Shown here piece after piece: positions 1 through 64,000 of a DNA stretch of 64,000 nt. Position 1 is the first letter of the stretch. Every line of letters begins with the position of its first letter. A program made the translations under genes and the position numbers. This stretch comes from Lysinibacter sp. HNR (GTDB lineage: Bacteria > Actinomycetota > Actinomycetes > Actinomycetales > Microbacteriaceae). Below the pieces are notes generated by a model. That model had not been told where the DNA came from and did not search any database. It was given only the letters and a program-made list of their open reading frames with translations. The stretch covers positions 1,302,001-1,366,000 of the forward strand of contig NZ_CP121684.1 of the NCBI RefSeq assembly GCF_029760935.1. The letters are read 5' to 3'.

Positions 1-184
1 GACCCATTTTGGCTCGGGTTTTGATCCATTCGGGTTTGCGCTCAATCGGGGTTTGAGAGTTACGAACCTCGAGGCGTAGTAGCTTGCGTCCCCGAGGAGC
101 CTGTGAGGGAGTGGCCTCCGCGGTGGTGGGCGCGCCACATCCGCTACCCGGCTGAGTGGGGTTGACGGGAGGGGTATTGCTCAT
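1..184 (-). CDS. lipA: lipoyl synthase, N-terminal part (runs off the window)
   Basis: Only the first 61 codons are in the window; the gene continues past base 1. The minus-strand ATG at 184 opens a proline/threonine-rich leader followed by [20 protein letters not shown], the conserved start of actinobacterial LipA. LipA is a radical-SAM enzyme that inserts two sulphurs into octanoyl groups on lipoyl domains. The Fe-S cysteine motifs lie outside. It starts 13 bases after the lipB stop, so lipB-lipA form one lipoylation operon. The first 25-30 residues are poorly conserved, so a later start is possible. Confidence 0.9.
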
Positions 185-197
185 GGAAGCTCCTTGT

Positions 198-887
198 TTA
201 TCTGCGAAGCGCTGCGTTCTCTGTGTGAAGTGCTGTTGTTTCGCCGATCCCAAATGAGGCGAGAGCCGAGGCGAGATGCGTGGTAACGGAGGGGGCAATA
301 TCCGTAGGTGATACTATCCGCTGAGCCTCAAGCGACACGGTGGTGACTCCGGCGTCGGAGATTCCACACGCTGTGATGTGTTCGTAGGGGGTGAGGCTAT
401 TGGAGCAGTTAAGCGCAAAGCCGTGCATTGTTACTCCGCGGGAAACGCGTAGGCCGATGGCCGCTATCTTATTGTGACCGGTACTCGAGGCGATCCAGAC
501 CCCCGAGCGCCCGTGAACCCGCTTGCCCACGATGCCGTGATCGGAGAGCGCGTTGATAAGAGCTGATTCAAGAAGTCGAACAAATCCCACCACGTTTTTT
601 GCCTCCGGTAAACGCACGATGGGATAACCGATGAGCTGTCCCGGTCCGTGCCAGGTGATGCTGCCACCCCGATCCACGTCGATAACAGGTATGGGGTGTG
701 AGGCGCTGGGGCGGTGTTTTTCTTCGGTGCGGCTTCCCGCCGTGTAAACGTTATTGTGCTCGCAGAGGATCACCGAGTTGGGACAGGTGTTGTCTGCAAC
801 AGCCCGATGGGTTACGCGTTGTAGATCTAGCCCCTTGCTGTAATCGAGGTAGGAGGGTGCGTACCCGGGTGTCAAGAATGAGACCAT
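198..887 (-). CDS. lipB: lipoyl(octanoyl) transferase
   Basis: Moves octanoate from octanoyl-ACP to the lipoyl domains of E2 subunits and GcvH in the cytosol; LipA then adds sulphur. 229 residues, normal for the family. Visible motifs are [20 protein letters not shown] with the catalytic lysine, MHGFALN, and ACGI with the catalytic cysteine. It is divergent from ffh and upstream of lipA on the same strand. Confidence 0.96.
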
Positions 888-1013
888 ACGAAGTATCCTA
901 CTATTAATGGACGCTGGTCACTTAACGCGTTTTTGCTTGATATTTCGATACTTTTTCTGTGAGTGCCCTGTTAGTGTTTGCGGTGCGGCGGTGGATAGTA
1001 GACTGGGGGAGTC

Positions 1014-2573
1014 ATGGCTACTTTTGGAAATCTCTCGGATCGGCTTGCCGACACATTTAAAAACCTTCGCACGAAGGGAAAGCTCTCTGCCTCGGATGTC
1101 GACGGCACCGTGCGCGAAATTCGCCGCGCGCTACTTGATGCCGACGTTGCCCTCGACGTTGTGAAGGGGTTTACAGGCTCGGTGCGTGAGCGTGCCCTCA
1201 GCGATGAGGTTAACAGGGCGTTGAACCCCGCGCAGCAGGTTGTCCAGATCGTCAACGAGGAGCTCATTCAGATTCTGGGTGGCCAGCAGCGCCGTCTGGA
1301 ATTTGCAAAAAATCCACCCACGGTGATCATGCTTGCGGGCCTTCAGGGAGCAGGTAAAACTACCCTGGCGGGCAAGCTCTCACGGTGGCTCGCGGGAGAG
1401 GGTCACAAACCGCTCCTCGTTGCAGCGGACCTGCAGCGACCCAACGCCGTGACCCAGCTGAGCGTTGTCGCTGAGCAGGCCGGCGTAGCCATTTTTGCGC
1501 CGGAACCAGGCAACGGCGTTGGTGATCCCGTGAGAGTCGCAAAAGACTCCATTACCTACGCAAACGACAAAATGTACGATGTGGTTATCGTCGACACGGC
1601 CGGGCGCCTGGGCGTAGATGCAGAGCTCATGAAGCAGGCCGCAGACATTCGTCGGGCAATAGACCCCGACGAGGTTCTTTTTGTTATTGACGCGATGATT
1701 GGGCAAGACGCGGTTAATACGGCAAAGGCCTTTCAGGAGGGCGTCGACTTTACCGGCGTGGTCCTCACAAAGCTCGACGGTGATGCCCGAGGTGGTGCCG
1801 CGCTCTCCGTGGCCAGTGTGACCGGACGCCCGATTATCTTTGCCTCCACGGGTGAGGGGCTTGACGACTTTGAGCCGTTCCACCCCGATCGTATGGCAAG
1901 CCGGATCCTTGATCTGGGAGACATGCTCACGCTCATCGAGCAGGCGCAGCGATCCTTTGACGAGGAAGAGGCTCGTAAGGTTGCCGAAAAGTTCGCCACC
2001 GATACTTTTACTCTCGATGATTTTCTCAAACAGATGCAGCAGTTGCGCAACATGGGAAACATCAAGAAGATGATGGGTATGCTTCCCGGAATGGGACAGA
2101 TGCGTGAGCAGCTTGATAATTTTGATGAAAAAGAAATCGGGCGCACCGAGGCCATCATCCAGTCGATGACCCCGGCGGAAAGAGCCAACCCCAAGCTTCT
2201 GAACGGTTCGCGCAGGCTGCGTATTGCGCGGGGTTCCGGGGCGACCGTGACCGACGTCAATGGTCTGGTAAATCGCTTTGAGCAGGCAGCCAAGATGATG
2301 AAAACGGTGGCCAAGGGAGGCATGCCCCAGATCCCGGGCATGGGCCCGGTCCCCGGTGGTGGTTTTGGTGGCGGGAAGCGCAAGAACGCAAAGTCAAAGA
2401 AAAAAGGCTCTCGCTCGGGCAACCCTGCAAAGCGTGCTCTTGACGCGCAATCAGCAGCAGCCGAACCTCCTCAGACCTCAGGCTCCGGATTTGGGCTTGG
2501 AAAAGCTCCGGGGAAGTCTCAGGGGCCGACCGAGGAGGAGATGGCCGCGCTGCAAAGAATGATGGGCAAATAG
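1014..2573 (+). CDS. ffh: signal recognition particle GTPase Ffh/SRP54
   Basis: Protein component of SRP; binds signal sequences of nascent membrane and secreted proteins and, with 4.5S RNA, delivers ribosomes to FtsY. 519 residues. The N domain (about 1-90) is followed by the NG GTPase domain with GLQGAGKTT (P-loop), DTAGRLG (G3) and TKLDGDARGG (G4). The M domain is methionine-rich around MGNIKKMMGMLPGMGQM. The C-terminus is a Gly/Lys/Ser-rich low-complexity tail, common in actinobacterial Ffh. It leads the ffh-rpsP-khpA-rimM-trmD-rplS block. Confidence 0.98.
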   Translation: MATFGNLSDRLADTFKNLRTKGKLSASDVDGTVREIRRALLDADVALDVVKGFTGSVRERALSDEVNRALNPAQQVVQIVNEELIQILGGQQRRLEFAKNPPTVIMLAGLQGAGKTTLAGKLSRWLAGEGHKPLLVAADLQRPNAVTQLSVVAEQAGVAIFAPEPGNGVGDPVRVAKDSITYANDKMYDVVIVDTAGRLGVDAELMKQAADIRRAIDPDEVLFVIDAMIGQDAVNTAKAFQEGVDFTGVVLTKLDGDARGGAALSVASVTGRPIIFASTGEGLDDFEPFHPDRMASRILDLGDMLTLIEQAQRSFDEEEARKVAEKFATDTFTLDDFLKQMQQLRNMGNIKKMMGMLPGMGQMREQLDNFDEKEIGRTEAIIQSMTPAERANPKLLNGSRRLRIARGSGATVTDVNGLVNRFEQAAKMMKTVAKGGMPQIPGMGPVPGGGFGGGKRKNAKSKKKGSRSGNPAKRALDAQSAAAEPPQTSGSGFGLGKAPGKSQGPTEEEMAALQRMMGK

Positions 2574-2769
2574 TTCTGCGATTCTTTCACGAAATCTGCC
2601 GCGTCAATTACCGTATCGGCTAAAAACATGACAGAATAGGTCGTTGAGTCTGAATCGCTCGACCCTCTAATCAGGCGGTTCAGAAATTCCTTTCAGAGCT
2701 TTCGCGCCGAGTGTAAACCCACGCAATCGGCCGCGGTTCATCCACACTAAAAGCATTTCAGGAGAAATT

Positions 2770-3210
2770 GTGGCTGTAAAAATTCGTTTAAAGCGTTTCG
2801 GAAAGATCCGTTCGCCCCACTACCGCGTTGTTGTCGCGGACTCACGCACCAAGCGTGACGGTCGTGTGATCGAGGAGATCGGCAAGTACCACCCCACCGA
2901 GGACCCGTCGGTGATCGAGATTGACTCGGAGCGGGCACTCTACTGGCTGGGAGTGGGTGCACAGCCCACCGAGCAGGTACTCGCTCTGCTTAAGCTCACG
3001 GGCGACTGGGGCAAGTTCAAGGGTGACAAGGATGCCGTCAGCACCGTTCGAGTAAAGGAGCCCAAGGTTCCTTTTGTCGCCGACGAAAAGAAGAAGCCCG
3101 TGCTGAAGCCCAAGACCGAGACTCCAGCTCCTAAGGCAGAAGAAACTCCCGCTGAAGAGTCGCCGGCTGAGGATTCCGCTGTGGAAGCAGCTGAAGAGAA
3201 CAAGGCCTAG
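2770..3210 (+). CDS. rpsP: 30S ribosomal protein S16
   Basis: Small-subunit assembly protein. The first 90 or so residues are typical S16 ([35 protein letters not shown]). The remaining 55 are an Ala/Glu/Pro/Lys-rich tail that actinobacterial S16 proteins often carry, making it 146 residues against about 82 in E. coli. The start is GTG at 2770 with AGGAGA just upstream. Confidence 0.97.
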
Positions 3211-3213
3211 TTC

Positions 3214-3450
3214 GTGCTTGTTCCGGCTCTTGAACACCTCGTGCGGGGGATTGTTGATAACCCCGACGAGGTGCAGATCATTTCTAAGAGCGGCGGGCGC
3301 GGCGAGGTTCTTGAGGTGCATGTTCACCCCGAGGACCTCGGCCGCGTTATCGGACGCTCGGGTCGCACCGCGCAATCGCTGCGCACCGTTGTCGAGGCTC
3401 TGGCTGATGGTCGCCGTGTCCGTGTCGACGTTGTTGACACTGACAAATAA
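3214..3450 (+). CDS. khpA: KH-domain RNA-binding protein KhpA (YlqC family)
   Basis: Small single-KH protein of 78 residues. The KH signature GXXG loop is GRSG in LGRVIGRSGRTAQSLRTVV. In other Gram-positives KhpA pairs with KhpB/Jag and binds small RNAs and mRNAs. The GTG start is only three bases after the rpsP stop, so the two are translationally linked. The rpsP-khpA-rimM-trmD order is the standard arrangement. Confidence 0.92.
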   Translation: MLVPALEHLVRGIVDNPDEVQIISKSGGRGEVLEVHVHPEDLGRVIGRSGRTAQSLRTVVEALADGRRVRVDVVDTDK

Positions 3451-3539
3451 GACGGCTCGGTATCGTGGAGCGGAGCGGGGCTTGGCCCAGGCTGGTAGCA
3501 CAAATAGATGAGCAGCGCTCGATTGGTGGTGAGTGAATA

Positions 3540-4109
3540 GTGGCGACGCGACGCGGCCGACACTCACCATCCGAAAATAACTCTCAGTTGCGGGTTGGTC
3601 GGCTCACCAAGGCTCACGGACTGAAGGGTGCGCTCAGGCTCGAACTATACACCGATGATCCCGAGCGCAGATTCTTTCCCGGCGCGGAATTTACTCTTCA
3701 GGTTCCGGAAACTTCTCCGTGGCACGGCAAAAAAATTCAGTTGCGAGAGCTTCGCTGGTATAACTCACACCCTGTCGTGTTTTTTGTGGGTGTGGATGAC
3801 CGAACTGCGGCAGACACCCTAGTAAAGGCAATCCTGTGGATTGAGGAGGACCCCTCAGAGGCTGCGGAGAGTGACAACGCCTGGTATGCCCATCAACTCG
3901 CGGGGCTCGAGGTTCGGCGTGATGGGATCAGTATCGGTAGAGTGCTCCGAATTGAGCACATGCCTGCCCAGGACCTTCTGATCGTTGAGACCTCAGCGGG
4001 AGAGGTGATGGTGCCATTTGTATCGGCAATTGTGCCCACTGTTGATCTCGACGGTGGATTCATCACTGTTACGCCCCCTCACGGACTTTTTGAGGAAGAG
4101 ACCACCTAG
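3540..4109 (+). CDS. rimM: ribosome maturation factor RimM
   Basis: 16S rRNA processing factor that binds S19 and helps mature the 30S head. 189 residues with an N-terminal RimM barrel (RVGRLTKAHGLKGALRLEL) and a C-terminal PRC-barrel (VPFVSAIVPTVDLDGG). The GTG start at 3540 sits 89 bases after khpA. It is followed by trmD in the conserved order. Confidence 0.95.
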   Translation: MATRRGRHSPSENNSQLRVGRLTKAHGLKGALRLELYTDDPERRFFPGAEFTLQVPETSPWHGKKIQLRELRWYNSHPVVFFVGVDDRTAADTLVKAILWIEEDPSEAAESDNAWYAHQLAGLEVRRDGISIGRVLRIEHMPAQDLLIVETSAGEVMVPFVSAIVPTVDLDGGFITVTPPHGLFEEETT

Positions 4110-4157
4110 GCTCCTGTCTCACCCGATAGGCTGCTGCTCACAGAGAAATAGGTAACC

Positions 4158-4982
4158 ATGAAGATAGATATCGTGAGTATCTTTCCATCCTTTTTTGATG
4201 TGCTTGATATTTCGCTGCTGGGCAAGGCCATGCAGAACAACGTTATTGATCTCACGGTGCACGATCTGCGGGACTTTACGTATGATCGCCACCGAACTGT
4301 TGATGACAGACCGTACGGTGGCGGAGCGGGGATGGTTATGAAACCGGAACCCTGGGGGAGGGCCCTCGATTTAATCCTGGAGGGTGAGCCAGGAAAATCC
4401 GCAGAGGCTCGGGTGGATGCACCGGGGGCCGCAGGTTTTCAGGCGAGTGCCGAGGAGAGTCGGGCGGAGGTCGAGGGTATCGCCGAAACCTCGGTGGACG
4501 CTACGGTTCATCACAAAGAGAAACTAGATTCACCCCTGGTGATCTTTCCCTCGCCGGCGGGTGAAGTTTTTCGACAGTCTATGGCCAAAGAATTGGCGGC
4601 TGAAAACCACGTAATATTTGGCTGTGGCAGGTACGAGGGGATCGATCAGCGGGTTTTTGAATACGCGCAGACTCGGGCGCGTGTCAGGCTTGTAAGCCTC
4701 GGGGATTACGTTCTTAACGGGGGGGAGGTGGCCACCATGGCTATGATCGAGGCGATCGGTAGGCTCATCCCCGGGGTTATTGGCAACCCGGAGAGCCTTG
4801 CGGAGGAATCGCACGAGGATGGGCTGCTTGAATACCCGAGCTACACTAAACCCTCGGTGTGGCGTGGATACGAAGTTCCCCCCGTGCTACTCGCTGGTAA
4901 CCACGCGGTGATTGAGAGGTGGCGTCACGAGCAGAGCGTGGAACGGACTCGCCGCGTGCGTCCCGATCTTCTTAAAGAATAA
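4158..4982 (+). CDS. trmD: tRNA (guanine-N1)-methyltransferase TrmD
   Basis: Methylates G37 of tRNAs from SAM, preventing +1 frameshifting. The trefoil-knot SPOUT motifs are clear: [38 protein letters not shown] and [10 protein letters not shown]. At 274 residues it exceeds the usual 230-250 because of an acidic, alanine-rich insertion at about residues 78-118, between the cofactor-side motif and the VIFPSPAGE strand. The frame is open through the insertion and the knot motifs are intact, so I expect a working enzyme. Confidence 0.97.
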
Positions 4983-5148
4983 GTGTGGCTATTGGTCTGT
5001 GCTCCGATTCCGTGGCATAATGGATCCTTGTGTCACCATTCGGCTCTGCCATGAGGGAACCGAAGAATTGGAGCGGCACGCACCATGATTTTATTAATAA
5101 CCTATTAGTGTGCACTCGACTTGTGGCGGGTGCAGAGAGCGAAAAAAC

Positions 5149-5496
5149 ATGCAAAAGTTGGACTTTATTGATGAGGCATCGCTGAAGTCAGACATCCCTG
5201 ATTTCCGTGCCGGTGACACTGTCAAGGTTCACGTGAACATCATTGAGGGTAATCGCACGCGTATCCAGGTGTTTCAGGGTGTTGTTATAGCTCGCTCGGG
5301 TCACGGTGTACGCGAAACCTGTATCGTTCGCAAGATCAGCTTTCAGGTTGGCGTGGAACGTACTTTCCCCATCCACTCGCCTGTGATCGACAAGATCGAG
5401 ATTGTGAGCCGCGGTGATGTGCGCCGTGCCAAGCTGTATTATCTCCGTGAGTTGCGTGGAAAAAAGGCAAAAATCCGCGAAAAGCGCGAGGTCTAA
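5149..5496 (+). CDS. rplS: 50S ribosomal protein L19
   Basis: Large-subunit protein at the 30S interface. 115 residues from the ATG at 5149 ([15 protein letters not shown]). An upstream in-frame GTG at 5110 would add 13 residues unlike any L19 leader, so I reject it. Conserved core: [28 protein letters not shown] and [20 protein letters not shown]. It is separated from trmD by 166 bases that probably hold its own promoter. Confidence 0.98.
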
Positions 5497-5516
5497 ATTT
5501 TATAAATACTCGGTTG

Positions 5517-5549
5517 GGCTCCACACAGTCATTAGACTGGTGTGGAGCC
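5517..5549 (+). terminator. strong hairpin between rplS and lepB
   Basis: Ten perfectly paired bases, GGCTCCACAC with GTGTGGAGCC, enclose a second AGTC/GACT stem. No T-run follows, so it may be a partial terminator or an mRNA-stabilising hairpin. It overlaps a possible lepB GTG at 5542, which argues for the later lepB start. Confidence 0.5.
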
Positions 5550-5586
5550 TAGGCGGTTAAATGACAACACAGGAACAGAAACTTCG

Positions 5587-6273
5587 ATGAACACAGCATC
5601 TTCGCGGCGCCAACGTGGGGTGCTCGTTTTTCTTCGTGATCTCGCGATCATTATTCTAATTGCCCTTACGCTTTCCACCCTGGTAAGGACGTTCTTAGTT
5701 CGATCGTTTTATATCCCCTCGTCATCAATGGAAAATACCCTCCAGATTGATGATCGGATTCTTGTCAACCAGCTGGTTCCCAATGTGCAGGACCTTCAGC
5801 GTGGTGACATCGTTGTGTTTGAAGATCCGGGCGGCTGGCTCACTCCGCGCGCTGCTTCCACCACTCCGTCTCCTCTTCAATGGTTTCTTGAGCTGGTTGG
5901 TCTTTCCGCCACAGATAGCGGTGAACATCTGGTCAAGCGTGTCATTGGGCTTCCTGGAGACACCGTGGAGTGTTGCAGCCCTCTGGGGAAAATCCTGGTG
6001 AACGGCGAACCTGTTGATGAACCGTACCTTAAGCTTCCCTCATCGGACAGTCCGGCATCAGCGATTGATTTTAAAGTTACGGTTCCCGAGGGTTCACTCT
6101 GGGTCATGGGGGATAATCGTAATGCTTCTGCCGACTCGCGATACAACAGGGATAAGCCTGGTGACGGCTTTGTTCCCATCGAGAACGTCGTTGGCACAGC
6201 TTTTATGATCAATTGGCCGCTGAACCACTTCACCATTTTTAACAGTCGTGCAGACCTCTTTCACGATAAGTAG
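5587..6273 (+). CDS. lepB: signal peptidase I
   Basis: Cleaves signal peptides of Sec and Tat substrates on the outer face of the membrane. From the ATG at 5587 it has 228 residues: one N-terminal membrane segment (LAIIILIALTLSTLVRTFLV), then the catalytic serine in YIPSSSME, the catalytic lysine in VKRVIGLPGD, and box E (MGDNRNASADSR). A GTG at 5542 would add 15 residues but lies inside a hairpin stem. It is 7 bases upstream of rnhB. Confidence 0.94.
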   Translation: MNTASSRRQRGVLVFLRDLAIIILIALTLSTLVRTFLVRSFYIPSSSMENTLQIDDRILVNQLVPNVQDLQRGDIVVFEDPGGWLTPRAASTTPSPLQWFLELVGLSATDSGEHLVKRVIGLPGDTVECCSPLGKILVNGEPVDEPYLKLPSSDSPASAIDFKVTVPEGSLWVMGDNRNASADSRYNRDKPGDGFVPIENVVGTAFMINWPLNHFTIFNSRADLFHDK

Positions 6274-6280
6274 GTAGCTT

Positions 6281-6967
6281 GTGAGCTCGGTCCCCAGGAA
6301 GGCGCTTTCCGCAAAAAACGTTCCTCCCACGCTTGAGCTTGAGCACACCCTCTTGCAGCCCGAGGTTTCTCTTGTGATCGGATGCGATGAGGTGGGGCGC
6401 GGCGCTATTGCGGGTCCGGTGGCGGTGGGAATGGCGGCCTGCTCTCGGGCGAGCGGCAGGATTCCCGAGGGACTGCGGGACTCTAAGTTACTCACGGAGA
6501 AGCGCCGTGAAGCAGTCTACCCCGCTACGGCTGAGTGGGCGCTGTTTCGGGCTGTGGGGTACGCTTCAGCCCGGGAAGTGGATACTCTTGGTATTTCCGC
6601 CTGCCTGGGACTCGCGGGGAAGCGAGCGCTGATCACGATGTATGAGGCGGGAGCCACAGTGGGATCCAGCATCGTGCTTTTAGATGGCTCGCACGATTGG
6701 CTTTCCCCGGCGCTCTCTTCTCCACTTCGAGTACATACTCGGGTGGGGGCTGATCGTGATTGCGCGAGTGTTGCGGCGGCCTCGGTTCTCGCAAAGGTTG
6801 AGCGTGACCGTCTGATGAAGGCGCTCGATGAGAGGATGCCCGGCTACGGTTGGGGAAGCAACAAAGGGTACGGCTCCGCCCAGCACTACCGTGCTATTAG
6901 CGACCATGGAACCACCGAGTACCATCGAGTGAGTTGGCTCAGGGGTACCGGTTCAACCACTGACTAA
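6281..6967 (+). CDS. rnhB: ribonuclease HII
   Basis: Removes ribonucleotides from DNA and cuts RNA in RNA-DNA hybrids. 228 residues with GCDEVGRGAIAGPV (first catalytic Asp and Glu), GLRDSKLL (second Asp) and the later catalytic Asp in TRVGADRDCASVAAASVLAK. GTG start. It is co-transcribed with lepB and the DUF2469 gene. Confidence 0.96.
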   Translation: MSSVPRKALSAKNVPPTLELEHTLLQPEVSLVIGCDEVGRGAIAGPVAVGMAACSRASGRIPEGLRDSKLLTEKRREAVYPATAEWALFRAVGYASAREVDTLGISACLGLAGKRALITMYEAGATVGSSIVLLDGSHDWLSPALSSPLRVHTRVGADRDCASVAAASVLAKVERDRLMKALDERMPGYGWGSNKGYGSAQHYRAISDHGTTEYHRVSWLRGTGSTTD

Positions 6968-6988
6968 CTTTCACCCTAGGATTACAGT

Positions 6989-7312
6989 ATGAACGAAGAT
7001 GAGTTTGAAGATTATGAGCGTGAGGTAGAGCTTGCGCTATTTCGTGAATATCGCGATATTGTCACTCAGTTTCGTTATGTGGTCGAGACTGAGAGACGCT
7101 TTTACCTGGCCAACAGCGTTGAGCTAAAACGACAGGATGCCGGCAACGATTTTTACTTCGAGCTCACTATGAGTGATGTGTGGGTCTGGGATGTCTATCG
7201 CGCCGATCGTTTTGTGAAGTCTGTTCGTGTCTTGACCTTCAAAGATGTTAACGTTGAGGAGCTTTCAGACCACGAGTTTAGTATCCCGCAGGAGTTAGCT
7301 CTCGACGAATAA
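6989..7312 (+). CDS. DUF2469 family protein
   Basis: 107 residues, acidic, with no membrane segment. It begins NEDEFEDYEREVELALFREY, the hallmark of the actinobacterial DUF2469 family, which is found almost always beside rnhB and yraN. Biochemical function is unknown. The rnhB-DUF2469-yraN-comM-dprA linkage suggests only a housekeeping role. Confidence 0.92.
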   Translation: MNEDEFEDYEREVELALFREYRDIVTQFRYVVETERRFYLANSVELKRQDAGNDFYFELTMSDVWVWDVYRADRFVKSVRVLTFKDVNVEELSDHEFSIPQELALDE

Positions 7313-7430
7313 AACCCCCGAGGGCGATTCTCCTCAACACTGCCAATAAAAAGACGATTATCCACTGTTTGACGCTTCGCCTCGCGAACGGAAGGTTGCC
7401 CGTGGAATCCTGATAATCAGGAGGCACGTT

Positions 7431-7787
7431 ATGGCATACAAAGATGATTTGGGACGGTGGGGTGAGTCGGTTGCGGCCGAATTTTTGCAAGAAAAAAACT
7501 ACTCAATCCTCCACCAGAACTGGCGCAACAATATGGGAGAGATCGATATCATCGCGGTTTCCGGGGAAACCACGGTGTTTATCGAGGTCAAGACACGAAG
7601 CAGCACTCGATTTGGCCATCCCTTTGAAGCGATTACCACCGAAAAGCTTGCTCGGCTGCGGCGCTTAGGATGGGCGTGGTGTCGGTTACAAGAGACACCA
7701 CCCGTAAAGATACGAATTGACGCGGTGGCGGTGTTAGGAGTACCCGGTCGTGTCCCCAGAGTTGAGCATCTGCGTGGTGTTTTTTAA
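7431..7787 (+). CDS. YraN/UPF0102 family nuclease-like protein
   Basis: 118 residues of the restriction-endonuclease-like fold. The nuclease core is visible as GEIDIIAV followed by TVFIEVKTRSS (D-x(n)-E-x-K). GAGGCACG lies upstream of the ATG. Its stop abuts the comM ATG with no gap, so it belongs to the competence/recombination operon comM-dprA-xerC. The exact substrate is not established. Confidence 0.9.
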   Translation: MAYKDDLGRWGESVAAEFLQEKNYSILHQNWRNNMGEIDIIAVSGETTVFIEVKTRSSTRFGHPFEAITTEKLARLRRLGWAWCRLQETPPVKIRIDAVAVLGVPGRVPRVEHLRGVF

Positions 7788-9392
7788 ATGACAGTTGCGC
7801 GTACACACAGTGTTGCCCTGACCGGGCTTGATGGGCACCTGGTAGAGGTGGAGGCAGACGTGTCCCAAAACCTTCCGGGTTTTGTCATCATTGGTCTTCC
7901 CGATGCCTCGCTTGCCGAGGCAAAAGAGAGGGTTCGGGTGGCAGCAAACAACAGCGGGTGCCCGCTCACCGATCGTAAGCTTACGGTTAACCTTTCTCCC
8001 GCCTCGTTGCCCAAACAGGGTTCAGGGTTCGACCTGGCAATCGCTATGGCAGGTCTTGCAGCCGCGGGAAGCGTGCCTGCCGCGTCCATCCGCGATGTTG
8101 TGCATCTGGGTGAACTGCGGCTCGACGGAAGGTTACGCCCGCTTTCAGGTATGCTCCCCGCCGTCGTTGCCGCCCGCAAGGCGGGTGCAAAAACGGTGAT
8201 GGTTCCAATCGCAAACAGGGGCGAAGCCGAGCTTGTGCCCGACATCCGAGTCATTGCGGTGTCAACCCTGCGCGAGGCGGCAGCATGGCACGGTGGGCAA
8301 TATCCCCCCGCACCGGCTGAACCTGCAGCACCGTCGGATGCCGCCCCCGTTACTCCTCCGACATCGGCCTCTATGAGAGTTGCCAGTGAGACAGCGGAGC
8401 GGCAGATAAAGAATATGAGCGCGCAACTGGAAAACGATGGCGACCTCGGGGACATTGTGGGCAATGAAGAGGCCGTATCTGCTCTTATCGTTGCGGCTGC
8501 AGGCGGGCACAACGTTCTTATGGTGGGGCCTCCTGGTGCCGGAAAAACTATGCTTGCGTCGCGGCTCATCGGAATCCTGCCCGACCTGAGCGAAGCAGAA
8601 TCGCTTGAATCCAGCTGTGTGCATTCGCTTTCGGGGCAGAGCCTGGAACAGGGGCTCATTGTGCGTCCCCCCTTTGAGTCTCCCCACCACAGCATTAGCA
8701 TTGCGGCACTTGTTGGTGGGGGCAGTGCTGTTATTCGTCCCGGGGCGGCGGCTCGGGCCTCGGGCGGGGTACTTTTTATCGATGAGGTTCCCGAGATGTC
8801 AGCCACCGTCTTAGACTCACTGCGGCAGTCTCTTGAATCACGGCAAATTGTTATTCAACGGGCACGGGCTACCGCCGTATTCCCCGCAAAGTTTCAGCTT
8901 GTCATGGCCGCCAACCCCTGTCCGTGCGGTAACTACGGGGTTCGCGACGGTGAGTGCGTTTGTACCCCGGCGCTCCGTCGCCGCTATCTGGGGAGAATAT
9001 CCGGGCCGATTAAAGACAGAATAGACATTCACCTGAACGTGAATAGGATCACCACCGCCCAGTTGCGGGTAGCAGACGGCGCCCAGAGAATAACCAGCGC
9101 GCAGGCACGAAAACGGGTTGAACGGGCCAGAGCCTGTTCAGCGAGGCGATTGGCGGACACTCCCTGGAGAACAAACGCTGAAGTGCCAGGCTCCTGGCTG
9201 CGTGAAAGGCGGCAGCGTTTATCACTCGAAACAACCGTGAGTGTGGACCGTGCTCTCGAAAGGGGGCTCATCACCATGCGCGGATACGACAGGGTCTTAA
9301 GAATTGCCTGGACTCTTTGCGACCTTGACGCCGCTGCTTCCCCCACTAAAAGCCATGTTTCCCAGGCGCTTTACCTCAGGAGAGGGGTGTGA
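7788..9392 (+). CDS. comM: YifB/ComM family Mg-chelatase-like AAA+ ATPase
   Basis: 534 residues. An N-terminal Lon-like domain (NLPGFVIIGLPDASLAEAKE) is followed by an AAA+ module with Walker A VGPPGAGKTM and Walker B GGVLFIDEVPE, a cysteine cluster CPCGNYGVRDGECVC, and a C-terminal Mg-chelatase helical domain. In Gram-negatives ComM is a hexameric helicase that drives branch migration during natural transformation. The neighbour dprA supports a role in handling incoming single-stranded DNA. Confidence 0.94.
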   Translation: MTVARTHSVALTGLDGHLVEVEADVSQNLPGFVIIGLPDASLAEAKERVRVAANNSGCPLTDRKLTVNLSPASLPKQGSGFDLAIAMAGLAAAGSVPAASIRDVVHLGELRLDGRLRPLSGMLPAVVAARKAGAKTVMVPIANRGEAELVPDIRVIAVSTLREAAAWHGGQYPPAPAEPAAPSDAAPVTPPTSASMRVASETAERQIKNMSAQLENDGDLGDIVGNEEAVSALIVAAAGGHNVLMVGPPGAGKTMLASRLIGILPDLSEAESLESSCVHSLSGQSLEQGLIVRPPFESPHHSISIAALVGGGSAVIRPGAAARASGGVLFIDEVPEMSATVLDSLRQSLESRQIVIQRARATAVFPAKFQLVMAANPCPCGNYGVRDGECVCTPALRRRYLGRISGPIKDRIDIHLNVNRITTAQLRVADGAQRITSAQARKRVERARACSARRLADTPWRTNAEVPGSWLRERRQRLSLETTVSVDRALERGLITMRGYDRVLRIAWTLCDLDAAASPTKSHVSQALYLRRGV

Positions 9393-9393
9393 G

Positions 9394-10782
9394 ATGGGCA
9401 AAAACATATTTGGGTTACAACGCTCACTTGTGTATCAATCCGTTCGGCAGCTCATTGCGCACGATCCCGTTCTTGGGGTTCCGGGTGAACCCCAAGACAC
9501 ACTGTTAGCAAGCGTAGAAAAGGTTGCGGAGGTTTTTGCGCGGTCCGTATGGAGCCGTCTGGCCGAACCAGGAGATAGGGTCTCCCACATTCTGATCGAG
9601 CAACTCGGAGCCGCCGGTGCGTTGAACCTTTTGCTTGAAGAAACAGAGGGCGGTAAAACATTTGGTTGCTTGGACTCCAGGGGTAAAGATAAATTTTCAG
9701 GACATGCAACAGCGCTAAAAACGGGGGAGCCAACAAGCGGTACGAGAGAAGAAGAGAGCGAAAAATCTCGAGTGGATGAAATCCGTGAGCTGTCAGTGCT
9801 CAGGACCTCAATGGAACGTTGGCGTCCGAGACTGGTGTCCTCGGAGGTGCTTCGTGGCGCCGAGATAGCCCAGCAGATTGGGGCACGAATCTGCACACCG
9901 GATTTTGGCTCGTGGCCAGCATCGCTCAACGACCTGAACGAGCATAGGCCCCATGCGCTGTGGATACGGGGGCAAAAACACCGAGGGAATGCACCGGCTC
10001 TTAGCGTGGTGGGAGCAAGGGCTTCCACGGGGTACGGGGAGCAGGTGACTGCTGAAATAGCCTCCGGGCTAGCAGCTCACGGCGTCACCGTGGTGTCGGG
10101 TGGTGCCTACGGGATTGATGGTATGGCCCATCGCTCAGCCCTGGCCTCACACGGGCATACGGTGGCAATATTAGCCGGGGGAATCGATCGACTCTATCCG
10201 AGTGGGCACGGGGATCTATTCACCCGTATTCTGCGTGAAGGAACTATCTTGACCGAAATGCCTCCCGGTTTTTCTCCCACAAAATGGCGCTTTCTGCAGC
10301 GTAACAGGCTCATAGCCGCACTGGGAAACGCAACGATCGTTTGTGAGGCCGGGCGGCGTTCAGGGTCCCTCAACACTGCGGGACATGCGGCGGCGTTGGG
10401 ACGCCCTCTGGGCGCGGTTCCCGGCCCTGTCACATCAACCGCATCTGATGGGTGCCACCTCCTGCTCAGAGAGTACAACGCTATCTGTGTTACCACGGCT
10501 GAGCAGGCACGGGAAATCGTCATCCCTCTGAACTCCGACCCTGTTGTACACGATAGTGAAGCTCATGCACAATCGCCAGAATACCTGAGGCTATGGGATG
10601 CGCTCAGCACACGTCGGGCACGTAGCGTTGATGAACTCGCTCGACTCTCCGGGCATAGCCCTCCCGAGGTGAGGGCGTTACTTGCGGAACTCCTCTATGA
10701 GGGAGCCATCGCTGAAACCTCGGGTGGATGGAAAGCGGTGAAGCCGAGCACAATCAGAACCCCGCGGTTACGGAACCGGTGA
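9394..10782 (+). CDS. dprA: DNA-processing protein DprA (Smf)
   Basis: Loads RecA on incoming single-stranded DNA during transformation. From the ATG at 9394, with AGGAGAGGGG just upstream and one base after the comM stop, it has 462 residues. The Rossmann-like core shows ALSVVGARASTGYG, VSGGAYGIDGMAHRSAL, AILAGGIDRLYPSGH, FLQRNRLIAAL and EAGRRSGSLNTA. A C-terminal winged-helix region (SVDELARLSGHSPPEVRALL) follows. The N-terminal 180 residues are longer and less conserved than in model DprA. Confidence 0.94.
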   Translation: MGKNIFGLQRSLVYQSVRQLIAHDPVLGVPGEPQDTLLASVEKVAEVFARSVWSRLAEPGDRVSHILIEQLGAAGALNLLLEETEGGKTFGCLDSRGKDKFSGHATALKTGEPTSGTREEESEKSRVDEIRELSVLRTSMERWRPRLVSSEVLRGAEIAQQIGARICTPDFGSWPASLNDLNEHRPHALWIRGQKHRGNAPALSVVGARASTGYGEQVTAEIASGLAAHGVTVVSGGAYGIDGMAHRSALASHGHTVAILAGGIDRLYPSGHGDLFTRILREGTILTEMPPGFSPTKWRFLQRNRLIAALGNATIVCEAGRRSGSLNTAGHAAALGRPLGAVPGPVTSTASDGCHLLLREYNAICVTTAEQAREIVIPLNSDPVVHDSEAHAQSPEYLRLWDALSTRRARSVDELARLSGHSPPEVRALLAELLYEGAIAETSGGWKAVKPSTIRTPRLRNR

Positions 10783-10815
10783 GACCCGTCTCCCCGTGGA
10801 AGGGTTGGCGATTAT

Positions 10816-11814
10816 GTGACAAGCGCAAACATGTTCCCCGGTGTTTACAATATTGTGGTGCAGAATAAACGTGTGAGCCTTGAACACTCTGCCGATAATT
10901 TTGTGGGATACCTTGCGGCTGAGCGAGGGTACTCAAAACAGACAGCTCGTGCCTACCGTTCCGATATTAGTTCGCTTCAGGAATATTTGAATACGCACTC
11001 ACCTACGAAAAAATGGTTTGAGCTTGACGATCTTCGTGACTGGTTGTGGGACGCACAGAGTCAAGGAATCGCCAGGAGCACGCTTGCTCGTCGCACCGCG
11101 TCAATCAAGATGTTTAGCCGTTGGCTCTATAAAAATGGCTACCGTGATACAGACGTCGCCTCTCGGCTCACCGGTCCTAGGGCGGAGCAGCACCTTCCGC
11201 GTACGGTATCCCACTCTCAGATCGACACTATCCTGGCGATGCTTGCGGAACAGGCTAAAACGGAGGACCCCGTAGCGGAGCGCGATAGCGCCATCTTGGA
11301 GCTTTTATACGGTTCTGCGCTTCGGGTGTCCGAAGCTGTGAGTCTTAATCTTGGTGATGTTGACTTTGAGAGGCTTACCGTGAGGGTTACCGGTAAGGGT
11401 GATAAACAGAGGGTTGTGCCTTTTGGTGTTCCCGCGGCTTCTTCTTTGTATACGTATGCGGAGCACGGGCGGGCGCTCCTTCTAAACCAAAAAATCGTAC
11501 ACAAGCCAACAGGAATAACAAGCGCTCGTACCGAGGGGGGCGCATTCTTTTTGAGTCGGAGAGGCCTGCGGATGGGGTCGAGGTCGATATACGCTGTTGT
11601 TGCCCGTGTTCTTCAAGAGATTCCCGGTACCGGAGGTAACGGTCCCCACACTCTACGCCACACTGCGGCGACCCATCTTCTTGACGGGGGAGCGGATCTG
11701 CGAGCGGTGCAGGAAATGCTGGGGCACTCAAGCCTGGCCACCACCCAGATTTATACGCACGTATCGGCCGAGCGTCTAGCCCGCACTTATCGAGCTGCTC
11801 ACCCTCGTGCATAG
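10816..11814 (+). CDS. xerC: tyrosine recombinase XerC
   Basis: Site-specific recombinase for chromosome-dimer resolution at dif. 332 residues: SAM-like core-binding domain (FVGYLAAERGYSKQTARAYR) then the catalytic domain with Arg in GSALRVSEAV, HTLRHTAATHLL with the second Arg and His, LGHSSLATTQIYTHV, and the nucleophilic Tyr in IYTHV. GTG start at 10816; a start nearer 10858 is also possible. Its dprA-xerC position is standard for Micrococcales and argues against a phage integrase. Confidence 0.93.
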   Translation: MTSANMFPGVYNIVVQNKRVSLEHSADNFVGYLAAERGYSKQTARAYRSDISSLQEYLNTHSPTKKWFELDDLRDWLWDAQSQGIARSTLARRTASIKMFSRWLYKNGYRDTDVASRLTGPRAEQHLPRTVSHSQIDTILAMLAEQAKTEDPVAERDSAILELLYGSALRVSEAVSLNLGDVDFERLTVRVTGKGDKQRVVPFGVPAASSLYTYAEHGRALLLNQKIVHKPTGITSARTEGGAFFLSRRGLRMGSRSIYAVVARVLQEIPGTGGNGPHTLRHTAATHLLDGGADLRAVQEMLGHSSLATTQIYTHVSAERLARTYRAAHPRA

Positions 11815-12562
11815 ACGACTGCGTGTCCGATTTGATTTCACACTGGAGTCCCGCGCTGCCTATGCTCGCGCGTAGACGCCTGGAGGTCTTGTCCGGCTGG
11901 ATCACAGAACGGGTCAACGTCTGCCTTGCGTGTGGATAGCTGGGCTGTGTTCTCGGTGCTGGCATTACTGAGGGATGCGACGGCAGCAGAACGGGCTTGC
12001 TCATCAGACCAAAGAGGATCATCGGGTTGAGGTATTCCCCGTTGAATCGTGCTCCGATGTGTATACACGTAGAGACGGTATCGTTGCAGTGTGAGTGGGA
12101 ATCAACGGTGGCTATGACCTGACCGCGGGTGACAGCTTCTCCCGCTAAAACAAGCGATTGAACCGGCTCAAAACTTGAAATATAACCACCGGAGTGCCGA
12201 ATAGATAACACTGCCCTGTCTACCACCGTCCCAGAAAAATGTACAACTCCGTCATCGGGCGCAGACAGCTGAACTGCGGCCCCGGTCTTAACATCGATCC
12301 CGCGGTGTCCGGCGGCGTAGGGAGTCTCCGGAGCGATAAAAGGCCTATGGAGTTGATAGGGGGCCTCAAGAGGGAATGACCAGGACGGGTGCTGCCGTCC
12401 GGCTTTCTCGGACTGAACTGCTAAGGGATCTGTGAAAATTGGTGGTCGAATCGCGAGTGTGAGCGTTGTGGAGGGTGCAAAACACAGGAGTATGCAGGGG
12501 AGGACAAAGCGATAAACGGTTTTGACCAATAGCAGTGATGATAAGCGTGGGAAGAAGGTCAT
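11387..12562 (-). CDS. M23 (LytM) family murein metallopeptidase, 3' end overlapping xerC antisense
   Basis: From the ATG at 12562 the product has an N-terminal hydrophobic segment (FVLPCILLCFAPSTTLTLA) and a compact LytM domain. Zinc ligands are plausible in GHRGID and CIHIGARFNGEYLNP, and the HFSGTVVDRAVLSIRHSGGY strand pair is typical. The domain ends near residue 190. The open frame then continues through basic low-complexity sequence and about 430 bases antisense to xerC before a stop. That tail does not look like protein under selection, so a 3' frameshift or lost stop near 11.9-12.0 kb is likely. The family cleaves peptidoglycan cross-bridges. Confidence 0.7.
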   Translation of the reverse strand: MTFFPRLSSLLLVKTVYRFVLPCILLCFAPSTTLTLAIRPPIFTDPLAVQSEKAGRQHPSWSFPLEAPYQLHRPFIAPETPYAAGHRGIDVKTGAAVQLSAPDDGVVHFSGTVVDRAVLSIRHSGGYISSFEPVQSLVLAGEAVTRGQVIATVDSHSHCNDTVSTCIHIGARFNGEYLNPMILFGLMSKPVLLPSHPSVMPAPRTQPSYPHARQTLTRSVIQPDKTSRRLRASIGSAGLQCEIKSDTQSSMHEGEQLDKCGLDARPIRAYKSGWWPGLSAPAFPAPLADPLPRQEDGSPQCGVECGDRYLRYRESLEEHGQQQRISTSTPSAGLSDSKRMRPPRYERLLFLLACVRFFGLEGAPARAPHTYTKKKPREHQKAQPSVYHPYR

Positions 12563-12753
12563 GCACCATATGATGCCCCGTATGCGAAAAGGTAAGGGGA
12601 TAAATACCGGAATAATACTGAGAGTTGAATAATCTCTTCCTGTGGAGGAGAGGTTATTGGGACGGAGGGGTGGTAGCATTGTTACAGCATCTTTGAATAA
12701 AAGATGACTACGCGTGCCCGCTGATAGGCATTCACAATATTCGGTCTTCCGCC

Positions 12754-12826
12754 AAACGTTCCTCACAGAACGTTTATGGAGAGCCATTGTGTGTCGGGCA
12801 CCAGGGATCACTGCGTCGCAGTGATC
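12754..12826 (+). promoter_or_regulatory. two perfect hairpins in the rpsB 5' region
   Basis: AAACGTTC pairs with GAACGTTT at 12754-12775, and GATCACTGC pairs with GCAGTGATC at 12806-12826 with a three-base loop. Both lie in the 317-base gap upstream of rpsB, which otherwise holds no gene. They could form an autoregulatory leader for ribosomal protein S2 or a processed 5' UTR; no T-run follows either. Confidence 0.4.
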
Positions 12827-12879
12827 GGTCAACCGAAACAAGCGCTCCATATTTTGGGGCGCAGAAAAGGAGAACGGCC

Positions 12880-13749
12880 ATGGCCGTTGTAACAACTCGC
12901 CAGCTGCTCGACAGCGGCGTACACTTTGGACACCAGACCCGTCGCTGGAATCCCAAGATGAAGCGCTTCATCTTTACGGAGCGCTCAGGAATCTACATCA
13001 TCGATATTCAGCAGTCGCTGAGCTATATCGACAAAGCGTATGATTTTGTCAAGACCACGGTGGCACACGGGGGAAGTATTCTCTTCGTGGGAACCAAGAA
13101 GCAGGCCCAGGAGGCTATCGCTGAGCAGGCTACACGCGTGGGGCAGCCGTATGTGAACCAGCGCTGGCTAGGTGGTCTGCTGACCAACTTCCAAACGGTT
13201 TCGCAGCGTCTTTCCCGCATGAAGGAGTTGGAAGAACTTGATTACGAGGGAACCACCAGCGGCTTCACCAAAAAAGAGTTGCTCCTCAAGAAGCGTGAAC
13301 TCGACAAGCTGCACAAGAGCCTGGGTGGAATTCGCAATATGACCAAGACGCCCTCGGCGATTTGGATTGTTGATACCAAAAAAGAGCATCTTGCAATTGA
13401 TGAGGCTAAGAAGCTGGGCATTCCGGTCATCGCAATTTTGGACACCAACTGTGACCCCGATGACGTTAACTACCCGATACCGGGCAATGACGATGCTATT
13501 AGAAGCGTTGCGCTGCTTACTCGTGTGGTTGCAGATGCCGCAGCCGAGGGCCTGGTTCAGCGTCACCAGAAGTCTGATGCCTCAGATGCCCCCGCTGAGC
13601 CTCTGGCCGAGTGGGAGACCGAACTCCTTGCTGCACCCGTGACAGAGACGGAGGAGGCCACCGCTTCTGTCCCTGAGGCACCCGCCGCAGAGGAGCCTGC
13701 AACAGAGGCCCCCGCCGCAGAGGGTTCCGCAGCGGATGACACAAAGTAA
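12880..13749 (+). CDS. rpsB: 30S ribosomal protein S2
   Basis: The start is the ATG at 12880, 7 bases after an AAAGGAGA Shine-Dalgarno; the in-frame codons from 12787 are leader. 289 residues beginning [20 protein letters not shown]. The S2 core includes [23 protein letters not shown] and [20 protein letters not shown]. The last 60 residues are an Ala/Glu/Pro-rich tail common in actinobacterial S2. It forms an operon with tsf. Confidence 0.98.
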
Positions 13750-13778
13750 TTTGCACGTTAATAACGAGGAGTTAAAAC

Positions 13779-14606
13779 ATGGCTAATGTCAGCCTAGAAG
13801 CAGTGAAAACCCTCCGTGAGCGCCTCGGTGCCGGAATGGTAGACAGCAAAAATGCTCTGATTGAGGCAGATGGCGACATTGAAAAAGCGGTCGAAATCTT
13901 GCGTCTTAAAGGCATGAAAGGTGTTGCTAAGCGCGAGGGTCGTTCAGCGAGTGAGGGGCTGGTAGCTGCCCAAGAGCACGGTAGTGCAACAACCCTGATA
14001 GAGCTCGTCTGTGAGACCGACTTCGTGTCAAAAAACGAGAAGTTTATCGCTTTGGCCAACACCGTTCTTGACTCAATTGTTGCCGCCGGCGCTCGTACCC
14101 GGGAGGACGCGCTTGCCGCCCCCCTCGGAGGGAAGACCGTCGCGGACGCGATTCAAGACGAGGCCGCAATTCTGGGAGAAAAAGTTGAGCTGCGCGGTGT
14201 TGCTGTTGTAGAGGGCGAGAAGTTTGCCGTTTACCTGCACAAGACCAACAAGGATCTTCCTCCTCAGGTTGGTGTGGTTGTGGGCTACTCCGGAGATGAT
14301 GCGGAAACCGCCCGTGCTGTTGCGCAGCACATTTCGTTTGCCGACCCCCTCTACGTTTCGCGAGAAGATGTCCCCGCGGCGGATATCGAGCGGGAGAGGC
14401 AACTTGTCACCGAGATTGCTCAAAACGAAGGTAAGCCTGAGGCCGCACTGCCCAAGATTATTGAGGGGCGTATCAACGGTTTCTTTAAAACCATCGTTCT
14501 TATGGATCAAGACTATGCACGTGATAACAAGCAGAGCGTGAGCCAAGTTCTCGGCGATGCTGGTCTGACCGTGAGCGGTTTTGCCCGCTTTAAGGTTGGC
14601 GCTTAG
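13779..14606 (+). CDS. tsf: elongation factor Ts
   Basis: Nucleotide exchange factor for EF-Tu. 275 residues: N-terminal UBA-like domain (LEAVKTLRERLGAGMVDSKN), core with ETDFVSKNEKF (the TDFV motif that contacts EF-Tu) and two dimerisation subdomains. AACGAGGAG precedes the ATG. It is 29 bases downstream of rpsB and is followed by a clear terminator. Confidence 0.98.
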   Translation: MANVSLEAVKTLRERLGAGMVDSKNALIEADGDIEKAVEILRLKGMKGVAKREGRSASEGLVAAQEHGSATTLIELVCETDFVSKNEKFIALANTVLDSIVAAGARTREDALAAPLGGKTVADAIQDEAAILGEKVELRGVAVVEGEKFAVYLHKTNKDLPPQVGVVVGYSGDDAETARAVAQHISFADPLYVSREDVPAADIERERQLVTEIAQNEGKPEAALPKIIEGRINGFFKTIVLMDQDYARDNKQSVSQVLGDAGLTVSGFARFKVGA

Positions 14607-14621
14607 GTTTCATCCTTAGCT

Positions 14622-14660
14622 AAAAGGAGTTCGGGTACGGCAACGACCCGGACTCCTTTT
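14622..14660 (+). terminator. rho-independent terminator of rpsB-tsf
   Basis: A 15-bp stem, AAAAGGAGTTCGGGT against ACCCGGACTCCTTTT with one G-U position, closes a nine-base loop and ends in TTTT. It lies 16 bases after the tsf stop and separates rpsB-tsf from pyrH. Confidence 0.87.
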
Positions 14661-14744
14661 ACTATGCACTCAGGCCTGCAACCGACTTTATCCGCCCATA
14701 TCGGGTAATCTGTGAGTGGCTTATCTCGAACGTAAAGGAACACA

Positions 14745-15461
14745 ATGCCAGAAACTAAACGTCGTCGCGTATTATTGAAGCTTTCGGGAGAAGCCTTTGG
14801 CGGGGGACAGCTCGGTGTCAATCCTGATGTTGTCAGCTCAATCGCAAAAGAGATCGCGCTGGCAACAGAGCAGGTTGAAGTAGCAATTGTTGTGGGTGGT
14901 GGCAATTTTTTCCGCGGTGCAGAGCTCTCGCAACGGGGGATGGATCGCGGACGTGCAGACTACATGGGCATGCTCGGAACCGTGATGAATGCTCTTGCTC
15001 TTCAAGACTTCATTGAGCAGGCCGGGGTAGGGTGTCGGGTTCAATCCGCGATCACTATGACCCAGGTTGCTGAAACCTATATCCCTCTCCGAGCAATTCG
15101 TCACCTGGAAAAGAGCCGCGTGGTTGTTTTTGGTGCTGGCGCGGGCCTGCCGTACTTTTCCACCGATACCGTTGCGGCTCAGCGTGCTCTTGAGATCAAA
15201 GCGGATATCGTTTTGGTCGCAAAAAACGGGGTTGATGGCGTCTACACGGCTGATCCCCGCCACGATAGTAACGCCACTAAAATTGATAATATTCATTATC
15301 AGGAGGCCCTGCAGAAGGGGCTCAAAGTTGTTGACTCAACAGCTTTTAGTCTGTGTATGGATAATCAGATGCCTATGCGTGTTTTTGGTATGGAACCCGC
15401 CGGTAATGTCACCGCGGCGATCCTTGGCGAGGAGATTGGTACCCTGGTACATTCTTCCTAG
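14745..15461 (+). CDS. pyrH: uridylate kinase
   Basis: Phosphorylates UMP to UDP in pyrimidine synthesis. 238 residues of the amino-acid-kinase fold: [13 protein letters not shown] (phosphate loop), [12 protein letters not shown], and [19 protein letters not shown] near the C-terminus. It begins a pyrH-frr-cdsA operon of standard bacterial order. Confidence 0.98.
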
Positions 15462-15509
15462 CCTTACTCCAGTAGACTTAGAATCGTTATTACACAATAA
15501 GGAGTTGCC

Positions 15510-16064
15510 GTGATCGCTGATGTCCTCACACAGTCTTCCCAGAAGATGACCAAGGCTGTAGAAGTGGCTAAAGAAGACTTTTCTACCGTTCGAACGGGGC
15601 GAGCAAACCCTGCCCTGTTTCAGAAGATTTTGGTGGATTACTACGGCACTCCTACCCCCCTTGACCAGCTTGCATCGCTCCAAAACCAAGATGCCCGCTC
15701 AATCATCATCACACCCTACGATAAGTCCGCCCTTAAGGCCATTGAACAAGCCATTCGTGACACACCAAATCTTGGTGCTAATCCCACAAACGATGGCAAC
15801 ATCGTACGCGTTACGATTCCCGAGCTTACCGAGGAGCGTCGCAAAGAGTTTGTCAAAATCGTTAAAGGAAAAGCGGAAGATGCCCGAGTGGTTATCCGTA
15901 ACCTGCGCCGTAAAACAAAAGATGAGCTTGAGGCGTTAAAGTCCGAGGTGGGAGATGATGAGGTCGCTCGCGCCGAAAAAGAGCTCGAGTCAACAACAAA
16001 GTCGCACATCGACGCTATTGAAGACGCCTCTAAGCGTAAAGAAGCTGAGCTTCTTGAGGTTTAG
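15510..16064 (+). CDS. frr: ribosome recycling factor
   Basis: Splits post-termination ribosomes with EF-G. 184 residues: [20 protein letters not shown], the [19 protein letters not shown] region, and [18 protein letters not shown] near the domain junction. A GTG start follows AAGGAG closely. It is five bases upstream of cdsA. Confidence 0.98.
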
Positions 16065-16069
16065 CAGGC

Positions 16070-17053
16070 GTGGTTGAAGAACAGCGCCCGAAAAAGCGGG
16101 AGAAAAACGGTCAGGAGCGTGGCGATATCCACGCGCAATTTGGTGCCGCTCGCGATGAGATTCGAGCGCAATTTGAGGCAACTAAAGCTCATATTGATGC
16201 AACAAGCGCCAAAATAGAGGCAAAGGCCGGTCGTAACCTTTTTTGGGCGGTAGGGAGTGGGCTTCTTTTTGGTGCGGTTTTTCTTTTTAGCCTCTTTGCT
16301 CTTCCCGGTCTTTTTGTGATTCTTGTGGGCGCTATTGTTGGTGTTACCGTTCTCGAGTTCACCACAGCAGTGAGGACGGTTGGCCGATACGTTCCACGTT
16401 TGGGTGCTGTTCTTGCTTCCCTCGGCGTTGTCGCTAGCACGTATTATCTGGGTGCCGTGGGGTTGCTCGTTTCCCTGCTGTTCAGTGTGGTTGTTGTGAC
16501 GGTGTGGCGCTCGATTGAACTCTGGATTCTTCCCAGCCATCGGTCAAGCACGATCAAGTTTGGTACAGATCTTGCCGCTGGTGTTCTGGTGCTTGTTTAT
16601 GTGGCTTTTTTTGCGAGCTTTACCATTCTTTTGCGTCAGGGAACCAGCGGCGAGTGGTGGATATTCACTTTTGTTGCGGTTGTAGTCTCAATAGACACTG
16701 GAGCTTATATCGCCGGAATCACGCTAGGAAAGCACAAGATGACTCCGCGAATAAGTCCGAATAAAACCTGGGAGGGGTTTGTTGGCGCGGCCCTTGCTGG
16801 GCAATTAGCGGCTATCCTTCTCACCGTTTTTGCGCTGGGCTACCCCTGGTGGGCCGGTTCGATCCTGGGATTTGTGCTCTTGTTGACCGCCACGGGCGGT
16901 GACCTGACGGAGTCTCTCATCAAGCGAGATCTCGGAATTAAAGATATGAGTTCTTGGATACCGGGTCACGGTGGATTTCTCGATCGCTTAGACTCCCTTC
17001 TTCCCTCGGCAGCCGCAACCTACGGTGTTTATCTGGTGTTTGCACTAACTTAG
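16070..17053 (+). CDS. cdsA: phosphatidate cytidylyltransferase
   Basis: Makes CDP-diacylglycerol from phosphatidate and CTP at the membrane. 327 residues: a charged, helical N-terminal 60 residues (HAQFGAARDEIRAQFEATKA), then about eight hydrophobic segments. The CDS signature is visible in ISPNKTWEGFVGAALAG and GDLTESLIKRDLGIKDMSSW, which carry the conserved Asp residues, and in PGHGGFLDRLDSL. The N-terminal charged extension is frequent in actinobacteria. Confidence 0.95.
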   Translation: MVEEQRPKKREKNGQERGDIHAQFGAARDEIRAQFEATKAHIDATSAKIEAKAGRNLFWAVGSGLLFGAVFLFSLFALPGLFVILVGAIVGVTVLEFTTAVRTVGRYVPRLGAVLASLGVVASTYYLGAVGLLVSLLFSVVVVTVWRSIELWILPSHRSSTIKFGTDLAAGVLVLVYVAFFASFTILLRQGTSGEWWIFTFVAVVVSIDTGAYIAGITLGKHKMTPRISPNKTWEGFVGAALAGQLAAILLTVFALGYPWWAGSILGFVLLLTATGGDLTESLIKRDLGIKDMSSWIPGHGGFLDRLDSLLPSAAATYGVYLVFALT

Positions 17054-17113
17054 CCCAGGCAATTCCGCGCGCCGAGTACCCTATATCCCCCGAAACAGTG
17101 CAGAATAGTCAGT

Positions 17114-17665
17114 GTGAGTACAACCTTCCCGCGTTCAAAAAATAAGAAGCAGGCTTATAACGCTGCACAGGTGGATGCTTTTTTGGCGGAAGCTCGCGAA
17201 GCATACAACCAGGATGCTGCGGGAAAAGTCTCGGTTACTGCCGCGGACCTGAGAAGAATCTCTTTTAGCCTTCAGCGTGGAGGCTATTCCGCACGTCATG
17301 TTGATGCTGCCCTTGATCGTCTCGAAGAGGTCTTTTTTGAGCGAGAAAAGCAATCTATTCTTCGTGACGGGGGGCAGGAGGAATGGGACGCGATGGTGCA
17401 GCAAAAGATTGAGGACGTCCGAAGTCGCTTAATCCGGCCCAAAAAATCGCGATTTTCACGGTCGGGACTGTTTGCAAACGGATACAATCGTTCCCAAGTT
17501 GATGCTCTCTCGGACAGGGTTGCTGCATATCTTGATGAGGGGGTTCCGCTAACTCTGACAGAGGTGCGAGACGCTACTTTTTTCCCGGAAAAACGGGGCT
17601 ATCGTGAGGATCAGGTCGATTTCTTTCTGGACTATGTCATTGACATTATTCTGTCCGTTCGCTGA
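17114..17665 (+). CDS. DivIVA-domain protein with four short DivIVA-like repeats
   Basis: 183 residues, soluble. Four copies of a short motif ending in VDAFL-like sequence are visible: YNAAQVDAFLAEAR, GYSARHVDAALDRLEE, GYNRSQVDALSDRVAAYL and GYREDQVDFFLDYVID. These resemble the GYd..qVD.fl element of DivIVA-domain proteins, which bind curved membrane or polar scaffolds. Its place after cdsA and before a lytic transglycosylase fits cell-envelope growth. The precise role is unknown. Confidence 0.75.
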   Translation: MSTTFPRSKNKKQAYNAAQVDAFLAEAREAYNQDAAGKVSVTAADLRRISFSLQRGGYSARHVDAALDRLEEVFFEREKQSILRDGGQEEWDAMVQQKIEDVRSRLIRPKKSRFSRSGLFANGYNRSQVDALSDRVAAYLDEGVPLTLTEVRDATFFPEKRGYREDQVDFFLDYVIDIILSVR

Positions 17666-17709
17666 ACAACCTAAGATGACACTGGCTTCTTCCGCGCCAA
17701 TTGGATACT

Positions 17710-18402
17710 ATGGAGCCTATTGTGGCTTTTCTTCGTAAATCTGTAGACGATTCTGGGGCACAGGCCTCTGGTCGTGTGTCCCCTGCCCTCTCCCGTAGAA
17801 ATAGTTCTTTTGTTAAGTTCTCTTTTTCCGCGGTCGCAGCGATGGGTTTAGTCGTAGTAAACATGATCGGGCCATACTCCGCTTTTTCGGTTCAGTCGCA
17901 AGCCTATGATGTCATCCCTCTCTCGAAGAGCGATCGCCTGTATCAGACCTATGCGGTCGGTGACACCCTCGTTGCCGTGAGCGAATCCATTAGCGCCCAA
18001 TCTTTTGAAGTGGTGAAGCTTCCAGAGCCGGAACCGGAGCCTAAACCTGAACCAGAATTGGGTTCGAAGGAGAAGGGGACTGGTCAAGCTCCACCGCAGG
18101 GAACGCCTGATCCCGGTTCTGCCAAGGCAATCGCCCTGAGCTATGTTGGCCCGGGAGCAGAATACGACTGCCTGGTTGCTCTATGGAATAAAGAGTCTGG
18201 GTGGAATCACCTCGCGCAGAATAAGAGTTCGGGTGCCTATGGAATTCCTCAGTCGCTTCCTGGAAGCAAGATGGCCTCTGCTGGTGCTGATTGGCAAACA
18301 AATCCGGACACCCAGATTCGTTGGGGTCTCGGTTATATTCAGGGGCGTTATGGAAGCCCTTGCGGAGCCTGGGCAAAATCACAGAGCAGTGGCTGGTACT
18401 AA
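17710..18402 (+). CDS. secreted lytic-transglycosylase-like protein
   Basis: About 230 residues. An N-terminal hydrophobic anchor or signal (FSAVAAMGLVVVNMIGPYSA) is followed by a Pro/Glu/Lys linker (PEPEPEPKPEPE) and a C-terminal goose-type/SLT-like domain. That domain has LWNKESGWN with the catalytic glutamate, SGAYGIPQ, and WGLGYIQGRYGSPCGAW. Such domains cleave the glycan strand of peptidoglycan. Starts at TTG 17701, ATG 17710 or GTG 17722 are all possible; I chose the ATG. Confidence 0.82.
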   Translation: MEPIVAFLRKSVDDSGAQASGRVSPALSRRNSSFVKFSFSAVAAMGLVVVNMIGPYSAFSVQSQAYDVIPLSKSDRLYQTYAVGDTLVAVSESISAQSFEVVKLPEPEPEPKPEPELGSKEKGTGQAPPQGTPDPGSAKAIALSYVGPGAEYDCLVALWNKESGWNHLAQNKSSGAYGIPQSLPGSKMASAGADWQTNPDTQIRWGLGYIQGRYGSPCGAWAKSQSSGWY

Positions 18403-18432
18403 GGTATGTCTCTCACCAGATAGACTTACGCT

Positions 18433-18741
18433 ATGTCTCGCCCTCGCCGCTCCTCCCGTCGTTCGTGGCGACACTCTTCTTCTGCAGAAGAAGAGATTGA
18501 CCTGAGCTATCTCACCCAAGGGTGGCGACGCACAGAAATCCGTGGCGGGTTTGAATGGAATGTTCAGCCGGTGTCCTCTTCTCGGGCGCTGAAAGAGTAT
18601 CGTTGTCCCCGCTGCGAGAAGACTATCGATATTGGCACTGAGCACGTTGTCGTGTGGCGAGCCGATGGGGTCCTCGGCGATAGTGCCGACCTGGCCGCCA
18701 GACGACACTGGCATAATCACTGCTGGAATACGGGGAGATGA
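18433..18741 (+). CDS. small zinc-ribbon-like actinobacterial protein
   Basis: 102 residues with a basic serine/arginine-rich start. A putative metal site is formed by YRCPRCEKTIDIG (CxxC) and RRHWHNHCW (His/Cys cluster). Homologues are widespread in actinobacteria and are often labelled ATP/GTP-binding without evidence. Its stop overlaps the next ATG (ATGA), so it is translationally coupled to the hydrolase gene. Confidence 0.75.
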   Translation: MSRPRRSSRRSWRHSSSAEEEIDLSYLTQGWRRTEIRGGFEWNVQPVSSSRALKEYRCPRCEKTIDIGTEHVVVWRADGVLGDSADLAARRHWHNHCWNTGR

Positions 18742-19499
18742 CCATGGCTGAAGCCGTAGAAATCCGTAGTGGAACGGTTCTTGACGCGCACCGCACGGAT
18801 ATTGACTTGCATACGCGAGACGGGCTCACCCTGGTGGGAGAATTAGCCCTTCCCCGTGAGCGTCAGCCTCAGGCAACCCTGGTTACGCTCCACCCGTTGC
18901 CCACGGCTGGTGGTTTCATGGACTCGCACATCTATAAAAAAGCGTCGTTTCGCTTACCGGCGCTGGCTGACATAGCTGTTTTGCGTTTTAATACGCGCGG
19001 CACCGTGTCGCCACGGGGAACAAGTGAGGGGGCGTTTGGCGAGGGAGTTACAGAGCAGCACGATGTTGAGGCAGCGATGGCGTTTGTGGAGGATCACGAG
19101 CTACCAAAACCCTGGATCATCGGTTGGTCTTTTGGCACCGAGCTTGCCCTCAAATATGCGCAGAATTATCCCATCGAGGGAGCTATCCTGCTGTCGCCCC
19201 CGCTTCATAGAACCACCGAGTCCGAAGTCATGGCCTGGGCGCAGGACACTCGACCCATCGTTGCCCTCATACCGGAGTTCGATGACTATCTTAGACCTGA
19301 GGAGGCGGCCCAGCGTTTCTCAGTGGCACCAAATATCCGTGTTGTGCCGATTGAGGGCGGGCGTCACCTGTGGGTGGGGGAGACGCAAACCCGTCGGGTG
19401 CTTAACGAGATTGTGGGGTTGGTTAACCCGTCAGCTGCACCACTGCCACACACGGTTGACCCCGCGCTTGTTGTGACACCAAACCACAATATGCGCTAG
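18738..19499 (+). CDS. alpha/beta hydrolase
   Basis: 253 residues of the alpha/beta-hydrolase fold without signal peptide. The oxyanion region is LVTLHPLPTAGG, FNTRG follows, the nucleophile elbow is IGWSFGTEL (Ser), a probable acid lies in LIPEFDDYLRPEEA, and the catalytic His is in EGGRHLWVG. The dienelactone-hydrolase-like layout suggests an esterase; substrate unknown. Its stop overlaps the stop of the convergent coiled-coil gene (CTAG). Confidence 0.85.
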   Translation: MTMAEAVEIRSGTVLDAHRTDIDLHTRDGLTLVGELALPRERQPQATLVTLHPLPTAGGFMDSHIYKKASFRLPALADIAVLRFNTRGTVSPRGTSEGAFGEGVTEQHDVEAAMAFVEDHELPKPWIIGWSFGTELALKYAQNYPIEGAILLSPPLHRTTESEVMAWAQDTRPIVALIPEFDDYLRPEEAAQRFSVAPNIRVVPIEGGRHLWVGETQTRRVLNEIVGLVNPSAAPLPHTVDPALVVTPNHNMR

Positions 19500-22354
19500 C
19501 GCTCCTCTGTTTCTACCGGGGTATCCTGGTGGAGCGGTTCTTTGACCGCCTCTTTATCCGCACGCTCTGTCATATGCTGCGCGTTGGTAAGAACATCTCG
19601 CAGGCTCTCAAAGTAGCGGGCTACCGCACCGCGTTCAACCTTGAGCTGTGTCATACGTTCTTCGGCCGCAGCAAGGATTGTGCTGGTACGATCTTCCGCC
19701 TCAGAGATCATGCGATGTGCACGTTCTTCCGCATCGGTCACGATATCGTGCGCTGTTTTTTCTGCCTCATCGCGGATGGTGCGTGCCGCTGTTTGTGCTG
19801 ACAGTGTGAGAGAGTCTAGTTCAGCACGTCGCTCTTCGGTTAGGGTACGGAGCTCGGTGAGGCGTGTGGTTGCCTCGTCCAGGAAGCCCTGGATTTCTGC
19901 TGAAGCAGCGTCGTGACGTTCAGCGAGCGCACGCTCCGCCTCGTCTCGTTTTGTTGCAAGTTCTTGAGCGGTCTCGCGTTTTTCTTTTTCAAGATCAGCG
20001 TTCATGCGCGCGACCGTCTCGCGGGTCTGGGTCACTTGTGAAGCAAGCTCTTCTTCTTGGCGGTGACGAATATCGGCGAGCTCAGAGAGGGTGTTGGCAC
20101 GAAGCGTGTCGGTCTCAGCTTTGACCGCCGAACGGAGCGACTCTACCTCGTTAGAGAGAGAGGCACGTGTTTGCTCGCGTTCCGCTGCGAGTGAAATCTC
20201 GTGAGCCTCACGTTCTGCTTCGAGCGCACGGTCAAACTCCTCGCGCTCATGGGTAAGCGTGACATCGTGTTTGTTCTTTGAGATCTCGAGCGTGATTCGG
20301 TGCTCTTCTTGCTGCCGCCCGATTTCGGCCACACTGGCGTGCTGTCTCTCCGTGATGCTTGTGCGGGCTGCTTCTTCTTCCCGCGCGATTTTTTCAGCAT
20401 GAAGGCTCTGCTCGTGTGCAAGCCGGGCACGATGCCCCTCTACCTCGTTTGCGAGAGTTTGTTCGTGGGAAGAGCGTTCCCTGGATATCTCGGCCGCTGA
20501 CTCCTCGCTGAGGCGTGCAAGCTCCGCATTGTTTTCCTGCAACAGGCGCTCAGCCTCGTGCTGGGCACGTTCTGTGCTCATGGTGAGAGCTTGGTTATGT
20601 TCTTCACGCTCGGCGGTAAGTTGGGCATCAAACGCCGTGCGTTCGGCGCTCAGTTGTGCTTCAAATGCTACGCGTTCCGCTGCGAGGGCATTTGCCTGAC
20701 CCGCTTGTTCTCGGGTCAGGAGATCGTCGTGTTCGGTGCGTTCTCTGATGATGAGCGCGTTATGTTCGGCTCGTTCGCGAGCAATTGCTTCGTCGTGTTC
20801 GGCTCGTTCGCGGGTAATGAGTGCGTCGTGTTCGGCTCGTTCGCGGGCGATTGCTTCGTTATGTTCTGCCTGTTCGCGGGCAATGAGTGTGTCGTGTTCG
20901 GTGCGTTCGCGGGTGATAAGCCCGTCGTGTTCGGTGCGTTCGCGGGCGATGAGTGCATTGTGGTCTGCCCGCTCGCGAGCAATTGCTTCGTCGTGTTCGG
21001 TGCGTTCACGAAGAATTGCCGAGTCGTGCTCGCTACGTTCAAGGGTAATTTTTTCGCTGTGTTCCGCGAGTTCGTTGGCGATAAAGGCGGCCTGTGCCTC
21101 ACGCTCACGCTTAAGCTTGGACTGCACCCGATCGGCTTCGACCTGGAGGCTCTGGGTCTGTTCGAGGCGTGCGGCTTCGAGTTGTGTTTCGTGTGCAGCG
21201 CGCTCATCAGCGAGCGTCTGGTGCGCGGCAGACGCCTGGTCTGCCAGAAGGCGAGAGTGCTGATCTCGTTCGAGCGCGAGCTGGGCCTGCTGTTCCGCGG
21301 TTTTGAGGTTCAGCTCGGCTTCGTGCTCGCGTGCAGCGGTTGCAAGAGAATCCGCTTGCTCAGATCGAGCAGTGTCAAGCTGGAGCTGCTGAGCGGAGCG
21401 TTCCTCTTCGAGCCTAGTCTCGTGTTGCTCCCGTTCTCGACGGATAGTGCTCTCGTGTTCCGAGTATTCGTGTGCTATGCGAGCTTGGTGCTGAGATAGT
21501 TCTGTCTCAAGTTGAATGCGCTGGGTTTCGGCACGGGAGTCAAGCTCGTTTTTACGGATTGTTGCCTGCGCTTCTAGCTCGAGCCGGGCGCGTTCGGTTG
21601 CTTCGGTCAGTTCGGCACGAGAGCGTTCTGTGCTCTGCTGAAGCTCGGTACGTGCGAGCTGAAGATCACGCGTGTTCTGGTCGCGCTCCGCGGCGGTTAG
21701 ACGGTCTCGCTCGTCTGCTTCAGCGATGAGGGCGCTGGCTTTTTGCTGGGCCGCAGAGAGCAATTCGGCGGCTTCCCGGTTGGCAGAGGTTCTTTCAGCC
21801 TCAGCAAACTGTGACGCGGCGGCCCGAACTTCGGCAGACTCGGCTGCTGCGGCGTGGCGAATTGCTTGTGCTTCACGTGCAGCTTCCGTGAGAAGCTCTT
21901 CTTTCTCGGAGTTTGATCGCGCGGTGGATTCTGCAATATCGCGTTTTGCACCAGCGATCAGGGTGGTTGCTTCTTCCCGAGCGTTTGTGACCAGTTGTTC
22001 GGCCCGCTGCTCTGCCTGCGAGAGAAGCCTCTGTGTTTCAGCTTCTGTGCTGCGTCGGAGTTTCTCGGCATCAAGGTCTGATTGGGCGATAACCCTGGCG
22101 GCATGTTCCTCCGCCCGCTGAAGGCTGTCTTCTAGCTTGGTGCCGAGCCCTGTGTATCCCGTGGATTCAAGCTCCTCTACCTCAATGGTGAGTTCACCTA
22201 TGTGAGTTTTGAGAGCTTTTTGCTCGGCCAAGATCTCTTGGTTGTGCTGTTTGAGTTTTTCGATCTCGGCGTTTAGCGCGGATACTGCCCGATCAACTTC
22301 TTCACGGTCATAACCGCGAAATGACTGGTTAAAAATGCTCTTGTGTTCGGACAC
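19496..22354 (-). CDS. long DivIVA-type coiled-coil polarity scaffold (Scy/FilP-like)
   Basis: 952 residues. Residues 1-60 form a DivIVA-like N-terminal domain (FNQSFRGYDREEVDRAVSAL). Nearly all the rest is coiled coil rich in Glu, Arg, Ala and Gln. Residues 441-550 are ten perfect-length 11-residue units of the type AEHDEAIARER, that is, a hendecad coiled coil. In streptomycetes such proteins (Scy, FilP) organise polar growth with DivIVA; this gene probably acts at poles or septa. The C-terminus ends in acidic low-complexity sequence. An open frame on the opposite strand is a codon-composition shadow. Confidence 0.85.
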   Translation of the reverse strand: MSEHKSIFNQSFRGYDREEVDRAVSALNAEIEKLKQHNQEILAEQKALKTHIGELTIEVEELESTGYTGLGTKLEDSLQRAEEHAARVIAQSDLDAEKLRRSTEAETQRLLSQAEQRAEQLVTNAREEATTLIAGAKRDIAESTARSNSEKEELLTEAAREAQAIRHAAAAESAEVRAAASQFAEAERTSANREAAELLSAAQQKASALIAEADERDRLTAAERDQNTRDLQLARTELQQSTERSRAELTEATERARLELEAQATIRKNELDSRAETQRIQLETELSQHQARIAHEYSEHESTIRREREQHETRLEEERSAQQLQLDTARSEQADSLATAAREHEAELNLKTAEQQAQLALERDQHSRLLADQASAAHQTLADERAAHETQLEAARLEQTQSLQVEADRVQSKLKREREAQAAFIANELAEHSEKITLERSEHDSAILRERTEHDEAIARERADHNALIARERTEHDGLITRERTEHDTLIAREQAEHNEAIARERAEHDALITRERAEHDEAIARERAEHNALIIRERTEHDDLLTREQAGQANALAAERVAFEAQLSAERTAFDAQLTAEREEHNQALTMSTERAQHEAERLLQENNAELARLSEESAAEISRERSSHEQTLANEVEGHRARLAHEQSLHAEKIAREEEAARTSITERQHASVAEIGRQQEEHRITLEISKNKHDVTLTHEREEFDRALEAEREAHEISLAAEREQTRASLSNEVESLRSAVKAETDTLRANTLSELADIRHRQEEELASQVTQTRETVARMNADLEKEKRETAQELATKRDEAERALAERHDAASAEIQGFLDEATTRLTELRTLTEERRAELDSLTLSAQTAARTIRDEAEKTAHDIVTDAEERAHRMISEAEDRTSTILAAAEERMTQLKVERGAVARYFESLRDVLTNAQHMTERADKEAVKEPLHQDTPVETEER
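20705..21034 (-). repeat. ten tandem 33-bp (11-residue) units inside the coiled-coil gene
   Basis: Ten consecutive in-frame units share the pattern x-EH-D/N-xx-I/L-xx-RE-R/Q. The array is coding and length-invariant at the protein level, which suggests expansion by slippage or recombination under frame and phase constraint. Degenerate units flank both sides (VAFEAQLSAER, TAFDAQLTAER). Confidence 0.85.
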
Positions 22355-22491
22355 AGACCTTCTCCGTGGGACGTGGCGGGTTTAGGTTTCCGCTCAATTC
22401 ATGATTTATGTGCCAATTCTATAGGTTATGGGGGCGGTTCTCTCAGCGCATAATTGTAAAATAAGTTGTTTTCAGGCTCTGTACACCTGGA

Positions 22492-22512
22492 TGTCCCATA
22501 CTTAATGGGACA
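22492..22512. promoter_or_regulatory. perfect palindrome in a divergent promoter region
   Basis: TGTCCCAT and ATGGGACA, eight bases each, flank five bases. It lies in the 294-base AT-rich gap between the coiled-coil gene (leftward) and the membrane-protein gene (rightward), where divergent promoters are expected. This is operator-like; the regulator is unknown. Confidence 0.35.
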
Positions 22513-22648
22513 AATATAGAGTAAATTGTATTTGTCAGGACTGTGTCTTTATTAAAAACTCGGATATCTTTGATAGACCCGTTTTACCCCACTCGCTCGG
22601 CAAGTCAATACCATTTTCCTGAGTGGGAAACATAAGGAGTTACATTAG

Positions 22649-24550
22649 GTGCGATATTTTTTCGCCATTACAACCCTCGTGCTGGCTGCTGTTTTCATTG
22701 TGCTTGGAATCGGTCAAAGAACATTCTTAGCGGGTCCTGCATCGGTTTCTCTGTCGGTTGAGGCTTCTGAGTCCGTGCGCTTTGGACTTATTCCACAGAA
22801 TGTTCTCTCAAAGTACGAGGGCGAGCCGGTTGTCACGATAGAGACCACTCAGGGGGAGTCCTGGCTGGGGTATGGTCGGTCTGCGGATGTTGAGGCCTGG
22901 TTAACCGCGCTTCCACACGATGTCCTGGTTTCACCCGAGGGTGAAAAGAAGCTCTCGGCCCAACTCACCAAGGCGGATGTCGCGGCCTACGATGAATTGA
23001 TCGTATCGACAGCGGTTATCACCGAACCTCAGACCCCCGCGGCTCCGCAGGAAGGGCCAGGGTCACCAGCCACCACAAGCCTAGTTGGTGGGGTGAACCC
23101 GAAGACGGTTTCACCGGTGGGGAGTGATTTGTGGCTCCAAGAATTTTCAGCGCCCGAAAAGCTAACACAGACCCTTGAAAAAGCTGAAGGAACCTCGGTA
23201 ATAGTGGCTGCCCCGGAAGAGGGCTCTTCACTGTCAAGCATCTCGCTCACCTGGGATCTAGACCGTTCAACTCCGCTTGCAGGACCCTTCCTCGTGGGGG
23301 GAATTCTGTTGGGAGTTATCGGTGCAATTCTGTACCTTTTGGCGATTGACCATGATCGTCGCAAAACTCGTCCTCGCCGTGGAAACAACAAGACACTGGC
23401 TGGTTTACGTCGCCAATCGGCTCTTGTGGGGGTCAGTCCCAAGGGCATTGAAAAGGATAGACGGCGTTCCATAGGCCGGGGTCGGCTCAAGATGGTGATG
23501 GTGCCAGGCTTTCTTGTACCAGCCCTTCTCCTCACGGGCTGCTCACCAGACTATTGGCCCTCGTGGGACGAGAGCGCTCCGGAGCTCACTTCGCCTACCG
23601 AAACTGCGCAACCAACCGCGGAAGCGCAGATTGTTCCTCCCGCGGTGACTCGTCCGCAATTGGCCGAGATTATGGGTCGCATTGGCGCCGTTGCTGAAGA
23701 GGCTGATACGGTCATGTCTGCTGAGCTAGCGGCCACACGCTTTGCCGGTCCCGCACTGGTTGAACGAGAGGCTAACTACAAGATCAGGGCGGCCCTTCAA
23801 ACTGCTGCACCGCCCTCGTCATTGACTGGAACCCTGGAGGATTATGAACTTCCGCAGAGCACCACAACCTGGCCCCGCGCTATTTTCTCGGTGGTGAAAG
23901 ACGCGGCCCAATCGCAAAAACGCACCCACGGTGTTGTATTGATTCAGCAGACCCCACATGAGAACTATCACGTGAACTACGTTGTGGATATTATCGGAGG
24001 AACCGAATTTCCTAAGGCAGCGCCCGCGAATATCGGCACGACCAGGCTTGCCCCTGATTTTAAGGCGCTGGTTCTGCAACCGGGTCAGGTTGCGGCTGCG
24101 TACGGCGACGTTCTTAATCAGGGTGAGGCCTCGCCCAGCTATCCGCTCTTCTCGCTTGAGAGTGACGAGCTTGTTGAGAAGCAGGGCGTGCAGTGGAGAC
24201 AGGCTCAAATAGCAGAGGTCTCCCAAGACAGTCGCCTGGGATCGGCAACGTTCGAAACGGTTCCAGGTTCTGGTGAGGTTGTGGCTTTTTCCATGGCTGA
24301 GCAGGGGGCCCTAGTCGCTGTCCCGCTTGATGATAAAGAAACCATTTCGCCGACGGACGCTCGTGCCGAAATTACTCTTGCGGGGGCACCCAGCCCGGCA
24401 TCCGTTCTTGCGGGAACAGACAAATCTAACACCGGATTTGTGCTCACCCGTGGAATTCAGCTTCTGTTCTATGTTCCCTCGGGAGATTCAGGGCAGAAAA
24501 TTAAACTACTTGGCTTTACACACAGCCTTATCCAGGCAGGAGTTAAATAA
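22649..24550 (+). CDS. actinobacterial membrane protein with internal lipobox-like segment
   Basis: 633 residues, no family recognised. Segments: N-terminal membrane helix (YFFAITTLVLAAVFIVLGIG), extracytoplasmic region with a Pro/Ala linker, second helix at about 212-232 (FLVGGILLGVIGAILYLLAI), a basic cytoplasmic stretch (DHDRRKTRPRRGNN), then a third hydrophobic segment ending LLLTGCSPD at about 291, and a 340-residue outer domain. LLTGC is a perfect lipobox, but it sits mid-protein. AAGGAG precedes the GTG start. It abuts the co-chaperone gene. Confidence 0.8.
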   Translation: MRYFFAITTLVLAAVFIVLGIGQRTFLAGPASVSLSVEASESVRFGLIPQNVLSKYEGEPVVTIETTQGESWLGYGRSADVEAWLTALPHDVLVSPEGEKKLSAQLTKADVAAYDELIVSTAVITEPQTPAAPQEGPGSPATTSLVGGVNPKTVSPVGSDLWLQEFSAPEKLTQTLEKAEGTSVIVAAPEEGSSLSSISLTWDLDRSTPLAGPFLVGGILLGVIGAILYLLAIDHDRRKTRPRRGNNKTLAGLRRQSALVGVSPKGIEKDRRRSIGRGRLKMVMVPGFLVPALLLTGCSPDYWPSWDESAPELTSPTETAQPTAEAQIVPPAVTRPQLAEIMGRIGAVAEEADTVMSAELAATRFAGPALVEREANYKIRAALQTAAPPSSLTGTLEDYELPQSTTTWPRAIFSVVKDAAQSQKRTHGVVLIQQTPHENYHVNYVVDIIGGTEFPKAAPANIGTTRLAPDFKALVLQPGQVAAAYGDVLNQGEASPSYPLFSLESDELVEKQGVQWRQAQIAEVSQDSRLGSATFETVPGSGEVVAFSMAEQGALVAVPLDDKETISPTDARAEITLAGAPSPASVLAGTDKSNTGFVLTRGIQLLFYVPSGDSGQKIKLLGFTHSLIQAGVK

Positions 24551-25537
24551 ATGTCCGACCCCCGATTGAGCGGCCTCATGGCCGGTGGTGCCGTGGATCT
24601 TTCACCGCTGGTTAATAAAAGCACGGCACGCCCACAGCGGACTCCCGGGCAGCCCGGCGGCCTCTCTGCGGGAGCTTCCGGGGAGAACGGGCGGACATTA
24701 CCGGTACCCTCACTCGTGATGGATGTCACAGATGAGACGTTTGCTCAGGTTGCGCAACTCTCAACGCACGTTCCCGTGATTGTTGAGCTCTATGCCGTGT
24801 CGGCGCAGCCCACCGCGCAGCTCGGACCGGTTCTTTCAAAACTCATCCGGGAGCTTGACGGTCGAATGCTGCTCGCTCGTGTCGATATCGAGTCTAATCC
24901 GGGCCTTTTGCAGGCGTTTCAGGCGCAGTCGGTGCCGATGGTTGTTGCTTTGCTCGCGGGTAAACCCGTGCCTCTTTTCCAGGGAACGGTATCGGAGCCC
25001 GAGATCGTTCAGGTTTTTAATCAGGTTATAGAGATTGCTGCCCAGTCGGGAGTTCAGGGCCGAGTAGAAGCTCAAGAAGAAGATACCGGTGAAGAGCCCG
25101 GAACTGCAGAGACTTCCGCTCCCTTGCCTCCGCACCACCAGGAAGCATTTGATGCGATCGAGAGGGGCGACTACGCCGCAGCGATAGAGGAGTATCGCAA
25201 GGCGATCGCGAGCAACCCCCGTGATACCGACGCCATTGCGGGTCTCGCGCAGGTGAGCCTACTCAATCGCCTGGCGGGCAAAACACTTGAGCAGATTAGG
25301 GCGCGTGCAGCCGCTGAGCCACAGAGTATTGAGGCTCAGCTTGACGTTGCCGATCTTGATGTATCGGGTGGGCATGTTGAAGACGCTTTTCAGCGCCTTC
25401 TGACGCTCTTTTCAGAATTAGATCAGGAAGGCAAAGATCAGGTTAGGGAGCGGCTCCTTGAGCTTTTTGACGTTGTGGGAACAAACGATCCGCTTGTGAT
25501 CACCGCTCGTCGGAACCTGACTAACCTGCTGTATTAA
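24551..25537 (+). CDS. thioredoxin-fold TPR co-chaperone (CnoX/YbbN-like)
   Basis: 328 residues: disordered N-terminus, thioredoxin fold at about 60-165 (VPVIVELYAVSAQPTAQL, LLARVDIESNPGLLQAFQAQSVPMVVALLAG), then TPR helices (AFDAIERGDYAAAIEEYRKA). The position of the redox CxxC is SAQP, so it cannot do dithiol chemistry. E. coli CnoX shares this architecture and acts as a holdase passing substrates to chaperonins. The ATG follows the previous stop directly. Confidence 0.88.
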   Translation: MSDPRLSGLMAGGAVDLSPLVNKSTARPQRTPGQPGGLSAGASGENGRTLPVPSLVMDVTDETFAQVAQLSTHVPVIVELYAVSAQPTAQLGPVLSKLIRELDGRMLLARVDIESNPGLLQAFQAQSVPMVVALLAGKPVPLFQGTVSEPEIVQVFNQVIEIAAQSGVQGRVEAQEEDTGEEPGTAETSAPLPPHHQEAFDAIERGDYAAAIEEYRKAIASNPRDTDAIAGLAQVSLLNRLAGKTLEQIRARAAAEPQSIEAQLDVADLDVSGGHVEDAFQRLLTLFSELDQEGKDQVRERLLELFDVVGTNDPLVITARRNLTNLLY

Positions 25538-25549
25538 ACGCAAACTTCC

Positions 25550-26716
25550 ATGTCTGTCTATCTTGACCACGCAGCCACAACTCCTATGCGTCCAGAGGTC
25601 CTTTCCGCGTATGTGGACGCGCTTTCTGTCGTGGGAAACCCGGCATCAATTCATAACCACGGACAGCGGGCAAAGAGGATGCTTGAGGAGGCTCGTGAAC
25701 GAGTGGCGGCTACTATCGGTTGTGAACCTGTTGAAGTAGTTTTTACCGGTGGCGGAACAGAGGCCATTAACCTCGCGATTAAAGGTCTGTGGTGGGCGCG
25801 GCAGCAGGATCATGTTCGCCCTCATTTGCTGGTACCCGGCGGGGAGCACCACGCCACTGTTGATTCGGTGCAGTGGCTAACGCGCTCGGAGGGCGCGATT
25901 GCGGAGTGGCTTCCGGTCGACCACCATGGACGCCTAAACCCCGAGATTCTCCGTGAAGCTCTGCAAGGAACTGCGGGTTCGGCAGCCCTGACAACCGCGG
26001 TGTGGGGCAATAACGAGGTGGGAACCGTTCAGCCCGTTGCTGAGTTGGCAAAGATTGCCGCAGAGTACGGCGTCCCCTTTCACGTGGACGCTGTTGCTGC
26101 TCTGGGATACCTTCCCCTTAACTTTGCCGAATCGGGTGCCAGCGCGATGAGTATCTCCGCGCATAAGATCGGTGGCCCGGTGGGTATTGGCGCACTTGTG
26201 CTGGGAAGACGAGCTACCGTTGTGGCCCTGCAACACGGGGGCGGTCAGCAGCGGGGGCGTTCGGGAACACAGGATGTTGCCGGTGCGATTGCTTTTGCCG
26301 TTGCTGCCGAGCACGCACACGCAGAACTGGAAACCTTTCCCGCGAGGCTTGCTCACCTGCGTGACGAACTTGTTGAGGCGGTGCAGGCGGCTGTTCCCGA
26401 GGCAGTGTTCCGGGGTGCTCCCGCGGGAGAGGGGCGCTTACCCGGTAACGCGCACTTCACCTTTCCCGGCTGTGAGGGGGACTCATTGCTGTTTTTGCTC
26501 GATGCTATGGGGGTGTCCGCTTCAACCGGTTCGGCATGCCAGGCGGGGGTTCCTGAAACCTCTCACGTTCTTACCGCAATGGGCATCCCCGAGTCACAGG
26601 CGCGAGGCGCCCTGCGTTTTACTCTCGGACACGGCACAACCTCAGAGGACATCGCTGCGTTAGCTGAGGTTCTCCCCGGGGCTTACGAGCGGGCGCGAGC
26701 TGCGGGTTTGGCTTAG
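25550..26716 (+). CDS. cysteine desulfurase (NifS/IscS type)
   Basis: PLP enzyme that moves sulphur from cysteine to acceptor proteins. 388 residues: YLDHAATTPMRPEV, GGTEAINLAIKG, GGEHHATVDS (His stacking on PLP), NNEVGTVQPV, PLP-lysine SAHKIGGPVGIG and catalytic cysteine loop STGSACQAG. It lies just upstream of mnmA, so supplying sulphur for tRNA 2-thiouridine is the likely main task. Confidence 0.95.
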   Translation: MSVYLDHAATTPMRPEVLSAYVDALSVVGNPASIHNHGQRAKRMLEEARERVAATIGCEPVEVVFTGGGTEAINLAIKGLWWARQQDHVRPHLLVPGGEHHATVDSVQWLTRSEGAIAEWLPVDHHGRLNPEILREALQGTAGSAALTTAVWGNNEVGTVQPVAELAKIAAEYGVPFHVDAVAALGYLPLNFAESGASAMSISAHKIGGPVGIGALVLGRRATVVALQHGGGQQRGRSGTQDVAGAIAFAVAAEHAHAELETFPARLAHLRDELVEAVQAAVPEAVFRGAPAGEGRLPGNAHFTFPGCEGDSLLFLLDAMGVSASTGSACQAGVPETSHVLTAMGIPESQARGALRFTLGHGTTSEDIAALAEVLPGAYERARAAGLA

Positions 26717-26789
26717 GAACATCGGTGTGTTGTCGCTGAACAACACTAAAGATCAGCATAACCGGTGAGAGATAGTTAGGATTGTTTAG

Positions 26790-27959
26790 GTGAAGATTCT
26801 TGCAGCGATGAGTGGCGGCGTTGACTCCGCGGTGGCAGCCGCGCGGGCGGTCGAGGCCGGACACGAGGTGGTTGGTGTTCATCTGGCTCTCAGTCGGATG
26901 CCCGGAACCCTTCGAACGGGGTCACGGGGCTGCTGCACCATCGAAGACTCGATGGACGCGCAACGAGCCGCCAACATTATCGGTATTCCCTACTATGTGT
27001 GGGACTTTAGCGATCGCTTTAAAGCGGATGTGGTTGACGACTTCATTGCGGAGTATTCGGCTGGGCGCACCCCCAACCCCTGCATGCGCTGCAACGAAAA
27101 GATTAAGTTTGCCGCTCTCCTCGACAAAGCTATTGCCCTGGGGTTTGACGCGGTGTGCACCGGACACTATGCCTCGTTGACCACGGATGCCCACGGTAAT
27201 ATCGAGCTACACCGTGCCAGCGCGTGGGCAAAAGACCAGTCCTACGTATTGGGGGTTCTGACCGCCGAACAGCTTAAATACTGTTACTTCCCCCTGGGCG
27301 ATACCCCCTCAAAAGCTCTGGTGCGTGAGGAGGCCGAGCGTCGAGGCTTGGGCGTTGCGAATAAACCGGACAGCCACGATATCTGCTTTATCCCTGACGG
27401 TGACACGCGCGGGTGGCTCGCTGATAAGGTGGGTGAAAAAGAGGGTAATATCTTGGACTCCGAAGGCAACGTTGTGGGGGAGCACCGGGGCGCACACTCC
27501 TACACCGTGGGGCAGCGTCGAGGGTTGAGTCTGGGTCGGCCCGCGCCCGACGGACGTCCGCGTTTTGTTCTTGAGGTGCGACCCGTGTCTAACACGGTTG
27601 TTGTAGGCCCCAAAGAGGCGCTTGACGTCGGTGAGATCGCCGGTGGTCGCCTAAGCTGGGCGGGTCTTCCACAACCGCACCCAGAGCAGTGGTTTGACTG
27701 CGAGGTGCAGATTCGGGCTCACGCTGACCCTGTTCCCGCTCGTGCCCGGGTAGCCCCGATCGACCCGAATGCAGAGGTGTATAGGGTGGGAGCCACAGAA
27801 GAATTTGTCGTTGTTCCGGAAGAGCCGCTTTCCGGGGTTGCACCGGGACAGACCGCCGTTGTCTACGTGGGTACCCGCGTGATAGGACAGTTTACAATTG
27901 ATCGCACCGTGAGTGCGACACTACCTCAATCCACTCTGGTTGACGCCGCTTCCGTGTAA
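26790..27959 (+). CDS. mnmA: tRNA-specific 2-thiouridylase MnmA
   Basis: Forms 2-thiouridine at wobble U34 of Lys, Glu and Gln tRNAs using ATP and relayed sulphur. 389 residues from GTG: PP-loop [15 protein letters not shown], first catalytic Cys in [12 protein letters not shown], second in [10 protein letters not shown], and the C-terminal beta domain ([16 protein letters not shown]). It follows the desulfurase gene. Confidence 0.96.
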
Positions 27960-27971
27960 AACGGGATTTAA

Positions 27972-30311
<2,340 letters not shown>

Positions 30312-30380
30312 GGGCTTCTCCCCGATCCTAAAACTAGGGATATCACGCCGCACTGTGGTGATTATGTTTGTTCATAAAAA

Positions 30381-30450
30381 CAGGGACTTTACACCGCAAC
30401 GCCATGTTGTGAACAATCACGGGCGAGAGCTTAGTGGTGCAAAGTCCCTG
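30381..30450 (-). terminator. bidirectional long-loop hairpin between ligA and a convergent gene
   Basis: CAGGGACTTTACACC (30381) pairs with GGTGCAAAGTCCCTG (30436-30450). On the minus strand all 15 positions pair, one as G-U, and TTTTTA follows, so it can terminate the leftward gene. The loop is 40 bases, unusually long. A second pairing is possible: GTGATT-(ATGTTT)-GTTCA upstream of the left arm against TGAACAATCAC in the loop. Confidence 0.55.
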
Positions 30451-30469
30451 CGTGGTTAGTGCGTGAGGT

Positions 30470-31138
30470 TTAGCGGTAACCTCTAGGTGGGCAGTCAAAA
30501 ACCGTTGAGTTAATCATGATTTGACCTCCGCCGCTTTGCTCACAAGCATCATAGATGCTCAGCGAAAAAGAGATGAGCGCTATAACCGCAATTATGGCCA
30601 CTATCATCGTGAGAACCGACAGAATAATTCCGATGATCGCGGGAACGTTCTTTGCCCCGGCTTTCTTGGACTGAACGAGTCCAACGATGCTGAGAATGAG
30701 GCCAATTAGCGAGAAGGGAATGGACAATACGAGTCCGACGATACCGATTGTTCGGCCGGGTACGGGATCCGATGCCTGTGGTGCAGAGAACCCCGGTTGT
30801 ACAGGCGGAGCGGTGGGTAGCTGCTGACCCGGGTAGGGAGGTGCCTGCGATGGAACACCCTGGGAAGCATCGTAGGGAGGTGCCTGCGGTGGAACACCCT
30901 GGGGTATTTGCTGTGCTCCCTGGGCCGCGGCGGGGTCCTGCGGTGCGGCGTTGTACTGTGGGGAAGATGTTTGAGGCGTTACAGGCTGTTGCGGGATTGT
31001 TTCTCCCGGTGGGGCACTGTCGGGAGCAACGGGTGTGACAGGTGAGACTGGTGTGTCGGGGGTGACGGGAGATTCCGGTGGTTTTGCGGGGGAATCATCG
31101 GGCGCTTTCCCATTATCGGGTAGGGGCGGCTGAGTCAT
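30470..31138 (-). CDS. DUF4190-like membrane protein with proline-rich N-terminus
   Basis: 222 residues. Residues 1-125 are Pro/Gln/Ala-rich and cytoplasmic-type, with repeated QGVPPQAPPYD-like units. Two to three hydrophobic segments follow (IGIVGLVLSIPFSLIGLILS, IIGIILSVLTMIVAIIAVIA) with the GLVLSI..LIG pattern of DUF4190. A short outer C-terminus carries two cysteines (YDACEQ, FDCPPRG) that could form a disulphide. Function unknown. Confidence 0.75.
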   Translation of the reverse strand: MTQPPLPDNGKAPDDSPAKPPESPVTPDTPVSPVTPVAPDSAPPGETIPQQPVTPQTSSPQYNAAPQDPAAAQGAQQIPQGVPPQAPPYDASQGVPSQAPPYPGQQLPTAPPVQPGFSAPQASDPVPGRTIGIVGLVLSIPFSLIGLILSIVGLVQSKKAGAKNVPAIIGIILSVLTMIVAIIAVIALISFSLSIYDACEQSGGGQIMINSTVFDCPPRGYR

Positions 31139-31365
31139 AATGGACCTCTCCTGAGTGAATTATCCTAATATCGCTAGATAATTATTTTCTTACGTTATAA
31201 GTACGAGAATACGGTATTTGCAACCTCAAGTGTTCAACGTGGTACATAAAACTACAAATTTATTATTTCGTTTCCGGCTCATTATTACTTCGTTTCGAAG
31301 AAAGCTTCCGCACGCGGAACGCCGTAGACTAGTGTTCATCCCTCGAACACAATCAGTGGAGAAGC

Positions 31366-31686
31366 ATGCCTGAAACAGTACCAAGCCAAGAGATCACCAC
31401 GGAGGTGGTGCGACACCTCGCAAATCTGGCCAAGATTCAACTTGACCAGGGTGAGGTCACCCAGCTCACTGCAGACCTGAGCCAAATTGTAGACAACATT
31501 GCAAAGGTGAGTGAGGTTGCCACAGACGATACTCCGGCGACAAGCCATCCGATTGTTCTGTCGAACGTTTCTCGTCCAGATGTTGTGGGCGATAACGTGC
31601 TCACTGCTGAACAGGCTCTTTCCGGGGCGCCGGAGAAACATGACAACTTTTTTGTTGTCTCCGCTATTTTGGGAGAGGAACAATAA
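31366..31686 (+). CDS. gatC: Asp-tRNA(Asn)/Glu-tRNA(Gln) amidotransferase subunit C
   Basis: Small subunit that holds GatA and GatB together in the transamidosome. 106 residues with [20 protein letters not shown] and the [18 protein letters not shown] tail. Its TAA overlaps the gatA ATG (TAATG), so the two are translationally coupled. Confidence 0.95.
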
Positions 31687-33212
31687 TGTCCCACGATCTT
31701 ACACGTTTGAGCGCTGCTGAGCTCTCCTCACTGCTTGCATCTGGAGAAGTGAGCTCGGTTGAGATCACAGAGGCTCATCTGGATCGAATCTCGGCTGTTG
31801 AGTCGCAGGTTCACGCCTTCCTGCATGTTAATGATCACGCCCTGGTCACCGCTGCAAAGATTGACCAACAGCGTGCTGTCGGTAAGGAATTGAACCCCCT
31901 GGCCGGAGTACCCCTCGCGATTAAAGACGTGTTGGTGACCACCGATATGCCCTCCACAAGCGGCTCCAAAATTCTTGAGGGGTGGATGTCACCCTATGAT
32001 GCAACCGTGGTGACCCGTTCTCGGGCGGCGGGACTCGTGCCCCTGGGCAAGACAAACATGGATGAGTTTGCCATGGGGTCAAGCACCGAGCACTCGGCGT
32101 ACGGGCCCACCCACAATCCGTGGGATCTAGGGCGCATACCCGGAGGTTCGGGTGGAGGATCGGCCGCTGCCGTCGCTGCTTTTGAAACACCGTTGGCGCT
32201 GGGGAGCGACACCGGTGGCTCTATCCGTCAACCGGCACATGTTACCGGCACTGTTGGAGTAAAACCCACCTACGGCGCGGTGAGCCGTTACGGGGCGATT
32301 GCTTTGGCTTCTTCGCTCGACCAGGTGGGTCCGTGTTCGCGTAGCGTGCTTGATGCGGGACTACTGCACGACGTTATTGCCGGGCACGACCATCACGACT
32401 CCACTTCCCTTCGTGAGCCGTGGACCTCGATGGCCGCGGCTGCCCGCGAGGGGGCGAGCGGTGAGATTCTACGAGGGTTGCGAGTGGGTGTTGTTAAACA
32501 GCTACAAAACGAGGGTTTTCAGCCCGGCGTCTCCCAACGTTTTAACGAGTCCCTTGAGTTGATGCGTGCACAGGGTGCCGAAATCATTGAGATTGATGCA
32601 CCTCACTTCGAGTACGCTGTTGCCGCCTACTACCTGATTCTCCCCGCGGAGGCCTCCAGCAACTTGGCCAAATTTGATTCGGTGCGCTTTGGACTCAGGG
32701 TGACCCCTGAGGGTGGTGGAACGGTTGATCAGGTTATGGCGGAGACTCGCGGGGTTGGGTTTGGTCCCGAGGTGAAGCGTCGAATTATCCTGGGAACCTA
32801 TGCACTCAGCGCGGGCTATTACGACGCCTACTACGGCAGTGCCCAGAAAGTACGCACTCTTATTCAGCGCGACTTTGCTCAGGCGTTTGAGCGGGTTGAT
32901 GTTATTGCTAGCCCCAGTGCGCCCACTACGGCGTTTAAGTTTGGTGAGAAGATCGATGATCCCATGTCGATGTACCTCAATGATGTCACCACGATCCCGG
33001 CAAACCTTGCGGGTACTCCTGGCATGAGCATTCCAAATGGGCTTGCTCCTGAAGACGGACTGCCCGTGGGCATCCAGTTTATGGCTCCCATTCGTGAGGA
33101 CGCCAGACTGTACAGGGTTGGTGCGGCCCTTGAGGCGCTCCACGAAGACCAGTGGGGAGGTCCGCTCTGGGCCAAGGCACCAGAGCTCACGACCGGAAAG
33201 GACAAAAAATAA
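31686..33212 (+). CDS. gatA: Asp-tRNA(Asn)/Glu-tRNA(Gln) amidotransferase subunit A
   Basis: Amidase subunit releasing ammonia from glutamine. 508 residues of the amidase-signature family: catalytic Lys in [24 protein letters not shown] with the cis-Ser, and [20 protein letters not shown] with the nucleophilic Ser. The final TAA overlaps the gatB ATG. Confidence 0.97.
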
Positions 33213-34714
33213 TGGCAAAAGCCAAGCTGATGGACTATGACAAAGCCCTGGAGCTTTTTGAACCGGTTTTGGGTTTTGAGGTACACGTTGAACTCAACAC
33301 GGCAACCAAGATGTTTTCGGGGGCTCCCAACAATTTTGGTTCCGCACCAAACACCAACCTCACCCCCGTGTGTCTTGGGCTCCCCGGCTCGCTGCCCGTG
33401 GTGAATGAGCAGGCGGTTCGCTATTCGATCAGTCTCGGTCTTGCTCTGGGCTGCTCTATTGCCGAGCACTCAAGCTTTGCTCGCAAGAATTATTTCTACC
33501 CGGACATGGCAAAGAACTATCAGATCTCGCAGTATGACGAGCCTATTGCCTACGACGGTTCGGTGGAGATTGAGCTTGCCAGCGGTCGGGTAGTGCATGT
33601 GCCGATTGAGCGTGCCCACATGGAAGAAGACGCCGGAAAATTGACTCACATGGGTGGTTCAACCGGGCGCATTCAGGGGGCTGAGTACTCTCTCGTTGAT
33701 TACAACCGTGCGGGGGTTCCCCTTGTTGAGATTGTGACCAGGCCTATCATGGGGGCAGAATACGATGCCCCCGAGATTGGTCGTCAATACGTGTCAATTA
33801 TCCGCGACTTGGTGGTGTCCTTGGGTATTTCAGATGCCAAAATGGAGCGTGGTAATCTGCGCTGTGACGCGAACATCTCGCTACGGCCTCGGGGACAGCA
33901 AAAATTGGGAACCCGAACCGAAACCAAAAACGTGAACTCGCTGCGTTCGGTCGAGCGTGCGGTACGTTACGAAATTCAGCGGCAGGCCCAGATACTGGCC
34001 GATGGCGGAAGCATTATCCAAGAAACCCGCCACTGGCATGAGGATACGGGAACAACCTCCGCGGGACGCCCCAAATCTGATGCCGACGATTATCGGTATT
34101 TCCCCGAACCTGATCTCTTACCGGTGCAACCCAGCGCGGCTCTCGTTGAGGAATTGCGCGCTGCCCTGCCCGAACACCCCACCCTGCGGTACCGCAGGTT
34201 GAAAGGCGAGTGGGGTTTTACAGACCTCGAGTTTCAGGATGTCCAAAACTTAGGACTCCTCACTGAGGTTTCGGACACTGTGTCGGCCGGGGCTTCCCCC
34301 CAGGCTGCACGCAAGTGGTGGAGCGGCGAGATTGCTCGGGTTGCCAATGCCCGCGGAGCGGAACCCTCCTCGCTTGTTTCTGCGAATAACGTTGCCGCGC
34401 TCGCTCAGCTTGTTGAAGCGGGAACGCTCACCGATAAGCTGGCGCGTCAGGTGCTTGAGGGAGTCATTGAAGGGGAGGGGACGCCCCAGGAAGTTGTTGA
34501 TGCTCGGGGCTTGGCCGTTGTATCTGACGACGGGTCTCTCATTGCCGCAATCGATGATGCGCTGGCTGCTCAACCGGATGTTCTTGAGAAGATTCGTGAT
34601 GGTAAGGTTCAGGCTGCCGGTGCGGTTATTGGTGCCGTCATGAAGGCTATGCGCGGCCAGGCTGATGCCGCACGTGTGCGTGAGCTCGTTTTGGAGCGTG
34701 CCCAGGCGGAATAG
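33212..34714 (+). CDS. gatB: Asp-tRNA(Asn)/Glu-tRNA(Gln) amidotransferase subunit B
   Basis: Activates Glu-tRNA(Gln) with ATP and accepts ammonia from GatA. Start at ATG 33212 ([20 protein letters not shown]), overlapping the gatA stop; 500 residues. Motifs: [58 protein letters not shown]. The C-terminal tail domain ends [12 protein letters not shown]. An IS element sits two bases after the stop; the reading frame is complete. Confidence 0.97.
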
Positions 34715-34716
34715 AA
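34681..34716 (+). repeat. 36-bp target duplication, left copy
   Basis: These 36 bases, which hold the last 11 gatB codons and its stop, recur exactly at 36,367-36,402 on the other side of the IS. One more G could be assigned to either side. The length matches the long, variable duplications described for IS1634/IS1549-type elements. Confidence 0.92.
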
Positions 34717-36366
34717 CCTGAGTTGACCGTTTTTTGGTGGTCTTGCCTATTTTGGCTCGGGGAATGGCTTGTTTACGCGAGAGTAGCAGCACGGTCGGGG
34801 CACTAAGGGGGGTGTCTGTACCCTGGTTTCATGGGTGAATACGTACGCCGTGTGAAAACCGGGTCAGGTGCGACCGCGGTGCAGATCGTGTCGAAAACGC
34901 GCGGGGTGCGCAGCATTATTGAACATATCGGTTCCGCGCACACTGATCTGGAACTCGAGTTCATGGTCCAGACCGCGAAAACTCGCATCAGGGAACGCGC
35001 TCAGGCTACCGGTCAGACAGAACTCCAGATCGATACCCCAGCCGATCCTGCCGGGCCGCGTATCACGATGCAGCACTCTTACTCGCGTGTGCTCTACGAC
35101 ACTCTCGTCAGCGTTTACGACCGGCTTGGTTTCACTGATGCTGTGAACGATCGGGTATTTCGTGACCTCGTGATCGCGCGTATCATCGAGCCCTCTTCCA
35201 AACTCGATACGATCCGTATCCTTGATAATCTCGGACTCAAAGCGCCCTCGTATAGTGGCATTCACCGGTCATTGAACCAGGCCGCGAAGGGCAACTATCG
35301 TGATAAGTTCTCTGCTGCCTGCGTCGCGTTCCGGGGGACTGAGCACCTCACGTTGGTGCTCTACGACGTCACCACACTGTTCTTCTACGTCGAGCAAGAG
35401 GATGAGTATCGCAAGCCTGGTCTCTCCAAAGAACGCAGGCTCGAACCCCAGATCGTGCTGGGGCTTCTCGTTGACGAACACGGGTTCCCGCTGCAGTTAC
35501 ATTCGTTCGAGGGGAACACAGCTGAAACGCTCACTCTCGTGCCCGTGCTCGACAGGTTTCGGGCGCAGCATCCCGAGGTGACGGTGAGTGTTGTGTGTGA
35601 CGCAGGTATGCTCTCCGCAGCGAATCTTCTCGCGTTAGAGACGGCTGGTTACTCGTTCATTGTGGGGTCCCGGATCGCGAAGACTCCACCTGAGGTTACC
35701 GAGTATCAACACGATGGTTCTGAACTCTGTGACGGGCAGGTATTTGAGTGTCGACAGTGGTTTGGTCAAGGTGAAAGGCGGCGTGAACGGCGGGTGGTGT
35801 ATCAGTACCGTGAGAAACGTGCCCGTCTGGATCTGCGTAATATCGAGAAACAACTCGAGAAAGCGAAAAAGGTCGTTGCCGGGACCACGCCTGTGAAAAA
35901 GAGTCGGTTCGTGAAGATCAGTGGCGCAGCCAAGAGCATTGATCAGGTTTTGGTGGAATCGGCTAGGCAGCGGGCGGGGATCAAGGGGTATGTCACGAAT
36001 CTACCTGTCTTAACGGTGAGCGCGCTGAGGGTGATTGATGCATACCATCAGCTCTTCAATGTTGAGGCGTCATTTCGGATGGCGAAGACTGACCTCAAAG
36101 CCAGGCCGATCTATCACCGGCATCGGGAGAAGATCGAGGCGCATCTCACGGTTGTGTTCTGCGCGATCGCGGTCTCACGGCATATTCAAGAAGCAACCGG
36201 GGTATCGGTGAAGAAGTTCGTGCAGCAACTTGCCCGGGTACAAGACGGGGTGATCAGGATCGAGGGTGTGGAGCATATTGTTCCAGCCGCGATACCGGCA
36301 GAAGTACGTGAGCTATTGACCCGGCTCGGTGACTCGGGCGCGGGGCACTAAACCGGTCAACTCAGG
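34717..36366 (+). mobile_element. IS1634-like insertion sequence, 1650 bp
   Basis: Terminal inverted repeats start CCTGAGTTGACCG at both ends (16 of 17 outer bases match). A single transposase ORF fills the element. It is flanked by a perfect 36-bp direct repeat. Both ends and the duplication are undamaged, so insertion looks recent and the copy may still be active. Confidence 0.93.
34831..36351 (+). CDS. IS1634-family DDE transposase
   Basis: 506 residues, intact. Features of the IS1634/IS1549 branch: FRDLVIARIIEPSSKLDT, LVLYDVTTLFFYVEQ (first Asp), LGLLVDEHGFPLQLHSFEGN, VVCDAGMLSAANL (second Asp) and a late YHQLFNVEASFRMAKTDLKARPIYH segment with the Glu. It runs nearly end to end between the inverted repeats. 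It is the only gene of the element. Confidence 0.93.
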   Translation: MGEYVRRVKTGSGATAVQIVSKTRGVRSIIEHIGSAHTDLELEFMVQTAKTRIRERAQATGQTELQIDTPADPAGPRITMQHSYSRVLYDTLVSVYDRLGFTDAVNDRVFRDLVIARIIEPSSKLDTIRILDNLGLKAPSYSGIHRSLNQAAKGNYRDKFSAACVAFRGTEHLTLVLYDVTTLFFYVEQEDEYRKPGLSKERRLEPQIVLGLLVDEHGFPLQLHSFEGNTAETLTLVPVLDRFRAQHPEVTVSVVCDAGMLSAANLLALETAGYSFIVGSRIAKTPPEVTEYQHDGSELCDGQVFECRQWFGQGERRRERRVVYQYREKRARLDLRNIEKQLEKAKKVVAGTTPVKKSRFVKISGAAKSIDQVLVESARQRAGIKGYVTNLPVLTVSALRVIDAYHQLFNVEASFRMAKTDLKARPIYHRHREKIEAHLTVVFCAIAVSRHIQEATGVSVKKFVQQLARVQDGVIRIEGVEHIVPAAIPAEVRELLTRLGDSGAGH

Positions 36367-36402
36367 TGAGCTCGTTTTGGAGCGTGCCCAGGCGGAATAG
36401 AA
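36367..36402 (+). repeat. 36-bp target duplication, right copy
   Basis: Exact copy of 34,681-34,716, so the last 11 gatB codons plus stop appear a second time as non-coding sequence. The original gatB downstream region continues from 36,403. Confidence 0.92.
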
Positions 36403-36428
36403 TAATTGGTTTCAGAAAGCGTCACACT

Positions 36429-36522
36429 GTGATCCGCGATTGGTGTGAGTGGGGTGACCTTCTCTCGAAACACCAATCGCGGATCACCGTTCTCGCTGTA
36501 AGTCACGACACCAATCGCAGAT
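36429..36522. repeat. 18-bp perfect inverted repeat plus a third half-copy
   Basis: GTGATCCGCGATTGGTGT (36429-36446) is exactly inverted at 36470-36487 around 23 bases. A third arm, ACACCAATCGCAGAT (36508-36522), repeats the right arm with one change. It lies between gatB and the convergent acyl-CoA synthetase gene. No T-tract follows the stem, so it is not an ordinary intrinsic terminator. Confidence 0.8.
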
Positions 36523-36549
36523 AAGGTCCCCTGTGAAGCCCGCCGGGGG

Positions 36550-38241
36550 TTATTGTCCGGGCGCAAGAAGGCTTTGTCGGATTTCTTTGCGCAGGATTTT
36601 ACCGATGAGCGAGCGCGGTAGTTCATCCGCCACCTCTACCCTGCGCGGAACCTTATAGGGGGTGAGGCTTGTGTGGCAGTGATCGCGGATCGCTTGCTCA
36701 TTAAACGTGTAACCGCTCTGCATCACAACAACGGCCACCACCGTTTCGCCGCCGTCTTCTCGGGGAAGACCCACAACGGCGGCATCTTCCACCCCGTCAT
36801 AGGTGCGTAGGACGTCTTCCACTTCGGTGGGAGAGACATTAAAACCGCCCGTTACGATGAGTTCTTTCTTGCGATCTACAATCGTCACAAATCCGTCCTC
36901 ATCAACCGTCACGATGTCTCCCGTGTGTAGCCAGCCGTCGGGGTTGAGCGTTTCGGCGGTGGCCTCCGCATTTTTCCAATAGCCGCTAAACACCTGAGGC
37001 CCTTTAAAAAGTAGTTCACCGGGCTCGCCGGGTTTTGCATCCTTCGTAGGATTCTCGATGTCCGCAAGCTTAATGTCGCAATTGTGCAGGGGGATGCCCA
37101 CGGTGCCGGATTTACGCGCCTCGCTGAGCGGGTTACACAGGGCAACCGGTGAGGCTTCTGTGAGGCCGTAGCCCTCAACCAGCCAGCCGCTTGTAGCTGC
37201 TTCCCAGCGGCTCACCGTACTGCTGGGAAGATCCATTGCGCCCGAGATAGCACACAGGATTCCGTCGAGGTTAATGTCTCTTTTGAGTGCTGTCGCGGAG
37301 ATACGATCATACATTGGTGGCACAGCGGGGAAGAAAGTGGGTACGTGTTTTTTGATTGCCGAGAGAACCAGGTCTACATCGAAGCTTGGAAAGAGCATCA
37401 GGCGTGCCCCGATGCTCATCGCAAAGGTGAGACACAGGGTCATCCCATAGGCGTGAAACATGGGGAGTACAGCATAAACACAGGGGTCTCCAACGTGCGC
37501 GGAGGAGATCCACGCCTGGCACTGCAGGGCATTTGAGAGCATATTGCGGTGCGTCAACATAGCTCCCTTGGGAGTTCCTGTTGTTCCGCTGGTGTACTGC
37601 AGGAGCGCGAGATCGTCGTGCTCGGGGCCGGGGATGTTTGTCGTTATCGGCGAGCTGCCGGTGAGCTGCGACCAGGGAGTGGTACCCGTTGTAGCGGCGC
37701 TCAACTGCGAGCGTTTTTCGCGGACCGTGGATAACGGCAGCCGAAGGAGGAAACGTTTGCTTCGTGGCATTGCGTCGATAAGGTTGACCGCGATGACCGT
37801 GTGGGGTCGAACGTCTTGGGGGAGTTCCTGGAGGGTTGTACACACTTTCTCCCAGGCGATCACAACTTTGGCGCCGTGGCTTTCAAATTGGGTGCGTAGT
37901 TCGCGGGGGGTGTAGAGCGGGTTGTGTTCCACGACTATGGCCCCGAGACGCAGCACCGCGTAGAAAGCAATCACGTGCTGTGGACAATTGGGTAGAACGA
38001 GAGCTACACGATCGCCCTTGCGTACCCCAAGGTTGTAGAGCCCTCCAGCGACTCTGTTGATGAGGTCGCCCATTTGACCGTACGTTGTGGTTGCACCAAA
38101 AAAGTCGAGGGCTACCCTGGCGGCATTGTGAGCGACGGACTCGGTTATGACATCAACGAGTGAGGTTGTGGGTATCTCAATTTCATCGCGGGCTCCCTCG
38201 GGGTAGAAACGTATCCAGGGGCGCTCTGCAAGGTGTGTCAT
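36550..38241 (-). CDS. long-chain acyl-CoA synthetase (AMP-binding family)
   Basis: Activates fatty acids to acyl-CoA through acyl-AMP. 563 residues: YTSGTTGTPKGAMLTHRN (A3 motif), EGYGLTEASPVALCN (A5), DGWLHTGDIVTVDEDGF (A7), IVDRKKELIVTGGFNVSPTE (A8) and the catalytic Lys in SLIGKILRKE near the end. FadD-like length. It is leftward, with its own 5' region at 38.25 kb shared with dinB, which is divergent. Confidence 0.94.
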   Translation of the reverse strand: MTHLAERPWIRFYPEGARDEIEIPTTSLVDVITESVAHNAARVALDFFGATTTYGQMGDLINRVAGGLYNLGVRKGDRVALVLPNCPQHVIAFYAVLRLGAIVVEHNPLYTPRELRTQFESHGAKVVIAWEKVCTTLQELPQDVRPHTVIAVNLIDAMPRSKRFLLRLPLSTVREKRSQLSAATTGTTPWSQLTGSSPITTNIPGPEHDDLALLQYTSGTTGTPKGAMLTHRNMLSNALQCQAWISSAHVGDPCVYAVLPMFHAYGMTLCLTFAMSIGARLMLFPSFDVDLVLSAIKKHVPTFFPAVPPMYDRISATALKRDINLDGILCAISGAMDLPSSTVSRWEAATSGWLVEGYGLTEASPVALCNPLSEARKSGTVGIPLHNCDIKLADIENPTKDAKPGEPGELLFKGPQVFSGYWKNAEATAETLNPDGWLHTGDIVTVDEDGFVTIVDRKKELIVTGGFNVSPTEVEDVLRTYDGVEDAAVVGLPREDGGETVVAVVVMQSGYTFNEQAIRDHCHTSLTPYKVPRRVEVADELPRSLIGKILRKEIRQSLLAPGQ

Positions 38242-38325
38242 GAATCTTTCCTGTTCTGAGGAAGCGTAGGGAAGGCAGGGGACACCACTTCTGATTTTGT
38301 CAGTGGTACATGGTTAGCTTAGAGG

Positions 38326-39555
38326 ATGAGAGAGCGAGCAGAAGAGGCATCGATACTTCACATCGATGTTGATGCGTTTTTTGTGTCTGTTGAGCTACTC
38401 GATAAGCCCGAACTGAGGGGCCGTCCCGCTGTTGTTGCACACGAGACCGGGAGGTCAGTTGTCACGAGCGCAACCTACGAGGCTCGGGCGTTGGGGATAC
38501 ACTCCGCGATGCCTCTGGCCAGGGCGCAGCGTCTATGCCCCGGTCTTCTTGTTCTTGCGCCCCACATGGAAAAATACGCGGCCGCCTCTCGGGTAATTAT
38601 GGATATTTTTCGTGACATTACGCCCCAGGTAGAGCCTCTGAGTATTGATGAGGCCTTTCTCGATGTGTCGGGCGCGCGACGTCTCTTTGGCAGTCCGACA
38701 AAGATTGCCCAGATCGTTCGACAGCGAGTTCATCAGGCTACGGGTCTCACCTGTTCTGTTGGCGGAGGGGCAAGCAAATTTGTCGCAAAGGTGGCATCGC
38801 AGCGGGCAAAGCCAAACGGTGTTCTTGTGGTCCATCCCACCCGCACGCTTGAATTTCTCCACCCGCTGCCGGTAAAGGCTCTGTGGGGTGTGGGAACGGT
38901 TACCAACGAGAATCTGCGCCGCCTGGGCATCCACACGATTGGCGAGCTTGCTCAAATTCCTCTTCACGCGCTGCAGAGCGCTCTGGGTGAGGTGTCGGCA
39001 CAGCACCTCCATGATCTTGCTCGGGGTCATGATGCGCGAAGTGTGCAGAGCACACGCGAAGAAAAGAGCATTAGTTCTGAGCTCACTTTTGAATACGATG
39101 TTGCCGACCCCGAGGTTATTAGACAAAAGCTCCTGCAACTGTCGTTGCGGGTGGCAGCTCGCCTGAGGCACCTGGGGGTTGCCGCTAGAACCGTGGGAAT
39201 CAAGATTCGCTGGCACGATTTTCGCACCGTCACACGATCACGCACGCTGGTGCAGCCCACCAGCGTGGGGCAGCAAATATACGCTGAAACTGTTGCCGCT
39301 TTCGAGGGGCTTAGCGCGCGAGGTCAGCACATACGGCTTGTTGGAGTTCGGGCCGAAAACCTGCTCGGTGCTGAGGCTGCCGAGATTGCACTGTGGGATC
39401 CTTACGAACAGTGGCGTGGAGTAGAAGCGGTGATGGATGACACTGCTCGTCGTTTTGGTCGACATACGGTAACCACTGCTTCGCTTCTGCGTGATACGGG
39501 CCGTATGGTTGATCCCCGCACGATTGAGGGCCCTGGAACTGGTGCTGAGCACTAA
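38326..39555 (+). CDS. dinB: DNA polymerase IV (Y family)
   Basis: Error-prone translesion polymerase. 409 residues: palm motif HIDVDAFFVSVELLD (first Asp pair), SIDEAFLDVSGA (catalytic Asp-Glu), YEARALGIHSAMP, HhH thumb (ALWGVGTVTNENLRRLGI) and little-finger domain. No C-terminal beta-clamp motif is obvious in the last residues. Confidence 0.94.
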   Translation: MRERAEEASILHIDVDAFFVSVELLDKPELRGRPAVVAHETGRSVVTSATYEARALGIHSAMPLARAQRLCPGLLVLAPHMEKYAAASRVIMDIFRDITPQVEPLSIDEAFLDVSGARRLFGSPTKIAQIVRQRVHQATGLTCSVGGGASKFVAKVASQRAKPNGVLVVHPTRTLEFLHPLPVKALWGVGTVTNENLRRLGIHTIGELAQIPLHALQSALGEVSAQHLHDLARGHDARSVQSTREEKSISSELTFEYDVADPEVIRQKLLQLSLRVAARLRHLGVAARTVGIKIRWHDFRTVTRSRTLVQPTSVGQQIYAETVAAFEGLSARGQHIRLVGVRAENLLGAEAAEIALWDPYEQWRGVEAVMDDTARRFGRHTVTTASLLRDTGRMVDPRTIEGPGTGAEH

Positions 39556-39645
39556 CCTGTGCCCGAGCTGTTGTTGAGTAGTTCAAAAGATCCCCGGAGG
39601 ATCTTGCGGGGACAGAGACGCGCGCTCAGTGATAGCGTAAGGAGT

Positions 39646-39981
39646 ATGGAAAATATCACGGTAGAACTTGCAAAAATTGTTACAAAAACAGGGGTAAAAG
39701 CAGCCTATGGCGAGCCCATTGTTCTTGACGACACCACCGTTATCCCAGTGGCCTGTAGCTGGTTTGGTTTTGGTGCCGGCGAGGGTAAAGAAAAGTCACG
39801 GGAAGACGCCATTAGTGGTGGTGGCGGTGGCGGTGCGGCGGTTCCCGTTGGTAGTTATGTAAAGCGGGGAGACTCCCTTACCTTTCAGGTAAATCCGGTC
39901 ACCGCTTTGGTCGCCGCGATACCTCTGGTGTGTGTTGCCGGTCGGGCTCTTACCCGTCTGATTCGCGCGCTAAAAAAATAG
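39646..39981 (+). CDS. GerW/YtfJ family protein
   Basis: From the ATG at 39646, 111 residues. It shows the YtfJ pattern: VKAAYGEPIVLDDTTVIPVA, GFGAGEGKEK, a poly-glycine stretch GGGGGGAAVPVGSYV, then a hydrophobic C-terminal segment (VTALVAAIPLVCVAGRAL). In spore formers GerW is needed for germination, but the family is common in non-sporulating actinobacteria and function here is unknown. An upstream in-frame start at 39559 lacks conservation. Confidence 0.8.
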   Translation: MENITVELAKIVTKTGVKAAYGEPIVLDDTTVIPVACSWFGFGAGEGKEKSREDAISGGGGGGAAVPVGSYVKRGDSLTFQVNPVTALVAAIPLVCVAGRALTRLIRALKK

Positions 39982-39982
39982 G

Positions 39983-40534
39983 GTGGTGAATTATGCGGCG
40001 GCTACAATCCTCGAATTTGTGAGGAGCAGACCCGCGCGAGCATTGACCGTGCTGATTGACGGACCCAGCGGTTCCGGAAAGACACAATTAACAAGCACCG
40101 TGCTTGCGGAGTGGCCCCACGAGGAGCCGCCACAACTGCTTCGTGTCGACACTGTGTGCCCCGGATGGGAGGGGTTAAGCCTTGGCTCGGAGTTGATTGT
40201 TACCGACCTTCTTCGTCCACGCGCTGCGGGTCTCACCACCCGTATTCTGACTTATAATTGGGTGCTTGGAGTCGCCGGGCCATATCGGGTGTTTCAGCCA
40301 GATAGGCCCTTGATTATCGAGGGGTGCGGGGCTCTCACCAGAGATAGCCGTCTTTTCGCGGACTATGCGGTGTGGCTTGAAGCTCCGCTGGCGCAGCGCA
40401 AAGAGCGTGCGATTCAGCGTGACGGTGAGATCTTTGCTGAGCATTGGGACTCCTGGGCTGAGCAGGAGAGACAGCTTTATTTTCGAGAGAATTCTCGTGC
40501 CCTTGCTGACGAGATATTTGACACGGGGAAATAG
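39983..40534 (+). CDS. uridine-kinase-like P-loop NTPase
   Basis: 183 residues. Walker A is LIDGPSGSGKTQL; PLIIEGCGALT is a likely Walker B; LEAPLAQRKERAIQRDGE resembles the lid of uridine/pantothenate-type kinases; the C-terminal YFRENSRALADEIFDT completes the fold. It begins one base after the previous stop. Substrate cannot be told from sequence. Confidence 0.8.
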   Translation: MVNYAAATILEFVRSRPARALTVLIDGPSGSGKTQLTSTVLAEWPHEEPPQLLRVDTVCPGWEGLSLGSELIVTDLLRPRAAGLTTRILTYNWVLGVAGPYRVFQPDRPLIIEGCGALTRDSRLFADYAVWLEAPLAQRKERAIQRDGEIFAEHWDSWAEQERQLYFRENSRALADEIFDTGK

Positions 40535-40580
40535 GGAAGTGGCGAATAAGTTTTAAACTTTTGATTCTTGTGAGTTGCCC

Positions 40581-41225
40581 TCAGCGATACTGAGCGTGCA
40601 GCAGGGCCTCGGTGAATTCTGCGAGCCAATCATAGACGGCACGTGTGTTTGCTTCCATATCATCAAAAGGCTTTTTGTTCAGGTCTTTTTCTGCTTCAAT
40701 ACCTAGGCGTGCAGCGAGAGCTAATCGCATCGCGGTGAGGGTTTTCACCCAGGTGAGAAGCGAGTCGGCGTCAAGCTGAATCGCAAGCATCCGCTCGTTG
40801 TCCATGCCCTTGACGGCGGGTAGGTCATCGTGGGTGAACTGTGAGTCTATGGGATCGGCGGGATCGGTAAAATATTCTTCGTCGAATCGAGCCGTACCCA
40901 ATTGCACCAGAATACTTTCAGCCTCAAAAACCTTGCGGTCCACAATTCCCTGTTCTGTTACCTGCCGGAACTCGCTTGACTCTTGTTCGTTTTCGTAAGC
41001 ATCGGGTAGCAGACGGGCAAGCGCCGGGTCCGTCGGCTTAGTCGATGCTCCGCCGATAGAAAGACCCTCGAGGAGAGGATCGGAAGTTTCCCTGCGGGGA
41101 CTGTACTCGCGGTAGAGACTAAGAAGCTGGGTGACCAGGGTGTCCACTAGGTCGGCCTCATCCTTGTGAATGTGGAGCGTGGTGATTCCCTCACTGTTGA
41201 TTCGGCTGATCTTCACGCTATGCAC
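40581..41225 (-). CDS. DUF2017 family protein
   Basis: 214 residues from the GTG at 41225, which overlaps the clpS stop (GTGCATAG). Matches the actinobacterial DUF2017 family, nearly always next to clpS and a zinicin metallopeptidase. Helical and acidic; C-terminal residues include [18 protein letters not shown]. Longer in-frame sequence up to 41393 is antisense-like overlap with clpS and is rejected. A role in ClpS-linked proteolysis is only inferred from linkage. Confidence 0.82.
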
Positions 41226-41523
41226 CGGCCTGACGTAGTGTAGACCATAGACCGTAATCGTGCATTGCCTCGACGTGCATTTCCATGGCTTCTCGTGTTC
41301 CTTCTGCGACAACGGCATGTCCGTTATTGTGTACCCGGAGCATGAGCTCTTCGGCTTGATCCTGGCTAAAGCCAAAGTGGCGTTGAAAGACAAACCTCAC
41401 GTAGGACATCAGGTTAACCGGGTCGTCCCACACGATAGTTTGCCAGGGAGGTGCCGGCTTTTCGAGCAGGCGAGTAGAGTGTGTTGTTTCTGGCGCGGGA
41501 CGCTGTTCCGGTGCGTGTGTCAT
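41218..41523 (-). CDS. clpS: ATP-dependent Clp protease adaptor ClpS
   Basis: Delivers N-degron substrates to ClpAP/ClpCP. From ATG 41523, 101 residues: [20 protein letters not shown] (substrate pocket Asp and Met), [20 protein letters not shown] (pocket His and Clp-binding region). It begins one base after the stop of the zinicin gene. Confidence 0.94.
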
Positions 41524-41524
41524 C

Positions 41525-41875
41525 TTAGGCCCACCCCAGATCATGAAGTTTTTCGTCATCAATCCCAAAATAATGCGCAATCTCGTGCACTAGCGTTACA
41601 TGAACTTCATAGCGGAGTTGCTCAACATTTTCGCAGATGGCTTGCAGATTGGATTTGAACAGTGTGATTCGATCGGGGGTTTCTCCGTAACCGTAGTCGC
41701 CGCGCTCGGTGAGGGCGAGTCCGTCGTAGAGACCGAGAATATCTGTGTTCCCGCCTTCGGGTAGGTCTTCGATAATAAAGATAACGTTGTCGAGGTTGTC
41801 CCGCATTTCGCTCGGAAGAGCGTCAAGCTCTTCCTCCACTAAACGCTCGAAATCTTTGTCAGAAATCTCAACCAT
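41525..41875 (-). CDS. zinicin-like metallopeptidase (MMP_TTHA0227 family)
   Basis: 116 residues with the zinc motif [22 protein letters not shown], shown here as HEIAH with a following Asp. N-terminus [19 protein letters not shown] is typical of this minimal metallopeptidase family. It leads the zinicin-clpS-DUF2017 operon. Substrates unknown. Confidence 0.88.
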
Positions 41876-42031
41876 GTCTTAAGCCTGACACATTTCGAGG
41901 CGCGAGGATAGCGTTTTACGCCCTTAAAGTGCTGTGTCAATAATAATGTAGATTACTTACTGGCAACAGATTGATTAGTGACGATTTTATATTCACCTCT
42001 GTAACGAATGGTGTTGCTGGCGAAAACAATT

Positions 42032-42079
42032 GATGAGGTTAGCCCTTCTAGACATGTATTGAGAGGGGCTAACCTCATC
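42032..42079 (-). terminator. terminator downstream of tRNA-His
   Basis: GATGAGGTTAGCCC and GGGCTAACCTCATC pair perfectly over 14 bp around a 20-base loop. On the minus strand the stem begins seven bases after the tRNA CCA and is followed by AATTGTTTT. Confidence 0.8.
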
Positions 42080-42085
42080 TTTCTG

Positions 42086-42162
42086 TGGGGTGGCTAACGG
42101 GGCTTGAACCCGCGACTTCCGGCACCACAAGCCAGCGCTCTACCAACTGAGCTATAGCCACC
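42086..42162 (-). tRNA. tRNA-His (GTG), with encoded G-1 and CCA
   Basis: The minus-strand sequence folds as a full cloverleaf: GGTGGCTATAGCTCAGTTGG at the 5' end, anticodon GTG in the loop CTTGTGGT, T arm GGGTTCAAGCCCC, and acceptor end AGCCACCCCA. The extra 5' G (-1) opposite C73 is the histidine identity element. The 3' CCA is encoded. Confidence 0.96.
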
Positions 42163-42236
42163 ATGTGTCGTTTCTGTGAAACGACAACCCTACTAGTCTA
42201 TTACATTTTTGAGGCGAATGTGCCCACTGTATCTGT

Positions 42237-42821
42237 TTAGAGAGTTTTTGGCGCCGTATTGTTTGGTTCAACGTCCTGAATAAATACGGTAGAGCGATAG
42301 TAGGCAAGCTCCTGGATTGATTCTAAAATATCGGCAAGTGCACGGTGTCCGCCGTTTTTATCGGGGGCGCTGTGGTATGCCGAGGGAAACCAGCGGCGCG
42401 AAAGTTCTTTGATCGAGGAAACGTCGATGTTCCTATAGTGTAAACGCTGATCAAGGGAGGGCATGTGGGCCGCGATAAACATGCGGTCTGTGCCGATGGT
42501 GTTTCCCGCGAGCAGTGGACGCTTACCCTCGGGAACATACTCATTGATGTAGTCGATGGCTCGTTTTTCTGCCTCTATAACCGTTACGCCGCGGGGAATC
42601 TCCGTGATGAGGCCGGAGTTAGTGTGCATTGTGGTGACAAAATCCCCCATACTGTCGAGGGCGGCGGTAGTTGGCTTGATGACAACACTGAGGCCCGCAT
42701 CGAGCGGGGTGAGGTTAAAATCGGTGATGACGATGGCAATTTCAACAAGCTCGTCTATGCGGGGATTGAGGCCTGTCATCTCGCAGTCAATCCATACTAG
42801 TTGTTCGGCAGGTGTGCTCAT
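42237..42821 (-). CDS. orn: oligoribonuclease
   Basis: Degrades 2-5-mer RNAs and pGpG to mononucleotides. 194 residues of the DEDDh exonuclease family: VWIDCEMTGLNP (Asp, Glu), AGNTIGTDRMF (Asp), and HRALADILESIQEL (His and Asp). The usual actinobacterial length is about 200. Confidence 0.96.
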   Translation of the reverse strand: MSTPAEQLVWIDCEMTGLNPRIDELVEIAIVITDFNLTPLDAGLSVVIKPTTAALDSMGDFVTTMHTNSGLITEIPRGVTVIEAEKRAIDYINEYVPEGKRPLLAGNTIGTDRMFIAAHMPSLDQRLHYRNIDVSSIKELSRRWFPSAYHSAPDKNGGHRALADILESIQELAYYRSTVFIQDVEPNNTAPKTL

Positions 42822-43185
42822 AGGACTAGCCTATTCCCAACTTTTCACAGAGCATATTTGAGCGCTGCTTTTGGTCGTGTCGTCTAAGTTTGTGTATCAC
42901 ATGAGGGTGGGTTTATGGGTCTTTTGGGGAAGACACATCGTTTTTTAGGGTGCACGCGCTACTGCTCGGGTGTGCCCTGCTGATTGTGATGGTCTCGATT
43001 GTTGCGGGGGTCTGGGTGTGTGATGTTGCTCTGAGGAGTGCTGAGTCTCTGCGGGGCTTCCGGGGAGTGTTTGTGTGATCTAGTAAACTAAACTATATTG
43101 TTCGGCATGGCTAATAATCTTTCTTGCTTCTCCGAACTGCTATTTCTGGGGTGTATTGTGCCTGAGAATCACTTCTTCGTTAGCT
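42822..43185. other. gap between orn and the metal-importer operon
   Basis: 364 bases with no clear gene except a possible 42-codon peptide (separate entry). Near 43080 the AT-rich stretch TAGTAAACTAAACTATA resembles operators of DtxR/MntR-type metal repressors only loosely; the importer promoter must lie here. Confidence 0.3.
42950..43078 (+). CDS. possible 42-residue single-membrane-span peptide
   Basis: A GTG-initiated frame encodes one hydrophobic stretch (LLLGCALLIVMVSIVAGVWV) and a short basic tail. There is no convincing Shine-Dalgarno and no recognised homologue. It could be chance; listed because the composition is membrane-like. Confidence 0.22.
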   Translation: MHALLLGCALLIVMVSIVAGVWVCDVALRSAESLRGFRGVFV

Positions 43186-44223
43186 ATGGAAGAATTTCGA
43201 GAGATGGTTAGCCCACGTTGTGCTGCACTACACAGCACCGATACCGCTCGAGCTTCAGCTGTCTGGCGAGAGGGTTCTCGACGGTATAAGAGGTGGGTGG
43301 GGGCTTTTCTTCTTATACTGGGCAGCTTTGTGATGAGTGGATGCTCTCCCGCCTCTCTGTCGGAGGCGGAAAACAGCCGAGGCTCCACGGATTCCCGCCC
43401 GCTTGTTCTCACCACCTTCACCGTTCTTGCAGACATGGCTCGTAACGTGGCCGGTGAGCATCTCCGTGTTGAGTCCATCACTAAGGTTGGTGCGGAAATC
43501 CACGGATATGACCCCACTCCACAGGATCTCACCGTTGCAGCTGACGCCTCTCTCATCCTCGATAACGGATTTGGACTAGAGCTTTGGTTCAGTAAATTTG
43601 TAGCGGACCTAGATGTTCCTCATGCGGTTCTTACCGAGGGCATTGAACCTGTTCTTATCGGAGAAGGTGCGGCCGGGGGACAGATAAATCCTCACGCGTG
43701 GATGTCTCCCAAAAATGCCGAGATATACATTCAAAACATCGCCCAGGCTTTTATCGCTTTAGATCCGTCACACGCCGATGACTATAGGGTAAACGCGGAA
43801 GCTTATCACCAGCAGATTATGGCAGAGGGTGAGAGGCTGGTGCGGGTTACCCGGGCTGTTCCTGAGCAGAGCAGGGCGTTGGTTACCTGCGAAGGAGCGT
43901 TTAGCTACCTTGCTGAGGACGCGGGGCTCACAGAAAAATACCTGTGGCCGGTCAACGCTGAGTCGGAACCTACCCCTACGACAGTAGGAGAGGTGATTGA
44001 TTTTGTGCGGGAAAATAATGTTCCGTCCGTGTTCTGTGAATCAACGGTCTCCGATAAGATGATGCGGCAGGTTGCCCAGGAGAGTAATGCTGCTTACGGG
44101 GGAACTTTGTATGTTGACTCCCTGAGCGAACCAGACGGGCCCGTCCCGACCTACCTCGATCTGATCAGCTATAACGTGGATCTTATTACGGCCGGGTTAA
44201 TCCGGGGGACGGAGAGTTCTTGA
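43186..44223 (+). CDS. Mn/Zn ABC transporter substrate-binding lipoprotein
   Basis: About 345 residues of the cluster A-I (TroA/PsaA/ZnuA) family. Lipoprotein signal GAFLLILGSFVMSGC with Cys anchor. Metal ligands likely His in EIHGYDPTP, His in NPHAWMSP, Glu in VFCESTVSD and Asp in LYVDSLSEP. No His-rich loop, which favours manganese over zinc. Starts at 43156, 43186 or 43204 are possible; the N-terminus is long for a signal peptide. TGA overlaps the ATPase ATG. Confidence 0.9.
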   Translation: MEEFREMVSPRCAALHSTDTARASAVWREGSRRYKRWVGAFLLILGSFVMSGCSPASLSEAENSRGSTDSRPLVLTTFTVLADMARNVAGEHLRVESITKVGAEIHGYDPTPQDLTVAADASLILDNGFGLELWFSKFVADLDVPHAVLTEGIEPVLIGEGAAGGQINPHAWMSPKNAEIYIQNIAQAFIALDPSHADDYRVNAEAYHQQIMAEGERLVRVTRAVPEQSRALVTCEGAFSYLAEDAGLTEKYLWPVNAESEPTPTTVGEVIDFVRENNVPSVFCESTVSDKMMRQVAQESNAAYGGTLYVDSLSEPDGPVPTYLDLISYNVDLITAGLIRGTESS

Positions 44224-44996
44224 TGGGATCGGGACATGCGGTCGCTGCGGTTCAGGTGACCAACGCGACCGTGAAATATGGCAGTGTCATAGCTCTCAAA
44301 AACGCCGATCTTGAGCTTTTTTCGGGTCGGATAACGGGGCTTGCGGGGGTGAACGGTTCCGGAAAATCAACCCTCATGAAAAGCATCTTGGGGCTTATGG
44401 ATCTTAACGAGGGAGCTATTACAGTCCAGGGCGGAAGCGTATCGGACGCACGCAGGAAGGCGCAGATCGCCTATGTTGCGCAGAGTGAGGCGATCGATGA
44501 GTCCTTTCCCCTCTCTGTTCGTCAGGTGATCGAAATGGGGCGTTACGGCGCTCTTGGACCTCTGCGAATGCTCAAAAAGAGTGACGCGGAACTGTGTGAT
44601 CGGGCCATGCAGAGAACGGGCATCACCCACCTGGGGGACAGATTGATTGGTGAGCTATCGGGAGGGCAACGAAAACGTGTCTTTCTTGCCCGGGCAATCG
44701 CTCAACAGGCCAATATTATGCTTCTGGATGAGCCGTTCTCAGGTGTAGACATCACATCTCAAGAATCGATTATTGCCGTTATTCGATCGCTTGCGGCGGA
44801 TGGTGTCTCAATCCTGGTCTCCAGCCATGATATTGCCTCTCTTGCGGATATCTGCGACGAGGTTGTGCTTTGGTATCAACGGTCTCTTTTTTCGGGGCCT
44901 CCTGAAACCGCTCTGAGCGAGCACAACCTGGCTCTGGCGTTTACCGCTGGTGCTGAAATACAGGTCACAACAGAGACAATGGAAAATTACTTATGA
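44223..44996 (+). CDS. Mn/Zn ABC transporter ATP-binding protein
   Basis: 257 residues: Walker A GVNGSGKST, Q-loop YVAQSEAID, signature LSGGQRKRVFLARAI, Walker B IMLLDEPFSGVD, H-loop SSHDIA. It overlaps both neighbours (TGATG and ATGA), so the three importer genes are coupled. Confidence 0.95.
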   Translation: MGSGHAVAAVQVTNATVKYGSVIALKNADLELFSGRITGLAGVNGSGKSTLMKSILGLMDLNEGAITVQGGSVSDARRKAQIAYVAQSEAIDESFPLSVRQVIEMGRYGALGPLRMLKKSDAELCDRAMQRTGITHLGDRLIGELSGGQRKRVFLARAIAQQANIMLLDEPFSGVDITSQESIIAVIRSLAADGVSILVSSHDIASLADICDEVVLWYQRSLFSGPPETALSEHNLALAFTAGAEIQVTTETMENYL

Positions 44997-45916
44997 GCTT
45001 CCTCGAATTGATTATGGAACCTCTCGGCTATGTTTTTATGCAGAGAGCTTTTGCTATCACCGCGCTTGCAAGCATTGTGTGTGCGGTACTGAGCTGTTGG
45101 CTCGTACTCGTGGGCTGGTCCCTCATGGGGGATGCTGTATCCCACGCTGTTCTTCCCGGCGTGGTCATCGCATATACGCTGGGTGCTCCGTTTGCGGTGG
45201 GTGCCCTCATCTTTGGTGGAGGAGCGGTCTTGTTGATCGGTATTGTTCGTGGGAAGTCCCAGATCAAAGAGGATGCGGCAATTGGTATTGTCTTTACCTC
45301 TCTTTTTGCGCTGGGGCTCGTATTGATATCTATCGTTCCCAGCCAGATTGACCTCACCCATATTCTGTTTGGTAATTTGCTGGGTGCCTCAGCCAATGAT
45401 CTCTGGCAGGTTCTTGTTGTTGCCGCCGTTGTGCTTGTCACCATTGTTCTTAAGAAACGCGATATTACTCTGTTTACTTTTGATCCCGTTCAGGCTCACA
45501 CGATTGGACTTTCTCCACGTAGACTCAATGCGCTACTGCTCGGTTTGCTTGCCCTCACCGTGGTAGTTGCCCTGCAAGCCGTGGGTGTGATTCTTGTTGT
45601 TGCGATGCTCATCATTCCCGGGGCAACCGCATTCTTACTCACGCGGCGGTTAAATCGGATGCTCTGGGTCTCGCCCATGATTGCCACACTCTGCTCGATT
45701 GTAGGCATCTATATCAGCTACTACAGCAATGCCTCATCGGGTGGGATGGTTGTTTTGACCCAGGGGGTGGTGTTCTTTATCGCGTTTGTTGCTGTGCGGG
45801 GCCGTGCGCTGTTGTCTTTACGCGCAACACCCGCCTCTGCTGCCGTGGGGAACTCCACCGATCCTCGCGAAGAAACAGCATCAGTCGTGCCCGTCGTCAC
45901 GGGAAAAAATCTTTAG
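44993..45916 (+). CDS. Mn/Zn ABC transporter permease
   Basis: 307 residues with about eight membrane helices of the ABC-3 family. GWSLMGDAVSHAVLPGVVIAY is the family hallmark, and ALQAVGVILVVAMLIIPGATA is the conserved later segment. A short Ser/Thr/Ala tail follows. Third gene of the importer operon. Confidence 0.94.
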   Translation: MSFLELIMEPLGYVFMQRAFAITALASIVCAVLSCWLVLVGWSLMGDAVSHAVLPGVVIAYTLGAPFAVGALIFGGGAVLLIGIVRGKSQIKEDAAIGIVFTSLFALGLVLISIVPSQIDLTHILFGNLLGASANDLWQVLVVAAVVLVTIVLKKRDITLFTFDPVQAHTIGLSPRRLNALLLGLLALTVVVALQAVGVILVVAMLIIPGATAFLLTRRLNRMLWVSPMIATLCSIVGIYISYYSNASSGGMVVLTQGVVFFIAFVAVRGRALLSLRATPASAAVGNSTDPREETASVVPVVTGKNL

Positions 45917-45949
45917 CTCTACCTGTTGTGGCGAGAAGGTTTTTGAGTC

Positions 45950-46630
45950 CTACTCATCGGATTCATCCAGGATAGCTTTACGACGCTGCTTTTTGCGGAG
46001 CTTGAGAATCCGAAGGAGGCGTCGGATATATCCTTCAACAACCAGTAAGAGCAGTGCAAGAACTCCAATATGTGGAAAAAGTACGCCGATAATTCCAGCC
46101 ACGATGAGAATAATGGTTGTGATGATACCGGAGGTGAGGCGAAACTCTTTTCCCGTGCCGCTCGCGCTGAGTTCTGGGTTTGACCTCACGATGTATGTTT
46201 GCAGGAGTTCTGCAAAAGATGTGAGCGCAACTGTTCCAATGTAGAGACCTATGGCCAGCGGATTCTGCGCGTTCGAGTCTGCAAGCACAGCGGTGGGGAA
46301 GGGGAGGAATACGATTGTGAGCAGCCAGAGTAGGTTAGTCAGGATAAGTTTCTGATTGTATCCCACAACGTGCTCGTAAAACGAGTGGTGAAACCTCCAA
46401 AACCACCCGACAACCACAAAGCTCAGGATAAAAGCGAAGAAAGAATACCATTTTTCACGGAAAAGAAAGGTGAAATCGGTGGAGGTGGATTCCTTAGCAA
46501 CGTCAATGAGGGGAAGAACGAGGAGGGTGATAGCGATTGCAACTACGGCATCACTAAACCCGGTTATTCGACCGAGGCCTCGCTCGGTCTGATATTCCTG
46601 ACTCGGTGGGGGTGGCGCTTCAGAACTCAT
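45950..46630 (-). CDS. TMEM175-family (DUF1211) potassium channel-like protein
   Basis: 226 residues with six hydrophobic segments. The family motif is ITGFSDAVVAIAITLLVLP (FSDxxxAIxxT, the pore-lining helix of TMEM175). A basic C-terminus (RILKLRKKQRRK) follows. Bacterial members are tetrameric K+ channels. It is convergent with the importer operon. Confidence 0.87.
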   Translation of the reverse strand: MSSEAPPPPSQEYQTERGLGRITGFSDAVVAIAITLLVLPLIDVAKESTSTDFTFLFREKWYSFFAFILSFVVVGWFWRFHHSFYEHVVGYNQKLILTNLLWLLTIVFLPFPTAVLADSNAQNPLAIGLYIGTVALTSFAELLQTYIVRSNPELSASGTGKEFRLTSGIITTIILIVAGIIGVLFPHIGVLALLLLVVEGYIRRLLRILKLRKKQRRKAILDESDE

Positions 46631-46719
46631 ACTAGTAATTATGCTTCCGAGGCAGGTTAAAGGGTAATTTCGTCTCTACAGACCCCAACACGGTCACGAA
46701 GGGTTGACCAAGCCTAGCG

Positions 46720-46995
46720 CTAGCTCTTTAAGCGTCTAGATTTTGCTATGTAAAAGACGCTTATGGCACCGCAAAGCACCGCTATTCCGGCAAAAACCAA
46801 GGATGACTGGAGTGGTTCAAGGCTCTCAATAGCCGCAAATATCCTGCCGCCACGCGTTTGAGACGCGGGGGCATCACTAACCATGACTTCCCAGATAGGT
46901 GTGTGCGGCAGAATCGCAAACCCAACGAACAGAACTGCTAATAGAGCGAATACTATTGCCGGTCCCTGAGTCGGGCGACTTTTCATTTTTGACAT
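46720..46995 (-). CDS. small two-helix membrane protein
   Basis: 91 residues: basic N-terminus, helix GPAIVFALLAVLFVGFAILP, an outer loop of about 30 residues, second helix SSLVFAGIAVLCGAISVFYI and a basic end. I do not recognise a family. Plausible as a real gene because of the N-in/C-in topology and AAGGATG upstream of the ATG. Confidence 0.55.
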   Translation of the reverse strand: MSKMKSRPTQGPAIVFALLAVLFVGFAILPHTPIWEVMVSDAPASQTRGGRIFAAIESLEPLQSSLVFAGIAVLCGAISVFYIAKSRRLKS

Positions 46996-47328
46996 AAATC
47001 CATCCTTATTAGGCTCTTAACTTCACGCAAAAAAATACTTGAAGATTATAATGACCCGGTATTAGGCACTGATGTGTGGGTAATAGATAAAAGTTATAAC
47101 CCCGCATAAAGACTCATGCCGCTCGGAAAGATAACACCTATTATATAAAGAGGAAATTCTGTACCGAAGAAGTAGAAAACTTGGTGGAGCGTGAGAGGGT
47201 AGCTTTTCGACGATGGGGACGGTGCATCGATGCGGTGAGGTGGAGTGTGTCTTTTCATGAGAGCGTGAAGGCGCTGCTCCTTCTCAGTCTGTTTGACAAC
47301 AGTGCTTTGTATTGCAAGGCTTGATGAT
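46996..47328. other. intergenic region upstream of padR
   Basis: 333 bases, AT-rich on its left half. I find no gene. TTGACA at 47293 lies in the small inverted repeat CTGTTTGACAACAG (47289-47302), a possible repressor site for the padR promoter; a good -10 is not evident. Confidence 0.4.
47309..47319 (+). promoter_or_regulatory. candidate PadR operator upstream of padR
   Basis: GTATTGCAAGG here matches GTAATGCAAGG at 48724-48734, upstream of the exporter part of the locus, in ten of eleven bases. A regulator encoded between the two sites would be expected to bind both. Inference only. Confidence 0.35.
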
Positions 47329-47673
47329 ATGGCGACTAGCGACCGGACCGCGCAACTTCGTAAGGGAGTGCTTGAGCTCGCGATCCTCGCTGTGCTTGAT
47401 ACGGGAGAGTACTATGCCATTGAGATCATCGGGCAGTTGAGCGAGCAGCCCGCACTCACCGCGACCCCGGGGACGGTCTACCCTCTCCTTGCGCGCCTGG
47501 ACAAAGCCGGTAAAGTGACGACTCGATGGGTGGAAGCGGGGGGTGGCCCTCCCCGCAAATATTATCGTTTGACGGATGAGGGTCGTGCTGCCCTTGCCGA
47601 CGGCGCAACTGCATGGAGCGCATTGAGCGGGGCGATGCACTCCATTCTTCGCAGAGAGGGTCGCGTGTCATGA
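47329..47673 (+). CDS. PadR family transcriptional regulator
   Basis: 114 residues from ATG 47329. Winged-helix PadR domain: LRKGVLELAILAVLDTGEYYA, EQPALTATPGTVYPLLARLD (recognition helix), RKYYRLTDEGRAAL (wing). No long C-terminal domain, so it is a minimal PadR. The next ATG overlaps its stop (ATGA). It probably represses this exporter operon. Confidence 0.92.
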   Translation: MATSDRTAQLRKGVLELAILAVLDTGEYYAIEIIGQLSEQPALTATPGTVYPLLARLDKAGKVTTRWVEAGGGPPRKYYRLTDEGRAALADGATAWSALSGAMHSILRREGRVS

Positions 47674-48539
47674 GGCCTTATCTGCGTGAGGTTGGCGTTC
47701 GCCTTGAACGACTTAGTCGAACCGATCGCCGCATCGCCCTCGATGCCCTTGACGCTCAGCTTGGTGAGCTTCAAGAAGCCAATATTGATCCGGTAGAGGC
47801 GCTCGGTACTCCCGAAGAGTACGCTATGGCGCTACTCGATGCGCTTTCGAGTGACACACCTATCGAAGAGCCGGCTCTACGGGTGCTTGGGCTTCCCCTT
47901 GAGACACGGGGTCCTATGAGTGCTGAGGTTCGGTCTCGTGTCTGGAACCCAGAGAGTCCACGCCTTGTGGTGCCACGACTGTTTGGAATCGGCTGGACCT
48001 TGAACCTCGGTGCTCTCGCTGTGAAGCTCAGATTGATTCGACCTGATGACGCTACGGGTGAAGTGGTTGAACAGATCCCTGAGTGCGCTGTGCGCACCGC
48101 GCAACTTGTGCCACTCCTTATCTCAGGTGTCACTGTTGGCACTCTAGCGCTTGCCTGGAGAAGGTTGCCCAACCAGGTTGCGTCTGGATTTAACTTGTGG
48201 GGCGGGCAGAGCCGCACGGGATCGAAACGGTCTTTGATCGGAGTCGCTTTATTGGGTGTTGCGCCAGCGCTGTGGGCCGCACGCAAGCGGATCCCGTCGG
48301 AGGATCGGCTCGTGCGCGTCGCAAGTGCAACAACGTTGGCTACGGTTTCAGCCTCGACCGTTGCTGCATCCATCCTCAAGGCGCGTCGGCCGCGTGGTCG
48401 ATGGGGGCTGTTGGTGCCCGCCTCTCTTCCTCTAGGCGTCGCGTTATCGTTGGGTGTGATCATACTCCCGCTTCGGGCTGGTCTTCGTCGTGTCTGGCAT
48501 TTAGCCAGGGCGACATCGGGCCGTGCCAGAGATGAATAA
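47670..48539 (+). CDS. HAAS-like/DUF1648 membrane protein of a PadR locus
   Basis: 289 residues from ATG 47670, overlapping padR. The N-terminal 70 residues are a HAAS-type helical domain (YLREVGVRLERLSRTDRRIA, EALGTPEEYAMALL). A segment like DUF5808 follows (SPRLVVPRLFGIGWTLN). DUF1648-like LPNQVASGFNLWG and several membrane helices end the protein. Proteins of this type sit beside PadR regulators and may sense envelope state. Confidence 0.75.
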   Translation: MRPYLREVGVRLERLSRTDRRIALDALDAQLGELQEANIDPVEALGTPEEYAMALLDALSSDTPIEEPALRVLGLPLETRGPMSAEVRSRVWNPESPRLVVPRLFGIGWTLNLGALAVKLRLIRPDDATGEVVEQIPECAVRTAQLVPLLISGVTVGTLALAWRRLPNQVASGFNLWGGQSRTGSKRSLIGVALLGVAPALWAARKRIPSEDRLVRVASATTLATVSASTVAASILKARRPRGRWGLLVPASLPLGVALSLGVIILPLRAGLRRVWHLARATSGRARDE

Positions 48540-48723
48540 TGAGGGTTTTTGACTAGATCCTCTCGGAACACTGTGAGACGTCTAGCGCTGATCGCACTAT
48601 CCCGCAATTTCTTGTTTGACGTAGCAGCCGGGCCGGTATCCTGTGTCCGCTTTCTCGTCAGCGTGACGACCGAGCCGCGTTGGTGACGGCGTAGCGGTGT
48701 GAAGGACTTGATTTAACTAGTAT

Positions 48724-48748
48724 GTAATGCAAGGATATAGGTAATGCA
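48724..48748 (+). promoter_or_regulatory. direct repeat GTAATGCA upstream of the exporter genes
   Basis: GTAATGCA occurs at 48724-48731 and 48741-48748, 17 bases apart. The first copy extends to GTAATGCAAGG, which also occurs upstream of padR with one change. Probable promoter and operator region for the exporter segment. Confidence 0.35.
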
Positions 48749-48761
48749 TATTTACTGTATT

Positions 48762-49101
48762 ATGTCACACTCACGTTCCTCGAGCCGCCCCCCAGAAAGC
48801 AGACCCTCATCATCGTGTTTCTCAATGTGATCGGGACGATCCTGTCCCTGATGATCGGACACCATCGTGCGATTCACTTCGCTTCTAAGTTCCCCGTCAT
48901 CAAGGCGCCTAGCTCGACAAAGCAGCACGGTACACGTCGAGTGCTTGACGGTCTCGACTTCTGTATGAAACCTGGTTCCATGTTCCACCTTCTTGGTTCC
49001 AGCGGAGTCGCAATCCGGTGGCCAACCCTCACAGGGCTGACTCTCGTTCTATCGTGCTGCTCTCGATCGCCGCGCTCATCCTCCATCGAAAGGGAAGTCC
49101 G
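48762..49101 (+). pseudogene. decayed small membrane-protein gene
   Basis: No single frame makes a convincing protein. ATG 48762 starts a frame that stops after about 22 codons; shifting at the C-run near 48783 gives RKQTLIIVFLNVIGTILSLM, a clear membrane helix. That frame stays open to 49105. A third frame gives a second helix (SIVLLSIAALILHRKG) just before the ABC gene. Two or more frameshifts in a former two-helix protein of about 110 residues would explain this. Confidence 0.4.
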
Positions 49102-50037
49102 ATGACCCAGCCGACTGTTAGCGCATCCCGTCTCACCAAGCGCTTCGGAGAACGTGAGGTAATCTCGGCCGTCTCGTTCTCGGTGACCCGAGGACGGGCG
49201 TTCGGGCTGCTTGGGCCGAACGGGGCGGGTAAGACCACCATCATCCGACTGCTCAACGGTCTACTGACCCCTGACGGCGGTGCCGTCACCCTCTTCGGGG
49301 AACGGGTGAACGCGCGAAACGCGGACGCACTCAGGCAGCGGATCGGCGTGCAGACGGACACAAATCTTTATGACACGCTTTCGGCCCGCGAGAATCTGCG
49401 CACGTGGGGTGCGCTCTACGGCATCGAGCAACGCTCTCTTCGTAGTCGTGTGGACGAGATACTGCACACTTTCGGTCTCACTCGTCGCGCAGATTCGCTT
49501 GTGGGAGAGTTCAGCAAGGGGATGCGACAGAAGCTCGCGATCGGGCGCGCGATTATTCACAAGCCTGATTTGTTATTCCTGGACGAGCCGACGGCAGGCT
49601 TGGATCCCGAAGCGGCCTCCGAGCTCATAGGTTACCTGAGAAAGATGATCCAGACACTGGATACCACTCTGGTTATTTCAACGCATCAGCTTGCGGGACT
49701 AGAGGCCCTGTGTGACGACATTGGCATCATCAAGCAGGGTCATCTCCTTGCTGCTGGACCTGTGGATGAGATGCTTCGGCAGGAGTGGCCAGGGAACCGC
49801 TACACCCTAAGTGTTAACGGCGACTATGACGTGGCCCACCGTATCGTGACTTCGTTTGCCACCGCAGACAAGACTGCGGGCAGTGAGATTGTGTTCCACA
49901 CCGATGACGAGCAGACCATCTCTCAGGTTGTTGCAGCGCTCGTGCACGAAGGTGTTGGAGTGCGTGCGGTGATTCCACAGCACCCAACAATCGAAGAGTT
50001 TTACTTCACTACGCTTGATAAGGAGGCAAACGTATGA
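49102..50037 (+). CDS. ABC-2 exporter ATP-binding protein
   Basis: From ATG 49102, 311 residues. Walker A LLGPNGAGKTT, Q-loop GVQTDTNLYDTLSARENL, signature FSKGMRQKLAIGRAI, Walker B LLFLDEPTAGLDP, H-loop ISTHQ. The C-terminal 80 residues are the regulatory extension of DrrA/NatA-type ATPases. It overlaps the permease ATG. Confidence 0.94.
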   Translation: MTQPTVSASRLTKRFGEREVISAVSFSVTRGRAFGLLGPNGAGKTTIIRLLNGLLTPDGGAVTLFGERVNARNADALRQRIGVQTDTNLYDTLSARENLRTWGALYGIEQRSLRSRVDEILHTFGLTRRADSLVGEFSKGMRQKLAIGRAIIHKPDLLFLDEPTAGLDPEAASELIGYLRKMIQTLDTTLVISTHQLAGLEALCDDIGIIKQGHLLAAGPVDEMLRQEWPGNRYTLSVNGDYDVAHRIVTSFATADKTAGSEIVFHTDDEQTISQVVAALVHEGVGVRAVIPQHPTIEEFYFTTLDKEANV

Positions 50038-50891
50038 CTATCCAGCCCGGTACCTCGCAACCCCTAAAAACTCGTGGCATTATCAGTTGGCAGCGTGTTG
50101 TCGCGGTGATGCGTAAAGACTGGCTTGAGATTGTGCGCAACAAGCAGATGCTTGCCTCTCTCATCATTGTGCCGCTCATATTTGCGATTTTGTTGCCCGC
50201 TGCGATCATCCTCATCGGAGGCTCCGGTGCCCTTGCATCCACGGTTGCGGGATTGCAGGGGTTCCTTGACAACCTGCCCGCAGGAGTTGCCCCGCCCGAT
50301 TATACCTCTGAGCAGACGGTTGTGTACGCGGTAATTGTGTATTTTTTTGCACCTTTCTTCCTGATGATCCCCATCACGATTGCGTCGATTACGGCCTCGT
50401 CCAGCCTTGTTGGTGAAAAAGAGCGCCGTACCATCGAGGGATTGCTCTATACGCCGCTCTCTAACCGCGAGCTTGTGCTCGCCAAGGTGCTTGGGTCCAT
50501 GATTCCCGCAGTTGTGCTTACCTGGATCGCGTTTGTGATCTACGCGGTGGTGGTGGGGGTGCTCGGTGCACCGATGATGGGTGGGATCTTCTTTCCGACC
50601 TGGACCTGGGCCGTGCTCATTGTGTTTCTCGTGCCGCTTGTTGGGTTTCTCGCGACCAGTCTGATTGTGGCGGTGTCGGGGCGCTCGACAACCATGCAGG
50701 GTGCTCAGGGTAGTGCGATGTTTATGGTGTTCCCGGTACTTGTTTTGGTTATCGGTCAGGCCACCGGCCTTATGCTCTTTAACGTGGCTATCGCCCTCAT
50801 CGTGGCTGTTGTACTCGTTATTGTTGACCTGCTTGCGTTCTTGCTCATCGTTGCGAAGTTTCAGCGGGAGTACATCGTCACAAAGCTCTAG
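50034..50891 (+). CDS. ABC-2 type exporter permease
   Basis: 285 residues with six membrane helices. The cytoplasmic start VVAVMRKDWLEIVRNKQML and GEKERRTIEGLLYTPLSNRELVL (coupling helix) are typical of ABC-2 permeases of the NatB type. Coupled to the ATPase gene; possible substrates are drugs, peptides or ions. Confidence 0.92.
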   Translation: MTIQPGTSQPLKTRGIISWQRVVAVMRKDWLEIVRNKQMLASLIIVPLIFAILLPAAIILIGGSGALASTVAGLQGFLDNLPAGVAPPDYTSEQTVVYAVIVYFFAPFFLMIPITIASITASSSLVGEKERRTIEGLLYTPLSNRELVLAKVLGSMIPAVVLTWIAFVIYAVVVGVLGAPMMGGIFFPTWTWAVLIVFLVPLVGFLATSLIVAVSGRSTTMQGAQGSAMFMVFPVLVLVIGQATGLMLFNVAIALIVAVVLVIVDLLAFLLIVAKFQREYIVTKL

Positions 50892-51129
50892 GTTTCAATT
50901 GTGATGAAGGCCGGATAGGGGCGACAGCTTGCTCCTCTGTCTGGTTTCTCGGCCCCTGTGCGCCCGGCATTTGCTGCACCAGATCTTGCCCTACGACGAT
51001 TTTTCGGTCGACATTGAGCTGCACTAACCAGAGTGTAGCTCCGAGGACAGCGTCCGTTGTCTCTCGGACTGCATTGACACACTGACGCAAACGTGTCGGG
51101 AGTGCCTGTTCCAATTTTGTGAGAGGCGT
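50892..51129. other. host-side gap before the prophage
   Basis: I find no supported gene in these 238 bases. A 78-codon minus-strand frame covers most of it but has no recognisable domain. The tRNA-Val fragment starts immediately after. Confidence 0.4.
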
Positions 51130-51173
51130 GGGCGATACCGGACTCGAACCGATGACCTCTTCCGTGTGAAGGA
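51130..51173 (-). other. attL: 3' part of tRNA-Val (CAC)
   Basis: The minus strand reads CCTTCACACGG (anticodon arm, CAC), AAGAGGTCATC, the T arm GGTTCGAGTCC and the acceptor strand GGTATCGCCC. The D arm and 5' acceptor strand are absent and are replaced by element sequence. Host DNA lies on the 3' side (left), so the element extends rightwards and a complete tRNA-Val is expected at the other junction. Confidence 0.88.
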
Positions 51174-51193
51174 TGATCAGCTAGATTGTCACC

Positions 51194-51285
51194 GATTGTC
51201 ATAGATACTCACCGAGTGTCACAACCTTCATTTTGCCCTGTAAAATCAAGGGATTTAGATTGTCATAGATACTCACCGAGTGTCA
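51194..51285. repeat. pair of 28-bp direct repeats next to attL (integrase arm sites?)
   Basis: An identical 28-base sequence beginning GATTGTCATAGATACTCACC occurs at 51194-51221 and 51258-51285. Further TGTCA words lie nearby (51186, 51291). Short repeats beside att cores are the usual arm-type sites of tyrosine integrases. Confidence 0.75.
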
Positions 51286-51421
51286 TGGGATGTCAACCGA
51301 AAATAAAAGTTTGCCACTGATTTGCCACTTTTTGATACCATCGCGGAGAGTTTGGGATTTGCTTTAAGTTGTACTAACCTTCATAGACATAACACTTTCT
51401 ACAGATAGGGATTCATCGACG

Positions 51422-51661
51422 ATGTCTAATCACCAGAACTTATACTCACAGCAGGGCTGCATTGACTGCAAAGAATGCGAAAGAGGCGCAGGGTACATAG
51501 GGAGGAAAATCACGCTTTGGGCAATTGGTCTCCCAACAGTTGGGGTGGGGCTGATATTCCTGCCCTTCTTCAAGAAGTGCCAGTACTGCACTCACAATTC
51601 GTGGTGGAATAAGCATTACGGGCCTGATCTACGTCGCTCGGCTTCACCCGTACAGGCATAG
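51422..51661 (+). CDS. small cysteine-rich membrane protein
   Basis: 79 residues. CIDCKEC near the N-terminus and CQYC after a membrane segment (ITLWAIGLPTVGVGLIFLPF) could bind one zinc, as in LITAF-like or other hairpin zinc-ribbon membrane proteins. First plus-strand gene of the prophage accessory block, followed by a terminator. Function unknown; superinfection exclusion is a possibility only. Confidence 0.65.
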   Translation: MSNHQNLYSQQGCIDCKECERGAGYIGRKITLWAIGLPTVGVGLIFLPFFKKCQYCTHNSWWNKHYGPDLRRSASPVQA

Positions 51662-51678
51662 TAGCGGTAGCTAAATAG

Positions 51679-51710
51679 CCCCCTGGAGATTGGATTTCCA
51701 GGGGGTTTTG
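51679..51710 (+). terminator. intrinsic terminator
   Basis: CCCCCTGGA pairs with TCCAGGGGG around nine bases and is followed by TTTTG. It isolates the upstream small gene from the casA operon promoter. Confidence 0.87.
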
Positions 51711-51752
51711 TCATCCTCCCGCAAGAATGTTGAGTAATCTACACGATTAGTG

Positions 51753-51781
51753 TTGACTGCTCCACACAATGTGTGTATAGT
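51753..51781 (+). promoter_or_regulatory. near-consensus promoter of the casA operon with a palindrome in the spacer
   Basis: TTGACT (-35) and TATAGT (-10) are exactly 17 bases apart. The spacer contains CACACAATGTGTG (51763-51775), a perfect six-plus-six palindrome, well placed for a repressor. The predicted start is at 51788-51789, the A of the first ATG, so the mRNA would be leaderless. Leaderless mRNAs are common in actinobacteria. Confidence 0.75.
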
Positions 51782-51788
51782 AATAGAC

Positions 51789-52100
51789 ATGGAGATCACG
51801 AAGAGCATCGACTCAGACACCACCACCTACACCCTCTGGGTAGACGGCACCGAAGTCTCAGAGCTTATGCTCTGGACAGGCACCCGCGAGGTGGCAAACA
51901 TCGAAACCGCGACCGCCTACCAGGGCCAGGGTTTTGCTCGCGCTCTCTGGGAGCACGCAAGCGCAGAAGCCGAGTGTTTCCACTCTCTCCCGCACCACCG
52001 CACCCACGAGGGTGACGCTTTCGCCCGTGCCGTCGGAGGAGAAACAATCTCCGAGGAAGACGGCTTTCAGGACGTGTGCAGCATCTGCACAGACCAGTAA
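51789..52100 (+). CDS. small GNAT-like protein
   Basis: 103 residues. After a short beta region (YTLWVDGTEVSELMLW) comes VANIETATAYQGQGFARALW, where QGQGFA fits the acetyl-CoA-binding Q/RxxGxG/A motif of GNAT enzymes. HEGDAFARAVGGE resembles the end of small phage GNATs. The fold would be minimal. First gene of the casA operon. The anti-CRISPR AcrVA5 is also a small GNAT that acetylates a PAM-reading residue, which is why this neighbour matters; equivalence is not shown. Confidence 0.65.
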   Translation: MEITKSIDSDTTTYTLWVDGTEVSELMLWTGTREVANIETATAYQGQGFARALWEHASAEAECFHSLPHHRTHEGDAFARAVGGETISEEDGFQDVCSICTDQ

Positions 52101-52119
52101 TGACACAAAGGAGCATAAA

Positions 52120-52488
52120 ATGACTACCCACAATTTTGACCTTGACGCATGGCTCGGCGATACCGAAGCCACACCCGAGCAACGCGCAGCGCTCATCGAG
52201 GCGCTAGACGGGATCGAGAAGCGCTACCCCCACGCGGATCTAGAGGATTCCCGCACGGATGCTTCTCGCGGGGCGCTAGAAATCATTCTGGATAGCGAAA
52301 ACCCCGAGCAGACCCTAGAGGATCTCGGGCTAGAGTGGCAGCGCGCGAAACTCAAAGAACGGGAGCGAATGGCTGTACTCACCGGGGCGATCATCGCTGC
52401 GTCTGCACACATGACAGAGGTTGATATCGCTCGGGTAGCGCAGGTAAATCGCACCACCGTGCGGGCGGCTCTGCGGAAAGACAAATAA
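52120..52488 (+). CDS. small C-terminal helix-turn-helix protein
   Basis: 122 residues from ATG 52120 after AAAGGAG. Acidic helical N-terminus (DLDAWLGDTEATPEQRAALIE) and a C-terminal HTH, MTEVDIARVAQVNRTTVRAAL. It ends one base before casA. By size and place it resembles anti-CRISPR-associated (Aca) repressors that control their operons, and the palindrome at 51763 is a candidate site. No direct family match is claimed. Confidence 0.7.
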   Translation: MTTHNFDLDAWLGDTEATPEQRAALIEALDGIEKRYPHADLEDSRTDASRGALEIILDSENPEQTLEDLGLEWQRAKLKERERMAVLTGAIIAASAHMTEVDIARVAQVNRTTVRAALRKDK

Positions 52489-52489
52489 A

Positions 52490-53920
52490 ATGAGCACTTT
52501 TAATCTTCTTTCTGAGCCGTGGATTCCTGCTGTCACAGGCACAGGTATTGAGGATATTTCGATACGGCGTGCACTGACAGACAGCGGGGTAAAAAAGATT
52601 TTAGGAGACACCCCCGCACAACGCTACGCCCTACACCGACTACTGCTAGCTATCGTGCAGCGCACACTCTCCCCGGAGCAATGGGGGTCTGTGTGGGAGT
52701 CCGGCACACTGCCCCAGGCTACCCTCGATGCGTATCTAGACCAGTGGGGACACCGCTTTGACCTCCTCGACGAGGTCGCCCCATTTTTTCAGATTGCAGG
52801 TCTCACCTCGGCTGGACGAAAGCCCACGACCGGGGTTGGGGGGATTGTCCCGGGCGGGTTTTTTGCGATACAAAAACCTACCACCAAGATCACATTGGCG
52901 GAGGGTGCCCGGTGGATAGTCCACGCCCATGCCGCGACACCCTCCGGGATACGCCCCGGAACCGTGGATGATCCACGGGTTTCAGGCGGGAGGTCGTACC
53001 CGACCGCGCCCGGGTGGGCGGCCTTTTCAGGTGGGGTCTTTTTGGAGTCTGACACGCTCGTAAAAACGTTGCTAATGAATGTTGTGGATGATCTTCCCGG
53101 GGTTCCTGCATGGGAAGACCCCGTCGCAGGCACGGAATTTGCACCGCGCGAAGACCCGGAGGGGCTGGAGTTGTATACCTGGCAGAGTCGCCGCATTCTC
53201 GTGACCGGAGTATCACAGGGCTACATCACCGATGTACTGGTCTCTAATGGGCACCCGCTACAGGCCTCGTGGGGTGGACGTGATCCCATGGTGACGCTCC
53301 GCACAGACAGGGACGGGTCACGGCAGATCATCTCACCGCTGTGGGCGCTTATCCCTGACATACTGGGCGAGGGTGGCCCCCGGACGCTGCAGGCACTCCA
53401 CACCCGTGGTCTTCCGGCACAGACCCCGCTGAGAGTGACGGGTGCACGGGTGGCTCTCGGGACAATGGGGTCGGTGGTGACCGATGAGGTGGACGGGGTT
53501 TTTGATGTGGCACTGGGAGATTTACGGTCACCAGGTGAGGGAGCTGGGGCTGTGGCCGTGGCAGCGCACGGGCTGAGAGCAATTTATCTCTCATTCTTGA
53601 AAGAGCTGTGGAAGATCACCAGCGACACGGCGACTTCTGCGGAGGGGGTGTATTTCTCCCAGATACTCGACCAGACCGTCACCGACACGCTTAAAACCCG
53701 TGATCGTATAGTTTTTGAAAACGGATTTCAGGATATCCTCCGTGAGGCCGATGACGTCGCTGCATCAAAAACCGACGGACACGATTTTGTGCGGAGGCAA
53801 AAAATTTACATGGTGTATACAGGTCTTCTCCGTAAGGCCGTAAAGCGTCTGCACTGGGGAGACGATCTTAGTGAGGCCCAGTATCTCCCCGTCGAAAAGC
53901 CTGTGGTTGACAAAAGCTAA
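52490..53920 (+). CDS. casA: stand-alone Cse1/CasA (Cas8e), type I-E Cascade large subunit
   Basis: 476 residues. It opens with FNLLSEPWIP, the family start; WGHRFDLLDEVAPFFQIAG and LYTWQSRRILV (TWQSRR at 230-235) are hallmark segments; the C-terminal 120 residues form a helical bundle (GLRAIYLSFLKELWKI onwards). Cse1 reads the PAM, opens the target DNA and recruits Cas3. No other cas gene is in the window. It shares an operon with the GNAT-like and HTH genes, one base apart from the latter. At 476 it is slightly shorter than most (about 500-560). It may join, replace or decoy the host subunit. Confidence 0.88.
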   Translation: MSTFNLLSEPWIPAVTGTGIEDISIRRALTDSGVKKILGDTPAQRYALHRLLLAIVQRTLSPEQWGSVWESGTLPQATLDAYLDQWGHRFDLLDEVAPFFQIAGLTSAGRKPTTGVGGIVPGGFFAIQKPTTKITLAEGARWIVHAHAATPSGIRPGTVDDPRVSGGRSYPTAPGWAAFSGGVFLESDTLVKTLLMNVVDDLPGVPAWEDPVAGTEFAPREDPEGLELYTWQSRRILVTGVSQGYITDVLVSNGHPLQASWGGRDPMVTLRTDRDGSRQIISPLWALIPDILGEGGPRTLQALHTRGLPAQTPLRVTGARVALGTMGSVVTDEVDGVFDVALGDLRSPGEGAGAVAVAAHGLRAIYLSFLKELWKITSDTATSAEGVYFSQILDQTVTDTLKTRDRIVFENGFQDILREADDVAASKTDGHDFVRRQKIYMVYTGLLRKAVKRLHWGDDLSEAQYLPVEKPVVDKS

Positions 53921-53946
53921 GAGAGGTGATTTCATACATTTATGGC

Positions 53947-54123
53947 TGTTTTCCCTGCGTAGCAGGGGTGATCCAAGTTGACATTTTTAAGAGAATGTTT
54001 TCCCTGCGTAGCAGGGATGACCCGACTTGACATCTTTAAGAGAAGTTTCCCTGCGTAGCAGGGATGACCCTAATTTCGTACAGCTAGTCATATCGAGCTA
54101 ACATTCCCCGCGTAGCGGGGCTT
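53947..54123 (+). CRISPR. CRISPR-like mini-array, type I-E repeats, in the casA 3' UTR
   Basis: Repeats begin at 53947 (28 bases), 53996 (28), 54045 (26) and about 54100 (degenerate). Core is TTCCCTGCGTAGCAGGG then GTGATCC or ATGACCC; type I-E repeats end GGGGATGATCC. Spacers are 21, 21 and about 29-33 bases. The first two are 18/21 identical, unlike real acquired spacers. Repeats 1-3 have CCCTGC/GCAGGG and repeat 4 has CCCCGC/GCGGGG: a compensated base pair. Orientation equals casA transcription. Confidence 0.78.
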
Positions 54124-54124
54124 A

Positions 54125-54158
54125 AAGGGGGGTCACACTTTCGAGTGTGGCTCCCCTT
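54125..54158 (+). terminator. intrinsic terminator after casA and the mini-array
   Basis: A 15-bp stem (AAGGGGGGTCACACT with AGTGTGGCTCCCCTT, two G-U pairs) closes a TTCG tetraloop; CGTTTA follows. It would end the casA transcript after the fourth repeat, so the repeats are part of that RNA. Confidence 0.8.
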
Positions 54159-54209
54159 CGTTTATGTGGAGGCAAGATTGCTCATGCTACTAGCATTCAC
54201 TCACACAAT

Positions 54210-54257
54210 AGTGTACACTGGTGTATATATACAGAAACGTACACTTTTGATAGGAGG
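54210..54257 (+). promoter_or_regulatory. palindrome-rich promoter region of the next phage gene
   Basis: AGTGTACACT (54210-54219) and GTATATATAC (54223-54232) are perfect palindromes, and CGTACACT follows at 54238. GTGTAC-type half-sites recur, suggesting an operator. A strong AGGAGG (54252-54257) precedes the ATG at 54263. Confidence 0.5.
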
Positions 54258-54262
54258 TCTCT

Positions 54263-54685
54263 ATGGCTACATCACCCCCCACTGCCAGCCAGCAGCTTTT
54301 TGCTGAGTTGTCCCTGGCCCTGGTAGAACCGTCCCGCGCGCTACTCGGTATGGATATAGCGAATCTTTTAGAGAATCGTCTTGCGGGCCGCACGGATTCG
54401 CTCCCCGACGAGGCTCTAGTAGAGCCAGAAATCGCCAGCGATATTATCTGGGCGATTCACCGTGGACTCCCGCCCCTCGCCTGGTGGAACACCCCGCTCG
54501 GGCTAGCCTGCGCACAGGGCGCTTTAGGAGCGCTGGACGAGCGGATTAGCTACCGTGATGCGGCTACTATCCTCGGGGTCAGCACCAGCGCCATACAAGG
54601 ACTCGTCTATCGCAAAAAAATCGTCCAGCACGGTGACGGGATCGACCTAGCCAGCACACTCAAAAGACTTCTAGACAAAAAATAG
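54263..54685 (+). CDS. phage helix-turn-helix protein
   Basis: 140 residues. N-terminal helical region, a Trp-rich PLAWWNTPLGLACAQ segment, and a C-terminal MerR/excisionase-like HTH (YRDAATILGVSTSAIQGLVYRKKI). Likely DNA-binding; may regulate its own palindromic promoter. It is not similar in motif to Cse2 or other Cas proteins. Confidence 0.65.
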   Translation: MATSPPTASQQLFAELSLALVEPSRALLGMDIANLLENRLAGRTDSLPDEALVEPEIASDIIWAIHRGLPPLAWWNTPLGLACAQGALGALDERISYRDAATILGVSTSAIQGLVYRKKIVQHGDGIDLASTLKRLLDKK

Positions 54686-54707
54686 TTACACCCTAAAAAA
54701 TAATAAA

Positions 54708-54736
54708 GCCCCGGCGAGTGATCAGACTCCCGGGGC
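54708..54736 (+). other. GC-rich hairpin between two phage genes
   Basis: GCCCCGG and GAGT pair with ACTC and CCGGGGC (one bulged C) around GATCAG. No T-run follows. It resembles the hairpin at 55,496 in form and place, so both may be partial terminators or RNA-protein sites. Confidence 0.45.
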
Positions 54737-54762
54737 ACGGACAGATCGAGAAAGGATCTATC

Positions 54763-55482
54763 ATGAGTAAGAATATCACCTATAGCCGCAGCGAAATTGC
54801 CTACCAAATCGCGGAAACTCTTGACGAGGTGGGGGCCACTATTGCTGTCGATTCCACCTCCTACGATATAGAAAAAATCGTAGACACTATCACTATCCCC
54901 ACTAAAACCGGGTGGGAGCTACGTCCCGAATTCGCGGATTCCCTCGACACCCTCGGCGACGATAGCAAGGCCGATGCCTTCTGGAACATTGTGGGACAGT
55001 GCGACATCAGCGCAGACCTCGCCGCAGCTGAGGAGGCACGCGACGAGGAATTTCACCAGCTGGTACTCTCTCACGCACAGCGCAGCCACCACCTCGAACT
55101 TTTTCCCCTTGTCATTGGGGATGTTACTCTTACGCTCCCCAACAGTTTCAGAAAGGGTGGGTTCACTGTGTGGCCGACCTCGGAGCATTTCTGGGGGCAA
55201 ATCGATACCCCTCACGAAACCCTCACATTCGACACGAGCCTGGGGTCGTGGGGGGCACTCCGCGCCGCTATCACTCAGGCTCAGGAAGATTTCGAAGCGA
55301 GCGTCAAGGAGTCCTTGGAGATCTCGCGGACGCTCAAAAACCACACCTATGCAAAATTGAGAGAGGCAGAAATCGCTCTGGAGGAGGCTCGTCAAGAGCA
55401 TGCCGAGGCCGTGGCCGCCTGGCAGAAAAACCAGGAACGACACGATGAGCTAGCGGGACGCACGGGCGGTCGCGATAAATAA
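54763..55482 (+). CDS. phage protein of unknown function with C-terminal coiled coil
   Basis: 239 residues from ATG 54763 (AAAGGA upstream). N-terminus ITYSRSEIAYQIAETLDEVG; middle region with aromatic FTVWPTSEHFWGQ; residues 190-235 are a charged coiled coil (KLREAEIALEEARQEHAEAV). No family recognised. Last gene of the accessory block. Confidence 0.6.
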   Translation: MSKNITYSRSEIAYQIAETLDEVGATIAVDSTSYDIEKIVDTITIPTKTGWELRPEFADSLDTLGDDSKADAFWNIVGQCDISADLAAAEEARDEEFHQLVLSHAQRSHHLELFPLVIGDVTLTLPNSFRKGGFTVWPTSEHFWGQIDTPHETLTFDTSLGSWGALRAAITQAQEDFEASVKESLEISRTLKNHTYAKLREAEIALEEARQEHAEAVAAWQKNQERHDELAGRTGGRDK

Positions 55483-55495
55483 CCCGCAAAACAAA

Positions 55496-55537
55496 ATATA
55501 GCCCGGGGAGAATGCTCACAATCTCACCGGGCTATAT
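55496..55537 (+). terminator. hairpin after the accessory block
   Basis: ATATAGCCCGG and CCGGGCTATAT pair perfectly over 11 bp around a 20-base loop that can pair further (GAGA/TCTC). It lies 14 bases after the last stop. The right arm touches the neighbouring CRISPR-like repeat. Confidence 0.6.
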
Positions 55538-55634
55538 TATCCCCGCAAATGCAGGGCCAAATTGTTATCCGCATCGCTTTACTACAAGCAAAGTTCCAAT
55601 AAATACGGATCATCCCCGCCAAGGCGGGGCACTT
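55534..55634 (-). CRISPR. second pair of type I-E-like repeats, opposite strand
   Basis: On the minus strand the repeat at 55634-55607 reads GTGCCCCGCCTTGGCGGGG followed by ATGATCC, very close to a classical type I-E repeat. A degenerate copy (GGCCCTGCATTTGCGGGG then ATAATA) lies at 55561-55534. The 45 bases between can form their own hairpin (CTTTGC/GTAAAG), so this looks like structured RNA more than a guide spacer. I-E spacers are normally 32-33 bases. Confidence 0.6.
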
Positions 55635-55637
55635 GTC

Positions 55638-55666
55638 AGTGTAGCACACGATCACGGTACAGGCAC
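55638..55666 (-). promoter_or_regulatory. possible promoter of the minus-strand repeat RNA
   Basis: TGCTACACT is an extended -10. GTGCCT, 17 bases upstream, is a weak -35 (three of six). Initiation six to seven bases later falls at the first bases of the CRISPR-like repeat, as would suit a solitary-repeat RNA. Confidence 0.35.
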
Positions 55667-55749
55667 CTACCATATGGGCGGAGCACTTGGGGTATACTTA
55701 TTTTGTAATCTTACGGTTGCATGGTTTTTGTGTAGTAACTATTAACCAA

Positions 55750-55791
55750 AAAACGCCCCGCCCTAGTCCGAAGACCAAGGCGGGGCGTTTT
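55750..55791. terminator. bidirectional terminator of the lysis module
   Basis: AAAACGCCCCGCC and GGCGGGGCGTTTT pair perfectly over 13 bp around 16 bases, with A and T tracts at both sides. It ends the leftward tail/lysis transcript and blocks rightward reading. Confidence 0.9.
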
Positions 55792-55795
55792 GTTT

Positions 55796-55993
55796 CTACT
55801 CTGCCGCATGCCGACCACGCGGCGTGTTTACTCCTGCGAGCACTGGCGCACCGGTACCGAGGATCGCCGCGACCAGAGATAGCCAGAGACCGCCGTGTTC
55901 AGCGGTCAGGACACCTATCGCTGTCAGGAGCGGTACGAGAGCCGCTGCGATACCGTATATCCACCGGCGTGCATTGTCTGATTTGATCCACAT
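55796..55993 (-). CDS. phage holin
   Basis: 65 residues with two hydrophobic stretches (IYGIAAALVPLLTAIGVL and LWLSLVAAILGTGAPVLAG) and charged ends, as in short actinophage holins beginning NARRWIYG. It is the last gene of the lysis module and would form the membrane lesion that releases the amidase. Confidence 0.8.
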   Translation of the reverse strand: MWIKSDNARRWIYGIAAALVPLLTAIGVLTAEHGGLWLSLVAAILGTGAPVLAGVNTPRGRHAAE

Positions 55994-56008
55994 ATTTTCT
56001 CCTATTGT

Positions 56009-56359
56009 TTAGCTGAGTACGCGTGTGATGATCACGCCACCCACGGATGTGATGATGGCCATGCCTGCTACAGGCATCCACGCCATACGGTGTACGAGAG
56101 CGGAGAGACGACGGGTTTCCTCTGCCTGATCCGTGAGCGCCTGGCGCAGATGGTCAATATCCTCAGTGTCACGAGCCTGCTCAGTGATGCGGGTTTCGAG
56201 TGCTCGGATACGGGCGCTGTGTGCGTCCATACGCTCATCCACCCGGGCTAGAGACTCCACCGCCGCCTCTAAACGATCGAGGCGACGTTCGGTTTGCTGG
56301 CCCTGTTTGTAGATGTCTCCGAGCGTGACGACGTGGCCCAGTGGTTTTGAGTCTGGCAT
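56009..56359 (-). CDS. coiled-coil membrane protein of the lysis module
   Basis: 116 residues: N-terminus GHVVTLGDIYKQ, a coiled coil from about 20 to 85 (RRLDRLEAAVESLARVDERM), then one C-terminal membrane span (MAWMPVAGMAIITSVGGVII). DUF2746/holin-like accessory. It overlaps a tiny ORF upstream (TAATG). Confidence 0.65.
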   Translation of the reverse strand: MPDSKPLGHVVTLGDIYKQGQQTERRLDRLEAAVESLARVDERMDAHSARIRALETRITEQARDTEDIDHLRQALTDQAEETRRLSALVHRMAWMPVAGMAIITSVGGVIITRVLS

Positions 56360-56436
56360 TAGTAGCCCTCCTCGGCGGGTGGCACATACTCGGGATCGAG
56401 CGTGTACGGATCAAAATTTGCTGGTGCTGGGGACAT
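56359..56436 (-). CDS. possible 25-residue phage peptide
   Basis: ATG at 56436, sequence MSPAPANFDPYTLDPEYVPP and a short acidic end. Its stop overlaps the next ATG (TAATG), which suggests translational coupling. It also overlaps the end of the 39-residue ORF in another frame, so one of the two could result from a programmed or accidental frameshift. Confidence 0.35.
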   Translation of the reverse strand: MSPAPANFDPYTLDPEYVPPAEEGY

Positions 56437-56530
56437 CACTCTCCCCGCTCAGATCAATTGCTGCTGCCATATCGATTGCCGTCTGGATTTCCTCGTCTGT
56501 CCAAATGTCTTTCATGGGATGCTCGCTCAT
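56411..56530 (-). CDS. possible 39-residue phage protein
   Basis: ATG at 56530: MSEHPMKDIWTDEEIQTAID then a short acidic end. AAAGGAG lies just upstream. Fits the tightly packed order of the lysis module. No family recognised. Confidence 0.45.
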   Translation of the reverse strand: MSEHPMKDIWTDEEIQTAIDMAAAIDLSGESDVPSTSKF

Positions 56531-56532
56531 GA

Positions 56533-57252
56533 TTACGCTCCTTTCGCTGATTGTCCGCCGAGAGCCAGAGAGACCCACACATCAAACTCCCGGTCGTTGC
56601 CGGTGATGTGTTTCGAGATGAGTCGCTCTGAGATCCAGACCTCCTCACTCGTGGACAGGTGCCGGTAATAACCTGCGCCAATCAGGGCAATTCCTCGGCC
56701 TGGTGCCTGAATTCTTATCATGTCTTCGTCTCCTAGTTCTGGTATGACTGGCGCTGGGCCAGTGGTGTGTAAGATTTCATTTGCTCGCGTCACGATCTGC
56801 TCTAGACGTGGATAGAGATACGGGCCAGGACACGCGGTTTGTGCTACCTCGCGATGCCCAATAATGCGTGTCCGATCTAGTGGCCCCCACCGGTAGCGGG
56901 TAGAGAGGTCAGCAGCGAGGAGTGCTAGTGTCTCGATCTGAGCGTCTGACACCGGCCACTCAGGAGCACCGCCGGTATTAACCGTCTCGATCGTGATCGA
57001 TGGCGAATCGGCAGCATCCGATCCGCTCGTCCAGGCTCTGCGCTCCTCGGGCACGATGCCAACGAGCTGCCCTGTGGTGAGCAGGCAATAATTTGCGGAT
57101 GGCGACGGGTGCGGGTGCGTGGATAGCCGCGCGACGTTGCCCTCGTTTGTGCCGCCCGCCGTGTGGTGAACGATCATCCGAGATATCGGTTTTGTACGCG
57201 CACTGTGCTTTTGTGATGCAGCGACGCGTGTAGCGAGATGTGAAAAAACCAT
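56533..57252 (-). CDS. endolysin, N-acetylmuramoyl-L-alanine amidase
   Basis: 239 residues from ATG 57252. Amidase_2/PGRP domain: SRMIVHHTAGG (zinc His), GHREVAQTACPGPYLYP (zinc His and Cys). The C-terminal 75 residues after PELGDEDM may bind the cell wall. Cleaves the lactyl-amide bond of peptidoglycan at lysis; upstream AAGGAGG is strong. Confidence 0.92.
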   Translation of the reverse strand: MVFSHLATRVAASQKHSARTKPISRMIVHHTAGGTNEGNVARLSTHPHPSPSANYCLLTTGQLVGIVPEERRAWTSGSDAADSPSITIETVNTGGAPEWPVSDAQIETLALLAADLSTRYRWGPLDRTRIIGHREVAQTACPGPYLYPRLEQIVTRANEILHTTGPAPVIPELGDEDMIRIQAPGRGIALIGAGYYRHLSTSEEVWISERLISKHITGNDREFDVWVSLALGGQSAKGA

Positions 57253-57274
57253 GTTGTACCTCCTTCTTAAATGC

Positions 57275-57296
57275 AAAAACCCCGCACAAGGCGAGG
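57275..57296 (-). terminator. terminator between fibre and endolysin genes
   Basis: On the minus strand CCTCGC pairs with GCGGGG (one U-G) around CTTGT and is followed by TTTTTG. It partly separates structural and lysis transcripts. Confidence 0.65.
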
Positions 57297-57309
57297 TGAC
57301 TGGGGGGAC

Positions 57310-58533
57310 TCAGGGGCGGACGAAATCCAGAGACAGCCACGTAGGCTGTCCTGGTATGATGCCATAAGGCCCGTTAGTAGCTGTGGTGTAAATCCCGGGT
57401 GTGAGCACATCACCCGCTCTCAAGCGAATTTTGCGGGCGAACGAACCGAGTGCAGTGCCGCTTGACGGAGCGGGTTGTGTGGAAGCGACGAAATCGTCGG
57501 GCGTGGCGGCAGTCGAATTTAGCTTCACACCGAAAATTATGGGAATTTCTGTCACTACCTTAAAACCACCACTTAAGTCATACAACCCTGACCACGGGGC
57601 GACAAGACCAGATCGCCAAGGGGTGCTCCCCATGCCGCGCCCCTGCAAAGACCACGCCGCCGCGGAGCTTAGTATTGTCCACCCTGCCTTGAATTCTGCG
57701 CTGCTCAAAATCATCAGAGTGCCGCCGCCAGCCCACGTACCCCCGATACGGAGATATTTCACCTGATCTTCTAGGCAATAGGCTTCCGCCCCATCAGCAG
57801 GTGTCCACGCCGCTAGCTCCGTAGCGGTACGCACGATCACCACACCACCCGCAGTCGCAGTGTAGGGAGCGGTCTGCGTAATCACGACACCTGTACCCTG
57901 TGTTGAGGTAGCTCCTGCTGACACCTGGGCCACCGCCAGTTCTATCGCGCCGGCGGGAATCGCAGGTTTCACCAGAGATGCCACAGGCGCGACCGCACCC
58001 TGCACCACTACAACCTCAGGAGTCTGCGGAGCATCAGAGGACGGGGGGATGGCATAAATCACATCAAGCCGCGCGTTAGAGGTAGGGGCGGTTGTAGTCG
58101 CCCTGGATACTGTACCCGCCTGGCGCAGCACCGTAGCACCTGATAGCCGCGCAAAAGCCGCAGTAAATGTCCCCACCGAGTACGTCATAGTGGATGTCCC
58201 CACCACTAATGAAGGGGCGCGAGCATGGAGCAGCCCGGGGCGGATCACACCCGCAGCAGATCGCACAATCAGGCCGCCTACCTGTGCGGTCAGTGACGAA
58301 TCTAGCCCCGTCACATTGCCCTCATCACCCTGGTCACCTTTCTCACCTTTTTCTCCCCGAGGGAGCGTGAGGTTCAGTATCTGCGTGGGATAGGTACCTG
58401 TGATTGAGGCGGACGCGGCCCCACCCGAGGGGGTAGAGGTTACCGCACCGACTTTGAGTTGGTTGTCACGTCCGCGCTCACCCTGACCGCCAGGAATACC
58501 AAATTCGATAATGTCTGTAATCTGATCGACCAT
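57310..58533 (-). CDS. minor tail/fibre protein with collagen-like segment
   Basis: 407 residues from ATG 58533 (AAAGG upstream). Residues 10-75 contain Gly-rich GxY stretches (GIPGGQGERGRDN, LPRGEKGEKGDQGDEGNV), typical of trimeric phage fibres. The rest is beta-rich with a C-terminal domain probably for receptor binding. Confidence 0.8.
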   Translation of the reverse strand: MVDQITDIIEFGIPGGQGERGRDNQLKVGAVTSTPSGGAASASITGTYPTQILNLTLPRGEKGEKGDQGDEGNVTGLDSSLTAQVGGLIVRSAAGVIRPGLLHARAPSLVVGTSTMTYSVGTFTAAFARLSGATVLRQAGTVSRATTTAPTSNARLDVIYAIPPSSDAPQTPEVVVVQGAVAPVASLVKPAIPAGAIELAVAQVSAGATSTQGTGVVITQTAPYTATAGGVVIVRTATELAAWTPADGAEAYCLEDQVKYLRIGGTWAGGGTLMILSSAEFKAGWTILSSAAAWSLQGRGMGSTPWRSGLVAPWSGLYDLSGGFKVVTEIPIIFGVKLNSTAATPDDFVASTQPAPSSGTALGSFARKIRLRAGDVLTPGIYTTATNGPYGIIPGQPTWLSLDFVRP

Positions 58534-58545
58534 TTTCAAACCTTT

Positions 58546-58896
58546 CTAGTGAGAGAGGTACAGATACCCGCTGACTACCTGTGTCGTAATATCGTCGAGG
58601 GTCACCCGCAGATGCCATACTCCCGTGGAGCGTGAAGCCCACTCAGGGCCAGCTAAAGACGAGGGATCTAGCTCAATCTGTATGAGGGAGTCATTAAAAA
58701 TTCGGGCGGAAAATTCTTTCCACACCTCACCCGTGAGAGACTCGAATCGAACCGTAGCGGTACCCGCACGAACATCAACGAGAGTTTTTTCCTGTCCGTC
58801 ATCCCGGTACCAGCGAAACCCAAAACTCTGACTCCTACCCACACCCACAGCGACATCCTGACGGTGCAGTGTAGGCCGCCCCATAACCCCGGACAT
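58546..58896 (-). CDS. small phage tail-region protein
   Basis: 116 residues, beta-rich; GRPTLHRQDVAVGVGRSQSF at the N-terminus and TGVWHLRVTLDDITTQVVSG near the end. No certain family. Lies between fibre and minor tail genes, three bases from the latter, so it is co-translated with them. Confidence 0.6.
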   Translation of the reverse strand: MSGVMGRPTLHRQDVAVGVGRSQSFGFRWYRDDGQEKTLVDVRAGTATVRFESLTGEVWKEFSARIFNDSLIQIELDPSSLAGPEWASRSTGVWHLRVTLDDITTQVVSGYLYLSH

Positions 58897-58898
58897 GA

Positions 58899-59474
58899 TT
58901 ACTCCCTCATAAAAATAGCCTGAGCAGTGACCTGAGACACATTGTCGCTACTCGCCGGAAAGATCCCTGTGCCGTCTGTCCACATCTGAAAATGCACCTC
59001 GATCACCTGAGGAGGATTCGCTATAGACAGCCCGTGTGAGCTAGTGCATACATGGGCATCGCTTGCCACGCTATAGGTCGTTGATGCAAAAGATTCCAGC
59101 CCCGCGCTACCCGCTATGACGATACGTGATCTCACGCGGGGAAAAGAAAATTCCTTGGTATTGACCGCTGATCCCGACGCTATCGCCATAATACTCACCC
59201 GATTTTTCCCCGCAGGGCGTGTAATCCGCGCCACCGCTACAGTGGCCCAGTCAGCACCCAGCGCGTAGGCTCGGTTCTGCGCGAAATCCGTCACAGCCCA
59301 CGGCAGCGACAGAAAAAGTTGTTCAAGCTCTTTCATCTGCGCCTGGAGTTTCGCGACGGCCTGAAAAGACCGTGTACCCCCTGCCGCGAGGGCTTCGCGT
59401 GTGGCTAGCGCAGCAGCTTCGCGGCCACGGCGTAGATCGTCAAAGGGGTCGGTGGTTGCGGGGTTATATCCCAT
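58899..59474 (-). CDS. phage tail-region protein
   Basis: 191 residues. A short N-terminal helical region (LQAQMKELEQLFLSLP) and a beta-rich rest. Overlaps the previous tail gene by 11 bases. Position suggests a baseplate component; family not recognised. Confidence 0.6.
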   Translation of the reverse strand: MGYNPATTDPFDDLRRGREAAALATREALAAGGTRSFQAVAKLQAQMKELEQLFLSLPWAVTDFAQNRAYALGADWATVAVARITRPAGKNRVSIMAIASGSAVNTKEFSFPRVRSRIVIAGSAGLESFASTTYSVASDAHVCTSSHGLSIANPPQVIEVHFQMWTDGTGIFPASSDNVSQVTAQAIFMRE

Positions 59475-60567
59475 TTCGTATCCTTGTCTGTACCGTCATC
59501 CAGTCAGTAGTGTCTCCACTGACCTCAAGAATTTTCAGTGGTAAGGTTGTGTGCCCTGTGTAGGGGTGTGCGATAGTGACATTGGCCCAATCTCCGGGCC
59601 TCACTGTATGCTCAGCGCTCACCCGGATCGGAAAAACCTCCTGTGTGACAGAGCCACGCACAATACCCTCAGCCACATACCCCTGGAGCGTCTCCAACTC
59701 GCTGACACTAGAGTGGGTGGTGTCCGCTGACTGCATGACTGGCCACCCCTGACGAGTGAGAGCATCCGACGAGGCCCGAGCGACCAGCACCATGTCATCA
59801 CTACCACCACCCAGCCCCCAATAGTCTGTAGCCATACTGTCCGCTGACTCGTCTATACCCTCCAGCATTGCGCGACCCCCCGGAGCCGCGACATTCCAAT
59901 TGTGTACCGTATCGATGAGTTCAGCGTCTCCACGCATCGTGAAAAACAATTTGCCGTCACGACCGATCTGCGGATCAAACCGCAATTCGGGGCCACCAAT
60001 AACTTCGGTGAGCTGCTTGAGACGGTCACTTATATAGGCAAGGTCAAAACCGTAGTACGTCCGCACGTTTGCGCCGCCGGTGAGACCCGGTAGCGTAATA
60101 GGGAGCCGTCCCCATTTGAGGGATTCAGCGACAAGCTGCACCGCAATATCTACCAGAGAACCCGTGAATTCCAGTACCCATTCTGGTGAGGGATTTTCTT
60201 CATCTATCATCACCATGCCGTCCACATGGCGACTAGCTAGAGCGTGATTGAGAACAAGACGGTGCTCAAATATTTTCCACATGCCCGCCGCATTAATCGT
60301 GAGCTTTTGGCCGGCCAGATTACGTCTAGTCACTGGGCCAGCATGAATAATATGATCCCCCCGCATTACCGCCACGAGTGTGCGGTACGGATAGGTTTTA
60401 GCCCTCACATCCCATTGATCAGCTTCACGTGACCAATCAATCGTAATGTCAATACTCCCCGGGTCGTTGAGGGTTTGCTGCCATGAAATATCAGAAGCCG
60501 GGATTCTACCAATAAGGTTTCCGGTCATCATTTCAAAAGCCACGGCCTTGACTGGTTCTAGTGCCAT
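59464..60567 (-). CDS. phage minor tail protein (Gp37-like baseplate hub)
   Basis: 367 residues. FEMMTGNLIGRIPASDISWQ and RTLVAVMRGDHIIHAGPV match the ReqiPepy6 Gp37-like family of siphovirus tail-tip proteins. GSVTQEVFPIRVSAEHTVRPG near the end is the same domain. Overlaps both neighbours by about 10 bases. Confidence 0.78.
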   Translation of the reverse strand: MALEPVKAVAFEMMTGNLIGRIPASDISWQQTLNDPGSIDITIDWSREADQWDVRAKTYPYRTLVAVMRGDHIIHAGPVTRRNLAGQKLTINAAGMWKIFEHRLVLNHALASRHVDGMVMIDEENPSPEWVLEFTGSLVDIAVQLVAESLKWGRLPITLPGLTGGANVRTYYGFDLAYISDRLKQLTEVIGGPELRFDPQIGRDGKLFFTMRGDAELIDTVHNWNVAAPGGRAMLEGIDESADSMATDYWGLGGGSDDMVLVARASSDALTRQGWPVMQSADTTHSSVSELETLQGYVAEGIVRGSVTQEVFPIRVSAEHTVRPGDWANVTIAHPYTGHTTLPLKILEVSGDTTDWMTVQTRIRNGI

Positions 60568-61319
60568 GCGGGCCTCACTCTCATCTGCACACGAGCGCCA
60601 GAAGTCACCGAGACCGTAACCGGCGTAGTGCCTGGGGGTAATGACAGCACTGCATCATCAATCAACCCGCCAGCCTCAACCCCTCCGCTGTACGCGATTC
60701 CGTAGCGCGTATCAATACGAAGATCAGTAGCATTCCCTGCCCACCGAACCCTACGATCACCCTGCGTAAGCGTTAGATTCGTGACTCGCCCGGACACCTC
60801 GATAATCGGGTAGGTATCTGCCGTGCCGGGGTTCTGCACCGTGATCACATTTCCTATCGTGGGAAAGACCGCTTCGCGCCCATATTTCATCGGGTCGGGA
60901 CATGTCAGCACGAGAGAAAACCCTGCCCGCCACGCGTTGATAGGGCGGAGAATTGGCTGTGTCCCCAGGAACCCTGTGACGCTACGCCCCCCGGAGGCAT
61001 CCTGTACATGTACTGTCAGCTCCTGCGTGATGAGTGCTGCTAGCCGGTCACGTGCTACAGCCTCCGCTACCGCCGATGTTTTGTCGCTGTGGAAACCCCG
61101 GATCGTGAGAATACGAGGCCCCACCAGCAAATGAGCGGGCCAGTATCCGCCGTGCATTTGTGGGATCAGTACCGACTCAGCCCGAGGCGGGGCAGGCTCA
61201 TACCACCCCTCCAAACCGTCTTTTTCCAGCCCCCAAATTCCGGGGCCAGGTGCCCGATTGAGTAGCGGCCCATCCACTAAATCGAGCACCCCGGACGCTG
61301 AAGAAATCGTCACTCTCAT
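60558..61319 (-). CDS. phage distal tail protein (Dit-like)
   Basis: 253 residues. MRVTISSASGVLDLVDGPLL, a middle TIRGFHSDKTS segment, FSLVLTCPDPMKYG (typical of Dit C-terminal domains) and a galectin-like rest. It lies directly after the tape measure gene, the standard Dit position. Confidence 0.78.
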   Translation of the reverse strand: MRVTISSASGVLDLVDGPLLNRAPGPGIWGLEKDGLEGWYEPAPPRAESVLIPQMHGGYWPAHLLVGPRILTIRGFHSDKTSAVAEAVARDRLAALITQELTVHVQDASGGRSVTGFLGTQPILRPINAWRAGFSLVLTCPDPMKYGREAVFPTIGNVITVQNPGTADTYPIIEVSGRVTNLTLTQGDRRVRWAGNATDLRIDTRYGIAYSGGVEAGGLIDDAVLSLPPGTTPVTVSVTSGARVQMRVRPAWH

Positions 61320-61320
61320 G

Positions 61321-64000
61321 TCATCTCCTCAACCGCTCTGCCACCACTGCCGCCACCAAGTGCGGATCGTTCGCGTACACGTTAATTGGCGTGCTACGCT
61401 CCTCAACTGCCTCGCTGGCCGGGGCGGTGGCGCTGCCTACTCCCGCAGCTCTCACCGAAACATCTCCCGTAAAAGCCGCTGACACCGAAGCCATTGCAGA
61501 CTGGGCAAGGGCGGAAGCCGATTTAGCCTTATCTACCAGGAATCCGCCCAGGTCTGACGCTGAGGCCATCGCAACTTTCGCCCGGGCAGTGGCGGATTTA
61601 GCCATAGCCACCATGGAGTCACCCAATGCGGGCGCTAAGAAATTCACGCCCTTCACAACACCACGAACGATATCTCCACCCGGCCTGACCATTTTCCGAG
61701 CCGGGGATTTGATACCGAAAAAGCTTGTGAAACCTTCGAAAGCTGCACCGGCCAAATTAACCACCGCATCAATGATCGCGCCCACCATTGACCCCAGGCC
61801 CTTAATAATTCCGAGTACAATCTGTTTGCCCAGGTCGAGCCAGTCAACCCCCATGAGGCCGTTCCAGATTGCGCTAATAATCTGAGGGATCATTGCAACT
61901 ATTTGAGGGATCGCCTTGATGAGTCCTGCGATCAGAGACACTACAAGCTGAATGCCCGCCGTGATGATCTGTGGGAGCATCGTCAAAAGCCCCGTAATGA
62001 GCTGCAAAATCAGCGTGATAGCAGCCGTGATGAGCATCGGGAGCGCATCAATCAGACCCTCGATCAGAGCGAGGAGCAATTGAATACCCGCCTCAATGAT
62101 GAGCGGAAGGTTGTCGATAATCGCACCCAAAAGCTCCATCACCAAATCAATCACAGTCGCGACCCATGTTGGCAATGTTTCGAGAATCCCAGAAAGCAGA
62201 GCGAGGAGTAATTGTATTCCTGCCTCGATAATCAGAGGAAGACTTGAAATGATCGCGCTCAAAAGTTGCGCCACCAAATCAATTGCAGCTCGTATGAGTG
62301 CAGGCACCGCGACAATGATTCCATTCACAAGCGCCATGAGTAGCCGAACGCCCGCCTCAATAACCATCGGCAGACTTGCAACTAGCGCAGTCAGAAGCCC
62401 TGCAAGCAGCTGCACTGTGCCCTCTACCAGAAGAGGCAGCGCGGTCACTAATCCTTCTACGAGAGCTGTGACGAGCATTAACGCCCCGTTAATAATCATT
62501 GGCAGGTTATCGATAATCGCGGTGATTAGTCCCTGCATGAGGGTGACAGCCCCAGATACGAGGAGGGGGATTGACGCGACGATACCTTCGACAAGAGCGG
62601 TCACGATCCCGGTTGCTGCCTCCAAAATCACCGGTACCATCGCCAGAATCGAGGCGATGAGTTGCGGGATCATGGTTACGATCTTCTCTATGACGCCTGG
62701 TAGCGCCGCAACCATCTGATCAATCATCCCGGTAAGGCCCGAGACGATACCGCTCGCATCCCCGCCAGAGGACGCGACCACAGCCATGAGTACGCCGATA
62801 ATTCCCAGAGGCCCAGCGAGCATCCGCAGCGGGCCAAGAAGGCCCGCGAGCACACCGCCAAACATGGGTAGCTTCGAGAGTAGCCCCACGATGCCGCCAC
62901 CGGACAGGACAACCAGCGCACCACCGAGGGCAACCACGGCGGGGTGAAGACTCGACAAAACATCCTTGACTCCGCTGAACCCTGGGCCAGCTTTTCCTAT
63001 GCTCGCGCCGAGTTTCTCAAACGTGGGTGCGAGTGCATCCACGCCCTGACGTAGCCAGGTCACCGCAGGAGTCACAATCGAGGTAATAGCGGTCGCTAAA
63101 CCTGTCAGGATCGGGAGTACTGCTGACCCGATACGCACAGCCAGACCCTGAAAAGTAACGCCCAGGGTACGGACAGACCCGCGAAACGCACCGAACTTTT
63201 TCTTGTCCGTTTCATCCAGGACGATACCAAGCTCAGCGGCTTTACCCGTAAGCTCCGCGATTCCCTCAGCACCCCGATTAAGAAATGGGAGCATGGCGGT
63301 TCCTGACCGCCCAAACATTTGTACGGCCAGAGCGGTTTTCTCTGGCCCGTCCGCCATATTTTTAAACCGATTCGCCACCTCGGGTAGCAGATCAGACATT
63401 TCACGGATGTTACCTTTAGCGTCAGTAATCCTTGTACCGAGCTTCTGAGACATCTCAGCCGCAGCCTCAGATGAGTCCGAGGCTGATTCGAGCTTCCGCG
63501 AGAAAATCGTCAACGACGTATTCGCTGCCTCAGTATCCATGCCGGAGAGCTGCATAGCCCCACGCAGCCCCGACACCTGTTCTACCGTGCCGCCGATGAT
63601 GCGCTGTAGAGCGTTTACCGAGCCGGTCAGGCTGGTAAACGCTTTGACACCGATAGCTGCGACCGCAACCAGGCTCGTGCCAAGTACGGTGGCCCCGGTA
63701 GTGATACCTGAGGCTATTGACTGTCCTATACGGACAGCGACAGCACCGACACTAGAGCCAATTTTTTGTAGCCCTGAGAGCATCGAGCTGCCAAGCGCAG
63801 CCATGCCGGTGAGTGCGGCACCACCCATACCCGACAGCCCACCCGCAACAGAGGAAACCACCCCGCGCGCAGCAGGGCCAACCACGCCACCCAGTTTCGA
63901 GAACATCCCCGAAACCTGCGTGGTGACCGGGGACATCCACGTAGAAACCTTTGATCCGAGCTGCACAAATGGCGTTGCGACTTTCATAGCCGCAGCCGCA
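61321..64000 (-). CDS. tail tape measure protein (5' end outside the window)
   Basis: At least 893 residues; the frame is still open at 64,000, so the ATG at 63987 may be internal. N-terminal TP901-type region (GAMQLSGMDTEAANTSLTIF, KTALAVQMFGRSGTAML), hydrophobic middle, and a long array of amphipathic repeats with the pattern LPxIIxAGIxLLxALxxGI. It sets tail length and threads DNA during ejection. Confidence 0.9.
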   Translation of the reverse strand, partial: AAAAMKVATPFVQLGSKVSTWMSPVTTQVSGMFSKLGGVVGPAARGVVSSVAGGLSGMGGAALTGMAALGSSMLSGLQKIGSSVGAVAVRIGQSIASGITTGATVLGTSLVAVAAIGVKAFTSLTGSVNALQRIIGGTVEQVSGLRGAMQLSGMDTEAANTSLTIFSRKLESASDSSEAAAEMSQKLGTRITDAKGNIREMSDLLPEVANRFKNMADGPEKTALAVQMFGRSGTAMLPFLNRGAEGIAELTGKAAELGIVLDETDKKKFGAFRGSVRTLGVTFQGLAVRIGSAVLPILTGLATAITSIVTPAVTWLRQGVDALAPTFEKLGASIGKAGPGFSGVKDVLSSLHPAVVALGGALVVLSGGGIVGLLSKLPMFGGVLAGLLGPLRMLAGPLGIIGVLMAVVASSGGDASGIVSGLTGMIDQMVAALPGVIEKIVTMIPQLIASILAMVPVILEAATGIVTALVEGIVASIPLLVSGAVTLMQGLITAIIDNLPMIINGALMLVTALVEGLVTALPLLVEGTVQLLAGLLTALVASLPMVIEAGVRLLMALVNGIIVAVPALIRAAIDLVAQLLSAIISSLPLIIEAGIQLLLALLSGILETLPTWVATVIDLVMELLGAIIDNLPLIIEAGIQLLLALIEGLIDALPMLITAAITLILQLITGLLTMLPQIITAGIQLVVSLIAGLIKAIPQIVAMIPQIISAIWNGLMGVDWLDLGKQIVLGIIKGLGSMVGAIIDAVVNLAGAAFEGFTSFFGIKSPARKMVRPGGDIVRGVVKGVNFLAPALGDSMVAMAKSATARAKVAMASASDLGGFLVDKAKSASALAQSAMASVSAAFTGDVSVRAAGVGSATAPASEAVEERSTPINVYANDPHLVAAVVAERLRR

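Follow-up and report, generated by a model that had tools for sequence, protein, structure and literature searches.

We consider it fairly probable that a prophage of Lysinibacter sp. HNR carries an anti-CRISPR island, in which repeat decoys and a Cas8e homologue would share one transcript and a further small unit would yield a cas-repressing guide mimic. This reading started from the sequence of a 64-kb stretch of the host genome (hereafter the window), and it is based on repeats resembling those of the host, on the order of genes and terminator, on recurrence in another phage, on dense self-targeting of the prophage, and on a seed shared with a PAM-flanked site upstream of the host casA.

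Prophage, host CRISPR system and phage casA operon

The prophage is approximately 43 kb long and extends from 51128 to 94380 (window numbering, continued beyond its end). It carries endolysin, tail and tape-measure genes and is bounded by a 27-bp att-like direct repeat, whose left copy lies at 51128-51154 and whose second copy lies at 94354-94380 (L017, 10354-10380). That the att site is the end of a tRNA gene is a guess; ARAGORN detected no tRNA between window positions 50000 and 56000.

The host possesses a single, intact interference operon (cas3-casA-casB-cas7-cas5-cas6e). Two Cse1 matches were found in its genome, one of them being the prophage casA, and Cas1 had no match there. CRISPR arrays were located on the host contig (G000:C1) at 185438, 403020-404424, 414125-414266, 2714964-2715345 and 2726363-2727790. 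They display two kinds of type I-E repeat, one with a GTA loop and one with an ACAC loop, yet the genome has one Cas6e match. In the array at 403 kb, the last two repeats (within 403020-403161) are degenerate, with a CCCTGC stem and an ATGACCC handle, and the last two complete spacers are identical, i.e. a duplication at the leader-distal end.

Self-targeting was assessed with 61 distinct host spacers (from the arrays retrieved, after removal of duplicates and of the final spacer in every array) against 104 kb, i.e. the window plus the stretches L016 and L017. Fourteen of them find a protospacer in the prophage at 0-3 mismatches, six of these being exact; the spacer ranking next has 8. All 14 protospacers lie inside the att repeats and beside 5'-AAN, AAC being the commonest PAM (9/14), and the corresponding spacers come from both host repeat types. 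Since self-targeting is this dense, suppression of the CRISPR system is expected; in such a lysogen one would look for either an anti-CRISPR or a silent CRISPR system. A silent host system could account for the tolerance of self-targeting; the proposed island, for its part, may explain how the prophage survives the CRISPR guides aimed at it.

All genes of the phage casA operon are on the plus strand. The leading one (51792-52100, 102 aa) has no assigned function and no Pfam or PHROGs match, and a homologue is found on the phage contig L039 (39 % over 90 residues, L039:5267-5608). It is followed by a small HTH gene (52120-52488, 122 aa; weak PHROGs HTH match, E 0.00079), homologues of which precede casA in the phage contigs L038 (46 %) and L039 (33 %). 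An exact protospacer of a host spacer lies inside this HTH gene, at 52184. Its product is possibly a regulator of the casA operon. Another homologue (32 %) is encoded at 2518-2886 of L053, a phage contig with a major head protein, and no casA-like ORF was noticed among the ORFs listed on that contig.

The casA/cse1 gene itself (52490-53920) encodes a compact Cas8e homologue of 476 aa. It was assigned by Pfam Cse1 (E 2.5e-51, residues 5-279, 175.7 bits for a cut-off of 24.7) and by TIGR02547 (119.9 for a cut-off of 70.05), both matches being N-terminal only: the protein is Cse1-like over its first 280 residues, the remainder being divergent and short. It shares 26 % identity with the host CasA over 219 residues. 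The predicted structure, of modest confidence (mean pLDDT 61, pTM 0.66, 8 sequences), has four C-terminal helices at residues 353-455. When this model was used as query in a structure search, the top 18 rows were all chains of Cse1 or of Cascade (best Z 25.7, over 368 residues, 7.3 Å) and Foldseek gave the same Cse1-like picture; helical bundles ranking below the Cse1 rows were set aside. From the model, we take the phage CasA to be a compact Cas8e homologue and not a fragment. The ORFs listed and scanned beside the phage casA include no casB, cas7, cas5 or cas6e, so that it is a lone cas gene inside the prophage, as on three further phage contigs. The glutamine of the conserved YGTQ motif of Cse1 serves in PAM sensing, and this motif reads LGTM in the phage CasA. 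The idea that this marks a loss of the PAM-sensing glutamine was dropped, as L039 retains Q and L026 has N.

Repeats R1-R4 behind the phage casA

Four I-E-like repeats (R1-R4, plus strand) are situated between the casA stop (53920) and an intrinsic terminator-like site of 15 pairs (54125-54158, terminator scan). Their hairpin cores start at 53953, 54002, 54049 and 54106, i.e. with start-to-start distances of 49, 47 and 57 nt, shorter than the 60-62 nt of the host arrays. Alignment in the 27-nt register of the host repeats places R1 at 53948-53974, R2 at 53997-54023, R3 at 54044-54070 and R4 at 54101-54127. In the 64-kb window, the motif CCC[CT]GCN2-5GC[AG]GGG occurs on the plus strand at seven places, namely R1-R4, 55541, 55614 and 63861, and the count in R1-R4 was reached by none of 2000 dinucleotide shuffles of 53921-54124. 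The terminator scan predicted no plus-strand site between the casA stop and 54125. The repeats and the Cas protein gene directly upstream of them, both described in an earlier note on this DNA, are thus borne out. Folded singly, each of the four repeats is predicted to form a hairpin; in the optimal fold predicted for the region as a whole, the repeats pair with one another instead of forming individual hairpins, and we count this against the island.

Comparison with the host I-E arrays, which the note had called for, revealed a clear likeness. R1-R4 resemble the host repeats with a GTA loop (arrays at 185, 403, 414 and 2715 kb): alignment scores against these 27-nt repeats range from 18 to 23 (20-23 for R1-R3) versus 15 against the other host type, found in the array next to the cas operon. 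The 15-base stem-loop of R4 is identical to the host repeat, and R4 lacks the 3' handle, reading CTTAAAG where host repeats have ATGATCC. The change of one stem pair between R1-R3 (T-A) and R4 (C-G, as in most host repeats) is real. Columns 9/17 pair among the nine distinct rows (CG in five, UA in three and UG in one) and are the only pair altered on both sides; as 445 of 500 control shuffles match that count, this single pair is weak evidence of the selection on the hairpin that the note had proposed. At the same stem pair, the host 403-kb array has T-G in its two leader-distal repeats, which also carry the ATGACCC handle found in R2 and R3; this hints that repeats of this kind were the source of the phage copies.

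The gaps between the repeats measure 22, 20 and 30 nt in the host register. They hold the spacers S1 (gap 53975-53996), S2 (54024-54043) and S3 (54071-54100), of approximately 21, 19 and 29 nt when counted after the variable 28th base, for host spacers of 32-33 nt. Two nearly identical 21-base spacers had been claimed: S1 and S2 are indeed similar, the 49-nt units starting with R1 and with R2 being 90 % identical, but their lengths differ, and S3 is unlike both and cannot be called short. A CRISPR array has near-identical repeats and unique spacers of constant length; R1-R4 depart from this definition, since the repeats differ, the gaps vary in length and S1 resembles S2. The possibility that S1 and S2 are decayed copies of the casA 3' end was rejected (294/2000 and 149/2000 shuffles, respectively, aligned equally well).

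Related arrangements were sought in viral contigs. An alignment-guided scan identified three further casA genes, on L038, L039 and L040 (36 %, 33 % and 21 % identity to the CasA of the window, respectively), all on contigs carrying tail, terminase or tape-measure genes. L038, an unrelated phage, has the layout of the window, with a short casA followed by a pair of I-E-like hairpins (48 nt from one to the next) and a terminator-like stem; these hairpins are the sole motif matches in its 8.3 kb, and 0/2000 shuffles reach their count. On L040, two tandem hairpins stand before the casA operon (count reached in 9/2000 shuffles). No such hairpins were detected by the motif scan at the casA of L039, which we count against the island. 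Altogether, hairpins accompany the casA operon in three of the four phage loci, the window included. A host array was sought for the L038 phage, and its first repeat occurs in none of 398 family genomes. Single-sequence viral scans with casA and the two HTH-type genes yielded no confirmed relative, and the viral scan with A4 returned L038 and L039 only. Two entries labelled bacteriophage, both hit in searches with the phage CasA, were not counted as phage casA: MT835722.1 (L050), with cas3-to-cas1-like ORFs that appear to form a complete I-E operon and with a CRISPR array by eye, is probably a bacterial contig, and MT839398.1 is a 4.3-kb fragment. Besides the host, 15 of the 398 family genomes have matches to the phage CasA (36-47 %, over parts of its N-terminal 312 residues), in frames of 547-840 codons that are longer than the phage casA; the ORF content of four loci found by the genome-contig scan marks them as chromosomal Cascades.

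Between the repeats and the minus-strand unit described below stand two genes of no known function (54263-54685 and 54763-55482), which had no match in Pfam, PADLOC or PHROGs. Their products could be the actual anti-CRISPRs, or regulators. Overlapping palindromes at 54205-54249, upstream of the gene at 54263, are a possible operator of an autoregulated operon. An Rfam search of 53800-55800 gave nothing at E up to 1.

Three other explanations of R1-R4 were weighed. The repeats might be the end of a host array that was captured and is now decaying without function, the anti-CRISPR activity residing in other genes or RNAs of the prophage. The T of the stem and the ATGACCC handle that R2 and R3 share with the leader-distal repeats at 403 kb, the missing handle of R4 and the two adjoining proteins of unassigned function agree with such an origin. 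Mere decay fits poorly with a layout that recurs behind the casA of L038 with different repeats, with stems that are kept in R1-R4 (T-A being a full pair in R1-R3) and with a position just before the terminator, so that we judge it unlikely. Cis control is just as doubtful in our view: Cas6e cleavage, or the stems themselves, would set the stability of the casA mRNA, no decoy being involved, and CasA output would follow the presence of Cas6e. Hairpins that lie in a casA 3' UTR, no terminator being predicted ahead of them, and that are found again after the casA of L038 are what cis control would produce; the hairpins of L040 stand upstream of the operon, L039 has none, and one cut would need no four copies.

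The order repeat-spacer-repeat, together with the mini-arrays aimed at other viruses that some viruses carry (PMC6858448), could also suggest real guides sending Cascade to a competitor phage or a host site. The target searches make this very improbable, in agreement with the note, which had held two of the spacers not to be acquired guides. With up to 3 mismatches allowed, neither S1 nor S2 has another place in the genome, blastn found no match of the R1-R4 region in the phage collection, and no seed of S1-S3 adjoins a PAM at 0 mismatches in the stretches searched, the best being at 1 mismatch for S1 and 2 for S2 and S3; moreover, two of the spacers are near copies and too short.

The creR-like minus-strand unit and its host counterpart

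A mini-CRISPR (repeat, 44-nt spacer, repeat) is located on the minus strand at 55534-55634, 1.4 kb from R1-R4. This unit was absent from the earlier note and has a more specific signal. Its first repeat, R_A, lies at 55607-55634 and its second, R_B, at 55534-55561 (by alignment, the limits of R_B being approximate), and the spacer occupies 55562-55605. A -10-like TGCTACACT precedes it, i.e. TACACT after TGC (55638-55643, minus strand), noticed by eye and aligned with TAGACT of the host unit described below. A terminator-like inverted repeat with a T-rich tail, also noticed by eye, follows on the same strand (55489-55538) and shares bases with the end of R_B; the terminator scan, which admits loops of 3-8 bases, did not list it, as the loop here is longer. 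The promoter scan predicted no full sigma-70-type promoter at the unit, and none on the plus strand upstream of the host casA; both results were counted against our preferred reading.

The counterpart of this unit lies in the gap between the host cas3 and casA genes (L014:12860-12930, i.e. G000:C1 approximately 2720860-2720930, minus strand). It comprises a degenerate first repeat, a 32-base spacer (the usual host length) and a second repeat resembling those of the array adjacent to the cas operon. The two units share an exact match of 21 nt, made up of the first 17 spacer bases (55605-55589 in the phage unit) and the four preceding bases. Between the cas3-casA gap and the prophage, the match ranking second in length measures 13 nt, on the other strand at approximately 91230, and was rejected, being without further likeness.

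With up to 1 mismatch allowed, the genome holds the 15-nt seed at three sites: the phage unit, the host unit and a site upstream of the host casA, where it adjoins an AAC PAM. We infer from its position that this upstream region is the promoter of the host casA. In the creR test, a seed was required after a CC-type handle and again after AA: the seed-plus-PAM pair was present in one of 20 casA-upstream regions, that of the host, and in none of the 19 others. A second candidate creR, L024, was rejected, its seed not recurring within the 1.5 kb searched. The mimic pattern (repeat end plus seed, exact) occurred 0 times in the viral contigs, and the mini-CRISPR unit had no blastn match in phages or plasmids. 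Both the host and the phage units have the form of a CreR, i.e. a crRNA-like unit with partial complementarity and a PAM near a cas operon. CreRs are also encoded with the cas locus; as the phage unit resides on the prophage, more than 1.3 Mb from that locus, we call it a mimic and not a CreR.

The minus-strand unit might simply be an inherited copy of the host creR that represses nothing and acts at most as an extra decoy crRNA. The phage and host units align over their full length, so the seed may be merely inherited, and in an I-F test system a non-targeting crRNA also lowered interference (PMC10651486). The first 17 spacer bases have nevertheless been kept unchanged while the remaining spacer diverged and grew to 44 nt, and the first 15 recur upstream of casA, next to a PAM. 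We therefore hold plain inheritance to be rather unlikely, and retain the reading of the unit as a cas-repressing mimic for the model that follows.

Proposed action of the island and comparison with known systems

Transcription, Cas6e processing, CasA replacement, repression and inhibition are steps that we infer from the sequence. In the proposed model, a temperate phage residing in a self-targeting lysogen would direct the island against the single type I-E system of its host. The casA transcript would end in four hairpins resembling host repeats, which the host Cas6e would bind and cut. The products would be short pseudo-crRNAs with non-targeting spacers of approximately 19-29 nt, and these would sequester Cas6e, Cas7 and Cas5 in unproductive complexes. 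Translated from the same transcript, the phage Cas8e homologue would take the place of the host CasA on the pseudo-crRNA complexes or on normal Cascades. In parallel, the minus-strand mini-CRISPR would give a guide with the CreR seed, leading the host Cascade to the region upstream of the host casA and so lowering Cas production. Decoys alone may titrate the CreR-Cascade and free the cas promoter, and the mimic would re-impose repression; because titration relieves CreR repression, a phage using decoys would profit from restoring it. There is a tension in this model, as a phage CasA preventing DNA binding would at the same time stop the mimic from repressing. A way out would be that CasA permits DNA binding and fails later (e.g. 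at Cas3), or that the parts act at different times. We see an even chance that the copied CreR makes the host Cascade silence the casA operon and, alongside a multi-unit decoy and a Cas8e homologue, prevents a rise of Cas. If so, it would be a guide-RNA anti-CRISPR acting on cas transcription, and phages would counter the CreR feedback loop with the same kind of RNA. With parts of this small size and a defined seed and PAM, the model is directly testable, and the phage casA family (window, L038, L039 and L040) provides a handle for finding similar islands.

Several known systems share features with the island. Repeat mimics (Racr) were reported by Camara-Wilpert et al. (2023) to inhibit I-E systems, as shown there for two I-E Racrs (PMC10651486). 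The SRUFinder search of that study put arrays and mini-arrays aside, and its discussion states that repeat-like sequences can mediate Cas-dependent repression (PMC10651486). As far as the cited sections of that report go, Racr and R1-R4 are alike in being phage-borne copies of host repeats, in each case on a prophage residing in a host with the matching system; a Racr is one unit, whereas R1-R4 are four repeats with short spacers behind a cas gene. A Racr resembles the host repeat, as R1-R4 do, and is solitary, with no other repeat within 100 bp, whereas R1-R4 lie 47-57 nt apart. R1-R4 were for this reason not filed as Racr, though they may work like one. The note had likened them to solitary-unit RNA anti-CRISPRs: host likeness, the layout of L038 and self-targeting speak for the repeat-mimic part of that claim, and the solitary part has to be given up.

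The phage CasA recalls AcrIB3 (a Cas5 mimic) and AcrIB4 (a homologue of the Cas8b C-terminus), described by Katz et al. (2024) and reviewed in PMC13131331, in that each is a lone homologue of a Cascade subunit carried by a phage. Unlike these two, as presented in the cited text, it is a near-full-length homologue of the I-E Cas8e, a putative inhibitor, and has repeat mimics behind it. Virus-borne mini-CRISPR arrays likewise consist of short repeat-spacer units that would use host Cas proteins, and certain orphan arrays of viruses carry spacers directed at genes or intergenic regions of the host (PMC8616872). The present case is unlike the mini-arrays covered by these sources in that no match to another virus was found, and the sole targeted guide points upstream of the host casA.

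The closest counterpart of the minus-strand unit is found among the CreRs (Liu et al. 2023), which repress I-B, I-E and V-A cas genes; titration of Cascade releases this repression and raises Cas (PMC12737573, PMC13131331). A CreR and the phage unit have in common the order repeat-spacer-repeat and a seed that is complementary to a limited, PAM-flanked stretch upstream of a cas operon. In the cited parts of these reports the known CreRs are described as the host's own, whereas here the copy is on a prophage and has a 44-nt spacer. In the open literature (subscription papers and preprints lying outside this scope), no report of a phage-borne CreR mimic was found. RNA anti-CRISPRs have so far been described as single repeat mimics; the island proposed here would bring together a repeat series, a Cas8e homologue and a copy of a cas autorepressor.
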